From Sthenelais limicola (lineage: Eukaryota; Annelida; Polychaeta; Phyllodocida; Sigalionidae), in NCBI GenBank assembly GCA_942159475.1, contig OW804099.1, positions 9,749,954-9,813,953 of the forward strand: DNA of 64,000 nucleotides, written 5' to 3'. A program made the translations under genes and the position numbers. Within the stretch, counting starts at the first letter, position 1; the number at the start of each line of letters is the position of its first letter. Below are positions 1-64,000 of the stretch, one piece after another. Under the pieces are notes generated by a model. That model did not search any database and was not told where the DNA came from. It worked only from the letters and a program-made list of their open reading frames with translations.

Positions 1-960
1 TGCTAAGACACCTGAGGGGTAGGCTAAACCAAAATCTCAGTGCACAAATCTACAAAACTTCAATTTTACCTTTATTTGACCAATCTGATATTTTCTATGA
101 CTCGGCAACCAAAACTAAATTAACTGCCCTACAAATTCTCCAAAACAAAGCTTTAAGAATTATCACTAAAACTAATAGATATCAATGCGTTACACAGTTT
201 CACCAAAGGTTTGGCCTACTCCCTCTCAAGCAGAGGAGGAGGCTGCATTTACTTCAACAAGGTTATAGAATGAGAACTCTGACCAGATATATTGACCATA
301 GAATACTGCCCACCAGGCAACACCAGCCAGACCGTATTGTTTTCAGATGCCCCTTACCAAGAAGTGAACTGATCAGAAACTCTATATATTATAAGATCCC
401 TCTTTATTGGAATAACCTAGAGACAAGACACCAAATTTTAGATACCCCAAAGAAATTCGTAAAACAAGTAAAACCCCTACAAATCTGGAGAGACATTGAT
501 TTCCTATATTAATGCCTGTATAAGTATTGCCAAGGGGTCAAATCCAAGATCTATTGGATGACCTTTTGTAGAGTGACCCATGTCCCCGACAGCACCAGCA
601 GCAGCACCAGCACCAGTACCAAAAACTGTTACTTGTAAGACCCAACTTCGATTAGTCCCAATTGATGGGCGACTATGTAAATATATGAATTGTAATATAA
701 TGCAAACTGACCATACGTCATATCGAAACCTAGATATTTCATTTAACCTACACTACCATCTAGCAAATCAAAAAAATCTATAGTTAAACCAAACATTGAG
801 GGCCACCTTTGAGGCGTTGACTCACTGGTGGATTGTTCCCTCAATAACACTGTAAAATCTAATATCCAGCACGGCGTGCATATCTCCGAAACTATATGGA
901 GGAGTCCGGCTGACACAATCACTTAATGATAAATAAAAGTTTAACAAACAAACAAACAAA
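1..960 (+). mobile_element. Non-LTR retrotransposon, 3' end fragment
   Basis: This is the 3' part of a LINE-type element cut by the window start. It holds the C-terminal end of a reverse-transcriptase polyprotein (3-512), then a 3' UTR of about 430 bases, and ends in a short tandem AAAC tail at about 942-960. Simple-repeat tails of this kind are usual for several non-LTR clades. I cannot assign the clade without the catalytic RT motifs, which lie upstream of the window. Confidence 0.75.
3..512 (+). CDS. Reverse transcriptase C-terminal region (partial)
   Basis: The frame is open from base 3 to the stop at 510-512, about 169 residues. The segment IYKTSILPLFDQSDIFYDSA followed by LQILQNKALRII is the conserved post-RT region of non-LTR polyproteins. 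In those proteins a 'Y..L..P.LDYG..VY' motif precedes 'LQ.LQN.ALRI'. The rest is the typical basic, aromatic tail that ends shortly after a 'YW..L' motif. The catalytic YADD box is not in the window. The reading frame has no internal stops, so this copy may be fairly young. Confidence 0.75.
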   Translation, partial: LRHLRGRLNQNLSAQIYKTSILPLFDQSDIFYDSATKTKLTALQILQNKALRIITKTNRYQCVTQFHQRFGLLPLKQRRRLHLLQQGYRMRTLTRYIDHRILPTRQHQPDRIVFRCPLPRSELIRNSIYYKIPLYWNNLETRHQILDTPKKFVKQVKPLQIWRDIDFLY

Positions 961-1270
961 TGTAGTTGTGAGAAGTCATCCTAACTGTTTAAGTAATGTC
1001 TATGGCCCCCTCCAGACCTGTAATCTACCATTTACCGATAGTCAAAACATTGTTTACTGTGAGTATGCTGCCACGACCTCTGCCGGGAAACCCTTGCAGT
1101 TGCAACCCATTCAGTGCCTCTGCCGTCCTAACCCATGCAGTAGGCCTAGAAGACGGGACATTTTCGCCGCAGGGAATGGCGTTGAATGTGAAAGAATGAC
1201 TTGCTGTTTGTCCTTGATTGTGTAAGGTTAAGTTATACTGAGGGGATCTGATCCATTATGGACTAAAATC
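961..1270. other. Unassigned sequence
   Basis: Short open frames exist but have no coding character, splice sites or recognisable motif. Nothing else is seen here. Confidence 0.4.
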
Positions 1271-1375
1271 AATAAACCACTCGGATTTTAGCGTTCAAAT
1301 TGTCTGTAGGCCTGCGGCCTCGTGGCGTCTCTGGGCCTACAGACAGTTCTCACGCTAAAATCCGAGTGGTTTATT
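1271..1375. repeat. Fold-back hairpin (about 105 bp)
   Basis: The left arm starts AATAAACCACTCGGATTTTA and its reverse complement closes the element at 1375. A second matched block (GTCTGTAGGCC) lies nearer the loop. The arms are near perfect over about 24 bp and then resume for about 12 bp. This is a snap-back MITE or a remnant of one. Confidence 0.75.
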
Positions 1376-1960
1376 GCTATAATAGAGGTGATTGGTTGAG
1401 AAATAAACAAGAGGAATGATCCCAATGCTTGCTATTGGTAAAAGGAGGTTAACTAAATGTTCCTATTGCTATGGTTGTGTGAAAAGGGTTGTATAGGAAA
1501 ATGATCCCAACTACAGTGATTGGTTAGGAGGGGTTGCTTAAATGGTCCTATTGCTCTGGTTGGCCAAGAGGTCTATATTAGAAAATGGTCCTAAAGGGCT
1601 GAACTAACAAGTGTCCTATTTCTGGGTACATGCACCCTGCCTATCTGTCCCATATCTCTTACCCCTCTCTGGGTGCTCCATGGGGCCCTCCAGGAGTGCT
1701 AATAGCTAATGAGGCTATCTAAAGTGGTACAATTGCCCTAATTAAAAGGAGTAACTCAGGCCTAATTGTGTCCGTTTACAATATATACAGTCTCAGTTTC
1801 GGGTGGGGGCATGGGATGGAAATATCTGAGGGAGTGGCGGTGGGGGGGGGGGGGGGGGGGGGGGAGCATGAGGCCGGGGGAAGGTCTAGTAATGTCTACT
1901 TGTGTCCGGGTATTGGCCTGGACAGGAGTTTGACTGACTGCACCTGGATTGATATCGCCA
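1376..1960. other. Non-coding with loosely repeated segments and a G run
   Basis: At 1410-1580 there are three degenerate copies of a block built on 'tgatccc/tggtcct...attg(g/c)t(a/t)'. A run of 23 G lies at 1842-1864. No gene is seen. Confidence 0.4.
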
Positions 1961-2010
1961 GTAAATGTTCAATTCACCTTCACCAATCCTCTCAAACATT
2001 ACACGTTTAA
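1961..2010 (-). mobile_element. MITE-1 remnant
   Basis: This stretch resembles the inner inverted-repeat segment of MITE-1 (TTCACCAATCCTCTCAAA followed by a diverged ACATTT-like end). Only one end is present. Confidence 0.5.
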
Positions 2011-2801
2011 GATAACAAGTGGCTTCGCCACTTGAGCCCACATAGGTCTATATTGTATTAATGCGTAGAACAAAAAGACTGACAGAAAGAGGTTTAAAAT
2101 GATTATGTATAAGTATAAAATGCTTTTGCTTAGTTATTTGCTAAACTAAAATGATATTTTAAAATAATCTTAAATCGTGATCATTTATATTTTCAGTTTT
2201 GTAGTTTCAACGTTTCCACCTTAGCTGGTGAGGTTCAATAAGTCTCTCCCCCCAAATTAAGGAGCCCCTGGTCCCACTAGCTACACAATGTGAACTTTTC
2301 TGGTTTTGTCTCTTCATTTCAAAACCTATGACACCAACTATGTTCAAATCGGACCATTATTTAAAAAGTTATAACATTTGAGCTTGGCTAAATATTGGCT
2401 ATGTTATACAAAGCATATTATATATATATGCTCCCCGAATGCAACCACTAAGGTCTGTATCATTGGCTATGTTGGTATAGGCCTATTTCGGCCCAGATAA
2501 TACACAACTATACTAGGGTTGGTATAGCGGCCACCCCTCTCTAATTAGAGTGGTTTGGCCCCCGCTCTTTTGACCACTCTCTTTGGGATCTGGTGGTTTG
2601 TTGTGTGTGTGTGGAGTAACGTGTGCATTCCGCACGGCTGAACAGTGAGCCGGGGTTGTGGCTGGCTGGCGGGTTTAGCCCAGTCCATTTTGGTGGTGAC
2701 AGAGGGGTGGCCGTTGTCAGTTCTATGCAGGGAGTAATACCCTTTGCGTGACGTTCATTGCATTATCCAGTTTTATCATTGTTTTGTGGTGATTCCTAAG
2801 T
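2011..2801. other. Unassigned non-coding sequence
   Basis: AT-rich in its first half. I see no exon, RNA gene or repeat edge that I can support. Confidence 0.4.
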
Positions 2802-2968
2802 GAGGGAGGATCCCAACAAAGCGAGACTAAAGCAATTAGATCCTTCAGTTGTAGGGGGGTTGGTTGTCTGCTTGCCTGGGACAAACCTCGGCGTTCCGCC
2901 CCGGTTTGTCCTTAAGCAAGCAGACAACCAACCCCCCTACAACTTCAGGTTCTAATCGCCCATCAGTT
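2802..2968 (+). mobile_element. Hairpin element H, copy 1
   Basis: A hairpin at 2848-2943 begins TTGTAGGGG and ends CCCCTACAA. Its stem is about 40 bp and its loop contains cggcgttccg. Flanking sequence on both sides ('agactaaagcaattagatcc' on the left, 'caggttctaatcg' on the right) recurs in inverted orientation at 48520-48680. The mobile unit therefore extends beyond the hairpin itself. Confidence 0.75.
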
Positions 2969-3682
2969 CTCTCACGTGGAGGTGGATATAACAGGGAAGG
3001 AAAACCCGGGACTGGCCTCCCTTTAGTTAACCAGTTCCTGTCCCTCCCTTTTTCACGCAGAGATCTCAGTAAGCCTCCATAACGTCTTAGTACAGAGGTC
3101 AAAATGTGCTTCAAAATACAGTTTAACATAAACAGATTGTGATAGGATTATTGCGATAACACATATATATACACAGAAAATTATTAAAGTTATCTTTAGC
3201 CTTCTATGTAGGTGAGGTATTCTATTCAATATAACGTGTCGATTTGAATTAGTGTTTGAGTTTTCCATTTATAATTATAATTTGGATTTGTATGAGAGAA
3301 ATGTAATATCTGCTAAGTTTATATTTGATAATATATGATAATTGATGTCTTGATATCTTATAATTTGTGTATTATTGATACTTGTATTTCAACGATATAC
3401 GCATGCATGCAACACATGAAAACAATTACGTTAGCTGGTTATACGTATTTTCTAATTATCCTGATAAATGGCTGGCCAATAAAGATATTGTTAAAAAAAG
3501 ACAGTACAATTTCCGCCCAATGTGTTGAGAATGACTGATTTGATTCAAAAAGTTTTATTTCAGTAGTTATATAATTAAATAAGACCTTCCCCGGGAGTAG
3601 GCCGAAGAAAAAACCCACTTTACCATGTATAGATAAAATACATAGTAGATAAATATCGCCATGTCACTCTCTAAAACCTATA

Positions 3683-3921
3683 TGGATCAGATTTTCCGAA
3701 AATGTACAATTGGCAGCTCTATATTTTTAGTAATTTCTGCTAAATTCAGCTACAAAAATGATAAATTTTGGGTTATATCTGAGTATACTTGGTATCGCAT
3801 TGATTTAAAGTAGCAGTTCTGTTATGTTAAACTGCATTTTGAAGCTCATTTTTTTCTTAAATGTGGGTTATTTGAGAGGATTGGTGAAGGCGAATTGTAC
3901 ATTTTCTGAAAATCTGACCCA
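3683..3921 (+). mobile_element. MITE-1, full-length copy
   Basis: MITE-1 is about 225-240 bp with inverted ends GGGTCAGATTTTCAGAAAAT (this copy begins GGATCAGATTTTC). The interior starts 'ggcagct' on one side and 'gaggattggtgaag' on the other. The closing inverted repeat here is intact. Confidence 0.85.
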
Positions 3922-4448
3922 TTTGCTGCCATGTGACATAGTGGAATGTATTAGTTAGCACTCAATAGTAATTTTTTTTTCATTTCATTTAAGGCCAAAT
4001 CATTAAATTACAGACAATGATAAATTACAAAAAAACGCAATTGTCGTTCGACGACGTATTTCGAGCGTTGCCTATGGAATAAAGTTTTGTATTGTAGTTT
4101 TATTATAGTTTAATAGGTGCAAAATCAGAGTCAACACTGGTTCTTATATGACTGCGTAGTTTATTCCATAGTTTAATAAGTGCAATTATATGCACAATAG
4201 GCACAGCCCCTGGCAGAATAGCCCGGCCCATCCCGTGAGCACTGCTTCTGACAAATAATTGTATAAATATGTTAGATTAAAAAGAAATAAATACAATTAC
4301 ATATAGAGAAGGGCAAGTGACCGGGAAGTTGGTCTCATGGCTATATTTGTATAGACCAGGAACTCGACACAAGGCACCAGAAGGCACAAGCACACAGGTA
4401 AATACACCATGAGCAACGAGAGAGAACTATCCAGGCTATATGTATGTG

Positions 4449-4620
4449 ATGAGTCATAAGTCGCAAAATGCATATTTTTAAAGGTCATTTATTCACAAGA
4501 TCTCCTTTTGGGAATGTTTTCATTTTAGGAGTATCTAGTCAGATAGGTCTTATGAATACATGAACCAAATTTCAGGATAGTGTGTTAAATATATATTCAT
4601 TTTTATTTCCATAAAATAAA
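4449..4620 (+). mobile_element. MITE-2, truncated copy
   Basis: It begins with the inner inverted repeat ATGAGTCATAAGTCGC and then the diagnostic 'cacaagatctc' and 'aaatttcagga' blocks. The right half is missing. A duplicate lies at 5849-6020. Confidence 0.8.
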
Positions 4621-5082
4621 CAGAAATAATGCAAGCACCGTCTGGAATCCAGATCTTCCATTGTAATGATCTGAATAAATATTGGATTTGTATGAGAGAA
4701 ATGTAATATCTGCTAAGTTTATATTTGATAATATATGATAATTGATGTCTTGATATCTTATAATTTGTGTATTATTGATACTTGTATTTCAACGATATAC
4801 GCATGCATGCAACACATGAAAACAATTACGTTAGCTGGTTATACGTATTTTCTAATTATCCTGATAAATGGCTGGCCAATAAAGATATTGTTAAAAAAAG
4901 ACAGTACAATTTCCGCCCAATGTGTTGAGAATGACTGATTTGATTCAAAAAGTTTTATTTCAGTAGTTATATAATTAAATAAGACCTTCCCCGGGAGTAG
5001 GCCGAAGAAAAAACCCACTTTACCATGTATAGATAAAATACATAGTAGATAAATATCGCCATGTCACTCTCTAAAACCTATA

Positions 5083-5321
5083 TGGATCAGATTTTCCGAA
5101 AATGTACAATTGGCAGCTCTATATTTTTAGTAATTTCTGCTAAATTCAGCTACAAAAATGATAAATTTTGGGTTATATCTGAGTATACTTGGTATCGCAT
5201 TGATTTAAAGTAGCAGTTCTGTTATGTTAAACTGCATTTTGAAGCTCATTTTTTTCTTAAATGTGGGTTATTTGAGAGGATTGGTGAAGGCGAATTGTAC
5301 ATTTTCTGAAAATCTGACCCA
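5083..5321 (+). mobile_element. MITE-1, full-length copy (duplicate)
   Basis: This is the counterpart of 3683-3921 in the second duplication unit, so it is not an independent insertion. Confidence 0.85.
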
Positions 5322-5848
5322 TTTGCTGCCATGTGACATAGTGGAATGTATTAGTTAGCACTCAATAGTAATTTTTTTTTCATTTCATTTAAGGCCAAAT
5401 CATTAAATTACAGACAATGATAAATTACAAAAAAACGCAATTGTCGTTCGACGACGTATTTCGAGCGTTGCCTATGGAATAAAGTTTTGTATTGTAGTTT
5501 TATTATAGTTTAATAGGTGCAAAATCAGAGTCAACACTGGTTCTTATATGACTGCGTAGTTTATTCCATAGTTTAATAAGTGCAATTATATGCACAATAG
5601 GCACAGCCCCTGGCAGAATAGCCCGGCCCATCCCGTGAGCACTGCTTCTGACAAATAATTGTATAAATATGTTAGATTAAAAAGAAATAAATACAATTAC
5701 ATATAGAGAAGGGCAAGTGACCGGGAAGTTGGTCTCATGGCTATATTTGTATAGACCAGGAACTCGACACAAGGCACCAGAAGGCACAAGCACACAGGTA
5801 AATACACCATGAGCAACGAGAGAGAACTATCCAGGCTATATGTATGTG

Positions 5849-6020
5849 ATGAGTCATAAGTCGCAAAATGCATATTTTTAAAGGTCATTTATTCACAAGA
5901 TCTCCTTTTGGGAATGTTTTCATTTTAGGAGTATCTAGTCAGATAGGTCTTATGAATACATGAACCAAATTTCAGGATAGTGTGTTAAATATATATTCAT
6001 TTTTATTTCCATAAAATAAA
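5849..6020 (+). mobile_element. MITE-2, truncated copy (duplicate)
   Basis: Same as 4449-4620, within the second 1,400-bp unit. Confidence 0.8.
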
Positions 6021-6083
6021 CAGAAATAATGCAAGCACCGTCTGGAATCCAGATCTTCCATTGTAATGATCTGAATAAATAGA

Positions 6084-6474
6084 AGAAGACTAAGATAATT
6101 AATAATCAATATAATATAATGAGGTTACACAATGTTACGTAATGTTACATAACACCATGAGCCAGTAAAAAGTTATATACATAAGCGTCATCGGAAGAAT
6201 TGACATTTTCATAGTTGTTGGAAAAAGACATTAGGTTATACCATTCAGTTTGAAATTACTGTAGCATGGTTTAACATGATAAGTCATCGCTTACTGCTTT
6301 ATGTGCCTGATGATGGGTTTCGCGTCACTTTTACCAGTAATATGATGTAGATTCAAGTAAATACATAATACATATAAACAAGATCAACATGGGTAAAAAG
6401 ATTTATAAGTCTGACGCTCGCGGCCAGTTGAGGTCAAATCACCCCGTCCCAAACCTTTGCATTTCTAAGATCAT
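6084..6474. other. Unassigned AT-rich sequence
   Basis: No gene, no RNA gene and no supported repeat edge. Confidence 0.4.
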
Positions 6475-6684
6475 CCTATGGAGTACATTTAATTACTTTA
6501 CTAATAATTGTTCACCCAAAATATTGAAAACTTTTTTTTCAGAAATAAGAATATCAAACTTAAAATAAAGAAATACTTATTCAATATCCTCAATGTTTAC
6601 CACCATTGGAATCGGATTGATGTCCTTTTTTCAAATATAATGGTATCTCAAAATCTAATTTTTGCGACTTGTGACTCACATATT
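6475..6684 (+). mobile_element. MITE-2, right half
   Basis: Carries the 'agttactttact', 'tatcaaacttaaaat' and 'tgtttac.atcattggaatc' blocks and ends in the inverted repeat TTTTTGCGACTTGTGACTCA. Confidence 0.8.
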
Positions 6685-6756
6685 TGAATTGAATATAAAT
6701 TGAATGAAGTCAGTACCTCGTGTATAACTACTTTGGTCTATATAATGCGATCTGTT

Positions 6757-6920
6757 ACAGCAAAGTTAGTCACAAGTCGCAAATAATAGAATTATCAACA
6801 TAATTATTTAAAAAGATGAGATCAAGCTGATTCCGATGATGGTAAACATTAATGACTAAACATTATTAAGGACTAATATAAGAAGTGTTTCTATATTTTA
6901 GGTTTATATTTAGATACTTT
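6757..6920 (-). mobile_element. MITE-2 fragment
   Basis: Starts TAGTCACAAGTCGCAAA and continues with 'gagatcaagctgattcc.atgat.gtaaac', the reverse complement of the MITE-2 right half. It lies beside the opposite-facing fragment at 6475-6684. Confidence 0.7.
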
Positions 6921-7532
6921 AAAGTATGGAATATCGCTTCATATCTTTAATAACATGAATAGGTAATACGGATTCTACGGAAGAACTGCTACGCAGAGTA
7001 CTCTTCCAGTTCGTTAAATGACTGATGCATGAATTCAATGTAAGCTGCTACTGAATAAAAGTACATATTATGCGAAATTATGAAATCAATGACTGTAAGA
7101 CACAAAGTCTCATCACCATTGCTTCATCTTATATTTGCATATCATCCAATATTTGTCTCAAATATAATTTGTCTCATTACAACCGCCACTTCAAAGGAAC
7201 TATAAAACATTAGGACTAATAGATATCCATATAATATACGGCTAGAGCGATTTCTAGGAAAGGAGGTAGAAAAGAAATGGTAGAAAGAAGGTTTTCTTTG
7301 TCCGGAATGTTCTCGGAATTTGTTGAATTACAAACTACTTTACTCATCTGTAGATGTCAATCCCCCCTCTCTGGATGTCGTTGTATGTGGTTTGTGAGGG
7401 TATCTGAGGTGTAAATGTGATTTTGAAGCCTTTTTTAAATTGCGATCTCTACACTCTATTTATAGCCCGGGAAAGCCCCTGTCAGATACTACGTCATTTC
7501 CCACAACCTACGTCCAGGGGGACCTAAATAGA
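6921..7532. other. Unassigned sequence
   Basis: AT-rich, with no supportable coding exon. Confidence 0.35.
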
Positions 7533-7642
7533 TGGGTCATATTTTCAGAAAATGCACAATTGCCAGCAGAAATCGTCTGAAATTTGGGTTATTTGAGAGC
7601 ATTGGTGAATGTGAATTGTACATTTTATGAAAATCTGGCCCA
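7533..7642 (+). mobile_element. MITE-1, internally deleted copy
   Basis: Both inverted ends (TGGGTCATATTTTCAG and the matching right end) are present, but most of the interior is missing. The length is about 110 bp. Confidence 0.8.
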
Positions 7643-7694
7643 CAAGCTATTACTCTCATTTTGTATCATTACTTGATTACTGAATGAATGAAGT

Positions 7695-7915
7695 ATGAGG
7701 AGAGAGGACATGCAGAGGAGTGGGAGAATGAAGAAGAGGTGGTAGGAATAGGAGAGGGGAGGGAGAGAAAGCGGGGAGGGGGAGCATGAGGAAGAGGGGA
7801 GTGGGAAATTAGAGATATGATTGGGAGAGAAAAACAAATATGAAAGTCAGAGAAGAGGGGAAGGGAAAAGAGGGAGATCGAGGGGGAAGTGTGGGGAGAG
7901 AGGGTGACCGTCCGG
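7695..7915. repeat. Purine-rich low-complexity tract
   Basis: About 220 bases are almost entirely A and G on the + strand, in irregular GGGAGAG/GAGGA motifs. The C/T-rich minus-strand open frames are compositional artefacts. Such polypurine strands can form triplex DNA, but nothing here shows a function. Confidence 0.7.
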
Positions 7916-8349
7916 AGGACGGGTATTTTGCTAGTATTTAAATACAATTATATAGAAAAAAATCGCAGTATGTCTCAGGGATGTTTTCATGCGGTGCCCT
8001 AAATACAGGCTCGTTATATTATATACAGTAGAGCAGAGGGATATGGCTATATATTGCGGAGATTAATTGATGGTTGATGAAGAAGACATAATAAAGGTGT
8101 TGTTAGTTTTATTGTATTTCTCAAGCTTTCCACCTCACCTGCCCTTCATCAGGAGCACATGTTTTATTCGTGTTCAACCGTTAAACCAATAACATCTTTT
8201 TGACAGTTAAGAGTCAACACTGGTTCTTATATCACTGCGTAGTTTATTCCATAGTTTAATTTTACCCCTTAGTTTCGCTTTCATTGTGATGACTAAAACT
8301 ATCTCTTTCTTTGTGTTAAATTGCATTTTGCACGTATTTGTTCCCTCAG
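7916..8349. other. Unassigned sequence
   Basis: No exon is supported. A 'cacctcacctgcccttcatcagg' stretch at about 8130-8155 resembles ends of other mobile elements, but I cannot place it in a family. Confidence 0.3.
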
Positions 8350-8410
8350 ATTTGGATTATTTGAGAGGATTGGGGAAAGTGAATTGTACATTTTCACAAA
8401 ATCTGACCCA
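8350..8410 (+). mobile_element. MITE-1, right-end remnant
   Basis: Contains 'ggattatttgagaggattgg' and the closing ATCTGACCCA end. The left end is absent. Confidence 0.7.
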
Positions 8411-8554
8411 TATATTGAATGAAAGTGAACAGTACCCGTCCCTGGGGGTAAACACTTTTACTCATTCACTCAAACTTTGGTGTAAATATTTTAAAATAAT
8501 TAATGAAAAATAAATAAAAATAAAAATTTTTTTTTTCCAGTCTGACTTACTTAC

Positions 8555-8614
8555 CTGTGTGGCGATGGTGGAGAGGAGCAGGAGGAGGAGGAGGGGTTGG
8601 CCCTGGAGGAGCAT
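8555..8614 (-). CDS. Possible first coding exon encoding a signal peptide
   Basis: On the minus strand an ATG at 8614 in a strong initiation context (ACCACCATG) opens 20 codons. They are MLLQGQ, then a run of leucines, then STIATQ, which looks like an N-region, a hydrophobic core and a cleavage-site region. The exon ends at CACACAG|GTAAGT, a consensus splice donor in phase 0. No downstream exon could be linked, so the product is unknown. It could be the first exon of a secreted or membrane protein whose other exons are lost or too short to see. It could also be chance within low-complexity sequence. Confidence 0.35.
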
Positions 8615-8689
8615 GGTGGTAGGTAGGGTGGTAGGTAGGTAGGTAGGTGTGGTGTGTGTGTGGTAGTGTCCACGCGTTCCACTGGAGTG

Positions 8690-8955
8690 GAGAGAGACAG
8701 GAGCAGCAGGTCTAGTGTAGTGATCCTCACTCACCCATCCATGACTCGGTGTGTGTGTGTGTGTGGGGGGGGGGGGGGGTGCAGGGGGTGTAGGGTGCAG
8801 GGGGTGTGTGGGGCAGTGGGGAGGAGTCAGTCTAGGTCAAACCCTCAGATCAGATAAGAATCATATATATGTATCATTCCCCGGGTTCCTGTTGTATTCA
8901 CTAATTTGCCCATGTATGTAGGATTAGCGGTAGGCCTACTCAGCCACTCCTGTAG
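8690..8955. repeat. Diverged duplicate block (copy 1)
   Basis: Shares with 16920-17165 the order: 'tccatgac(t/c)cggtgtgtg', G run, 'gaggagtcagtctaggtc', 'ccctcagatcagata', 'tgttgtattcactaattt', 'gtaggattagcggtaggcct'. Similarity resumes at about 9848-9910 against 17236-17290. It contains one unit of the (TG)n(G)n satellite, so it may represent the ancestral locus of that array. Confidence 0.75.
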
Positions 8956-8975
8956 CTATGTATATATAATATAAT

Positions 8976-9028
8976 ATTCCAACATCATTCCAACATCATT
9001 CCAACATCATTCCAACATCATTCCAACC
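8976..9028. repeat. 11-bp tandem repeat
   Basis: About five copies of ATTCCAACATC. Confidence 0.85.
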
Positions 9029-9990
9029 AGAGTATTACCGCGAGATTAATTTGGGTGTGGTGTCTTAGGCTATGTACTTGTAATTATATAAATATGGAAT
9101 ATGAAAAATGCTGCCCACCACCCCACCCCACGGCTCCCGCTTCCCTCCTACGCTTTTGTTTTGGTGTCTAATAATACACATGCCTGTGTGAGGCAAGTGT
9201 ACCGCCAGCAGTAGTGGCGCCGTAGCGGCTTGTTTAGGAACTAAAATGCGGCAATGGCTGTCAATTCGAATCATAACACACCAATCGAAAGTGGTAAATG
9301 GGCTTATATCTTCTTTTCTAGACAATATTGTTCCAGTAATCACTAGCTAATATCGTTGCTTACTAATATACGGTAGTTCTCACACCTAAGAAAAAGCTGA
9401 ATGAGCATTTATTTCGTGGGCAGAGACAGCAGCAATTCCCTTTTCTTCTACTATGTGCGTAGGACCGTGATAACGGGTACGACTGGTCTAATTTTAGTGA
9501 GCGGCTTTTTTAAAAAAAAGGGGTGGTCGTGGGAGAGTCAAGTACAAAAGAATTGTTAGAAATGGTTGATACACTCTGCACCTTGCAGGTCCCCCGGGTA
9601 AACCCAACAGAATAAAGACAATAATTAATTGAGTAAATTAAGTCATTGGTTTTGTCCCTCAAAGTTCTTTTTGAAGTTTCCAGGTTCTCCTTGTGAGCTA
9701 TATTTATAATAGAGTTTGAGTCAGTGACTCTCCTTTTTCATTTTTGTAGTGTCCTGTCAATGAACTAATTATGCAATTTATTTGTTCATTCTTGTAAATT
9801 ACTAGTCAATTAAGATTCAAATATTGGATGGAAAAGTTGTTAGTTTACATTGTATTGGCAGCAACGCTTTTCCTTTTCTGTCTACGTACGTCTACTCCAC
9901 TTATATTAGTGTACATATAAGGTATAGGTACTACATACCTTCTGTACAATATTAATTATGAACAGTAGTTTTAAGGGTGGCCTCCACTGG
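9029..9990. other. Unassigned sequence
   Basis: Apart from the short stretch shared with 17236-17290, nothing is recognised. Confidence 0.35.
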
Positions 9991-10163
9991 CTGCGGTAAG
10001 CTCTGCGGTAAGCCTTGCGATGGTTTGTGTTGGTTCTGTAGATGGTGAGAAATGACGAGTTCCTTGCCTACATGGTCAGTGAACGATGTAGGCAGGACCT
10101 CGCCACTCTTACCAACACAGCACCATCGCAAGGCTTACCGCAGAGCTTACCGCAGAGCTTACC
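9991..10163. repeat. Fold-back hairpin with repeated GCGGTAAG motifs
   Basis: The left arm CTCTGCGGTAAGCCTTGCGA is matched by the reverse complement ending at about 10145. A further CGCAGAGCTTACC is duplicated on the right. Pairing continues imperfectly toward the loop (TCCTTGCCTACAT / ATGTAGGCAGGA). A diverged relative of the left arm lies at about 45968-46015. Confidence 0.7.
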
Positions 10164-10565
10164 TTTAGTAAGATATTACAATGTTAAACAGTGGTGAAGT
10201 GTTGATTTCTGTATTGCCATTCAACTGCTGTTCATAGCCTAACTTGTACTAGTTACGTTTCACAAAGATTCACAAAACCCTCACTTGTGATGATATTACA
10301 CACATTAATCTCTTCTTACAGTATTACAGGTACATTTTAATCATTCAAGTAGTAAAATAAAACATGTTCTAGTGTTTCTGAGTGCCGGTCCGTTTCCCCT
10401 TTGCCCCATCGTTATATCGATCATATAATAAGAAAGGATTTACGTATTGCTGGGACTTGATCTTCCCAGTAGAAATAAAAACTAAAAATGACAATTTTCC
10501 CTAGACCGACTGTGGCGCCACCTTGTGTGAGTTGGTGTAACTAGTCATTTATGCGTAGCTATGCG
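10164..10565. other. Unassigned sequence
   Basis: No gene or repeat is recognised. Confidence 0.35.
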
Positions 10566-10788
10566 TGGGTCAGATTTTCAGAAAATGTACAATTCGCCTT
10601 CACCAATCCTCTCAAATAACCCACATTTAAGACGAAAATAAAGTTCAACCTAACCAAACAGATTGCTAGAATCAATGCAATGCCTAATATACTCAAATGT
10701 ACCTAGTATTGACTAAATTGCAGCCTAATTTCAGAATTTACTAAAGGTGTACAGCTGCCAATTGTACATTTTCTGAAAATCTGACCCA
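10566..10788 (-). mobile_element. MITE-1, full-length copy
   Basis: Both ends are intact (TGGGTCAGATTTTCAG...ATCTGACCCA). The orientation is opposite to 3683-3921, because the 'ctgccaattgtac' end is on the right. Confidence 0.9.
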
Positions 10789-10965
10789 TGTAAGCCTAAC
10801 TACCCCCGGGCCTGTTGCATAATAAGTAGATAACTTATACACCAGGCTCCAGGTATAGTACTAATATAGTGTAAGAGATACAGGCATATTTCACCCATAG
10901 AATTACTCGATCTAGGTTAATGAAGCAACCCAAAAGAATCCAATTCTTTACAATAGGCTAGGGCA

Positions 10966-12202
10966 GGGAGGGGCCTGTTGTATAATGTAAGGAAAGGCAG
11001 GGGCCTGTTGGGCCTGTTGTATAATGTAAGGAAAGGCAGGAGCCTGTTGCATAATGTAAGGAAAGGTAGGGGCCTGTTGTATAATGTAAGGAAAGGTAGG
11101 AGCCTGTTGTACAATGTAAGGAAAGGCAGGGGCCTGTTGTATAATGTAAGGAAAGGTAGGGGCCTGTTGTATAATGTAAGGAAAAGTAGGAGCCTGTTGT
11201 ACAATGTCAGGAAAGGCAGGGGCCTGTTGTATAATGTAAGGAAAGGCAGGGGCCTGTTGTATAATGTAAGGAAAGGCAGGGGCCTGTTGTATAATGTAAG
11301 GAAAGGCAGGAGCCTGTTGCATAATGTAAGGAAAGGCAGGGGCCTGTTGTATAATGTAAGGAAAGGCAGGAGCCTGTTGCATAATGTAAGGAAAGGTAGG
11401 GGCCTGTTGTATAATGTAGGGAAAGGCAGGGGCCTGTTGTATAATGTAAGGAAAGGTAGGAGCCTGTTGTACAATGTAAGGAAAGGCAGGGGCCTGTTGT
11501 ACAATGTCAGGAAAGGCAGGGGCCTGTTGTATAATGTAAGGAAAGGCAGGGGCCTGTTGTATAATGTAAGGAAAGGTAGGGGCCTGTTGTATAATGTAAG
11601 GAAAGGTAGGGGCCTGTTGTATAATGTAAGGAAAGGTAGGGGCCTGTTGTATAATGTAAGGAAAGGTAGGAGCCTGTTGTACAATGTCAGGAAAGGCAGG
11701 GGCCTGTTGTATAATGTAAGGAAAGGCAGGGGCCTGTTGTATAATGTAAGGAAAGGCAGGGGCCTGTTGTATAATGTAAGGAAAGGCAGGAGCCTGTTGC
11801 ATAATGTAAGGAAAGGCAGGGGCCTGTTGTATAATGTAAGGAAAGGCAGGAGCCTGTTGCATAATGTAAGGAAAGGTAGGGGCCTGTTGTATAATGTAAG
11901 GAAAGGCAGGGGCCTGTTGTATAATGTAAGGAAAGGTAGGAGCCTGTTGTACAATGTAAGGAAAGGCAGGGGCCTGTTGTACAATGTCAGGAAAGGCAGG
12001 GGCCTGTTGTATAATGTAAGGAAAGGTAGAGTCTGTTGTATAATGTAAGGAAAGGCAGGGGCCTGTTGTATAATGTAAGGAAAGGTAGAGTCTGTTGTAT
12101 AATGTAAGGAAAGGTAGGGGCCTGTTGTACAATGTGAGGAAAGGCAGGGGCCTGTTGTATAATGTGAGGAAAGGCAGGAGCCTGTTGCATAATGTAAGGA
12201 AA
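10966..12202. repeat. 30-bp minisatellite, array A (about 41 units)
   Basis: The unit is built on GGCCTGTTGTATAATGTAAG followed by GAAAGG(C/T)AGG. Variants are GCATAATG, ACAATGTCAGG and AGCCTG. A higher-order period of 480 bp (16 units) is visible: 11221-11520 matches 11701-12000 with one difference. A stand-alone GGGCCTGTTGCATAATAAG at about 10806-10825 may be the seed. The unit length is a multiple of three and contains no stop, so every frame stays open over hundreds of codons. I regard those frames as artefacts. Confidence 0.95.
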
Positions 12203-12262
12203 GGGGGGTGCAGGTCTATATAGTGTAACCCTCCTCACTCAACCATCCATGACCCGGTGTGT
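12203..12262. repeat. Single unit of the (TG)n(G)n satellite
   Basis: One copy of 'ggtgcaggtctatatagtgt ... ccatgacccggtgtgtg' abuts the 30-bp array on its left and the Penelope element on its right. It is the left flank of the array interrupted by the Penelope insertion. Confidence 0.85.
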
Positions 12263-14907
12263 GATTTGTTAGTATGTTTGCACTGGCAACAGGTTCTAAC
12301 TCATTATTTCTTTGGGGATGTAGAAATATAATACTTTTTTATTTTTTTATTTTTTCTTTATTTTATCGGAGAACTGATTTTGAGTTTTTTCCGAATCAAC
12401 AAAACTGCAGCATTAGCTGGCAGTTCTGCATTGTTTTGTGCCGTAGGAATGAAAATGGGGTATAAATGCCGTAGGAATGAAAATGGGGTATAAATCTATC
12501 AATTTCAGCTGAGTTTAGATGAAACTAACATATTACTGATATTTGGGTTTCTTCTGTATCCAAAGACTAGCTCATCTCTAAAATGTCCACCATATAAGTT
12601 TTGCAGGTTTTGGTATGTGTTTTTAACAATTTCGGTGATTTTTGTGGAGGTTGCATTATATATTGTGACAAAGGCAATAGTTCCCATTTCTGTCAATTTT
12701 ATGTTCATTCCATTAGGTTCGACAGTGTTGAGTGCCTGTATCCATTTCCCTTCAATTTGTAATCTTTTTTTATGTTTTTTTTCGTCTGAGCCTTGTTCTA
12801 ATATTTGTTCTATTGGGTAAATTACCATATTTTCTTCTGCAGTATGGAATATATCATTGAAATGTTCAGCAACTGGTTTTTTCTGTTCAGACCGAATATC
12901 ATGAAGGTGGCCTTGTAACCTCTGACGTAATGAATTTGAGGTTTCCCCTACATAGTATTCTTTGCATTTAATGCATTCAATGATGTAGATGATATTTTTG
13001 GAATTACATGTTATTTTGCCGATAATGGGGTAAGACAGTTGGCCATGTTGGATTTCTGATGTCTGTTTGAGCCATAGACAACATTCACATCGTGGTTTGC
13101 CACACTTGAGGGATGCCCCATAGGGCCATTCCTCTCCTGTGATGTAGTTTAGTTTATAAAGGGTTTCTGCTTTGATTTTTCTAAGAAATCTGGCCGAATA
13201 ATGCCTTTTCTTTCTGAGGGTCTTGAAGAGTATAGAGCAAGCTTCTTCGAAATCAGGGGTGTTGTTGCAAATTTTATGGAATCGCGTTATTTGTGATTTT
13301 AGAATACCTCTAAATGTATGACGGGGATGGAATGATTCTTTGTGTAATAGTTCATGGGTGTCAGTGGGTTTGAAATATACTTTTGTGTCAAGAATCTCTT
13401 CGTTTTCATATCTTGATCCTTTGAATATTGTAACATCAAGGAAATCTACTCTTTTGGCATTGATTGTGTGTTTTAGTTTGATTGAAGGACTGTGGTTGTT
13501 CAAGAGCTCGAGAAATTCTAGAAATTCTTGCTCTGAGTGTGTCCAAACAAGGAAGATGTCGTCCAGAAATCTATAATATACTAGGGGAAGTTTATCTGCT
13601 TTTTCCAGTACTTCTTCCTCAAATTGAGCCATATATATGTTTGCGTAATTTGGAGCAAATTTCTTTCCCATGGCTGTGCCTGAAATCTGTAAATACCATT
13701 CATCATCGAACTGAAAGTCATTATTTTTTAGAGAGAGTTCTAATAGGTCTAGGATAGCTTCATCTGGTCTGAGTACTTTAGGGTGTTTCCTGAAGATGTT
13801 TTCTATAGAAGTAAGGCCATCGTCTATTGGTATGTTGGTGTAAAGGGAGTCAACATCTAAGGTTATCAGTAAGGAGTTTGCGGGAACTTTTTGTTCTTGC
13901 AATTTTTCCAGAAAATCCCAAGTGTCTTTTATGTAGGAAGGATGAATGGTGGCCAGTGGTTTCAGAAAATGGTCAATGTATTCCGATACTCTATATGATT
14001 CACTATTACAGTCTGAAATTATGGGCCTTCCAGGAGGCATTCTGTTGGGAATCGTCCATTTATCTAGATCTTTGTGGATTTTTGGTAAGAGGTAGAACAG
14101 TCGTGGTCTTGGATTATCTGGTGGTTTTAGGTAATTTATCTGCTTTTGTTTTAGATAGAGGTTCCCTCGACCTAATTGGGTAAGAATTTCATTAATTTTC
14201 TTGGCTGTTTCAGGATAAATAGGTTTGTCTATTTTTGTGTAAAATTTGGAATCATTTAGCTGTCTTTTTGCTTCTTTTATGTAGTCAGATTTTCTCATTA
14301 TGACTGTTGCTGACCCTTTGTCTGCTTTTTTGATTACCAAGTGGTTTTTGCCTCTTAGGCTTCGTAATGCTCCAATTTGGTTTCTTGGCAGATTGGGTTT
14401 GTTTTTCTGAATCGGGGTATCTTTTATTGATTTTGTCATGTCTTGCAAAGTTTGTTGGATCTCGTCCGGAATGAATTTCTCAGGTGGAGACCATGAAGAT
14501 TTTTCAACAAAGGGTAGTTTTTCATATTTTGAGTTCTTATAGAACTGTTTATAAAAGTATTGGATTTTGATTTTCCTTGAGAAGTTATCAACATCAGTCA
14601 TTATTTTGTCCTTGTCTGTAAACTTAGGTGTTGGGACGAAATTTAGGCCCTTTGCCAAAATATCTATTTCCTCTGGTTTTAATTCTTCATCAGATAGGTT
14701 GATGATACTAGAGCCTAATGTAAGTTGTCTTTGTGTTTCAGGTTCAATAGTGCCTTTCTGACGTTTCAGTTTAAAAGACCAATGTGATGGAGCCAGTGGT
14801 TTAAGAGGTAGTTGGCAGTTTCCTCTGTCCAGTGAACCTGGTCTTTTGGTTTGAGTTTGAATTTCGAACTCTCTATGCCAGGTAAGAGGTCTATAATTTT
14901 AGATCTC
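12263..14907 (-). mobile_element. Penelope-like element (5'-truncated)
   Basis: The element lies antisense between one satellite unit (12203-12262) and the rest of that satellite (14908-16985), so it inserted into or beside the array. It encodes an RT plus a GIY-YIG endonuclease. Its 3' region contains a 28-bp direct duplication at 12440-12467 and 12468-12495 (unit starts GCCGTAGGAATGAAAATGGG on the + strand). The 5' edge coincides with the start of the satellite, and no initiating methionine is found there. This fits 5' truncation during integration. Confidence 0.9.
12505..14898 (-). CDS. Penelope-type reverse transcriptase with GIY-YIG endonuclease
   Basis: The frame is open from 14898, just after an in-frame TAA, to the stop at 12505, about 797 codons. 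No ATG is found before the conserved LAKGLNFVPTP segment at about 14660, so the N-terminus is probably truncated. RT motifs in order: KIHK (fingers), LDVDSLYTNIP (catalytic Asp of motif A), GTAMGKKFAPNYANIYM, and YRFLDDIF at 13554-13577 (the two catalytic Asp). Then comes a CGKPRCECC cysteine cluster and a GIY-YIG nuclease core (IIYIIECIKCKEYYVGETSN with R.RL.GH). This is the Penelope/Neptune-type domain order. There are no internal stops, so the catalytic part may be functional. Confidence 0.9.
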   Translation of the reverse strand, partial: NYRPLTWHREFEIQTQTKRPGSLDRGNCQLPLKPLAPSHWSFKLKRQKGTIEPETQRQLTLGSSIINLSDEELKPEEIDILAKGLNFVPTPKFTDKDKIMTDVDNFSRKIKIQYFYKQFYKNSKYEKLPFVEKSSWSPPEKFIPDEIQQTLQDMTKSIKDTPIQKNKPNLPRNQIGALRSLRGKNHLVIKKADKGSATVIMRKSDYIKEAKRQLNDSKFYTKIDKPIYPETAKKINEILTQLGRGNLYLKQKQINYLKPPDNPRPRLFYLLPKIHKDLDKWTIPNRMPPGRPIISDCNSESYRVSEYIDHFLKPLATIHPSYIKDTWDFLEKLQEQKVPANSLLITLDVDSLYTNIPIDDGLTSIENIFRKHPKVLRPDEAILDLLELSLKNNDFQFDDEWYLQISGTAMGKKFAPNYANIYMAQFEEEVLEKADKLPLVYYRFLDDIFLVWTHSEQEFLEFLELLNNHSPSIKLKHTINAKRVDFLDVTIFKGSRYENEEILDTKVYFKPTDTHELLHKESFHPRHTFRGILKSQITRFHKICNNTPDFEEACSILFKTLRKKRHYSARFLRKIKAETLYKLNYITGEEWPYGASLKCGKPRCECCLWLKQTSEIQHGQLSYPIIGKITCNSKNIIYIIECIKCKEYYVGETSNSLRQRLQGHLHDIRSEQKKPVAEHFNDIFHTAEENMVIYPIEQILEQGSDEKKHKKRLQIEGKWIQALNTVEPNGMNIKLTEMGTIAFVTIYNATSTKITEIVKNTYQNLQNLYGGHFRDELVFGYRRNPNISNMLVSSKLS

Positions 14908-15057
14908 TGGGGGGGTGGTGTAGGGGGGTGCAGGTCTATATAGTGTAACCCTCCTCACTCAACCATCCATGACCCGGTGTGTGTGTGTGGGGGGGGGGGT
15001 GTAGGGGGGTGCAGGTCTATATAGTGTAACCCTCCTCACTCAACCATCCATGACCCG

Positions 15058-15088
<31 letters not shown>

Positions 15089-16770
15089 TGTAGGGGGGTG
15101 CAGGTCTATATAGTGTAACCCTCCTCACTCAACCATCCATGACCCGGTGTGTGTGTGTGGGGGGGGGGGGGGGGGTGTAGGGGGGTGCAGGTCTATATAG
15201 TGTAACCCTCCTCACTCAACCATCCATGACCCGGTGTGTGTGTGGGGGGGGGGGGGGGGTGTAGGGGGGTGCAGGTCTATATAGTGTAACCCTCCTCACT
15301 CAACCATCCATGACCCGGTGTGTGTGTGTGTGTGTGTGGGGGGGGGGGGTGTAGGGGGGTGCAGGTCTATATAGTGTAACCCTCCTCACTCAACCATCCA
15401 TGACCCGGTGTGTGTGTGTGGGGGGGGGGGGTGTAGGGGGGTGCAGGTCTATATAGTGTAACCCTCCTCACTCAACCATCCATGACCCGGTGTGTGTGTG
15501 TGTGGGGGGGGGGGGGTGTAGGGGGGTGCAGGTCTATATAGTGTAACCCTCCTCACTCAACCATCCATGACCCGGTGTGTGTGTGTGTGTGTGGGGGGGG
15601 GGGTGTAGGGGGGTGCAGGTCTATATAGTGTAACCCTCCTCACTCAACCATCCATGACCCGGTGTGTGTGTGTGTGGGGGGGGGGGGGTGTAGGGGGGTG
15701 CAGGTCTATATAGTGTAACCCTCCTCACTCAACCATCCATGACCCGGTGTGTGTGTGTGTGTGTGGGGTGGGGTGGGGTGTAGGGGGGTGCAGGTCTATA
15801 TAGTGTAACCCTCCTCACTCAACCATCCATGACCCGGTGTGTGTGTGTGTGTGGGGGGGGGGGGTGTAGGGGGGTGCAGGTCTATATAGTGTAACCCTCC
15901 TCACTCAACCATCCATGACCCGGTGTGTGTGTGTGGGGGGGGGGTGTAGGGGGGTGCAGGTCTATATAGTGTAACCCTCCTCACTCAACCATCCATGACC
16001 CGGTGTGTGTGTGTGGGGGGGGGGGGGGGGGTGTAGGGGGGTGCAGGTCTATATAGTGTAACCCTCCTCACTCAACCATCCATGACCCGGTGTGTGTGTG
16101 TGTGGGGGGGGGGGGGGTGTAGGGGGGTGCAGGTCTATATAGTGTAACCCTCCTCACTCAACCATCCATGACCCGGTGTGTGTGTGTGTGGGGGGGGGGG
16201 GGTGTAGGGGGGTGCAGGTCTATATAGTGTAACCCTCCTCACTCAACCATCCATGACCCGGTGTGTGTGTGTGGGGGGGGGGGGGGGGTGTAGGGGGGTG
16301 CAGGTCTATATAGTGTAACCCTCCTCACTCAACCATCCATGACCCGGTGTGTGTGTGTGTGGGGGGGGGGGGGGGTGTAGGGGGGTGCAGGTCTATATAG
16401 TGTAACCCTCCTCACTCAACCATCCATGACCCGGTGTGTGGGGGGGGGGGGGGGTGTAGGGGGGTGCAGGTCTATATAGTGTAACCCTCCTCACTCAACC
16501 ATCCATGACCCGGTGTGTGTGTGTGTGGGGGGGGGGGGGGGGTGTAGGGGGGTGCAGGTCTATATAGTGTAACCCTCCTCACTCAACCATCCATGACCCG
16601 GTGTGTGTGTGTGTGTGGGGGGGGGGGGTGTGTAGGGGGGTGCAGGTCTATATAGTGTAACCCTCCTCACTCAACCATCCATGACCCGGTGTGTGTGTGG
16701 GGGGGGGGGGGGTGTAGGGGGGTGCAGGTCTATATAGTGTAACCCTCCTCACTCAACCATCCATGACCCG

Positions 16771-16801
<31 letters not shown>

Positions 16802-16985
16802 TGTAGGGGGGTGCAGGTCTATATAGTGTAACCCTCCTCACTCAACCATCCATGACCCGGTGTGTGTGTGTGTGTGTGTGGGGGGGGGGGTGTAGGGGGG
16901 TGCAGGTCTATATAGTGTAACCCTCCTCACTCAACCATCCATGACCCGGTGTGTGTATGTGTGTGTGTGGGGGGGGGGGGGGGGT
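14908..16985. repeat. Satellite of about 85 bp with (TG)n(G)n (24 units)
   Basis: Each unit has a nearly invariant 60-bp part (GTGCAGGTCTATATAGTGTA...CATCCATGACCCGG) followed by a hypervariable tract of 3-9 TG and 8-17 G, sometimes interrupted. I count 24 copies of the 'accctcctcactcaacc' core here plus one at 12228. The G runs could form quadruplexes, and their lengths may be unreliable in the assembly. Confidence 0.95.
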
Positions 16986-17165
16986 GCAGGGTGTGTAGGT
17001 TGGGGGACGGGGGTGCAAGGGGTGTGGGGGGCAGTGTGGAGGAGTCAGTCTAGGTCCAAACCCTCAGATCAGATAACATGTATCATTCCCCAAGTTGCTG
17101 TTGTATTCACTAATTTCCCCATGTATGTAGGATTAGCGGTAGGCCTACTCAGCCACTCCTATTAT
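16920..17165. repeat. Diverged duplicate block (copy 2)
   Basis: Right-hand flank of the satellite, homologous to 8690-8955. See that entry. Confidence 0.75.
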
Positions 17166-17169
17166 TAAC

Positions 17170-17490
17170 AACTTTTATTATGACTCATAGTATACATAAT
17201 CGGGCAATACCCTCTAAAGATAGATCTTCCTGGGTACATTGTATTGGCAGCAACGCTTTCCTTTTTCTGTCTACTCCACTTATATCATATATAATGGATT
17301 TAATACACTGTCTTGAAATTTGGTGTCTTGAAATTTGGTACATGTTAAATTTTGGTGTTTTAAGGTTAGGCCCATCATTTAGTCTTATATTTCGGTTTAG
17401 TACATTTGATATGAATGTTCTTTTGAAGGCTAGGAATCTTAAGTGGGTTACTCTTCTATGTTTTAAGAGTGGTATTTTGCAGCATGATAG
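17170..17490. other. Unassigned sequence
   Basis: Contains the 17236-17290 match to 9848-9910. The 'tgtcttgaaatttgg' repeats at about 17310-17340 resemble MITE-2 interior. No gene is seen. Confidence 0.35.
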
Positions 17491-17600
17491 CAAAATGAGT
17501 CACAAGTCGCAAAAAACGGATTTTGAAAAGGTGAGATCAAGCAGGTTCCAATGATAGTAAACAGAAGGATATCTAACAAGTATGTCTCTGTTTTAAGTTG
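17491..17600 (-). mobile_element. MITE-2 fragment
   Basis: AAAATGAGTCACAAGTCGCA inverted-repeat end, followed by 'gagatcaagcaggttccaatgat.gtaaac'. Confidence 0.75.
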
Positions 17601-17895
17601 GGTTAGTTAACAGATGTATTATGCTTTCAATCATAAAAACAGAAACAAATCGAGTCATAAATTTGAATTTTACCTTACTTTAATCTTAATTAAAAAACCC
17701 AGATTGGTTGCCATGACAACCCCATGTAAATCAGTAGTGAAATACACACTATGCTTGAACCACTCTAGATACGTTGTTTTCAGAGCAATGCGTGTATAAT
17801 AAGAATGTAACTTATTATTAATATGTTAATTACCAGCATCCATATCGCATGTATCCTTTTATCCATATATTAAGTATTTATCATTCTTCAATCTG

Positions 17896-18290
17896 TAGTG
17901 TGTCCACCCACCAACAGCATGGTGAGGCTGCTGCACTATTCACCCTAGCGGCAGCAGGGAACATCTGTACCAGAGCTGGGCACAAACAGCAGTCTCCAGC
18001 CAGTCCCGCTAGGTGGCGACGCCCTACCATTGTGATGTCGTCACTGAAGACACCCTTCTACATGCGGTAGGAAAAGTCTACACCTCCAACGTCGTGGGAT
18101 TTCGCAGTCGCTTAACACAACAGACTTTGGCCACGCTGAGGAATGAGATACTTCTGTTGTTCAAATTAAGCTGTTACACTTTACACTTGTAACTGTGTTT
18201 TGGGGTCAATAAAACCTGGTCAAATGAATTTATCCTTGTTTGTTGCTTCCTTTCATGATATTTACGACTGGTGCCCACAAATCTGCGGCT
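17896..18290 (+). mobile_element. Possible LTR-retrotransposon LTR with primer-binding-site-like flank
   Basis: The segment begins TGTAGTGTGTCC and ends ...CTTCCTTTCA, as expected for an LTR (TG...CA). An AATAAA lies at about 18208. It is followed by 'tatttacgactGGTGCCCACA', which resembles a primer-binding site. No gag or pol frame follows, so at best this is a solo or truncated LTR. Confidence 0.35.
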
Positions 18291-18300
18291 CATTACAAAT

Positions 18301-18366
18301 CAAATTTAGCAGAATTTGATAGATCTGTAGAACTGTAGATTGTGCACTTTCTGAAAATCTGACCTA
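18301..18366 (+). mobile_element. MITE-1 remnant
   Basis: Diverged end fragment (TTAGCAGAATTTG ... CTTTCTGAAAATCTGACC). Confidence 0.55.
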
Positions 18367-18438
18367 GATGGTGTACAAGTAGGTCACCAACATCTGACAT
18401 TAATTCAGTTCTTCCAGTTCCAGGCTGTCCGCATTATG

Positions 18439-18667
18439 TGGGTCAGATTTTCAGAAAATGTACAATTCAATTTCGCCAATCTTTTCAAATAACGCAAATT
18501 TCAGATGAAAATGAAATTCAAAATAGAGTTCAACCTAACCAAACAGATTGCTAGAATCAATGCAATGCCTAATATACTCAAATGTACCTAGTATTGACTA
18601 AATTGCAGCCTAAATCAGCAGAATTTACTAAATGTGTACAGCTGCCAATTGTACATTTTCTGAAATC
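18439..18667 (-). mobile_element. MITE-1 copy running into the 30-bp minisatellite
   Basis: Intact left end TGGGTCAGATTTTCAGAAAA. The right inverted repeat stops after 'attttctgaaa' and continues directly as the minisatellite. The array has therefore replaced or invaded the last bases of the element. Confidence 0.85.
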
Positions 18668-20428
18668 TGTTGTATAATGTAAGGAAAGGCAGGGGCCTGT
18701 TGTATAATGTAAGGAAAGGTAGGGGCCTGTTGTATAATGTAAGGAAAGGTAGGGGCCTGTTGTATAATGTAAGGAAAGGTAGGGGCCTGTTGTATAATGT
18801 AAGGAAAGGTAGGAGCCTGTTGTATAATGTAAGGAAAGGTAGGAGCCTGTTGTATAATGTAAGGAAAGGTAGGGGCCTGTTGTATAATGTAAGGAAAGGT
18901 AGGGGTCTGTTGTATAATGTAAAGAAAGGTAGGGGTCTGTTGTATAATGTAAGGAAAGGTAGGGGCCTGTTGTATAATGTGAGGAAAGGCAGGAGCCTGT
19001 TGTATAATGTAAGGAAAGGTAGGGGCCTGTTGTATAATGTAAGGAAAGGTAGGGGCATGTTGTATAATGTAAGGAAAGGTAGGGGTCTGTTGTATAATGT
19101 AAGGAAAGGTAGGGGTCTGTTGTATAATGTAAGGAAAGGTAGGGGCCTGTTGTATAATGTAAGGAAAGGTAGGGGTCTGTTGTATAATGTAAGGAAAGGC
19201 AGGGGCCTGTAGTATAATGTAAGGAAAGGCAGGGGCCTGTTGTATAATGTGAGGAAAGGGAGGGGTCTATTGTATAATGTAAGGAAAGGTAGGGGCCTGT
19301 TGTATAATGTAAGGAAAGGCAGGGGCCTGTTGTATAATGTAAGGAAAGGCAGGGGCCTGTTGTATAATGTGAGGAAAGGTAGGGGCCTGTTGTATAATGT
19401 AAGGAAAGGTAGGGGCCTGTTGTATAATGTAAGGAAAGGCAGAGGCCTGTTGTATAAGCCATGGAAAGGTAAGGGCCTGGTGTATAATGTAAGGAAAGGT
19501 AGGGGTCTGTTGTATAATGTAAGGAAAGGTAGGGGCCTGTTGTATAATGTAAGGAAAGGTAGGGGCCTGGTGTATAATGTAAGGAAAGGTAGGGGCCTGT
19601 TGTATAATGTAAGGAAAGGTAGGGGCCTGTTGTATAATGTAAGGAAAGGCAGGGGTCTGTTGTATAAGCCATGGAAAGCTAAGGGCCTGGTGTATAATGT
19701 AAGGAAAGGTAGGGGTTTGTTGTATAATGTAAGGAAAGATAGGGGCCTGTTGTATAATGTAAGGAAAGGTAGGGGCCTGGTGTATAATGTAAGGAAAGGC
19801 AGGGGCCTGTTGTATAAGCCATGGAAAGGTAGGGGTCTGTTGTATAGTGTAAGGAAAGGTAGGGGTCTGTTGTATAATGTAAGGAAAGGTAGGGGCCTGT
19901 TGTATAATGTAAGGAAAGGTAGGGGCCTGGTGTATAATGTAAGGAAAGGTAGGGGCCTGTTGTATAATGTAAGGAAAGGTAGGGGCCTATTGTATAATGT
20001 AAGGAAAGGCAGGGGCCTGTTGTATAAGCCATGGAAAGGTAAGGGCCTGGTGTATAATGTAAGGAAAGGTAGGGCCTGGTGTATAATGTAAGGAAAGGTA
20101 GGGGCCTGGTGTATAATGTAAGGAAAGGTAGGGGCCTGGTGTATAATGTAAGGAAAGGCAGGGGCCTGTTGTATAAGCCATGGAAAGGTAGGGGTCTGTT
20201 GTATAATGTAAGGAAAGGTAGGGGTCTGTTGTATAATGTAAGGAAAGGTAGGGCCTGTTGTATAATGTAAGGAAAGGTAGGGGCCTGGTGTATAATGTAA
20301 GGAAAGGTAGGGGCCTGGTGTATAATGTAAGGAAAGGCAGGGACCTGTTGTATACGCCATGGAAAGGTAGGGGCCTGGTGTATAATGTAAGGAAAGGCAG
20401 GAGCCTGTTGTATAAGCCATGGAAAGGC
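18666..20428. repeat. 30-bp minisatellite, array B (about 58 units)
   Basis: Same 30-bp unit as array A. It includes a distinct variant in which ATAATGTAAGG is replaced by ATAAGCCATGG (or ATACGCCATGG), recurring seven times between about 19450 and 20420, often followed by a CCTGGTG unit. The variant spacing suggests amplification in blocks of several units. Long open frames here (up to 601 codons) follow from the 30-bp period. Confidence 0.95.
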
Positions 20429-20705
20429 TCTCTTTACGGTAAAATATCTCTTAAAATTAATCTCACAAGACAGTAGAATATTGGGTAGAAATTCTGTTAC
20501 TCGTGATTCTAGCCCAGAACAGCGAGAAGAGTCACTTTAATCTGGATTTGCATGGAAAAGCGTGAGTTGGATTTCAGGGTAAGAACAGCTACAATAATCA
20601 TTTAATTTTAAGCTTTGAATGTTTATTATTTCTCCAATGTAACTGGCTTTTGTGCATCTTGGACTGAATTTCAGCCACCATGAGTAAAAGCTACTATTAA
20701 TATTC
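20429..20705. other. Unassigned sequence between satellite and LINE fragment
   Basis: Nothing recognised. Confidence 0.3.
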
Positions 20706-21848
20706 ATGAGAAAAATTATTAAATGTAAGGCTGCGAAAGCAGAATTTATTAAATCCAATTTAGAGTTTCATGATAAAAACCCCAGAAAATATTGGGAGTT
20801 TTTGTGTCCAATAGTCAGTCCTGATAAGGTAAAAATGAATAACGCTATTATCATTGAAAAAGATGGCCATATACTTGATTCCTCTGACGTACCAGATACA
20901 TTTAATGACTTCTTTTTAAATGTATGCCCCAGTCTAGCAAAAAAAATTCCTACTTTAACCAACCCAGCCCCTAATGTCTCTATTGGTGATCACGGTCCCT
21001 CCACAATTGTGCCTGATTTTGATTTTTCTGAGATCACACCAGCCGATATGCATAAAATAATTGTAAAGTTAGATTCCTCAAAGAATTCTGGAATTGAGTT
21101 TCTTCCAGCTATGATTTTGAAATCATGCTTGTTATCTCTGACTGTTCAATTCACCCATATTATAAATATTTCTCCATTGTTAGGCAAGTTGCTGAGCTCC
21201 TTTAAGGTAGCTCGAGTTACACCATTATTCAAGGCACGCAGTAAGATGGCCACCACCAATTATAGGTCCATATCATGTATTCCTATGCCAGCGAAAATTT
21301 AGAAAAAGCAGTACAAACTCAACTAGCTGATCATTTTGAGTCAAATAACTTATTCAGTTCCAACCAAAATGGATTTCACACTTCCAAAGCCAAAAATCGA
21401 ATTTCAGTAAATCATCTGTCATTAGGTAAGACTAGACTAGACACTGTGCACAATTATAAATATTTAGGCTTTGTCTTAGATGATCTTTTGACTTTTAAAA
21501 TGCATGTTCAAAATACTTTAAATCTAGTAATGTCTAAAATTAGATTATTATATAGAGCAAGGAATGCATTGACATCAAAAGCGAAGCACAAGCTTCATAA
21601 AATTTGATAATGTGGATGAAGAACACAGACTCCTGAATATATGGCCTTTACAAGTCAGGAGGAATAAACACATTTTAGCAATGGCCTTTTACATGGCACA
21701 GAACCCCGATAACCTTGATACTAGACCTCTTTCAACGAGGAGTCATGCAAGCGGGAGGAAAAATTTAAAAGTACTTACAACCAAATCAACTGAAGTCATA
21801 AATTCCATAGTATATAAATCCCAAATGAGATGGAGCTTAGCTTGGTAG
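20706..21848 (+). pseudogene. Non-LTR retrotransposon polyprotein, decayed
   Basis: Three frame-shifted open pieces (20706-21302, 21275-21607, 21612-21848) together resemble a LINE ORF2. The first contains a NPRKYWEFL linker and then ...FNDFF..., ITPADMHKIIVKLDSSKNSG and VARVTPLFK, the N-terminal RT region. The second jumps from FSSNQNGFHTSKA (RT motif 2) directly to VHNYKYLGFVLDD (post-RT thumb region), so the catalytic YADD core is deleted. The third is the C-terminal tail. The element cannot be autonomous. Confidence 0.8.
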
Positions 21849-22230
21849 CACACAAAATAAATGACAAATTTGTATTAAAAAAATATACCAAGCAGCTCCT
21901 ATCCCTTTTGGTTTGATGAAAGTTGTGTGGTGGCCTTCCCTGCTTTGCCATACTTTTGTATGTATTTTTTAAATAAATTTTATTGCGAAAACATTTACAG
22001 GCAAGTTCGTTCGAATTAATCAATTTAAATATTTTAATGGTAGATAGAGTAAGGTTATTCCATTCATTGCATAGGAATTGTCGACAGCAATAATACAACC
22101 TCATAAACATATATAAACACAAGCAAGTCAATCTGCTTCTAGTATTTTTTTTTGGTTTTTGGTTTTTTTACGAATATACAGCCATTGAGAATAAAATCAT
22201 CCCGCATGTTTATGTATATATCTGTTGCCA

Positions 22231-22460
22231 ACCAACAATGGTGAATAATATTTATATCTGAAACACTTCATATACAACCAACAATGGTGAATAATATTTA
22301 TATCTGAAACACTTCATATACAACCAACAATGGTGAATAATATTTATATCTGAAATACTTCATATACAACCAACAATGGTGAATAATATTTATATCTGAA
22401 ACACTTCATATACAACCAACAATGGTGAATAATATTTATATCTGAAACACTTCTTATACA
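22231..22460. repeat. 46-bp tandem repeat (5 copies)
   Basis: Five near-identical copies of ACCAACAATGGTGAATAATA followed by the rest of the unit. One base differs in the third copy. The unit is unrelated to the 46-bp satellite at 28.5-43.6 kb. Confidence 0.9.
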
Positions 22461-22812
22461 ACTGGCCAACTTATCTTCATGTCTACCGACTTATGTCTAC
22501 TGATTTCTGTCAACCTTTAAAAAAATGTCTTGCACGTATTAACGGCAGACTGTTTGTTGGGTAATTTACATGGGGCGTAGTCATGTTATTATAACACATT
22601 GTATCATTAAAACTTGTTAAATGTATTCTGCTGACTGGGTTCAGAAACTGGGGCAACTTGTTTTAGTGCTTCTGAACTCACTTAGGGACATATTTTTATT
22701 ATAGTGACAATCTTCAAGCCATGCACTGACAGTCGCCAAACTGTTGCTTCATTCTATGGTGATATCTCATAGCTAGGCATATAAACCAGTAATATGGCAT
22801 ATAAGTAATTCC
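22461..22812. other. Region downstream of the NLR gene
   Basis: This is 3' of the NLR stop codon on the minus strand. I do not see a clear polyadenylation signal to call the transcript end. Confidence 0.3.
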
Positions 22813-23240
22813 TTACTCAGGCTTAGTCATGGTTACACATGTCGTGGCATTCTTTCTAAAGAAGCCAAGACCTGGTGTCATCTTATACCAGGTACCCAGT
22901 ACCCCAGGCATCAGTTGGTGCACCTGTGACTGGTGGGTGCACCTAATGGTAGGCTGCCCCAGCCATATACACAGTGACCCATTGTTGTTCCTTATGTTTA
23001 CTCCACCACCATTAAACCTTATGTTATGTTTCTGTGAATAGCTTGTAGGTGTACGTGAGTAGCCCTGCTGGCGGGTGATATTGGCATACCACTGCTTCAG
23101 TCTGGCAAACTCTATTGTGCCAAACTGTACATGTAGCACCTGTATCTGGCTGCTCACTAGTGCTGTTATCTGCTGGTAGATGGCGTCTAGTAGAGGTACA
23201 AGAGGGGTTGACTGTGTCAGATTCACCACCAGGATCCTCA
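22813..23240 (-). CDS. NLR exon 17: terminal exon
   Basis: 142 codons including TAA. Begins VRILVVNLTQSTPLVPLLDA and continues YQQITALVSSQIQVLHVQFG. I do not recognise the domain. A second frame stays open for about 70 codons from 23235, but it does not keep phase with exon 16. Confidence 0.75.
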
Positions 23241-26200
23241 CTGTATGGATCAGATTTTCAGAAAATGTACAATTCAACTTCATCAATTTTGTCAAATAAC
23301 CCAAACGTCAGACGAAAATAAAGTTCAAAATACAGTTCAACCTAACCAAACAGATTGCTAGAATCAATGAAATGCCAAATATTCTCGAATTTACCTAGTA
23401 TTGAAGAAATTGCAGCCTAATTTAGCAGAATTTACTAAAAGTGTACAGCTGCCAATTGTACATTTTCTAGAAATCTGACCTGTATGTGTGCTGCACTGTA
23501 TGACCTCCTGTAGCAGCTGTATCAGGGTGGCTGTAGAGCCTGCACGCCCCTTCTTGACTATACATAGCCTCACTTCCTCTCCGCCACCCCACTATAAATA
23601 TGATGCGTTTCAGGAAAATGAGTCATAAGTCGCAAAATGGATATTTTTCAAAGTGTTTTTTCCACAAGAGATCTCTTTATTGAAATGTTCTGATTTTCAG
23701 AGGGTTTAGCAGTTATAGTCATATAAATCTGTGTAACAAATTTCAGGACATTGTATTAAATATATCATTGCATTTCCAAGGCCTGTGTATCAAGTATATT
23801 TAGTTACTTTACTGATAATTTTTTTTTTAAAAATAAAAATATCAAACTTATAATATAGAATTACATGTTAGGTACCCTAGTGTTTACTATCATTGGAATC
23901 CACTTGATCTCCTCTTTTCTAATGTTAATTCTAAACCAATCTGGATAATCTAAATACCTGCATGATGCTGATATCGTGTGAATTGTTAGATATATAGAGA
24001 GAATGGAACGAGGTGCTAGTAATGGAATATTTATTGGACGAGATTGCCTAGCAATAGACTTGGTCCGAATTGAGAATTCACCATTGACCCACCGAGGCCA
24101 GAATGAAGGCGCACAGTCAATTTGGATCGGAACTGGGGCCAGAAACATTTGTTTACATTTTGCCTCATAGGGAAGTGTATGGACGTAGGGAGGACCCCAC
24201 ATTAAATGCCATTTTAGCAATAGAAAAAAATGTAATATAACCTCCAAATTAGAGGATATAAAAGACAACACTATGCACATCAGTTAAGCTCTACCATGTC
24301 AGCTCCAAGAAATTCAATAAAGTGGTTCATTTAAATGGCTAAAATCAAGTCCACCTTACAGACTGACATGTAGATGAACCAACTGACCTATGCCCAGCTT
24401 GCCGGGCACGCTGCCCTGCACCCGGCCCCGCACATAGACCGGGCCTTAGCTGTGGTCAGAGCCCCGCCCACACTTAGATAGGCCCCAATGCCCATCTTTA
24501 ATTAGTTTCAGCTGCACCTATTTTAAGCCAAATGGCCAATTCAAAAGACCCCTATTGAGCCCATTAAACATTCAATTACTAGTACCGAGTTCCATTCACT
24601 ATTTATCATACGCCCCTAGCATAGACAAATATTGATATATTAACCTTTGTTTTTGGTTTTAAATTGTCATAAAGTATCTAAAAGCTAAAAGAAAACCTAT
24701 TCGAATTTTTATGGTACACATACAATAAACATATTTTTATTGCATATTCATTGCCTCTCAAATGAAATGTGCATATAATAAAGGATATCAATTTTTAGTG
24801 GGAATATTTATACTTCTGTGAGTCTAAACCTAGCATGGTACCCACACTTTAGCACTTTGCCATAGTGGGAAGTACCATGGGAAGCCCAAGCATCACCCAG
24901 ATTAGTTCCAGATTAAACAGATAGGCAGCGTCTAGATTGAATATGGCTAAGTGGAACTGTAAGAATTGGGAACCTACCTGTGTGGGGAGGAGGGGCCAGC
25001 ATTTGAGCAGGTCCTTTAAGCATGAGCCCTGTAGCTCTGTTGTACATGTGGTAGTGATTATCTTCACACGGCGCGAGGCGCCTGGAACCTGCATCAGTGT
25101 GGTAAGCCTGCCAGCCAAATCACAGTACCTGTAGACAAGCAGAGTAAAGGATTACTAACCACCATTGTAGGGCTGCACATTGTGCTCTGTCTGGCAATAG
25201 GGGAGTTTCATGTGCCACTGCGCATGTCTGGTACAGTGCATGCTGGGATGTACAATAGGGGAGTTGTATGTACCACTGCGCATGTCTACTGCAGTGCATG
25301 CTGGGATGTACAATAGGGGAGTTTCACGTCTCACTGCGCATGTCTACTGCAGTGCATGCTGGGATGTACAATAGGGGAGTTTCATGTCTCACTGCGCATG
25401 TCTGGTACAGTGCATGCTGGGATAGATTTTGATGAAATCTGAAATACAGATATTTGGCAATATTTTATTGAAAATTGCAAGAATGTTTCCACCAATATCA
25501 TAGCTTGTATTAATCATCTATGAAAACCAAATGCATGATGGGAAAGATGGAGGCACATGTTATGAGAACATGTATTACACATGGATATTGACATTAGAAC
25601 ATTGATACATAGTCCATGCTGAACATGGCATGCTTTATATAGATTTTAGACTGTACCATTAGTCCCATAATTCCATGCGTCTCAAAATTCAAAATGGCGG
25701 CTATGCAACTCCCCTATTCAATATCGGAAACACAGCTTACAACCCATATTTGGGTGAAATAGAATAAGACAGGGTTATGACAAAGAGATGCATAGATATG
25801 AAGAAGATAATGCCTAAGATATTTTATATCTTAGGCATTAAAACTGTTTGTTTGTTTATTTGTAGTCATGAGCTCATGTACAGGTACTGCATTCAAGTGA
25901 CCGAGCTGTAGACCGCCCTATGCATTTAGTTTCCAAAATCGCCACTTTGCAGATATAACTTTCAAAATATTACAACTAAAAATACTCATGTCTATGTAAA
26001 AGTTGCTTCATTGGTGAATTATATCCTTTGCTATATTTATATTTAATAATCAGACTGATTGGCGTTGAAATCAACTTAAGACAACTGTTGAAACAGGCTA
26101 TAGTCAGTGGTGAAGTGCACAATAAGCATATGGTGCTGATAGCACGTTATGCATAATCATGCATGCTCCATGTTTACTGTAAGCAGCAGCGGAGGCCGAT

Positions 26201-29200
26201 GGTCATTAAAAGTGTTTTAAAACAGCATTTCTTCTTATCATACAGCAAACTATTACCCACATTCACCATGGTTACAATCAGAGAGAATAAAGATACAGTT
26301 TCACGTGTATTTTGGGCATGTATAGACAAAGATTAGATCCGCTCCAGCATATTCCTACATTTGGACCCGCGCTGCTTACTGAGAGACGATGTTGCGTCAT
26401 AACCTTAACTTTGATTGGTTGATGCAATTTGAATTTAATCTGCCAAATCCTTTCTCCCTAAATACATGATGTGTAGAAATATTGTATCATATGACCTATG
26501 TATCATATGAATTAAACTGTATTTCAAGAAGTTTGATAGTTTAGCCCCAGCAGTAGAATTGGCCATACATAATTTAATTTAATTGATAAATTTAATTAAA
26601 TAATGAAGTTATTGAACCATTTTCTGAATTTCTCTTCCATCGAATGACACCTCTCCTATACGATCAATGCACTCTCAAACTCCCTTGCTACAGGGTTCTA
26701 CTACCAGCCAAAATCCAATTTTTAAAAAATATTTATTTCTCATTTTGATAAAGGCCAAACAGATCGTCCTAACGAAATTCCAACAAATATGTGAGAATTA
26801 CATCAATTATAATAACAAAAACACCACTTGCCCCTAGGAGGATTAAGAATGACGTTACTGATCTTAAATTCTCACTAATCCCATCCCAGGTAATTGCACT
26901 AAATAAGGCCCATGACATGGACAATATAGAGATATATAAAATTCTACCCTTTAATTCGGAATGTGTTCCTTATAATTTAGTATATTTATAATTTTAGAGC
27001 CAAACTGGAAATTTGAATTTTTAAAAAAAAATTGAAATAACTGAAGTAACCATGGCAACCAACTAAGCATCAATGGGCCATTTCACAGAGACACTCAACC
27101 GTTGAGAGACCACACCAGAAGTAGAAGGAGATCCCGATCCCCAGAAAAAAGGTCATGAAATTCCCATTATCATAGACACCGAGGTAATAAGCACAGGGAC
27201 AGACGCAGATCATGGAAGTATAGCAGATCCCCAACTCCATAAAGAGTTTGTACCATTCAGAGCCTGGCTCCACAACATGGGAACAAACACACAGAATGCC
27301 ATCTTCCAGTATAAGCAGATGCTTAAGCAAGTCACCAGAGATAACAACTTATAACAACAGTATCATGACTTAAATAACTAATAACTTGTATAATATGCTT
27401 GTAAACTCGCCGGCTGCTGCCCTGACAGCGACTATTAGAATCAAACACCAATGTTCATATGTGATGTGTTTCAGGGAAATGAAATGGTATTTTTCAAAGT
27501 GATTTATTCACAAGATCTCTTTGTAGTAATGTTTTTATTTGTGGTGTGTCTAACTCGGAATGATGTATGATGTACAATATGATAATATCTCAAAATCCAT
27601 TGTTTGCGACTTGTGACTCATTTTCCTAAAACACATCACAAATGTAAACATGAAGTATGAGAGCAAAGACTTACCGGACATATTTAAGTGTTGGGTAACC
27701 AGTCAGCACCTTTATCCGCTTTATCATTAATTCGCTCTCAAGTAGCTGCCGTGTACCATACCTGCGCGGTGCATGATGCATCATTTCAATGCGTCCATGT
27801 AACCTAATGTGAAAACCAACTTAAAATGTCTCGGTCTAATATTAATGGCCTCAAATGTGATGTGTTTAAGGAAAATAAGTCACAAGTGGCAAAAAATGGA
27901 TTTATATTAAATTGAATTTAAAAGATTTTTTTTTCCACAGTCAGAGGAATAGGCGTGTGGTTGGATCAGGAGCTATGAAGCAAGTGAAAGAAACCTAGTG
28001 AGTGTGTGAAGTAGAGAAGGGAAGTCCCTCTAGGTGGCGCCTCTGGCCTACCTCAAATTTATGTAAACATATACAAGTAAAATAGATGACCTTAGAAATG
28101 CATGGATATATTTAATACAGATTCTTTAAATTTAGTAAATGTATTCATGCTACGAACAGCGTTGATCAACCAAACAATAAAAACATAACCATAAAGAGTT
28201 CCTCTGAATAAACCACTAGGAAAATGTTGATTTTGTGATTTGTGACTCATTTTCCTGTAACACATCACATATGTTTGTGTGTAATGATTCTAAGGTTATC
28301 CTATATATATAGTATATTTAGCTACTTTACTAGTACTTGCCCACCCTGAAATATTCAAAACTTATTTTTCATAAGTAAAAATATCAAACTTAAATATAGA
28401 AATCTTCATATAAGCCCAACAAGGAGCTACTTACGTTAGCTTTTCCAGGCTGGGTCTCCACTTTATGTGCGGCAGGATCTCACTCCAGCTAACGGTGCAT
28501 CCATTTACACTATAAATAAAGCAGTACAATCCAGCTAACAGTGCCTCCATTTACACTATAAATAAAGCAATACAATCCAGCTAACAGTGCATCCATATAC
28601 ACTATAAATAAAGCAGTACAATCCAGCTAACAGTGCATCCATTTACACTATAAATAAAGCATACAATCCAGCTAACAGTGCCTCCATTTACACTATAAAT
28701 AAAGCAGTACAATCCAGCTAACAGTGCCTCCATTTACACTATAGATAAAGCAGTACAATCCAGCTAACAGTGCATCCATATACACTATAAATAAAGCAGT
28801 ACAATCCAGCTAACAGTGCATCCATTTACACTATAAATAAAGCAGTACAATCCAGCTAACAGTGCATCCATTTACACTATAAATAAAGCAGTACAATCCA
28901 GCTAACAGTGCATCCATTTACACTATAAATAAAGCAGTACAATCCAGCTAACAGTGTATCCATTTACACTATAAATAAAGCATACAATCCAGCTAACAGT
29001 GCATCCATATACACTATAAATAAAGCATACAATCCAGCTAACAGTGCATCCATATACACTATAAATAAAGCATACAACCCAGCTAACAGTGCATCCATAT
29101 ACACTATAAATAAAGCAGTACAATCCAGCTAACAGTGCATCCATATACACTATAAATAAAGCAGTACAATCCAGCTAACAGTGCCTCCATTTACACTATA

Positions 29201-32200
29201 AATAAAGCAGTACAATCCAGCTAACAGTGCATCCATATAGACTATAAATAAAGCAGTACAATCCAGCTAACAGTGCATCCATATACACTATAAATAAAGC
29301 ATACAATCCAGCTAACAGTGCATCCATATACACTATAAATAAAGCAGTACAATCCAGCTAACAGTGCATCCATATACACTATAAATAAAGCAGTACAATC
29401 CAGCTAACAGTGCATCCATATACACTATAAATAAAGCAGTACAATCCAGCTAACAGTGCCTCCATTTACACTATAAATAAAGCAGTACAATCCAGCTAAC
29501 AGTGCCTCCATTTACACTATAAATAAAGCAGTACAATCCAGCTAACAGTGCCTCCATATACACTATAAATAAAGCAGTACAATCCAGCTAACAGTGCATC
29601 CATTTACACTATAAATAAAGCAGTACAATCCAGCTAACAGTGCATCCATTTACACTATAAATAAAGCATACAATCCAGCTAACAGTGCATCCATATACAC
29701 TATAAATAAAGCAGTACAATCCAGCTAACAGTGCATCCATATACACTATAAATAAAGCAGTACAATCCAGCTAACAGTGCGTCCATATACACTATAAATA
29801 AAGCAGTACAATCCAGCTAACAGTGCGTCCATATAGACTATAAATAAAGCTGTACAATCCAGCTAACAGTGCATCCATATACACTATAAATAAAGCAGTA
29901 CAATCCAGCTAACAGTGCATCCATTTACACTATAAATAAAGCAGTACAATCCAGCTAACAGTGCATCCATATACACTATAAATAAAGCAGTACAATCCAG
30001 CTAACAGTGCCTCCATTTACACTATAAATAAAGCAGTACAATCCAGCTAACAGTGTGTCCATATACACTATAAATAAAGCAGTACAATCCAGCTAACAGT
30101 GCATCCATTTACACTATAAATAAAGCATACAATCCAGCTAACAGTGCATCCATATACACTATAAATAAAGCAGTACAATCCAGCTAACAGTGTGTCCATA
30201 TACACTATAAATAAAGCAGTACAATCCAGCTAACAGTGCATCCATTTACACTATAAATAAAGCATACAATCCAGCTAACAGTGCATCCATATACACTATA
30301 AATAAAGCAGTACAATCCAGCTAACAGTGCATCCATATACACTATAAATAAAGCAATACAATCCAGCTAACAGTGCCTCCATATACACTATAAATAAAGC
30401 AGTACAATCCAGCTAACAGTGCATCCATTTACACTATAAATAAAGCATACAATCCAGCTAACAGTGCCTCCATTTACACTATAAATAAAGCAGTACAATC
30501 CAGCTAACAGTGCATCCATATACACTATAAATAAAGCAGTACAATCCAGCTAACAGTGCCTCCATATACACTATAAATAAAGCATACAATCCAGCTAACA
30601 GTGCATCCATATACACTATAAATAAAGCAGTACAATCCAGCTAACAGTGCCTCCATTTACACTATAAATAAAGCAATACAATCCAGCTAACAGTGCATCC
30701 ATATACACTATAAATAAAGCAGTACAATCCAGCTAACAGTGCCTCCATTTACACTATAAATAAAGCAGTACAATCCAGCTAACAGTGTGTCCATATACAC
30801 TATAAATAAAGCAGTACAATCCAGCTAACAGTGCATCCATTTACACTATAAATAAAGCATACAATCCAGCTAACAGTGCATCCATATACACTATAAATAA
30901 AGCAGTACAATCCAGCTAACAGTGTGTCCATATACACTATAAATAAAGTAGTACAATCCAGCTAACAGTGCATCCATTTACACTATAAATAAAGCATACA
31001 ATCCAGCTAACAGTGTGTCCATATAGACTATAAATAAAGCAGTACAATCCAGCTAACAGTGCATCCATATAGACTATAAATAAAGCAGTACAATCCAGCT
31101 AACAGTGCATCCATATACACTATAAATAAAGCATACAATCCAGCTAACAGTGCATCCATATACACTATAAATAAAGCATACAATCCAGCTAACAGTGCCT
31201 CCATTTACACTATAAATAAAGCAGTACAATCCAGCTAACAGTGCATCCATATACACTATAAATAAAGCAGTACAATCCAGCTAACAGTGCCTCCATATAC
31301 ACTATAAATAGGGCAATACAATCCAGCTAACAGTGCATCCATATACACTATAAATAAAGCAATACAATCCAGCTAACGGTGCCTCCATTTACACTATAAA
31401 TAAAGCAGTACAATCCAGCTAACAGTTCCTCCATTTACACTATAAATAAAGCAGTACAATCCAGCTAACAGTGCCTCCATATACACTATAAATAGGGCAA
31501 TACAATCCAGCTAACGGTGCCTCCATTTACACTATAAATAAAGCAGTACAATCCAGCTAACAGTTCCTCCATTTACACTATAAATAAAGCAGTACAATCC
31601 AGCTAACAGTGCCTCCATATACACTATAAATAGGGCAATACAATCCAGCTAACAGTGCATCCATATACACTATAAATAAAGCAATACAATCCAGCTAACG
31701 GTGCCTCCATTTACACTATAAATAAAGCAGTACAATCCAGCTAACAGTGCCTCCATTTACACTATAAATAAAGCATACAATCCAGCTAACAGTGCATCCA
31801 TTTACACTATAAATAAAGCAGTACAATCCAGCTAACAGTGCATCCATATACACTATAAATAAAGCAGTACAATCCAGCTAACAGTGCATCCATTTACACT
31901 ATAAATAAAGCAGTACAATCCAGCTAACAGTGCATCCATATACACTATAAGCAAAGCATACAATCCAGCTAACAGTGCCTCCATATACACTATAAATAAA
32001 GCATACAATCCAGCTAACAGTGCATCCATATACACTATAAATAAAGCATACAATCAAGCTAACAGTGCCTCCATATACACTATAAATAAAGCAGTACAAT
32101 CCAGCTAACAGTGCATCCATATACACTATAAAGAAAGCATACAATCCAGCTAACAGTGCCTCCATATACACTATAAAAAAAGCAGTACAATCCAGCTAAC

Positions 32201-35200
32201 AGTGCATCCATATTGACTATAAATAAAGCAGTACAATCCAGCTAACAGTGCATCCATATACACTATAAAGAAAGCATACAATCCAGCTAACAGTGCATCC
32301 ATATACACTATAAATAAAGCAGTACAATCCAGCTAACAGTGCATCCATATACACTATAAATAAAGCATACAATCCAGCTAACAGTGCATCCATATACACT
32401 ATAAATAAAGCATACAATCCAGCTAACAGTGCATCCATATACACTATAAATAAAGCAGTACAATCCAGCTAACAGTGCATCCATATACACTATAAATAAA
32501 GCAGTACAATCCAGCCAACAGTGCATCCATTTACACTATAAATAAAGCAGTACAATCCAGCTAACAGTGCATCCATATACACTATAAATAAAGCATACAA
32601 TCCAGCTAACAGTGCATCCATATACACTATAAATAAAGCAGTACAATCCAGCTAACAGTGCATCCATTTACACTATAAATAAAGCATACAATCCAGCTAA
32701 CAGTGCATCCATATAGACTATAAATAAAGCAGTACAATCCAGCTAACAGTGCATCCATATACACTAGTAATAAAGCATACAATCCAGCTAACGGTGCCTC
32801 CATTTACACTATAAATAAAGCATACAATCCAGCTAACAGTGCATCCATATACACTATAAATAAAGCAGTACAATCCAGCTAACAGTGCATCCATATACAC
32901 TATAAATAAAGCAGTACAATCCAGCCAACAGTGCATCCATTTACACTATAAATAAAGCAGTACAATCCAGCTAACAGTGCATCCATATACACTATAAATA
33001 AAGCATACAATCCAGCTAACAGTGCATCCATATACACTATAAATAAAGCAGTACAATCCAGCTAACAGTGCATCCATTTACACTATAAATAAAGCATACA
33101 ATCCAGCTAACAGTGCATCCATATAGACTATAAATAAAGCAGTACAATACAGCTAACAGTGCATCCATATACACTAGTAATAAAGCATACAATCCAGCTA
33201 ACAGTGCATCCATTTACACTATAAATAAAGCAGTACAATCCAGCTAACACTGCATCCATATACACTATAAATAAAGCAGTACAATCCAGCTAACAGTGCC
33301 TCCATATACACTATAAATAAAGCAGTACAATCCAGCTAACAGTGCATCCATTTACACTATAAATAAAGCAGTACAATCCAGCTAACAGTGCGTCTATATA
33401 CACTATAAATAAAGCATACAATCCAGCTAACAGTGCCTCCATTTACACTATAAATAAAGCAGTACAATCCAGCTAACAGTGCATCCATATACACTATAAA
33501 TAAAGCAATACAATCCAGCTAACAGTGCATCCATATACACTATAAATAAAGCAGTACAATCCAGCTAACAGTGCATCCATATACACTATAAATAAAGCAG
33601 TACAATCCAGCTAACAGTGCATCCATTTACACTATAAATAAAGCAGTACAATCCAGCTAACAGTGCATCCATATACACTATAAATAAAGCAGTACAATCC
33701 AGCTAACAGTGCGTCCATATAGACTATAAATAAAGCTGTACAATCCAGCTAACAGTGCATCCATATACACTATAAATAAAGCAGTACAATCCAGCTAACA
33801 GTGCATCCATTTACACTATAAATAAAGCAGTACAATCCAGCTAACAGTGCATCCATATACACTATAAATAAAGCAGTACAATCCAGCTAACAGTGCCTCC
33901 ATTTACACTATAAATAAAGCAGTACAATCCAGCTAACAGTGTGTCCACATACACTATAAATAAAGCAGTACAATCCAGCTAACAGTGCATCCATTTACAC
34001 TATAAATAAAGCATACAATCCAGCTAACAGTGCATCCATATACACTATAAATAAAGCAGTACAATCCAGCTAACAGTGTGTCCATATACACTATAAATAA
34101 AGCAGTACAATCCAGCTAACAGTGCATCCATTTACACTATAAATAAAGCATACAATCCAGCTAACAGTGCATCCATATACACTATAAATAAAGCAGTACA
34201 ATCCAGCTAACAGTGTGTCCATATACACTATAAATAAAGCAGTACAATCCAGCTAACAGTGCATCCATTTACACTATAAATAAAGCATACAATCCAGCTA
34301 ACAGTGTGTCCATATAGACTATAAATAAAGCAGTACAATCCAGCTAACAGTGCATCCATATAGACTATAAATAAAGCAGTACAATCCAGCTAACAGTGCA
34401 TCCATATACACTATAAATAAAGCATACAATCCAGCTAACAGTGCATCCATATACACTATAAATAAAGCATACAATCCAGCTAACAGTGCCTCCATTTACA
34501 CTATAAATAAAGCAGTACAATCCAGCTAACAGTGCATCCATATACACTATAAATAAAGCAGTACAATCCAGCTAACAGTGCCTCCATATACACTATAAAT
34601 AGGGCAATACAATCCAGCTAACAGTGCATCCATATACACTATAAATAAAGCAATACAATCCAGCTAACGGTGCCTCCATTTACACTATAAATAAAGCAGT
34701 ACAATCCAGCTAACAGTTCCTCCATTTACACTATAAATAAAGCAGTACAATCCAGCTAACAGTGCCTCCATATACACTATAAATAGGGCAATACAATCCA
34801 GCTAACGGTGCCTCCATTTACACTATAAATAAAGCAGTACAATCCAGCTAACAGTTCCTCCATTTACACTATAAATAAAGCAGTACAATCCAGCTAACAG
34901 TGCCTCCATATACACTATAAATAGGGCAATACAATCCAGCTAACAGTGCATCCATATACACTATAAATAAAGCAATACAATCCAGCTAACGGTGCCTCCA
35001 TTTACACTATAAATAAAGCAGTACAATCCAGCTAACAGTGCCTCCATTTACACTATAAATAAAGCATACAATCCAGCTAACAGTGCATCCATTTACACTA
35101 TAAATAAAGCAGTACAATCCAGCTAACAGTGCATCCATATACACTATAAATAAAGCAGTACAATCCAGCTAACAGTGCATCCATTTACACTATAAATAAA

Positions 35201-38200
35201 GCAGTACAATCCAGCTAACAGTGCATCCATATACACTATAAGCAAAGCATACAATCCAGCTAACAGTGCCTCCATATACACTATAAATAAAGCATACAAT
35301 CCAGCTAACAGTGCATCCATATACACTATAAATAAAGCATACAATCCAGCTAACAGTGCCTCCATATACACTATAAATAAAGCAGTACAATCCAGCTAAC
35401 AGTGCATCCATATACACTATAAAGAAAGCATACAATCCAGCTAACAGTGCCTCCATATACACTATAAATAAAGCAGTACAATCCAGCTAACAGTGCATCC
35501 ATATTGACTATAAATAAAGCAGTACAATCCAGCTAACAGTGCATCCATATACACTATAAAGAAAGCATACAATCCAGCTAACAGTGCATCCATATACACT
35601 ATAAATAAAGCAGTACAATCCAGCTAACAGTGCATCCATATACACTATAAATAAAGCATACAATCCAGCTAACAGTGCATCCATATACACTATAAATAAA
35701 GCATACAATCCAGCTAACAGTGCATCCATATAGACTATAAATAAAGCAGTACAATCCAGCTAACAGTGCATCCATATACACTATAAATAAAGCAGTACAA
35801 TCCAGCCAACAGTGCATCCATTTACACTATAAATAAAGCAGTACAATCCAGCTAACAGTGCATCCATATACACTATAAATAAAGCATACAATCCAGCTAA
35901 CAGTGCATCCATATACACTATAAATAAAGCAGTACAATCCAGCTAACAGTGCATCCATTTACACTATAAATAAAGCATACAATCCAGCTAACAGTGCATC
36001 CATATAGACTATAAATAAAGCAGTACAATCCAGCTAACAGTGCATCCATATACACTATAAATAAAGCATACAATCCAGCTAACAGTGCATCCATATACAC
36101 TATAAATAAAGCATACAACCCAGCTAACAGTGCATCCATATACACTATAAATAAAGCAGTACAATCCAGCTAACAGTGCATCCATATACACTATAAATAA
36201 AGCAGTACAATCCAGCTAACAGTGCCTCCATTTACACTATAAATAAAGCAGTACAATCCAGCTAACAGTGCATCCATATAGACTATAAATAAAGCAGTAC
36301 AATCCAGCTAACAGTGCATCCATATACACTATAAATAAAGCATACAATCCAGCTAACAGTGCATCCATATACACTATAAATAAAGCAGTACAATCCAGCT
36401 AACAGTGCATCCATATACACTATAAATAAAGCAGTACAATCCAGCTAACAGTGCATCCATATACACTATAAATAAAGCAGTACAATCCAGCTAACAGTGC
36501 GTCCATTTACACTATAAATAAAGCAGTACAATCCAGCTAACAGTGCCTCCATTTACACTATAAATAAAGCAGTACAATCCAGCTAACAGTGCCTCCATAT
36601 ACACTATAAATAAAGCAGTACAATCCAGCTAACAGTGCATCCATTTACACTATAAATAAAGCAGTACAATCCAGCTAACAGTGCCTCGATTTACACTATA
36701 AATAAAGCATACAATCCAGCTAACAGTGCATCCATATACACTATAAATAAAGCAGTACAATCCAGCTAACAGTGCATCCATTTACACTATAAATGAAGCA
36801 GTACAATCCAGCTAACAGTGCATCCATATACACTATAAATAAAGCATACAATCCAGCTAACAGTGCATCCATTTACACTATAAATAAAGCAGTACAATCC
36901 AGCTAACAGTGCATCCATATACACTATAAATAAAGCAGTACAATCCAGCTAACAGTGCATCCATATACACTATAAATAAAGCAATACAATCCAGCTAACA
37001 GTGCCTCCATATACACTATAAATAAAGCAGTACAATCCAGCTAACAGTGCATCCATTTACACTATAAATAAAGCATACAATCCAGCTAACAGTGCCTCCA
37101 TTTACACTATAAATAAAGCAGTACAATCCAGCTAACAGTGCATCCATATACACTATAAATAAAGCAGTACAATCCAGCTAACAGTGCCTCCATATACACT
37201 ATAAATAAAGCATACAATCCAGCTAACAGTGCATCCATATACACTATAAATAAAGCAGTACAATCCAGCTAACAGTGCCTCCATTTACACTATAAATAAA
37301 GCAATACAATCCAGCTAACAGTGCATCCATATACACTATAAATAAAGCAGTACAATCCAGCTAACAGTGCCTCCATTTACACTATAAATAAAGCAGTACA
37401 ATCCAGCTAACAGTCGGTCCATATACACTATAAATAAAGCAGTACAATCCAGCTAACAGTGCATCCATTTACACTATAAATAAAGCATACAATCCAGCTA
37501 ACAGTGCATCCATATACACTATAAATAAAGCAGTACAATCCAGCTAACAGTGTGTCCATATACACTATAAATAAAGCAGTACAATCCAGCTAACAGTGCA
37601 TCCATTTACACTATAAATAAAGCATACAATCCAGCTAACAGTGTGTCCATATAGACTATAAATAAAGCAGTACAATCCAGCTAACAGTGCATCCATATAG
37701 ACTATAAATAAAGCAGTACAATCCAGCTAACAGTGCATCCATATACACTATAAATAAAGCATACAATCCAGCTAACAGTGCATCCATATACACTATAAAT
37801 AAAGCATACAATCCAGCTAACAGTGCCTCCATTTACACTATAAATAAAGCAGTACAATCCAGCTAACAGTGCATCCATATACACTATAAATAAAGCAGTA
37901 CAATCCAGCTAACAGTGCCTCCATATACACTATAAATAGGGCAATACAATCCAGCTAACAGTGCATCCATATACACTATAAATAAAGCAATACAATCCAG
38001 CTAACGGTGCCTCCATTTACACTATAAATAAAGCAGTACAATCCAGCTAACAGTTCCTCCATTTACACTATAAATAAAGCAGTACAATCCAGCTAACAGT
38101 GCCTCCATTTACACTATAAATAGGGCAATACAATCCAGCTAACGGTGCCTCCATTTACACTATAAATAAAGCAGTACAATCCAGCTAACAGTTCCTCCAT

Positions 38201-41200
38201 TTACACTATAAATAAAGCAGTACAATCCAGCTAACAGTGCCTCCATATACACTATAAATAGGGCAATACAATCCAGCTAACAGTGCATCCATATACACTA
38301 TAAATAAAGCAATACAATCCAGCTAACGGTGCCTCCATTTACACTATAAATAAAGCAGTACAATCCAGCTAACAGTGCCTCCATTTACACTATAAATAAA
38401 GCATACAATCCAGCTAACAGTGCATCCATTTACACTATAAATAAAGCAGTACAATCCAGCTAACAGTGCATCCATATACACTATAAATAAAGCAGTACAA
38501 TCCAGCTAACAGTGCATCCATTTACACTATAAATAAAGCAGTACAATCCAGCTAACAGTGCATCCATATACACTATAAGCAAAGCATACAATCCAGCTAA
38601 CAGTGCCTCCATATACACTATAAATAAAGCATACAATCCAGCTAACAGTGCATCCATATACACTATAAATAAAGCAGTACAATCCAGCTAACAGTGCATC
38701 CATATACACTATAAAGAAAGCATACAATCCAGCTAACAGTGCATCCATATACACTATAAATAAAGCATACAATCCAGCTAACAGTGCATCCATATAGACT
38801 ATAAATAAAGCAGTACAATCCAGCTAACAGTGCATCCATATACACTATAAATAAAGCATACAATCCAGCTAACAGTGCCTCCATATACACTATAAATAAA
38901 GCAGTACAATCCAGCTAACAGTGCATCCATATACACTATAAAGAAAGCATACAATCCAGCTAACAGTGCCTCCATATACACTATAAATAAAGCAGTACAA
39001 TCCAGCTAACAGTGCATCCATATTGACTATAAATAAAGCAGTACAATCCAGCTAACAGTGCATCCATATACACTATAAAGAAAGCATACAATCCAGCTAA
39101 CAGTGCATCCATATACACTATAAAGAAAGCATACAATCCAGCTAACAGTGCATCCATATACACTATAAATAAAGCAGTACAATCCAGCTAACAGTGCATC
39201 CATATACACTATAAATAAAGCATACAATCCAGCTAACAGTGCATCCATATACACTATAAATAAAGCATACAATCCAGCTAACAGTGCATCCATATAGACT
39301 ATAAATAAAGCAGTACAATCCAGCTAACAGTGCATCCATATACACTATAAATAAAGCAGTACAATCCAGCCAACAGTGCATCCATTTACACTATAAATAA
39401 AGCAGCACAATCCAGCTAACAGTGCATCCATATACACTATAAATAAAGCATACAATCCAGCTAACAGTGCATCCATATACACTATAAATAAAGCAGTACA
39501 ATCCAGCTAACAGTGCATCCATTTACACTATAAATAAAGCATACAATCCAGCTAACAGTGCATCCATATAGACTATAAATAAAGCAGTACAATCCAGCTA
39601 ACAGTGCATCCATATACACTAGTAATAAAGCATACAATCCAGCTAACAGTGCATCCATTTACACTATAAATAAAGCAGTACAATCCAGCTAACACTGCAT
39701 CCATATACACTATAAATAAAGCAGTACAATCCAGCTAACAGTGCCTCCATATACACTATAAATAAAGCAGTACAATCCAGCTAACAGTGCATCCATTTAC
39801 ACTATAAATAAAGCAGTACAATCCAGCTAACAGTGCGTCCATATACACTATAAATAAAGCATACAATCCAGCTAACAGTGCCTCCATTTACACTATAAAT
39901 AAAGCAGTACAATCCAGCTAACAGTGCATCCATATACACTATAAATAAAGCAATACAATCCAGCTAACAGTGCATCCATATACACTATAAATAAAGCAGT
40001 ACAATCCAGCTAACAGTGCATCCATTTACACTATAAATAAAGCAGTACAATCCAGCTAACAGTGCATCCATTTACACTATAAATAAAGCAGTACAATCCA
40101 GCTAACAGTGCGTCCATATACACTATAAATAAAGCAGTACAATCCAGCTAACAGTGCGTCCATATAGACTATAAATAAAGCTGTACAATCCAGCTAACAG
40201 TGCATCCATATACACTATAAATAAAGCATACAATCCAGCTAACAGTGCATCCATATACACTATAAATAAAGCAGTACAATCCAGCTAACAGTGCATCCAT
40301 TTACACTATAAATAAAGCAGTACAATCCAGCTAACAGTGCATCCATTTACACTATAAATAAAGCAGTACAATCCAGCTAACAGTGCATCCATATACACTA
40401 TAAATAAAGCAGTACAATCCAGCTAACAGTGCATCCATATACACTATAAATAAAGCATACAATCCAGCTAACAGTGCATCCATATACACTATAAATAAAG
40501 CATACAATCCAGCTAACAGTGCCTCTATTTACACTATAAATAAAGTAATACACTCCAGCTAACAGTGCATCCATATACACTATAAATAAAGCAGTACAAT
40601 CCAGCTAACAGTGCATCCATTTACACTATAAATAAAGCAGTACAATCCAGCTAACAGTTCCTCCATTTACACTATAAATAAAGCAATACAATCCAGCTAA
40701 CAGTGCCTCCATATACACTATAAATAAAGCAGTACAATCCAGCTAACAGTGCATCCATATACACTATAAATAAAGCATACAATCCAGCTAACAGTGCCTC
40801 CATTTACACTATAAATAAAGCAGTACAATCCAGCTAACAGTGCGTCCATATAGACTATAAATAAAGCAATACACTCCAGCTAACAGTGCATCCATATAGA
40901 CTATAAATAAAGCAGTACAATCCAGCTAACAGTGCGTCCATTTACACTATAAATAAAGCATACAATCCAGCTAACAGTGCGTCCATATACACTATAAATA
41001 AAGCATACAATCCAGCTAACAGTGCATCCATTTACACTATAAATAAAGCAGTACAATCCAGCTAACAGTGCATCCATATAGACTATAAATAAAGCAGTAC
41101 AATCCAGCTAACAGTGCATCCATTTACACTATAAATAAAGCAGTACAATCCAGCTAACAGTGCATCCATATACACTATAAATAAAGCAGTACAATCCAGC

Positions 41201-44200
41201 TAACAGTGCATCCATTTACACTATAAATAAAGCAGTACAATCCAGCTAACAGTGCATCCATATACACTATAAATAAAGCAGTACAATCCAGCTAACAGTG
41301 CATCCATTTACACTATAAATAAAGCATACAATCCAGCTAACGGTGCATCCATTTACACTATAAATAAAGCATACAATCCAGCTAACAGTGCATCCATTTA
41401 CACTATAAATAAAGCATACAATCCAGCTAACGGTGCATCCATTTACACTATAAATAAAGCAGTACAATCCAGCTAACAGTGCATCCATTTACACTATAAA
41501 TCAAGCAGTACAATCCAGTTAACAGTGCCTCCATTTACACTATAAATAAAGCATACAATCCAGCTAACAGTGCATCCATATACACTATAAATAAAGCAGT
41601 ACAATCCAGCTAACAGTGCCTCCATATACACTATAAATAAAGCAGTACAATCCAGCTAACAGTGCATCCATTTACACTATAAATAAAGCAGTACAATCCA
41701 GCTAACAGTGCATCCATATACACTATAAATAAAGCAGTACAATCCAGCTAACAGTGCATCCATTTACACTATAAATAAAGCAGTACAATCCAGCTAACAG
41801 TTCCTCCATTTACACTATAAATAAAGCAGTACAATCCAGCTAACAGTGCGTCCATATACACTATAAATAAAGCAGTACAATCCAGCTAACAGTGCATCCA
41901 TTTACACTATAAATAAAGCAATACAATCCAGCTAACAGTGCATCCATATACACTATAAATAAAGCATACAATCCAGCTAACAGTGCATCCATATACACTA
42001 TAAATAAAGCAGTACAATCCAGCTAACAGTGCATCCATATACACTATAAATAAAGCATACAATCCAGCTAACAGTGCATCCATATACACTATAAATAAAG
42101 CAATACAATCCAGCTAACAGTGCCTCCATATACACTATAAATAAAGCAATACAATCCAGCTAACAGTGCCTCCATTTACACTATAAATAAAGCAGTACAA
42201 TCAAGCTAACAGTGCATCCATTTACACTATAAATAAAGCAATACAATCCAGCTAACAGTGCCTCCATTTACACTATAAATAAAGCATACAATCCAGCTAA
42301 CAGTGCATCCATTTACACTATAAATAAAGCAGTACAATCAAGCTAACAGTGCATCCATATACACTATAAATAAAGCAATACACTCCAGCTAACAGTGCCT
42401 CCATTTACACTATAAATAAAGCAGTACAATCCAGCTAACGGTGCATCCATATACACTATAAATAAAGCAGTACAATCCAGTTAACAGTGCCTCCATTTAC
42501 ACTATAAATAAAGCAGTACAATCCAGCTAACGGTGCCTCCATATACACTATAAATAAAGCAATACAATCCAGCTAACAGTGCCTCCATTTACACTATAAA
42601 TAAAGCAATACAATCCAGCTAACAGTGCCTCCATATACACTATAAATGAAGCAGTACAATCCAGCTAACAGTGCATCCATATACACTATAAATAAAGCAT
42701 ACAATCCAGCTAACAGTGCCTCCATTTACACTATAAATAAAGCAGTACAATCCAGCTAACAGTGCCTCCATATACACTATGAATAAAGCAGTACAATCCA
42801 GCTAACAGTTCCTCCATTTACACTATAAATAAAGCAGTACAATCCAGCTAACAGTGCGTCCATATACACTATAAATAAAGCAGTACAATCCAGCTAACAG
42901 TGCCTCCATATACACTGTGAATAAAGCAGTACAATCCAGCTAACAGTTCCTCCATTTACACTATAAATAAAGCAGTACAATCCAGCTAACAGTGCGTCCA
43001 TATACACTATAAATAAAGCAGTACAATCCAGCTAACAGTGCATCCATATACACTATAAATAAAGCATACAATCCAGCTAACAGTGCATCCATTTACACTA
43101 TAAATAAAGCAGTACACTCCAGCTAACAGTGCATCCATATAGACTATAAATAAAGCAGTACAATCCAGCTAACAGTGCCTCCATATACACTATAAATAAA
43201 GCAATACAATCCAGCTAACGGTGCATCCATTTACACTATAAATAAAGCAGTACAATCCAGCTAACAGTGCCTCCATATACACTATAAATAAAGCAGTACA
43301 ATCCAGCTAACAGTGCCTCCATATACACTATAAATAAAGCAGTACAATCCAGCTAACAGTGCCTCCATATACACTATAAATAAAGCAATACAATCCAGCT
43401 AACAGTGCATCCATATACACTATAAATAAAGCAATACAATCCAGCTAACAGTGCCTCCATATACACTATAAATAAAGCAATACAATCCAGCTTACGGTGC
43501 ATCCATTTACACTATAAATAAAGCAGTACAATCCAGCTAACAGTGCGTCCATTTACACTATAAATAAAGCAGTACAATCCAGCTAACAGTGCCTCCATAT
43601 ACACTATAAATAAAGCAATACAATCTAATTCCACTTTGCTATAGGAGATTACAACGATTTTTTGTCACGTTCTTGAGCAGTGACACCTTTAATAACATGT
43701 TCCCATGACATAACGATCACATGAGGGATAACAGGTTAGATCTTGAGCCTTGATCTTGAAAAAAATAAAAACGTCTCTCTGGGAAGAGTTGTTCTTCGTG
43801 GAAGACTCTCCCTTTGTAAGTAAAATTATCTGATATTGACAGTTTTAAGACGAATGTCAAGAAAACATACTAACTGTTTTGCTAGTAAAAATGTACTCCA
43901 GTCAATGAATAAAGTAATAATCTACTCTAGTCAAAGAATAATAAAAATCTTCTCTAGTCAATGAATAATAAAAATCTACTCTAGTCAATGAGTGTAAAAT
44001 GATGCTTCCTACTCTGAGAATGATAACTAATCAACTGGGTTAGGAATGATAATAAGACGACTGGCAACACTCACTTAAAGATTCGTAAGTCCTTAAGATT
44101 CTTCAGGGCTGACTTTGAACCAAGTAACTGTTCATAATGCTCCTTCTGTACTCTCTTCATAGGTATGCTGAAAAAGGGTTATAGGTATGTGGAAAAAGGG

Positions 44201-47200
44201 TTATAGGTACGCTGAAATAGGGTTATAAGTATGTGGAAAAAGGGTTATAGGTATGCTGAAATAGGGTTATAGGTATGTGGAAATAGGGTTATAGGTGTGC
44301 TGAAAAAGGGTTATATGTATGCTGAAAAAGGGTTATAGGTATGCTGAAAAAGGGTTATATGTATGCTGAAAAAGGGTTATAGGTATGCTGAAAAAATATT
44401 AGAATTATAGTAAAGATTTAAAAAAAACTCTATTTCTAATAAAGAAAAGATAAAATAATAATGGAACAAATCTGAAATAAACTTTAGTGGTCCCTAAAAT
44501 AGATAATACAAATGGGTCAGATTTCTAGAAAATTTACAATTGGCAGCTCTACACATTTAGGAAATTCTGCTAAATTAGGCTGCAAAATGAAGAATACCGG
44601 GTATATCTGAGTATAGTTTGTAACGCATTGATCTAAAGTATGAATTATGGTATGCTTAACGGCGGAGCTCATTTTTGTCATCAATGTGGACTATTTGAGA
44701 TGATTGGTGAAGGTGAATTGTACATTTTCTGAAAATCTGACCCATATATGATGCATTAGTTCCTTGAATTTCTGCCTGCAGCAGTGCTGATGACACTGGC
44801 ATTACTATTAGGGAAACTTGTGGTGGAGAAAATATTCTTCAGCTTATTACAGACTTACTCTAGTATTTCCAATGTATCAAGGTCCTTCAGGTGCCCACAA
44901 AATGTGGATACACAATGCTCATCCATCAACATTATTCCAAACCTGAAGGAACAAATAAATCACATTTAAAAGTTTTTAAAAGTTCTTGTCCCCACTTTTG
45001 GTACGTTTTTCTTGAAGTCCGAGCTGGGCAGTTCACCAAGAAGATATCTTAGAAGGAAATTTACTTTTAACCTTATGCAATGTGTTTCCTGATGTAAAGA
45101 TTATACTAAAGCAAGGCAAACTAAGCAAGAGAAGAATATGTATGCATATTGGGACAATTGAGTCTCATAAACCACTTGCATCATTGGCCTTTAATAAATA
45201 TCAGGACGTTATCCTGATTGGGCTATCAGGAAGACCTGATTTCAGAGGATAAATTAAAGCCCGGTTCCGAAATATTGTTATGAAATGTATGATGAAATGT
45301 CAAATGTATGTAACGGAATTTTGGAATAAAAATCTTTATATATATATATATAAAAAAAAACCCACAAAAATTACACAAAAGTCTGACCTTAAATCCTTAA
45401 GGTTGGTCAGGCGTGACTCAACACCAAATAACTGACTGTAGTCATAAGTTGTCATCTGTTCCATGAGTAGGCTGAAAGAGCAGAATATATAACCTCAAAT
45501 ACATGCTGTTTTTCAGGAAAATGAGACATAAGTCGCAAAATTGATATTTTTTAAAGTGTTTTTTTCACAAGATCACATTATTGGAATGTTCTGATTTTGG
45601 GGGAGTTGATCACTTATAGCTCAATCAATCGATGTATCAAATTTCAGGACAATCTATGTAATATATCCTTTCGTTTTAAAGGTTTATGGACTACATTTAG
45701 TTACTTTACTGTTTATTGATCGCCAGAAATATTGAAAACTTTTTTTTTTTCAAAAACGAAAATATCAAACTTAAAATCTAGAAATACTTATTAGATTAGA
45801 CTGTTTACTATCATTGGAATCGGATTGATCTGATCTTTTCAAATATAATGGTATCACAAAATCTATTTTTTGCGACTTGTGACTCATTTTCCAGAAACAC
45901 ATCACATATATGCAAAATGATGTGAGTGGATGGGAGTAGTGGTCCCATCTACTGGGTGTCTAAATGCTGGTATCCATTGGCTGTGTTAAGTTCTGCGGTA
46001 AGGCCTTTCGGATTCCTGCGAAAACTTACATGGGTGTGATATTCATTGATTCCTATATTACAGGTTACTCTTATCTAATTGTCTTTATTATGTGCGCATG
46101 CTATATGAAGGGTGCTATAAGTGGGGTGCTATAAAAATATTCATATAGGACGCGTCCTATATGAATGTAGTTGTCTAAAAATAGCTCTGTTTATATGCTT
46201 CGCAGAGCTTTGGCTCTCCGCGAAGCATGTAAACAAACCCCCGCGATCGGTAATCCATCCGTGATTCTGGTACTTTAATTATAGAAATACATAATAAAAC
46301 CCACGCCATTAGATAGAGCATTAAATTCTCTATTGAAAGATATAAGATTTATTAATGTAGGCCAAGAAATGGCTGCGATATGAATGTTTTAAGTCAACAA
46401 TATAATAGGCCTAAAAATTGCATGATCGCACAGTGGGCACCGAACATTGTAGGCCTACTAACGGGGCTGTCAGCGGGGCTCTCTGAGACTTCTTTAGTAT
46501 TTTTTTAATGATATCTGATGACATATGATCAAATTTTATGCACATATAATAAATATAGAATGGAACTCGCCAGCAATAATCGAAAATTTATTGGACTTGA
46601 TTTGTCCACATAAGCACTCTGCCTACGGCATCGTGCTTATGTGGACGAATCTCGTCCAATAAATTTTTCGATAATTGCCGGCTCGTCCCATTCTCTCTAT
46701 TTATACAATTTGTGTATTAGTCTTTCCGGATGTTCTGGCAAGATTACTTTCATGTACCATACCCTATTATTACACTAGACCTTCTTTTACCTGAAACACC
46801 TTCATTGACTGTACCAAAGTTGCCTCTTGCTTTGATCTACTGAACCTTGTTACAGTTGCTCTTGAGTGATTACTCACTCTTGCTGAGTCATTGGGACCTG
46901 GCACTGGGTCAAAAAATTCCAAATTTCTATATTTTGTTTGAATTTTTTACTTTTGAAAAAATGTTTGCAATATTTCTGGGTTGATATTTACTAGTAAAGG
47001 AGTTAAATATACTTCATAAGATGACCTAAAAATCCATGGACATATTTGATACACTGTCTTGAAATGTGATACATGTCTTCATACGACTGGGGGCATTAGT
47101 TTAGAAAAAGAATGCATTCCTACAAAGAGAACCTTTGAATAAATCACTTTGAAAATAGTAACACATTTTCTTGTAAGACATGACAATTGTTCAACTTACT

Positions 47201-50200
47201 GCAGTGTGTGTAATGAATGCATCTTCTTCAGAGTGTGACACAACGTGGATATACAGGCGGCATCCATCCTCACATTCACCAACCTGGTGAAATATTAGTT
47301 ATACTTTTATTACAAACAGAAGCCATTGTACATTTAATCACATTAATAAAGCACATGTCCACCTGGTCAATGTTCTCATGCGTGCTTCTCAACAATAAAC
47401 TAATATTATACAAAATCTACTCGATATATACACAATAAGTTCTGTAATATCACAGAAATATATCCCTTATTCATTACCAAGATTCACTAATTTAACAGCA
47501 ACTTCAAAAGTATCATTAAATGAACTTTTACCAGCGTTACCAGAAGACATAACCTTCAGATATGATATACATCCATTCACATCATATCATCTTTCCATCC
47601 ATTTTCTATGCTTGATTTTCATGCATTAATAATTATTTTTGCCAAATATAATCTTTCACTTCCTTACAATACCAATCTTTGCCACCATTAATTCAATACA
47701 CTTCTCTGAGAAACCCAATTCAAATTTTTATCTTAAGTGTACGATAAAGATATTTTTATTGCACTCTACTTCGCATATATAGATAGAACCTAATAATAAT
47801 GTGGTACGGTGGACACTATTGCACTGTCCAAGATGTTTGGTTTTTTGTGGTTACCAAAAAAACAAACACCGAGGACAGTGCAATAATGTCTCAAGTACTA
47901 CATTCAAATTTAGGTTCTATATCTACTCCCACGTTGCTATGTATAAGTATATAGCTGTGTACTGGGGGGTTGAAGAGCAAATGACAATGTCATACCACAG
48001 TCTTTGAACTGGTACAACTGACCACACTACTCCCGCCCATACAAATAGCATGTGGTACATACACCAACGTGTGGTAAAATAAATATTCATATATGAGAAT
48101 AATATTACCACTCCTCACCTAAAGCTTACAAGGTTCTGCTGCAGTGCGTTCATCATGAAGATGATGGCGTTGATGTCCACCAGAGTGAGTCTTGTGTTCT
48201 CTATACACATCTCTCCATCTTTACACACTTCACTGGAGACCTCCTTAGCTATGTCCTCCCTCTGGGTCTCATGAACCACTTGTATCACTTCAAACTGGCT
48301 CTTGGATCCCTAGTGGACACACATATGCTTTAATTATGCTGGAATTATTCAGGGTGTCTTGCAGAGAAAAATATACTGTTGCCTTACCTCCTTATATAGA
48401 ATTTTTATTCAGACTAATATAAGTACAGAATCGGGCTTGAGCCTCTACGAGTAGATCTCCTGGTCAGTCCTTAAGAACATAAATTAATGATACAGAATAC
48501 AATACATACCCCTAATGGTCGATTAGAACCTGATGTTGTAGGGGGGGCCGGGTGTATGCGTTCTTAGGGACAAACCAAGACGGAACGCCGAGGTTTGTCC
48601 CTAAGAACACATACACCCGCGCACCCCTACAATGGAAGGATCTAATTGCTTTAGTCTGGCATTGTTGGGATCCTCAAACACTTTCCAACCACCAACAATA
48701 TTGTGAACAGTTGTTACAAATAAGATACTTACGGCAGACAACAACTATTTATCGGTACCTGAACACTACCACCCCTATCATGTGACCCGTCCTCCGTCCA
48801 CACACTGGCCTCGCCGCCCACGCTAGAAACGCACTCAACCGCATCGGCTACGAAGTCTACACGCACACAGCAGAACCCAAGATCCCAACAATTCAAGACT
48901 AAAGACTAACAATCTGTTTGGCTATACTACCTTTATTTTGTAGTATGAGATTTGTAACCTTGGTTTATACTATACCGCTCTGGTTATACCAGGGATATCT
49001 TTAACTTTACAATAATGGATTTTCCGTTACATTAAATTTACATTACATTCTGTTCATGTTCATAACATACTTGGAATTTGATTGTTTACCGTGGTCGAAT
49101 TATTAATTACAGCAGACAGCAGATAGGCCATATAAGGGCTCAACCCAGTTTACTATTCTAAATTGTTTAAGAGCACACACAAATATGGCAGGCATATGAG
49201 AAAATTATGTGTCTGTAGTTTTCCAAAATCTAGATTTATCTTGTGTATAATCTGTTTATCTAAACACACTCAAACAGGCTCAATGATGCTTAGATCTGTA
49301 TATGTTTTAAATCTAAATGTTGTGCATTGTAGATGACATGTGCAAGACCAACTTAATCTTGCTAATGTAATGGTTTATAAAATTTCTTTAAAAGTAACTA
49401 TGATATAATAGTTATTTTTAATCTTAAATATGATTTTGGTAGGGCATTGAATGCCACATGAATGAATTATCTTAAAGTACTTAGAGAAAGAGAAACAAAC
49501 TCGCCTTTAGCATTTGTGTCACTAGGAGCCCCTCTACATCAGCTTGGATGTGTCCACTGGTGGAATCTATGCACAGACCATACAGCAATAGCCTCGCCAT
49601 ACTGAAGCGCGGCAGCTGCCACATCTTCTCAACTATTGTGTTTCAGGAAAATGAGTCACAAGTCGCAAAATTGATATTTTTCAAAGTGTTTTCTTACAAG
49701 ATCTCTGGTTGAAATGTTCTGATTTTTTAGGGGTTAGCACTTGTTGTCATATAAATCCATGTACCACATTTCAGGACATTGTATAAAATATATCCTTTGG
49801 TTTTGAAGGCCTCCGTATGGAGTATATTTAGTTACTTTACTGGCAATTACCCATCCAGAAACATTGCAAACTTTGTTTTTTCAAAAATAAATATATCAAA
49901 CTTAAAATATATGAATTACTTATTAGGTCTCTAGTGTTTACTATCATTGGAATCAGCTCGATCTCCTCTTTTTAAAGATGGTGACATCTCAAAATCCATA
50001 TTTTGCGACTTATGACTCATTTTACTAAAACGGATCACCTATGTGTTCCAGCGTGTGTTTGTCTGTGGAGCTCAGGTGAAGCATAGCCAGGTACTCTTGG
50101 ATGCTGGGGTGTACAAACTCAGTCATCTCCACACCAGTTGCGGCTTTACCTCCGCCATCCCTCGCCAACAGGATCCCAGATTTAATGAAGAGGTCAACTT

Positions 50201-53200
50201 AAACAACATACAAAATTGGAATGATGCTTAGAGAAAAGTTTCATAATCTTCATTCTTTCATTATTTCATTTTCAACGCCATAAAGGAAATATGTGACCGA
50301 CCTAATAGGGGATTTGCATGGCCGCCAGTTTTTGAATCTTAATTCATTTTTGAGAGGATTGGCGAAGTTGAATTGTATATTTTCAGAAAATCTGACCCAT
50401 ATACACTGTATTTAATGCCCATACCAAACAAATAAACATATCTTAAAAGGCAGCTTAGCTTTTATAATTATGGTGTTTGATTATTATTCTGAATGAAATG
50501 TTCATGAAAGGAAAGGTTACAGTCACACCAACTTTCAACTGGTCCAAGATTAACTTTATTGTAATCTTCCTCATCCAATACCACTGAAGGCAACTGCTGG
50601 TAGATAACCTTCTCCACCAGACCCAGGAAGGCCAGTCGGCACAGTGCAGGCAGGTAGGGCTTGACTATTATATCTGCATCTGCACAGCGCTCAAAATATT
50701 TCTGCAAACAGGAGTGCGGTGTTTGTAACTGTTCAATCCAATTTGTGAAATGAATATTATATTTACACAATTTAGGGATCAATATCTGATCCATTTGAGG
50801 AAAATGAGTCATATTTGAAAAGAGATCAACCCAATTCCAATGATAGTAAACACTAGGACACCTAATAGGTATTTTTATATTTTAAGTTTGATATTAATTT
50901 TCTATTTAAAAGAAAAGTTTGCAATGTTTCTGGATGGGTAACTGCCAGTAAAGGAACTAAATATACTCCATATAAAGGCTTTCAAAACGCAAGGATGTAT
51001 CTAATACAATATCGTCCTGAAATGTGTTACACAGATTTATTACAATAAGCGCTAAACCACCTAAAAATCAGAACATTCCAATAAAGAGATCTTGTAAAAA
51101 AAACCTTTGAGAAATATCAATTGTGCAACATATATATCAATACTTATGGCATATGCCAGCTTATATTCCCTGAACAAAGATTTGTCAAAAAAAAAGATAA
51201 CAGAAAAGGAAAGAAATGTCTACCTGCAGGAGATAAGCAGTGACGGTTGTGTAGGTGGTGAGGTCCTCCACTGGGATGAGCTGCTCCTCAGTCTGCATGA
51301 GTGCACACAAGAAAGCCATGGGTGGCACAGACATAATTAAACTGTCACAATACTTCCCTCTCTTCCTTCTCTTTACATTTACATTCTCATCTTGTACGCG
51401 CAGATAAATGAACTTGACAACTGTTTTCTGGCTCAGGCCCACCATTTCCAACACTTTATCACACCTCAGTGTAGACAGTCCATGAAATGACCTAGAAGGG
51501 GACATATAAATCACAGGTGAATGAACCAAAACTCGTAAGGGTGAACAGGGTGCTGGCTTTGCACCAGCCTTTATTAAGGATGAACACAAGAAAGAAAGTT
51601 TTCAACATGAGTCCATGGAAGCTCCGGCCGAATTGACGGTAGTCTAGTCCTGAATGGAGGTGCCTGGGCCGGTTGCCACAACAGAAGGGTTAGCAACGGA
51701 AGGCAGGCAAGGCCCACGCCGAATTTATATATATGTATATGCATATACACCACATATAAAGCAATCATACCATTTAGAGTATGACCTTTTCCTCAGTGAA
51801 TCTGGAGGCTCAACACAGATGAGAAGACTGAAGCTTCATCAAATATGGTCTGTGACTAGTCTGGGCTGTAAATAACCCAGATCACTCTAATCAAGTGTAA
51901 CATTTTGTCATATATTATTTTGTAGTGATTCGCTCTCCCGACCCCTTCAATAAACAAAAGTCAACAAATAAGCTACCTGCTATGTTTCTGGTTTATTCCA
52001 TGTTACTTAAACAGGTTAGATTCCTTATATATCTGGCTGAATTCAGCGGTTGAATAGGTTGAATCCAAAGCGACTAAAGGTATTAATTCCCCAAGGTTTG
52101 GTGGCTAAAAGCCCACACACACAGCCACGATTTCGGCCCACGAATTGGCCTCACGAATGTTCGTGGTTAAAAATCTGTAAAATGTAAAATCGTGGCATGA
52201 AATTCGTGGCAGTTTTGCTTGCCACGAATAATCGTGAAAAGTCACGAATTTTCGTGCGCAAGTTCGTGAGCCATTTTTCGTCAATTTCTGACCCGCACCT
52301 CCACGAATTTCACTGTCCACGAATTTTTTTTTTTCGTGGATGCCGATTTTTTTTCTAAGTCCAAATAATTTTAGTGATTCGTGGCTGTGTGCGTATGGTC
52401 ACGAATGTTCGTGGCTTCATCATTACTGTCTACGACAGTTCGTGGATGCTGCCACGACAATCGACTATAGTCGATTGTCGTGGCAGCATCCACGAACTGT
52501 CGTGGCGGCAAGGGATAATAGTTCAACACGAAACAGTAGATGGCGTAAAAATCGATTTTCGGCCTTGACCTTGCGAAAGGAGAATGACGCGAACAAGGAG
52601 CGCCCAAGTTCCCGCAGAGCCAAAGGTAGGTCTAACTGATGGTTCTACAATTTATTATAAGGTCATAACTGTATGTGTAATGAATGTAGATTGGGGATGA
52701 CCTATACGTAATTCTGGGGGTGTTTGTCCATGCGATATTGAGTAATTAAGCACAAAAGTTCGGACTCGTGCGAGAACTGTCATGGCCGCGTTGGTGTGGT
52801 ACATTCGCTTATGCTATGAATCCTTTCGTAACCAGCCTGTTTATGTGCTATCGGCTCGTGGATGATCACGAGTTCACATGCTGTGGGCATTTACTATACT
52901 TACGGTGGTGTGTAATGTGTGTAATGTCTCATTTGTTACCTAGGCGAGGGTTACCAAGCGTAAACTCAAGAAGCCTGGCCAAAAGGAAAATGTTAGCAGT
53001 CCGTCGACCAACAAGACGAAGCGGGGCAGTACTCTAGGGGTGCCTCTCAAGGCCACCAACAGAGACAGGGACAGACAAGTAAATACTGCAGGTGTTGGCG
53101 ACACAGCCGACATATGTGAACCTCCACAGGTAATTACATGGTTTACATGTCATTGATCCACTAACATTTTAACTATTATCGATTTCATTAAATAGATTGA

Positions 53201-56200
53201 ATTGAACTCAAGATTATCAATAAAACTTTACTGACAAATATATTGTAACCATTTGTGTGTTCTGTCTGTCTGTTGTGTTTCTAAATGTTTCAATGCAATC
53301 GGTTACAGAAACATGCACGCACCAAGAGTCGGGAGGAAAAGGAAAAACCAGAAGATCAACCAGAAGAAGAAAAAGCAGAAGATCAAGAGTACGTAGCCGA
53401 TAGCCTGGAGGACGCATACAGTGTCTCCGATAGTGAGACTGAAAGAGCAGAAGTTCTCGATGACGATAAGAAAATTACTGCGACAAAACAAACCACCCCC
53501 GGACGGAAGATGGGAAAAGGCAGAAGCACGGTACGCCGACTTGTACCAGAGAAAGTCGAGGATGAGGTGATTGAATCGGTACCAGAGTCTGAGGTTGAGT
53601 CTGTGGAAAATGAGCAGGTTGAGTCAGTCGACGAGGCTGAGGTGGAGCAAGTACAAAAGGTGAAACCAAAGAAAACCAAAGACACGGACCAATGCAAAGA
53701 TACAGGTAGTCCTAAAAAGAGAGGTTTGGATGTTTCTACTGCCAATGAAGTGAAGAAAACACCAACGGTACAGCGTGTTAAGAAGAGTGTGCGTCCCAGC
53801 CACTCACCCCGCTCCAAGGTGTGGACGGAGGAGCAAGAGGTCACTTTATGTGACTTATGGAAGGAATGGCCCAATTTGTACGACAAAAGATCGCCCCATT
53901 ATAAAGACAGATCCTGGAGGGAGCGTGCCTTGGGGAGAATAGCGGTGGAGTTAGAGAAGACAAGTAGGTGTTTTTGACATTTTGCTATAATTCCTTTCCT
54001 ATATTTCATTATTCATCCTTTTGTATTTTTTAATGTTTTTGTTTTGTCTTTTCCTATCTCAACCCATGTTATTAACGTGCTAACCTAAACTACTTGAAAT
54101 GTATTATGAAAGAAGAAGGATGTTCTTTCATCTGTTTTGCCAATTACACATAGACCATCACAATGTTCTAATGTTGCTAACTCACACAATTTCCATACTG
54201 TCTTTGTAGGGGAACAAGTCTGGAAACAGATTACCTCGCTCAGGTCCACCTATGGTCGGATAAGGAGGCAGGTCAACGTTTCAGGTGCTGGTGACCCAAA
54301 AAAGAACAAGAAGATAAGCGACCGAAATCGGCATATATACCAAATATGTCGGTTTCTGGAGGAGCACATAAAACAAAATCAAACGGATGATAATTTAGAT
54401 ACGGTGAGTTGAATGCAACTTTTATAATTTTGGCGTTTTCCAAACAGTCACTCACGATTTAAAAATGCACATTTTTAGCCGCTCTTATAACAATGAAACA
54501 AGGGAATAGCTGTCTTTGACAGTGGGTTGCCTGAACATCTTTTGGTATGAAAAATTGTTAAAAAACGACTGTTGGATAAGTATTATTGGAAATATATCAT
54601 GAAGCATACATTGTAATAATCATGTAACCATGTTTACATTTTCAGAGTGGAGGTGAGGAAAGTCCTTCGGAGGACGAAGATGAACATGACCGAGTGAAGA
54701 AGGGTGACCCCCCGTTGCGTGAGCTGGTAACTTTGCAAGAAGAAAGAAAGAAACGTGCCCGCAGTATACACGTGAGCGGCGATGAGTCGGACCAGGGAGA
54801 CAAGGGCGATTTAGACTATGAACCTGGGGATGACTTGGAGTCACCACCTAACCGGAAAGGAAAGATCTCCAGAAGTAATTCGCGCTCAAGCTCCACCCCA
54901 GGATCACAAGTAATTACAGTACGTGAGCCAATAGCCTCCACCTCCACCGGAATAACACACATGGACTCAGACACGGATGAAAGCTTTTTCGGCTGTAAAT
55001 CGAAAGTTGTAAGGACCAATTCCAAAGATGACAATACTACCTCAAAAAAAGGTAAACCTGAAGGTGATAAGAAAAAAAATGTGGTGGAGAGTAAGCCCGA
55101 AAGTAAATCATCCGCCCTGACCTCTGTACTTCAAAATATGGCGAAAGACTATCACCAAGTCGCTGAGAAAATCACGCAGAATGCCACAGTTAATGTTGCT
55201 GAACGTTCAGAGAACATGAAGTGGGCCGAATTGTTTGCAGCAAAGATTGACCGCATGCCAGAGCGTGTCCAGGCACGCTTTAAATTGCATGCGGACGGTA
55301 TTGCCCTGGATGCGATTGAAGGGGAGTGGCCTCCGTTGAAATAGAAATTTTATTCCGAAGTAAACATTTTATTTAGAGCCAAATAACCACTTCATGTTCT
55401 CTGAACGTTCTGTTACGCAGCACAGCAAGTTACACTTGTCCGAGTGGTGATTTCTTGTCGTGGCCATTCAGTTTTCCAACCTGTGCCCACAAATATGTGA
55501 AGATGTGACTGAAAAAATTATATAGTTTTCTATGACAACTTTGTCAATGACATAATTAATGTACTCCTCCATGCGGTTCCATAAATATATTGTAGTTTCT
55601 CCAGAGTACATTTTTTAAATTTGTTGTCGACATGTCCGTCTTGTACATTTCAGTACAGGCAGTACATTTCAGAAAATAAGTAACATATCATGTAATGTTA
55701 AATCATTTCCGTGTTTAGTTTTTAAGAGGCAACCTAGCACTTAAAGTCAGATAAATGAACGTGTGATGTATAATTACATTGCGGTTGGGCAATAAATTAA
55801 GAAGGCAGCAAAATAAGCGGCAGCAGACAGATTTATATAGGTAACTGATATTGTCCATTGGTTAGGGAGATTATTTGTCCAACAGTTTTGTTCTGTATTC
55901 GTTTTGTATGAGTTAGTTGTAGTTCTGTAACCTGTAACCTGTAACCTTATAAGGTGCTATATCATTGGGGTTTTGTTCAAATGCGTACAGTATGTGTCAA
56001 AGCATGGGGCCTATTGTACTATGTACGGTTGACTGAGGTTTAGGTTCGACCATTGATTAAAAAGGCAGCAAAACAATTCATGTGACAAGTAAATAAGTGT
56101 TGAGACGTGTGAGTGACCCATATATACGTTACTGATGATTTTGGAGATTATTTTTCAAACGGTTTTGTTCTGTACTGGTTTTGAAGGCGAGTTACATTGT

Positions 56201-59200
56201 ATTAGTTTGTTATAGACTCATAAGTAGTTAGTTATAGACTCAGGATATATTTGAAGAGGACTTATCAAACAGGACTATATTTTTATAACAACATTTTTAT
56301 CAGACGAAGTTATTTGTCGTCGCCTGTCAGTATTTTATAATGTAAGGTGCTATATCATTGTTTATTTCAATGACTTACATCATGTGGCAAAGCATGGGGC
56401 CTATTGTAGTGTGTTAGTTCGACTGAGGTTAACTGAAAATCGTTGTTGGATGAGTAACATAAATAAAAAATTGTTTCAGTTGATAAAGTAGTACCTGTCT
56501 TTTATTTATAATAACTACTAACTACTCACTTCTCGTGTTCTGGACTCTTGTCCACAGTCGGTCATTACATTGACAACGTATGAAAAACAAATTGAACTTT
56601 CATAAATGATCATTTCAATAGCGTACCTTACAATATACAATAAAAACAAGTTAAAACAGTATGACTTAGATTTTCTGGCAAAGCAAGATGCACGCTCTTG
56701 GCAAATGCATTCAAAACCTAAATGTAGGTGAGCATAATAAAATTTGCAAAAATTTTTACCCAATAGCTTTACGTTATGTACAACAAATATTACAGGTATG
56801 AACTCTGCAATAATAAAGAGTCTACATTTCACAGTGCCACCTGATCGTACTGCCAGTCGACAGCCCCAGCGCGCACGAAGTAGTCGGCCAGGTTGTTCCG
56901 CATTTGTTTTGCCGCTGCATATGAGTTCCTCCCAGTCATCCTCTGCAGACCATCAACTTGTGCCACCTGTCTCCAGCCACCAGCATGCAGTACGTGATCA
57001 CTGTCTTCATGGTCGACCATGTTGGGCGCCATGTACTCACGGCCACACCTAGACCGCATGAAATTGTGCAGCACGCACGTGGCCTTCACCACATGGACTG
57101 CCCTTTCAGGTTTCATCCTCAAGTCCCGGCTATATATAGCGAACTTTGCAGAGAGGATGCCGAAGGCATTTTCCACGATTCTGCGGGCTCGCGACAACCG
57201 GTAGTTAAATATTCTCTGCTTGCCTGTCAGTCCCTGGCCAGGGAAGGGTTTCATCAGTCTCGTAGATAACGGAAACGCGTCGTCGCCGACGAGGAAGTAA
57301 CTCAGTTTATCATCCAGTCCAGCATGGTTGGCAGGGGGGGGAATGGACATGGAATTACGTTGAGCAACAAGCTTCCTCTTGAAGCCACAAGAATCCCATA
57401 TCCCACCATCGCATGCACTACCCTCGGCTCCAACATCAATGTACAAGAAGCTGTAATTGGCGTCCACCACTGCCATCAATACAATAGAGAAGAAATTCTT
57501 GTAATTGTGGAAGCGGGACTCGCTCCCAACCGGTTTCCGGATTCGCACATGCTTTCCATCAACTGCACCGATGCAGTGGGGCATGTTCCAACGTTCTTCA
57601 TAGAGCTGTGCGATTTGCAGCCAGCCTTGCTTGGTCTTTGGCACCTACAGCAAAGAGAAGCACATTCATTTCAAATAACAAATATATCCCTATCTATATT
57701 CCCTGAAAGCTGAACAATGTGGATGTAATAGAAGGCTTACACCAATGTCTGTGTTCATGCAAACATCGAAGCGCATATTTCGGGAAAAAGTAATTACAAA
57801 TAGTATGTAATAGACTTGAGTGGTGATTTCTTGTCATGGCCATTTAGTTTTCCAACCTGTGCCCACAAATATGTGAAGATCTGACAGAAAATATTATATA
57901 TTTTTCTATGAAAACATTTTCAATGACATAATTAAGGTACTCTTCCATGCGGTTCCATAAATATACTGTATGTTACAGACACGCCAGTAAGGGTGACTAC
58001 TACACTTAATACCTAACAAATGCAAGTATAATTTACCTTCATAACCAGTGGTTGGAGGACATCATAGAGGGCCCTACACGTCTCATAGACAATCCCCGCA
58101 GTCGTGGTCAGCCCCACCCGGAACTGCTGGTGCAGCGACACAAATCCGTCACCTAAATAAATAAATAATGACATTTAGTCAAATTTATATATATATATAT
58201 ATATATATATAGTATTATTCTGAGTCAAGATCTACATCATATTGTCCAGAAGTGGACACCATCCTCTCACAATGAGTTATTCCTGGAGGGTCCAAGATTA
58301 TAATATAATATTCTAAATACCAGTTTTTTGTAAACATGAAATAAAGATGTACATACTAAGTCCAAATTGGAACATTAAGTAACAACCAATTAGAAAAACC
58401 CAGCCTAGCTCATAAATGCATCTATCTTGCTGTTATACAATCATTTTTTGTATAACAAATGGAGAACAAAGATAGGAAATAAACATCCTTTGACATATAT
58501 TGTTATTGTAAGCCACACTCGGTTAAATTAATAATATGGTACACTTGGAAAATGTGTGCCCGACGTATATAAGTTGAATAATACCAATAGTCAGGTGTAT
58601 GTGGACATATTTACCTAAGCACAGAAAGCGTAACGTGAGGCAGAGGCGAATTTCAGGAGTGATGGCTTTTCTCCAATTCGTGTTCTGTTTAGTGATCCTC
58701 GGCCCGACCAAATCTAACAGTTCCTCAAACACTGTAGGCGGCATGCGAAGCGTACGCATTAGGAGGTTGGTTTCGCCATCCTAATAATATACAAATATCA
58801 CATATAACAATAAAATATAAATTAAATTATAATATACGAAGAAGTTACTGGGGTCAAACAAATTATGCTAGCACATCCGATTAAATTAATATTAAAATTC
58901 CTAAGTGATTGAGACAAGTCAAAACACGAAGGGACACAGATGTTTATATTTGAAGGAGGTTTAATACTTCGATCTATGTTTCGGTCTAACATTCGACCTT
59001 CATCAGGATGAATTAATATTAAATTAACACAAACAAATTATGGAATATTTATTTATCAATACAATATAATAGTCTTGACATAATTATGTAATAATTATGG
59101 ACATAATTATTTATGAACAACTTATCTAACACCGTGAAAGTGCAATCACGAAGGCTGAACTATACTACTGTGTGGACAGTAATACGTTTACAGTAACATA

Positions 59201-62200
59201 TAACCCCTAGCCATTGATGTACAATAGGCATACTTACAATAGGTACTTACATTGAACAGCTCTTGGTACAGATGTACCAAACTGTGGCCATCCTCCTCAT
59301 CGCGCCGCTTCAGCCAGGGCTTCATCCAAATTCGTGTGGCGTTCTCCACATCATCATCATCATCAAGGAATTCAACCGCAACACAGAGAATGGCGGCCAT
59401 TGGGGCATGGAGCGCAGCAAGGAGTTCGTTGTTGGCCATGTGCACCATCTTGAAGTCGAAGTGCCCACGAAGTGCCCGCGCGTTCGAACGACAGAAAGGG
59501 CAAAAATTATTAGCTCATTCGAGAGCTGCTCTTTACCCCCTCTAGCGACTACTCATGACGTTTTTAAAAATCGTGGGAAGCATTGAAACCAAATTCGTGG
59601 TGACTACTAGCTGCGAATTCGTGGCAGTGTGCGCAACGCCGACAAAATTTGACACGAAATCAGAAAAACGTCTGAAATCGTGTATGTGTGCGCATAAATT
59701 TGAACCACGATTTACACAAATAACACCCACGAATTGGTTGAAATTAGATTCACGAGTAATCGTGAGTCCCAATTTCGTGGCAGATTTTAATTCGTGGCTG
59801 TGTGTGTGGGCTTTAAGGCTGTTTGTGGGGAAATAACGGCCAAGGCACGCTAGGGCTGGCGGGCCTTGGCTGTTATTTCCCCACAAACAGCCTTAGCCAC
59901 CAAACCTTGGGGAATTAATACCTTAGTCAACGGCCTTTCTACCTCAACCCACAGCTAGTCATATTCCTCTATAGGTCTCAACAGGTGTTATAGAACACTC
60001 AAACATGGACAATACCTCAAAGGAAACATAGAGAATACCTCAAAGGGACAAATGTGTCCATTCATACAAGAGACTTGGATCTCAGTAAGGTACACAAGAA
60101 TAGGCAGAAGGAACAACAATGTTATAATGGGAAATGGGTAATATAAAGGAAAGCAGTTCTCATCCCAGAAGTTTGAACAATTCTCTAAACTCCCAGTATC
60201 CCCAATCTAATGGCAAGGTAGAGAAAGCAATCGGAATAATTAAGACTTTATAAACAAAATGCAAAATGATTAGATACTGACCACAGGTCCCTTAGAGACT
60301 CATGTCGCGTATCAGTGTCTTGAGGAGCAGACCTAGAAACTCGGATGACGGCTGAAGATTCCAAAACATTTCTGTGAACAATGTCTAAGCACCAGTCAAT
60401 TGGCCTCTGCTTCCTATGAATGAAAGGTTTCAGGGACTGTTCTCTCAGGGCTTCTACTCCACCTGGGTACTCGTCTAGCCCATCTGTAATTGTAAGAGTT
60501 TCAGGAAAATGAGTTAAAAGTCGCTAAATTGATATTTTTCAAAGTGTTTTTTTACAGAATCACATTATTGTAATGTTCTAATTTTGGGGCAGTTTATCAC
60601 TAATAGCTATATCAATCAATGTATCAAATTTCAGGGCAATCTATATAATATATCCTTTCGTTTTAAAGGTCCTCATATGGACTGCAGTTAGTTACTTTAC
60701 TGTTTATTGACCCCCAGAAATATTGGAATTTTTTTTTTTCCAAAATTAAAATATCAAACTTAAAATCTAGAAATACCTATTAGATTATTAGACCCATGGT
60801 CCTTGTTAACAATATTGGAACATAACTAAGGGGTACATGATAAGGTAATACACTGATTCTTAGGCTATTTCATTACTTCCTAGATATTTCTCTAGGCTTA
60901 CTATATTTCTTTCTTTCTCTACATGGTTCAGAGTTTACATAAATAACCTGCCCCAACGCCTCTGCCACCCCCATTGTTCCTTCTCCAACCTGGGAAAGTC
61001 CCCACTACTCCTTAAGCCCCAATCTGACCCACATAACAATTTCCAACCACTGTTAGCTTTAAGCCTTTTATTTCCCCAATATTTGTTATAGTAAATTCCT
61101 GTATAACTGTCAATTTAAAGCTCTTAAGGAAGGCAGTGATAGAAAGACCTGTGTGGTTAACTCAGAACTGGCCAACATGATTGTAAACAACATCTGCAAT
61201 AAAAGAATTTTTGAGTTTGAATTTGAATTTGACGTATATCATTCTAGAGTGCCTCTATGAGATACTGATATGATTATTGACTAGCAAATACCCGTGCTAC
61301 GCATGGGACTTGCTAGTGGGACAGTGGGGCCCACATCCTCATCTCTCCTTTTTCCCTCTCCCACCATCTTTCTCTTTCAAGTTTTCTCTATAACTTAGTA
61401 TCTGTATTAACATTCATACCACAAATGGAACCCTGTTTAGATGATTTTGGTCGCTGTTGTTATGTTGCCTGTTCCTGTCCCTGTCCTTGTCCCGATCCCT
61501 CTCCCATTCCTGCTCCCACTCCCACTCCTTCACCTACATTCACTGTGAGTTAATTAGTGGGCGGGTAAATTTCTGTGTGAGAGGTCCCTGTCCTTGTCTC
61601 TGTCTCTGTCCTGCTCCCTCTCCCTCTCTTGTTCCCTCTCCCATTCCCTCTCCCTTTCTTGTTCCCTCTCCCATTCCCACTTTCATTGTCAGGTAATTTG
61701 TGGGCGGATAAATTTCTGAGTGGGCGGGTAAATCTCTGAAATTGTCACTATTGCTCTTCACAGTTTCAGTACCCAGGCGTGGATGAGCGGACATTTGGGT
61801 GCTGCTTAGCAACAGACGTGTGTCATGACCTCAATCCAACCAATATGCAAATTGCCTCATTCTGGTGTAGGGGCACTGATAGGGGATTGTTTTTAGGCAC
61901 CAATGGGGACCCTGGATGGGGGTGTTCAATTTCAACCCATTTCGAACCCATTTATAACCCTGATGTCTTCCAAAAGTGTTAATGAAACATAGCGGAATGG
62001 CTCAGCACCATTTTTGGCAATGTGCATGTGAAATATAATGGAGATCTGGCCGGCAGTTTCTGACAAGATAGGTTCTTTATGGCCCCAAAGACTATTTTAA
62101 TATTATTTAGATTAAGCTTATGATTATATTATTATGCGAGTAAATACGTGTAGCATTAACTTAGGTGTGGACTATGATCATGTGTATGATCATGTGTATG

Positions 62201-64000
62201 AACTTTTCTATGAGTATATTAAGAAAATTTCCATTTCTGTATCATTAGACTATCAGGTGTACCCGCAATTGTTCCCAAATAAATAAAACTTGTGTGTTTG
62301 CTTGCATCAGCCAGGTTACAGTCGGTTGCTACTGGGATTGAATGTGCATGTTGTTGGTGTTTTTGTTCATGTTGTTGGTGTTGTTGAGACTTTTTATGTG
62401 ATGTGTTTCAGGAAAATAAGTGACAAGTCGCAAAAAATGGATTTTGAAATACCAACATATTTGAAAAGATGAGATCAAGCCAATTCCAATGATAGTAAAC
62501 ATTAGGACATCTATTAAATATTTTTAGATTTTAGGTTTATACCCAAAAATCAGAATATATATATAGATCTTGCAAATAAAACACATTGAAAAATATCAAT
62601 TTTGCGAAAATATTTCCATTCATCACTACTCTACTGTAGTCTATGGGAGCTTAAAATACGAGGAAGACTTCAACTGCAAATTTTTTGTCTCCGCAAATCT
62701 TTTTCTCCACAAAATATTTAACGGTGTATGTCATGATTAAATTTTGATTAACATATGGGTCAGATTTTCAGAAAATGTACAATTAGCAGCTATACACATT
62801 TAGGACATTCTGCTAAAGTAGGCTCCAATTTGGTCAATACTAGGTAAATTCAATTATATTTGGCATTGCATTGATTCTAGCAATCTGTTTGGTTAGGTTG
62901 AACTGTATTTTGAACTTTATTTTCGTCTAAAATTTGGGTTATTTGAGAGAATTGTTGAAGTTGAATTGTACATTTTCTGGCGACTTCACAAATATATTGG
63001 AGCACCGAGCAAAATTACCTATGTGGGTCAGATTTTCAGAAAATGTAGAATTGGCAGCTGTACAAATTTAAAAGATTCTGCTAAATCAAGTTGAAAAATG
63101 AAGAATACCGGGTATATCTGAGTATTGGTATCTCATTGGTTTGAAGTATCAGTTCTGTTATGTTAAACTGCATTTTGAAGCTCATTTTTGTCATAAATGT
63201 GGGTTATTTGAGAGGATTTGTGAAGGCGAATTGTACATTTTCTGAAAATCTGACCCATATCAAGTAAGATTTTATTGAGAAGAAATAAAGTCAAAATGCG
63301 AAGTGTACCAATCAAAATCAACATGTGATCCATGGCAGAGAAGAGGGATTTAGCAGTAAATTGACATTCAGGTCTCAGACTGTAGGGGGTTGACATGAGG
63401 AAGTCAACAAAGGATACCAGTCTTCTTCCCTGCGCAGCCAGACTCTTCACATCAAAGAGAAAAACAGCCTTGAACTCTTCAGCCCATTTGCCCTGCGCCC
63501 AGAGCCTCATCAGTTCCTCAATATATGTCATCTGTTTCAGGAAAATGAGTCATAAGTCGCAAAAAATAGATTTTGAGATGCCATTATATTTGAAAAGATG
63601 AGATCGAGCCGATTACTATGATAGTAAACAGTAAACAGTAAAAAGTTTCAAATATTTCTGGGGATCAATAAACAGTGAAGTAACTAAATGTAGTCCATAT
63701 GAGGACCTTTAAAACGAAAGGATATATTACATACATTGTCCTGAAATTTGATACTTCGATTGATATAGCTATAAGTGATAAACTCCCCTAAAATCAGAAC
63801 ATTCAAATAATGTGATCTTGTAAAAAAAACCACTGAAAAATATCATTTTTGCGACTTATGACTCACATATGTGGTCTTTTCAACACCTCCTCGCCCCACT
63901 AGTAGAAAGGGATCGAAAATTTGTGTAGAATAACTATGTGAGGCAATCTCCTTAATCCAATCCACGGAGTAGTCTCCAAAACAGCTGTCATGTGGTTTAT
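22813..64000 (-). CDS. NACHT-LRR (NLR) receptor gene, 17 exons visible, 5' end outside window
   Basis: Intracellular innate-immune or apoptosis-type ATPase receptor. I joined the exons by splice signals and phase: 64000-63867, 63531-63309, 60483-60282, 51491-51224, 50701-~50521, 50197-50039, 49632-49505, 48309-48119, 47283-47200, 45471-45388, 44942-44859, 44167-44075, 28488-28435, 27761-27675, 25128-24978, 23591-23480, 23240-22813 (stop). All junctions keep frame, giving about 886 codons. Landmarks: P-loop-like LLVGRGGVEKTT, Walker B LILIDGLDE split by an intron, sensor-1-like VSRS, winged-helix LPALCRLAFLGLVEK, HPSIQEYLAML, then LRRs. The P-loop has E where the family has G (GxxGxGK). Introns E8/9 to E14/15 are all phase 2. 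The E5 3' end is uncertain (50521 or 50533). NLR families expand in many invertebrates. The C-terminus is not recognised. Confidence 0.85.
23241..23479 (-). mobile_element. MITE-1 that constitutes NLR intron 16 (introner)
   Basis: The whole 239-bp intron is a MITE-1. In the sense direction of the gene it starts GTCAGATTTCTAGAAAATG and ends ...CTGAAAATCTGATCC followed by ATACAG. ATACAG also precedes the element, so it is a target-site duplication. The donor GT comes from the element and the acceptor AG from the duplicated target. Splicing rebuilds ACATACAG|TGAGG, the presumed empty site. Confidence 0.85.
23480..23591 (-). CDS. NLR exon 16: C-terminal extension
   Basis: Reads WGGGEEVRLCIVKKGRAGST then ATLIQLLQEVIQCSTHT. 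It ends ACATACAG|GTCAGA in phase 1, where the GT belongs to a MITE-1 end. The function of this extension is unknown. Confidence 0.8.
23597..23930 (+). mobile_element. MITE-2 in NLR intron 15
   Basis: Most of a MITE-2, with its inverted-repeat end placed directly upstream of the exon-16 acceptor. In the sense direction, CTCATTTTCCTGAAACGCAT and then TTTATAG form the 3' splice site. Confidence 0.85.
23931..24977. other. Rest of NLR intron 15
   Basis: AT-rich intronic sequence. 24000-24060 (AGAGAGAATGGAACGAG ... TTTATTGGACGAGAT) matches the arm of the fold-back element at 46556-46705, so a fragment of that family is present. Confidence 0.5.
24978..25128 (-). CDS. NLR exon 15: end of LRR region
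   Basis: Reads YCDLAGRLTTLMQVPGASRR then VKIITTTCTTELQGSCLKDL, finishing at CACACAG|GTAGGT in phase 0. The acceptor GTCTACAG is strong. Confidence 0.85.
25196..25428. repeat. 58-bp tandem repeat (4 copies) in NLR intron 14
   Basis: Unit contains AATAGGGGAGTTTCATGT, 'cactgcgcatgtct' and 'agtgcatgctgggat'. Copies differ at a few sites. Confidence 0.85.
25429..27460. other. NLR intron 14, mostly unassigned
   Basis: AT-rich. A short hairpin lies at about 25809-25839 (AATGCCTAAGATA and its complement), followed by GTTTGTTTGTTT, which resembles the reverse-oriented tail of a non-LTR element. The minus-strand frame at 27070-27330 has no convincing splice context that fits the gene. Confidence 0.35.
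27461..27640 (+). mobile_element. MITE-2, short copy with both ends
   Basis: Begins GTGATGTGTTTCAGGGAAAT and ends ATTTTCCTAAAACACATCAC. About 180 bp, interior deleted. Confidence 0.85.
27675..27761 (-). CDS. NLR exon 14: LRR, 87 nt
   Basis: Reads YGTRQLLESELMIKRIKVLT then GYPTLKYVR. Acceptor CCGCGCAG, donor CCG|GTAAGT, phase 2 on both sides. Confidence 0.85.
27857..28268 (+). mobile_element. MITE-2 with foreign interior
   Basis: Both ends are intact (GTGATGTGTTTAAGGAAAAT ... CCTGTAACACATCAC), but about 200 bases of the interior do not match other copies. This looks like a nested insertion or a captured segment. Confidence 0.7.
28303..28425 (+). mobile_element. MITE-2 fragment
   Basis: Right-half blocks ('agtatatttagctactttact', 'atatcaaacttaaatatagaaat') without terminal repeat. 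Confidence 0.65.
28435..28488 (-). CDS. NLR exon 13: LRR, 54 nt
   Basis: Reads N|WSEILPHIKWRPSLEKLT. The acceptor (CCGTTAG|CTGGA) is the terminal unit of the 15-kb 46-bp satellite. Donor AC|GTAAGT, phase 2. Confidence 0.8.
28489..43625. repeat. 46-bp satellite, about 15.1 kb, about 330 units, inside NLR intron 12
   Basis: The unit on the + strand is CAATCCAGCTAACAGTGCAT, then CCATATACACTATAAATAAA and GC(AG)TA, 45 or 46 bp depending on one dinucleotide. Variants: ATAT/TTTA, cATcc/cCTcc/cGTcc, tAGACta, AATAGGG, ACAGTTCC. Blocks of about 3.3 kb recur: the variant pattern at 31074-32444 reappears at 34365-35729 and again from 37702. This shows higher-order amplification. Every unit carries AATAAA and TATAAATA on the + strand and TTAG|CTGGA on the gene-sense strand. 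Small minus-strand frames are not coding, since the 45/46 alternation breaks them constantly. Confidence 0.95.
43626..44074. other. 5' part of NLR intron 12 with 27-bp repeats
   Basis: Non-satellite intron sequence. About four degenerate copies of a 27-bp unit (ACTCTAGTCAATGAATAATA...) lie at 43887-43990. Confidence 0.6.
44075..44167 (-). CDS. NLR exon 12: LRR, 93 nt
   Basis: Reads IPMKRVQKEHYEQLLGSKSA then LKNLKDLRIF. Its acceptor TTTTTCAG|C and first ten exonic bases are also the unit of the 22-bp minisatellite immediately upstream. Confidence 0.85.
44163..44395. repeat. 22-bp minisatellite derived from the exon-12 splice acceptor
   Basis: About ten units of GGTATGCTGAAAAAGGGTTA plus two bases. 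On the gene strand each reads TTTTTCAGCATACCTATAAC. The real acceptor is TTTTTCAG|CATACCTATGA, so each unit copies the polypyrimidine tract, the AG and about 10 exonic bases. Confidence 0.9.
44513..44744 (+). mobile_element. MITE-1, full-length, in NLR intron 11
   Basis: TGGGTCAGATTTCTAGAAAA ... TCTGACCCA, with intact ends and the usual interior. Confidence 0.9.
44859..44942 (-). CDS. NLR exon 11: LRR, 84 nt
   Basis: Reads FGIMLMDEHCVSTFCGHLKD then LDTLEIL. Paralogue of exon 9. Acceptor TTCCTTCAG, donor GTAAGT, phase 2. Confidence 0.9.
44943..45387. other. NLR intron 10
   Basis: A GGAATAAAAATC, (TA)n, (A)n sequence at 45322-45361 looks like the 3' end of a retroelement on the + strand. The rest is unassigned. 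Confidence 0.4.
45388..45471 (-). CDS. NLR exon 10: LRR, 84 nt
   Basis: Contains LLMEQMTTYDYSQLFG, then LTNLKDL. It is a clear paralogue of exon 12 (YSQLFG...LTNLKDLR against YEQLLG...LKNLKDLR). Donor AG|GTCAGA, phase 2. Confidence 0.85.
45503..45905 (+). mobile_element. MITE-2, full-length, in NLR intron 9
   Basis: About 400 bp with both ends (TTTTTCAGGAAAATGAGAC ... GTGACTCATTTTCCAGAAAC). It lies about 30 bases upstream of the exon-10 acceptor. Confidence 0.9.
46139..46166. repeat. 28-bp perfect palindrome
   Basis: ATTCATATAGGACG joined to its exact reverse complement, with no spacer. A second short hairpin (GCTTCGCAGAGC / GCGAAGC) follows at 46196-46235. Confidence 0.8.
46556..46705. mobile_element. 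Fold-back MITE (about 150 bp)
   Basis: Arms TATAGAATGG...TCGAAAATTTATTGGAC...GTCCACATAAGCAC pair with the right arm over about 65 bp around a 15-bp loop. A relative lies at 24000-24060. Confidence 0.75.
46925..47170 (-). mobile_element. MITE-2, diverged reverse copy
   Basis: Carries 'tttctgg.t.gatatttactagtaaaggag', 'gatacactgtcttgaaatg' and 'cctttgaa.aaatcactttgaaaata', the reverse complement of MITE-2 interior. The ends are eroded. Confidence 0.65.
47200..47283 (-). CDS. NLR exon 9: LRR, 84 nt
   Basis: 28 codons: LVNVRMDAACISTLCHTLKK then MHSLHTLQ. Same length and phase as exons 10 and 11, and similar in sequence to exon 11. This is the modular LRR exon design. Confidence 0.85.
47781..47924. 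mobile_element. Inverted-repeat element with hairpin core, in NLR intron 8
   Basis: Outer ends AGATAGAACCTAA / TTAGGTTCTATATCT and an inner stem ATTGCACTGTCC with its complement, plus TGTTTGGTTTTTT / AAAAAAACAAACA. Confidence 0.7.
48119..48309 (-). CDS. NLR exon 8: start of LRR region
   Basis: Reads SQFEVIQVVHETQREDIAKE, then LTLVDINAIIFMMNALQQN, like NLR 'cLyEaq ... L.ls..D..al...L'. Donor TTTAG|GTGAGG, phase 2. An internal GTAAGC at 48129 would give phase 0 and break the frame. Confidence 0.85.
48520..48680 (-). mobile_element. Hairpin element H, copy 2, in NLR intron 7
   Basis: Inverted relative to copy 1 (2802-2968) by its flanks. The stem (48536-48631) has largely different arm sequence (GTGTATGCGTTCTTAGGG) but the same loop motif and the same TTGTAGGGG ends. 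The two arms still pair with each other. Confidence 0.75.
48681..49504. other. 5' part of NLR intron 7
   Basis: AT-rich sequence with no supported feature. Confidence 0.35.
49505..49632 (-). CDS. NLR exon 7: post-winged-helix segment
   Basis: Reads EKMWQLPRFSMARLLLYGLC, comparable to NLR 'rFvaGLl'. It is followed by the non-canonical donor AAG|GCGAGT, which is the only choice I see that keeps the phase (0). Confidence 0.75.
49633..50038 (-). mobile_element. MITE-2 that constitutes NLR intron 6 (introner)
   Basis: The intron (406 bp) is one MITE-2. In the sense direction it begins GTGATCCGTTTTAGTAAAAT (element end = donor) and finishes ATTTTCCTGAAACACA + ATAG (target duplicate = acceptor). 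ATAG also precedes the element. Removing it restores CACATAG|TTGAG, in frame. Confidence 0.9.
50039..50197 (-). CDS. NLR exon 6: HPSIQEYLA segment
   Basis: Reads DLFIKSGILLARDGGG, then MTEFVHPSIQEYLAMLHL, the conserved NLR 'sGLL ... F.H.siQEfLAAl' element. It ends CACATAG|GTGATC. That GT is the first base pair of a MITE-2. Confidence 0.9.
50351..50399 (+). mobile_element. MITE-1, right-end remnant, in NLR intron 5
   Basis: 'tgagaggattggcgaagttg' and TCTGACCCA end only. Confidence 0.7.
50521..50701 (-). CDS. NLR exon 5: winged-helix region
   Basis: Reads KYFERCADADIIVKPYLPAL, then CRLAFLGLVEKVIYQ and DEEDYNKVNLGPV, as in NLR 'LC.LA.EGL..K...FdEeDl'. The phase-1 donor is either at 50520 (GTAACC) or at 50532 (GTTGGT). 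Both are weak and both keep frame. Confidence 0.75.
50795..51125 (-). mobile_element. MITE-2 in NLR intron 4
   Basis: Reverse orientation to the copy at 49633. One end reads GAGGAAAATGAGTCATAT and lacks part of the GTCGC core. Confidence 0.75.
51224..51491 (-). CDS. NLR exon 4: C-terminal NACHT helical region
   Basis: Reads W|SFHGLSTLRCDKVLEMVGLS, then MSVPPMAFLCALMQT and LTTYTTVTAYLLQ. These match the NLR pattern 'RCDKVLEILGFS ... SVPV..FLC.... TLTELY..'. Phase 0 donor GTAGAC. Confidence 0.85.
52432..52503. repeat. 72-bp perfect palindrome in the transposon's left end
   Basis: 36 bases starting ACGACAGTTCGTGGATGCTG are followed without spacer by their exact reverse complement. It contains four CGTGG/CCACG motifs. 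Confidence 0.9.
52584..55344 (+). CDS. Harbinger accessory protein with MADF (Myb/SANT-like) and BESS-like regions
   Basis: Five exons joined by GT-AG junctions that keep frame: 52584-52625, 52944-53129, 53309-53963, 54210-54403, 54646-55344 (591 aa). The N-terminal half is charged and low-complexity (E/K-rich). The MADF domain spans exons 3-4 (WTEEQEVTLCDLWKEWPNLY, then WRERALGRIAVELEKT, EQVWKQITSLRSTYGRIRRQ). The C-terminal WAELFAAKIDRMPERVQARF resembles a BESS interaction motif. In PIF/Harbinger elements a Myb-type second protein helps the transposase enter the nucleus and bind DNA. The start at 52584 is the first ATG of the exon with a consensus donor (AAG|GTAGGT). Confidence 0.85.
55345..56828. 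other. Spacer between the two Harbinger genes, with internal duplications
   Basis: Non-coding. 55443-55595 is repeated at 57818-57971 inside a transposase intron. 55796-55910 resembles 56058-56190, and 55955-56040 resembles 56343-56430 ('aaagcatggggcctattgta'). The spacer holds the 3' UTRs of both convergent genes. Confidence 0.75.
56829..59448 (-). CDS. PIF/Harbinger DDE transposase (HARBI1-like nuclease)
   Basis: Four exons: 59448-59251, 58780-58615, 58152-58037, 57644-56829 (stop), 431 aa, all junctions GT-AG and in frame. The N-terminal part (TLRFLCLGDGFVSLHQQFRV) is the helix-turn-helix region usual before the catalytic core. Catalytic residues: D in GAVDGKH, D in VGDDAFPL, E in RRIVENAFG, the DDE triad of the Harbinger nuclease family. 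Length is normal and no disabling mutation is seen. Start: first ATG of exon 1 (MVHMANNELL). An upstream exon cannot be excluded. Confidence 0.9.
58191..58211. repeat. (TA)n microsatellite
   Basis: About ten TA dinucleotides in a transposase intron. Confidence 0.8.
59929..60281. other. 5' part of NLR intron 3
   Basis: No feature recognised. Confidence 0.35.
60282..60483 (-). CDS. NLR exon 3: Walker B to sensor region
   Basis: Completes Walker B (I|DGLDEY) and contains SSAVIRVSRS, equivalent to the 'vTSRP' sensor of NLRs. Acceptor ATTACAG at 60484, donor GTCAGT in phase 2. Confidence 0.85.
60496..60788 (+). mobile_element. MITE-2 at the 3' end of NLR intron 2
   Basis: Left two thirds of a MITE-2. 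Its inverted repeat end (sense strand CATTTTCCTGAAACTCTTAC) runs straight into AATTACAG, the acceptor of exon 3. Confidence 0.85.
60950..61231 (+). mobile_element. Possible non-LTR retrotransposon 3' end
   Basis: The segment ends AATAAAAGAATTTTTGAGTT followed by TGAATTTGAATTTG, a short TTTGAA-type tail. There is no open frame, so the assignment rests on the tail. Confidence 0.35.
61457..61690. repeat. CT-rich low-complexity tract
   Basis: Imperfect CCTGTCC / CCCTCTCCC repeats. The open frames on both strands are compositional. Confidence 0.75.
61691..62397. other. Middle of NLR intron 2
   Basis: No gene seen. A short TGTTGTTGGTG repetition lies at 62350-62385. Confidence 0.35.
62398..62615 (-). 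mobile_element. MITE-2, internally deleted
   Basis: GTGATGTGTTTCAGGAAAAT end, then reverse-strand right half, then 'cattgaaaaatatcaattttgcga'. Confidence 0.8.
62756..62980 (+). mobile_element. MITE-1 in NLR intron 2
   Basis: TGGGTCAGATTTTCAGAAAA start. The right end stops at 'cattttctgg' and lacks the last bases. Confidence 0.85.
63024..63257 (+). mobile_element. MITE-1, full-length, in NLR intron 2
   Basis: Both ends intact, same orientation as 62756-62980 and about 44 bases from it. Confidence 0.9.
63309..63531 (-). CDS. NLR exon 2: NACHT, up to Walker B strand
   Basis: Reads MTYIEELMRLWAQGKWAEEF, then VFLFDVKSL and ...DHMLILI. The first bases (ATGACAT) appear to derive from the end of the MITE-2 inverted repeat. 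The exon ends ATTG|GTACAC in phase 1, a weak donor. Confidence 0.85.
63532..63866 (-). mobile_element. MITE-2 that constitutes NLR intron 1 (introner)
   Basis: The 335-bp intron is one MITE-2. Sense strand: the donor GTGAGTCATAAGTCGC is the inner part of the inverted repeat, brought to the exon edge by loss of about 18 terminal bases. The acceptor is ATTTTCCTGAAACAG, where other copies have AAACAC. The remaining terminal bases (ATGACAT) are exonic. Confidence 0.9.
63867..64000 (-). CDS. NLR exon 1 (partial): NACHT P-loop
   Basis: Reads KPHDSCFGDYSVDWIKEIAS..., then FDPFLLVGRGGVEKTTY, and ends at a phase-0 donor GTGAGT supplied by a MITE-2 end. The single change GGA to GAA would explain the missing P-loop glycine. 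Confidence 0.85.

Follow-up and report, generated by a model that had tools for sequence, protein, structure and literature searches.

Two introns of an NLR gene in the annelid Sthenelais limicola that probably arose from insertions of one MITE family

Results

An NLR gene on the minus strand

The window analysed here is the whole stretch of 64,000 nucleotides from Sthenelais limicola (assembly GCA_942159475.1, contig OW804099.1, positions 9,749,954 to 9,813,953 of the forward strand), and all coordinates refer to it. Of the 1130.6 Mb of the genome, 1126.6 Mb lie on the contigs C1 to C9. The mitochondrial COX1 reads with AGA as serine and ATA as methionine at conserved positions, a code that points to a protostome. 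The window contains, on the minus strand, a gene that we describe with a model of eight exons; introns are numbered from the first exon of this model, and more exons probably lie upstream of it. The spliced model holds a NACHT domain (E 1.1e-10, 42.0 bits at a cut-off of 26.7), by which the gene belongs to the NLR (NACHT) genes, and NLRC4 is among the solved structures that match it (E 4.9e-5). In a protein database search with exons 2-7, none of 3737 candidates was significant (the query joined exons 5 and 6 differently from the later model), and a search of the window against Rfam gave no match. The exons of the model are given below, with the basis of each in brackets.

63867 to 64000, minus strand: exon 1, with the start of the P-loop, extending to 64132 past the window (NACHT domain in the spliced model)
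63309 to 63531, minus strand: exon 2 (comparison with related genes)
60282 to 60483, minus strand: exon 3 (model and comparison of the intron 2 donor)
51224 to 51491, minus strand: exon 4 (model)
50533 to 50701, minus strand: exon 5 (model)
50039 to 50197, minus strand: exon 6 (alignment to 28 fetched related genes, with the outer acceptor at the same place)
49505 to 49632, minus strand: exon 7, closing at a GC donor (alignment to related genes)
48130 to 48309, minus strand: exon 8 (model)

Sequences of one transposon family, MITE-2, cover 100% of intron 1, 99% of intron 6, 62% of intron 4, 18% of intron 2 and 0% of the other three introns. Introns 6 and 1 have the property expected of introners, namely that the element reaches to or near both splice sites. 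In contrast, the fragments in introns 4 and 2 lie away from the intron ends.

50810 to 51133, plus strand: MITE-2 fragment within intron 4
60498 to 60793, minus strand: MITE-2 fragment within intron 2

All eight related genes looked at have the intron 2 donor at this same position. Introns 4, 5 and 7 are common to the fetched loci wherever the match reaches, and intron 3 was seen on its acceptor side only. Intron 7 would begin with GC (AAG/GCGAGT, window 49505), and several related genes have GT there.

The surroundings of the gene contain further repeats. A total of 20 merged MITE-2 stretches are found in 72 kb at the NLR locus, and one of the 29 fetched related-gene loci (about 100 kb) holds one. 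Eight MITE-2 stretches lie in 19 kb around the gene (45504-64601, the window being extended by the sequence L039). Two MITE-2 fragments (4449-4594 and 5849-5994) are exactly 1400 bases apart and have equal match scores, a sign of local duplication. Most of NLR intron 3 is filled by a Harbinger-type element at about 52080-59935, its ends judged by eye, with a DDE_Tnp_4 match (E 2.2e-30, 56829-57644) and a Myb/SANT-like match (E 9.5e-5, 53285-53977, plus strand). A tandem repeat of 45/46 bp is found from about 28340 onwards; it is long, and its hundreds of copies are in register. Upstream of the gene, L039 carries an open frame, LEHMYDWAYLRWNVSWLLKALGETGEKDVERMI, at about window 65169-65486, which may resemble an exon of this NLR gene that encodes a death fold.

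Intron 6 consists of a MITE-2 copy and one target copy

The 406 bases between exons 6 and 7 are made up of a 402-base MITE-2 copy and one ATAG target copy. On the minus strand, the layout is ...CTGGAACACATAG (exon end) / GTGATCCG ... CTGAAACACA ATAG / TTGAGAAGATGTGG (exon start), with the following parts.

50039 to 50042, minus strand: left ATAG target copy (4 bp), which closes exon 6 (sequence)
49637 to 50038, minus strand: MITE-2 copy of subfamily A, whose first two bases, GT, are the donor of intron 6 (K2P 0.063 versus the consensus of 35 copies)
49633 to 49636, minus strand: right ATAG target copy, whose AG is the acceptor of intron 6 (sequence)

The earlier note on this DNA had described 49633-50038 as a complete MITE-2. 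It is indeed a MITE-2 copy with GT and AG ends, but the final four bases of the element (TCAC) are absent; the family end is ...ACACATCAC. As the note had proposed, the sequence has the donor at the element's first base and the acceptor AG inside the duplicated ATAG. The intron is in phase 1 and the codon at the join is G/TT, so that the peptide reads HTLEHI-V-EKMWQ; the frame holds across the join as claimed, but the junction had been given without the valine (LEHI-V-EKMW).

When spliced exons 6 and 7 are compared with the animal's own genome, 53 matches are listed, two of which are the gene itself. Junction 6 lies inside a single match in all 51 others, and the best 28 of these 51, which were fetched, are all ungapped within 8 residues of the junction (one of the 28, L026, carries a stop within the match, and some are near-identical pairs). 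At this place the spliced window gene reads ACACGCTGGAACACATAG TTGAGAAGATGTGG and the related gene L016 reads AACACACTAGAACACATG GTAGAGAAGATGTGG. The outer acceptor of exon 6 is at the same position in many related genes; the donor position also matches where the single exon of the related genes can be traced to its end, and the window gene would use GC there. An intron without MITE-2 at the same site, which the note had named as evidence against its reading, was seen in none of the 51 listed related genes of this genome. The uninterrupted matches (51/51) and ungapped alignments (28/28) therefore indicate that intron 6 was gained by insertion into an ancestral exon, and splicing would give back the empty site as the note had suggested, with exon length restored in all 28 comparisons.

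A second, inverted MITE-2 copy fills intron 1

Beyond the earlier note, the sequence of intron 1 suggests a second MITE-2 intron gain in the same NLR gene.

63867 to 63870, minus strand: left ATAT target duplication of the intron 1 element (sequence)
63532 to 63866, minus strand: intron 1, an inverted MITE-2 of subfamily B within the P-loop exon (sequence compared with the family ends)
63527 to 63531, minus strand: last five bases of the element, ATGAC, retained in exon 2 (sequence)
63523 to 63526, minus strand: right ATAT target duplication (sequence)

The whole element spans 63527-63866 between the two copies of ATAT. The donor, GTGAGT, is the product of an 18-bp deletion close to the element's first end, and the acceptor, CAG, results from a base change within its other end. 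With exons 1 and 2 as the query against the same genome, 62 matches are listed, including two to the gene itself, and the 60 others all cross junction 1. The number of residues between GK[ST] and W is 9 in 20/20 fetched related genes; in the window gene it is 9 at the empty site and 12 after splicing, which rules out an exact restoration of the exon by intron 1. The three added residues, MTY, are encoded by 5 element bases and 4 duplication bases. They stand directly behind the Walker A motif, which in the window gene is GRGGVEKT and not GxxxxGK. The NACHT score is 42.0 bits for the 531-residue model with MTY versus 49.3 bits for a 227-residue model without it, although these models also differ in length.

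For both introns, the empty site is found in related genes, all of which are genes of one genome and include some near-identical pairs. Since introns 1 and 6 are missing in these relatives, and the introns shared with them are not MITE-2 from end to end, the relatives lack exactly the two MITE-2 introns.

The MITE-2 family

A BLAST search of the genome with the intron 6 element, in which 40 of 9313 first-look candidates were scored, found at least 40 further copies that are nearly full-length and 83-91% identical to it; among the 40 listed, 34 end at query position 402, right before the last ATAG. We took 35 full-length copies from 27 loci, picked for likeness to the intron 6 copy. Their consensus is 408 bp long with the ends GTGATCCG...ACACATCAC, which match each other inverted, and 32 of the 35 copies start with GT. 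An exact 4-bp duplication flanks 17 of them (12 ATAT, 4 ATTT and 1 AATT). The perfect end pattern has 19,339 exact matches in the 1.13-Gb genome, and the reversed pattern, used as a control, has 0. MITE-2 is thus short, has terminal inverted repeats and target duplications, and occurs in high copy number, as is typical of a MITE. The intron 6 copy is at K2P 0.063 from its subfamily consensus, where the 35 copies span 0.04-0.20, and the intron 1 copy is at 0.084 from its own, where 15 copies span 0.06-0.33. A literature search brought up no publication that we recognised as treating this family, which may nonetheless be in print.

An NNAG sequence directly follows 82 of the 19,339 perfect MITE-2 ends, far under 1 in 16, and none of the 17 exact duplications ends in AG. 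The idea that MITE-2 target duplications usually offer an AG is therefore rejected for this sample. The NNAG survey was confined to ends that are perfect and of the type seen at intron 6. We fetched 60 of the 82 copies and recognised the left end in 45. An exact duplication is present in nine of these 45, two of which share identical joined frames. None of the 45 has convincing coding flanks. Seven of the joined frames extend for 31 codons or more to either side, and the five of them that were compared with Pfam gave no match; this is a weak test, because Pfam misses exons 6 and 7 alone as well. The dedicated introner family hinted at in the earlier note is thus unsupported by this sample. The similar introns known so far are two introns in one gene, and the same weak survey brought up no convincing exonic copy. 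From these sequences, the use of MITE-2 as an intron looks opportunistic and not built in.

Open frame, base changes and splice sites

If the insertions were not spliced, translation would run into them and reach a stop after 4 residues at intron 6 and after 7 residues at intron 1. The eight-exon model, whose exons were placed by homology, forms an uninterrupted frame of 1593 nt, free of stops and frameshifts. Under simulated neutral decay, such a frame survives in 2.2% of runs at a divergence of 0.04, in 0.3% at 0.063 and in 0.04% at 0.084, a result favoured by the fact that exon borders were chosen open where the splice sites gave a choice. The simulation took its transition share and indel rate from 29 copies and assumed that 70% of indels shift the frame. 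Exons 7 and 8 alone stay open in 49%, 32% and 23% of runs at the same divergences, which proves little.

Changes found only in the window gene are distributed over the three codon positions as 69:56:92, compared with 36:26:56 and 42:37:71 in two related genes. The third-position excess in the window gene is modest overall; it is present in exons 1+2, 6+7 and 8 and absent in exons 4 and 5. It is possible that the NLR gene is under relaxed constraint, of which the crowding of its locus with MITE-2 might be a sign.

To score splice sites, we built a matrix from related genes, using 23 of their donors and 50 of their acceptors. Introns 1 and 6 have donors that equal or exceed just one of these 23 in score, and acceptors at the 10th percentile of the 50. 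Against a background of 1016 GT and 898 AG sequences, 225-326 of the former and 155-193 of the latter reach scores as high or higher. The matrix is crude, since it gives equally low scores to some splice sites of introns that the gene shares with its relatives, among them the donor of intron 2. From the sequence evidence, we infer that introns 1 and 6 are removed by the spliceosome in the living animal and that the gene remains functional.

Discussion

Two insertions with recognisable ends and target duplications, related genes that lack the introns in every listed match, and an open frame are observed at this locus. The explanation that we consider probable is that MITE-2 insertions into NLR exons turned into introns 6 and 1, independently of each other. 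A MITE-2 copy would have landed in a coding exon and duplicated ATAG, its target site. Its terminal GT would then serve as the donor, and the acceptor would be provided by the AG in the duplicated ATAG. Excision of the element together with one target copy, as an intron of phase 1, would bring the exon back to its ancestral length. An independent, inverted insertion would have hit the P-loop exon of the same gene, where splicing through the CAG in the mutated element end would add three codons to the transcript.

A decaying pseudogene with two unspliced MITE-2 exon insertions, in which the terminal GT and AG are coincidental, would also fit several observations, including the altered P-loop, the GC donor at intron 7, the weak splice-site scores, the lack of a third-position excess in exons 4 and 5, and the richness of the locus in transposons. 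We regard it as unlikely, as such a gene would rarely keep 1593 nt over eight homology-placed exons open by chance at any of the three simulated divergences, and the third-position excess in exons 1+2, 6+7 and 8 argues in the same direction. An AG after the insertion would also be a rare coincidence given how few perfect ends are followed by NNAG, although the composition of an exon differs from the usual AT-rich target. There is hardly any probability left for a history in which old introns at both sites were later replaced or filled by MITE-2 and lost from the related genes. MITE-2 is found inside the older introns 2 and 4 of the same gene, which speaks for this history, but the elements in introns 1 and 6 span from splice site to splice site with target duplications in coding sequence, the 51/51 and 60/60 intron-free listed matches would need many losses, and no relative among the related genes of this genome has a non-MITE intron at either site.

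The gain of introns 6 and 1 by MITE-2 insertion could in turn be part of something larger, with MITE-2 as a dedicated introner family that seeds introns across the genome. The GT start of 32/35 sampled copies, two intron-like uses within one gene and the very large size of the family are in line with this. One copy of the NNAG survey, L130, may be a further case, as it has an exact AAAG duplication and its flanks are open for 46 codons on one side and 33 on the other. However, it appears improbable in view of the 0/17 exact duplications ending in AG in the first sample, the lack of convincing coding flanks in the weak NNAG survey, and the MITE-2 match in just one of 29 fetched related NLR loci. 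A more limited proposal, which we put forward tentatively and would not yet favour over its opposite, is that introns have been made by MITE-2 repeatedly in this animal, with splice sites obtained in at least two ways, one through an AG in the target and the other through deleted or mutated element ends. If this is true, a transcript survey would show tens of MITE-2 introns, ranging from raw insertion to refined intron.

If introns 6 and 1 arose from MITE-2 insertions, one MITE family would have given a single gene two introns independently, with the elements in opposite orientations and with two different splice-site solutions, and dozens of intron-free related genes act as controls. In animals, intron gains whose empty site can still be read seem to be rare. 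The locus makes it testable how much alteration a landed transposon must undergo before it is efficiently removed by the spliceosome.

By analogy, the mechanism proposed here is that of introners, which are already known from other organisms. Huff et al. 2016 reportedly described MITE introners of Micromonas and Aureococcus as DNA transposons that bring their own splice site, produce a target duplication and have given rise to introns on a genomic scale. MITE-2 would be similar to these introners in its splice site and target duplication, as far as that account goes, whereas genomic scale is seen there and two introns are seen here.

MITE-like repeats in animal introns are also present in the clam Lucina pectinata, where they lie in hemoglobin introns and promoters (PMC4732748); an end-to-end identity of element and intron as found here is not described in the parts of that paper on which we draw. 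Introner elements of Amoebophrya have inverted repeats, carry short direct repeats where they adjoin the exons, and form mostly non-canonical introns (PMC7789003). According to the sections of that study used here, the MITE-2 introns are like them in having inverted and direct repeats and unlike them in being GT-AG introns.

In the survey of Gozashti et al. 2022 (PMC9860276), cited here for selected parts, an introner is a non-autonomous element that creates an intron by inserting into an exon, and inverted ends and 4-bp duplications occur. Among 835 genomes of animals and land plants, introners were found in just two groups, both of them animal; introner families are sets of similar introns, gene-enriched in most of the genomes (PMC9860276). 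Compared with the introners in these parts of the survey, MITE-2 has two introns in one gene from two subfamilies, and its other sampled copies are without convincing coding flanks. Within the figures considered, both splice-site solutions seen here have a counterpart. The Chrysochromulina introner in Fig. 2C has its own 5' site, a co-opted 3' site and 4-bp duplications (PMC9860276), and intron 6 resembles it in using the element's 5' site and a co-opted 3' site with a 4-bp duplication. The Aureococcus introner in Fig. 2F carries both sites and adds element and duplication bases to the transcript (PMC9860276), and intron 1 resembles it in that element and duplication bases, here 5 + 4, would be kept.
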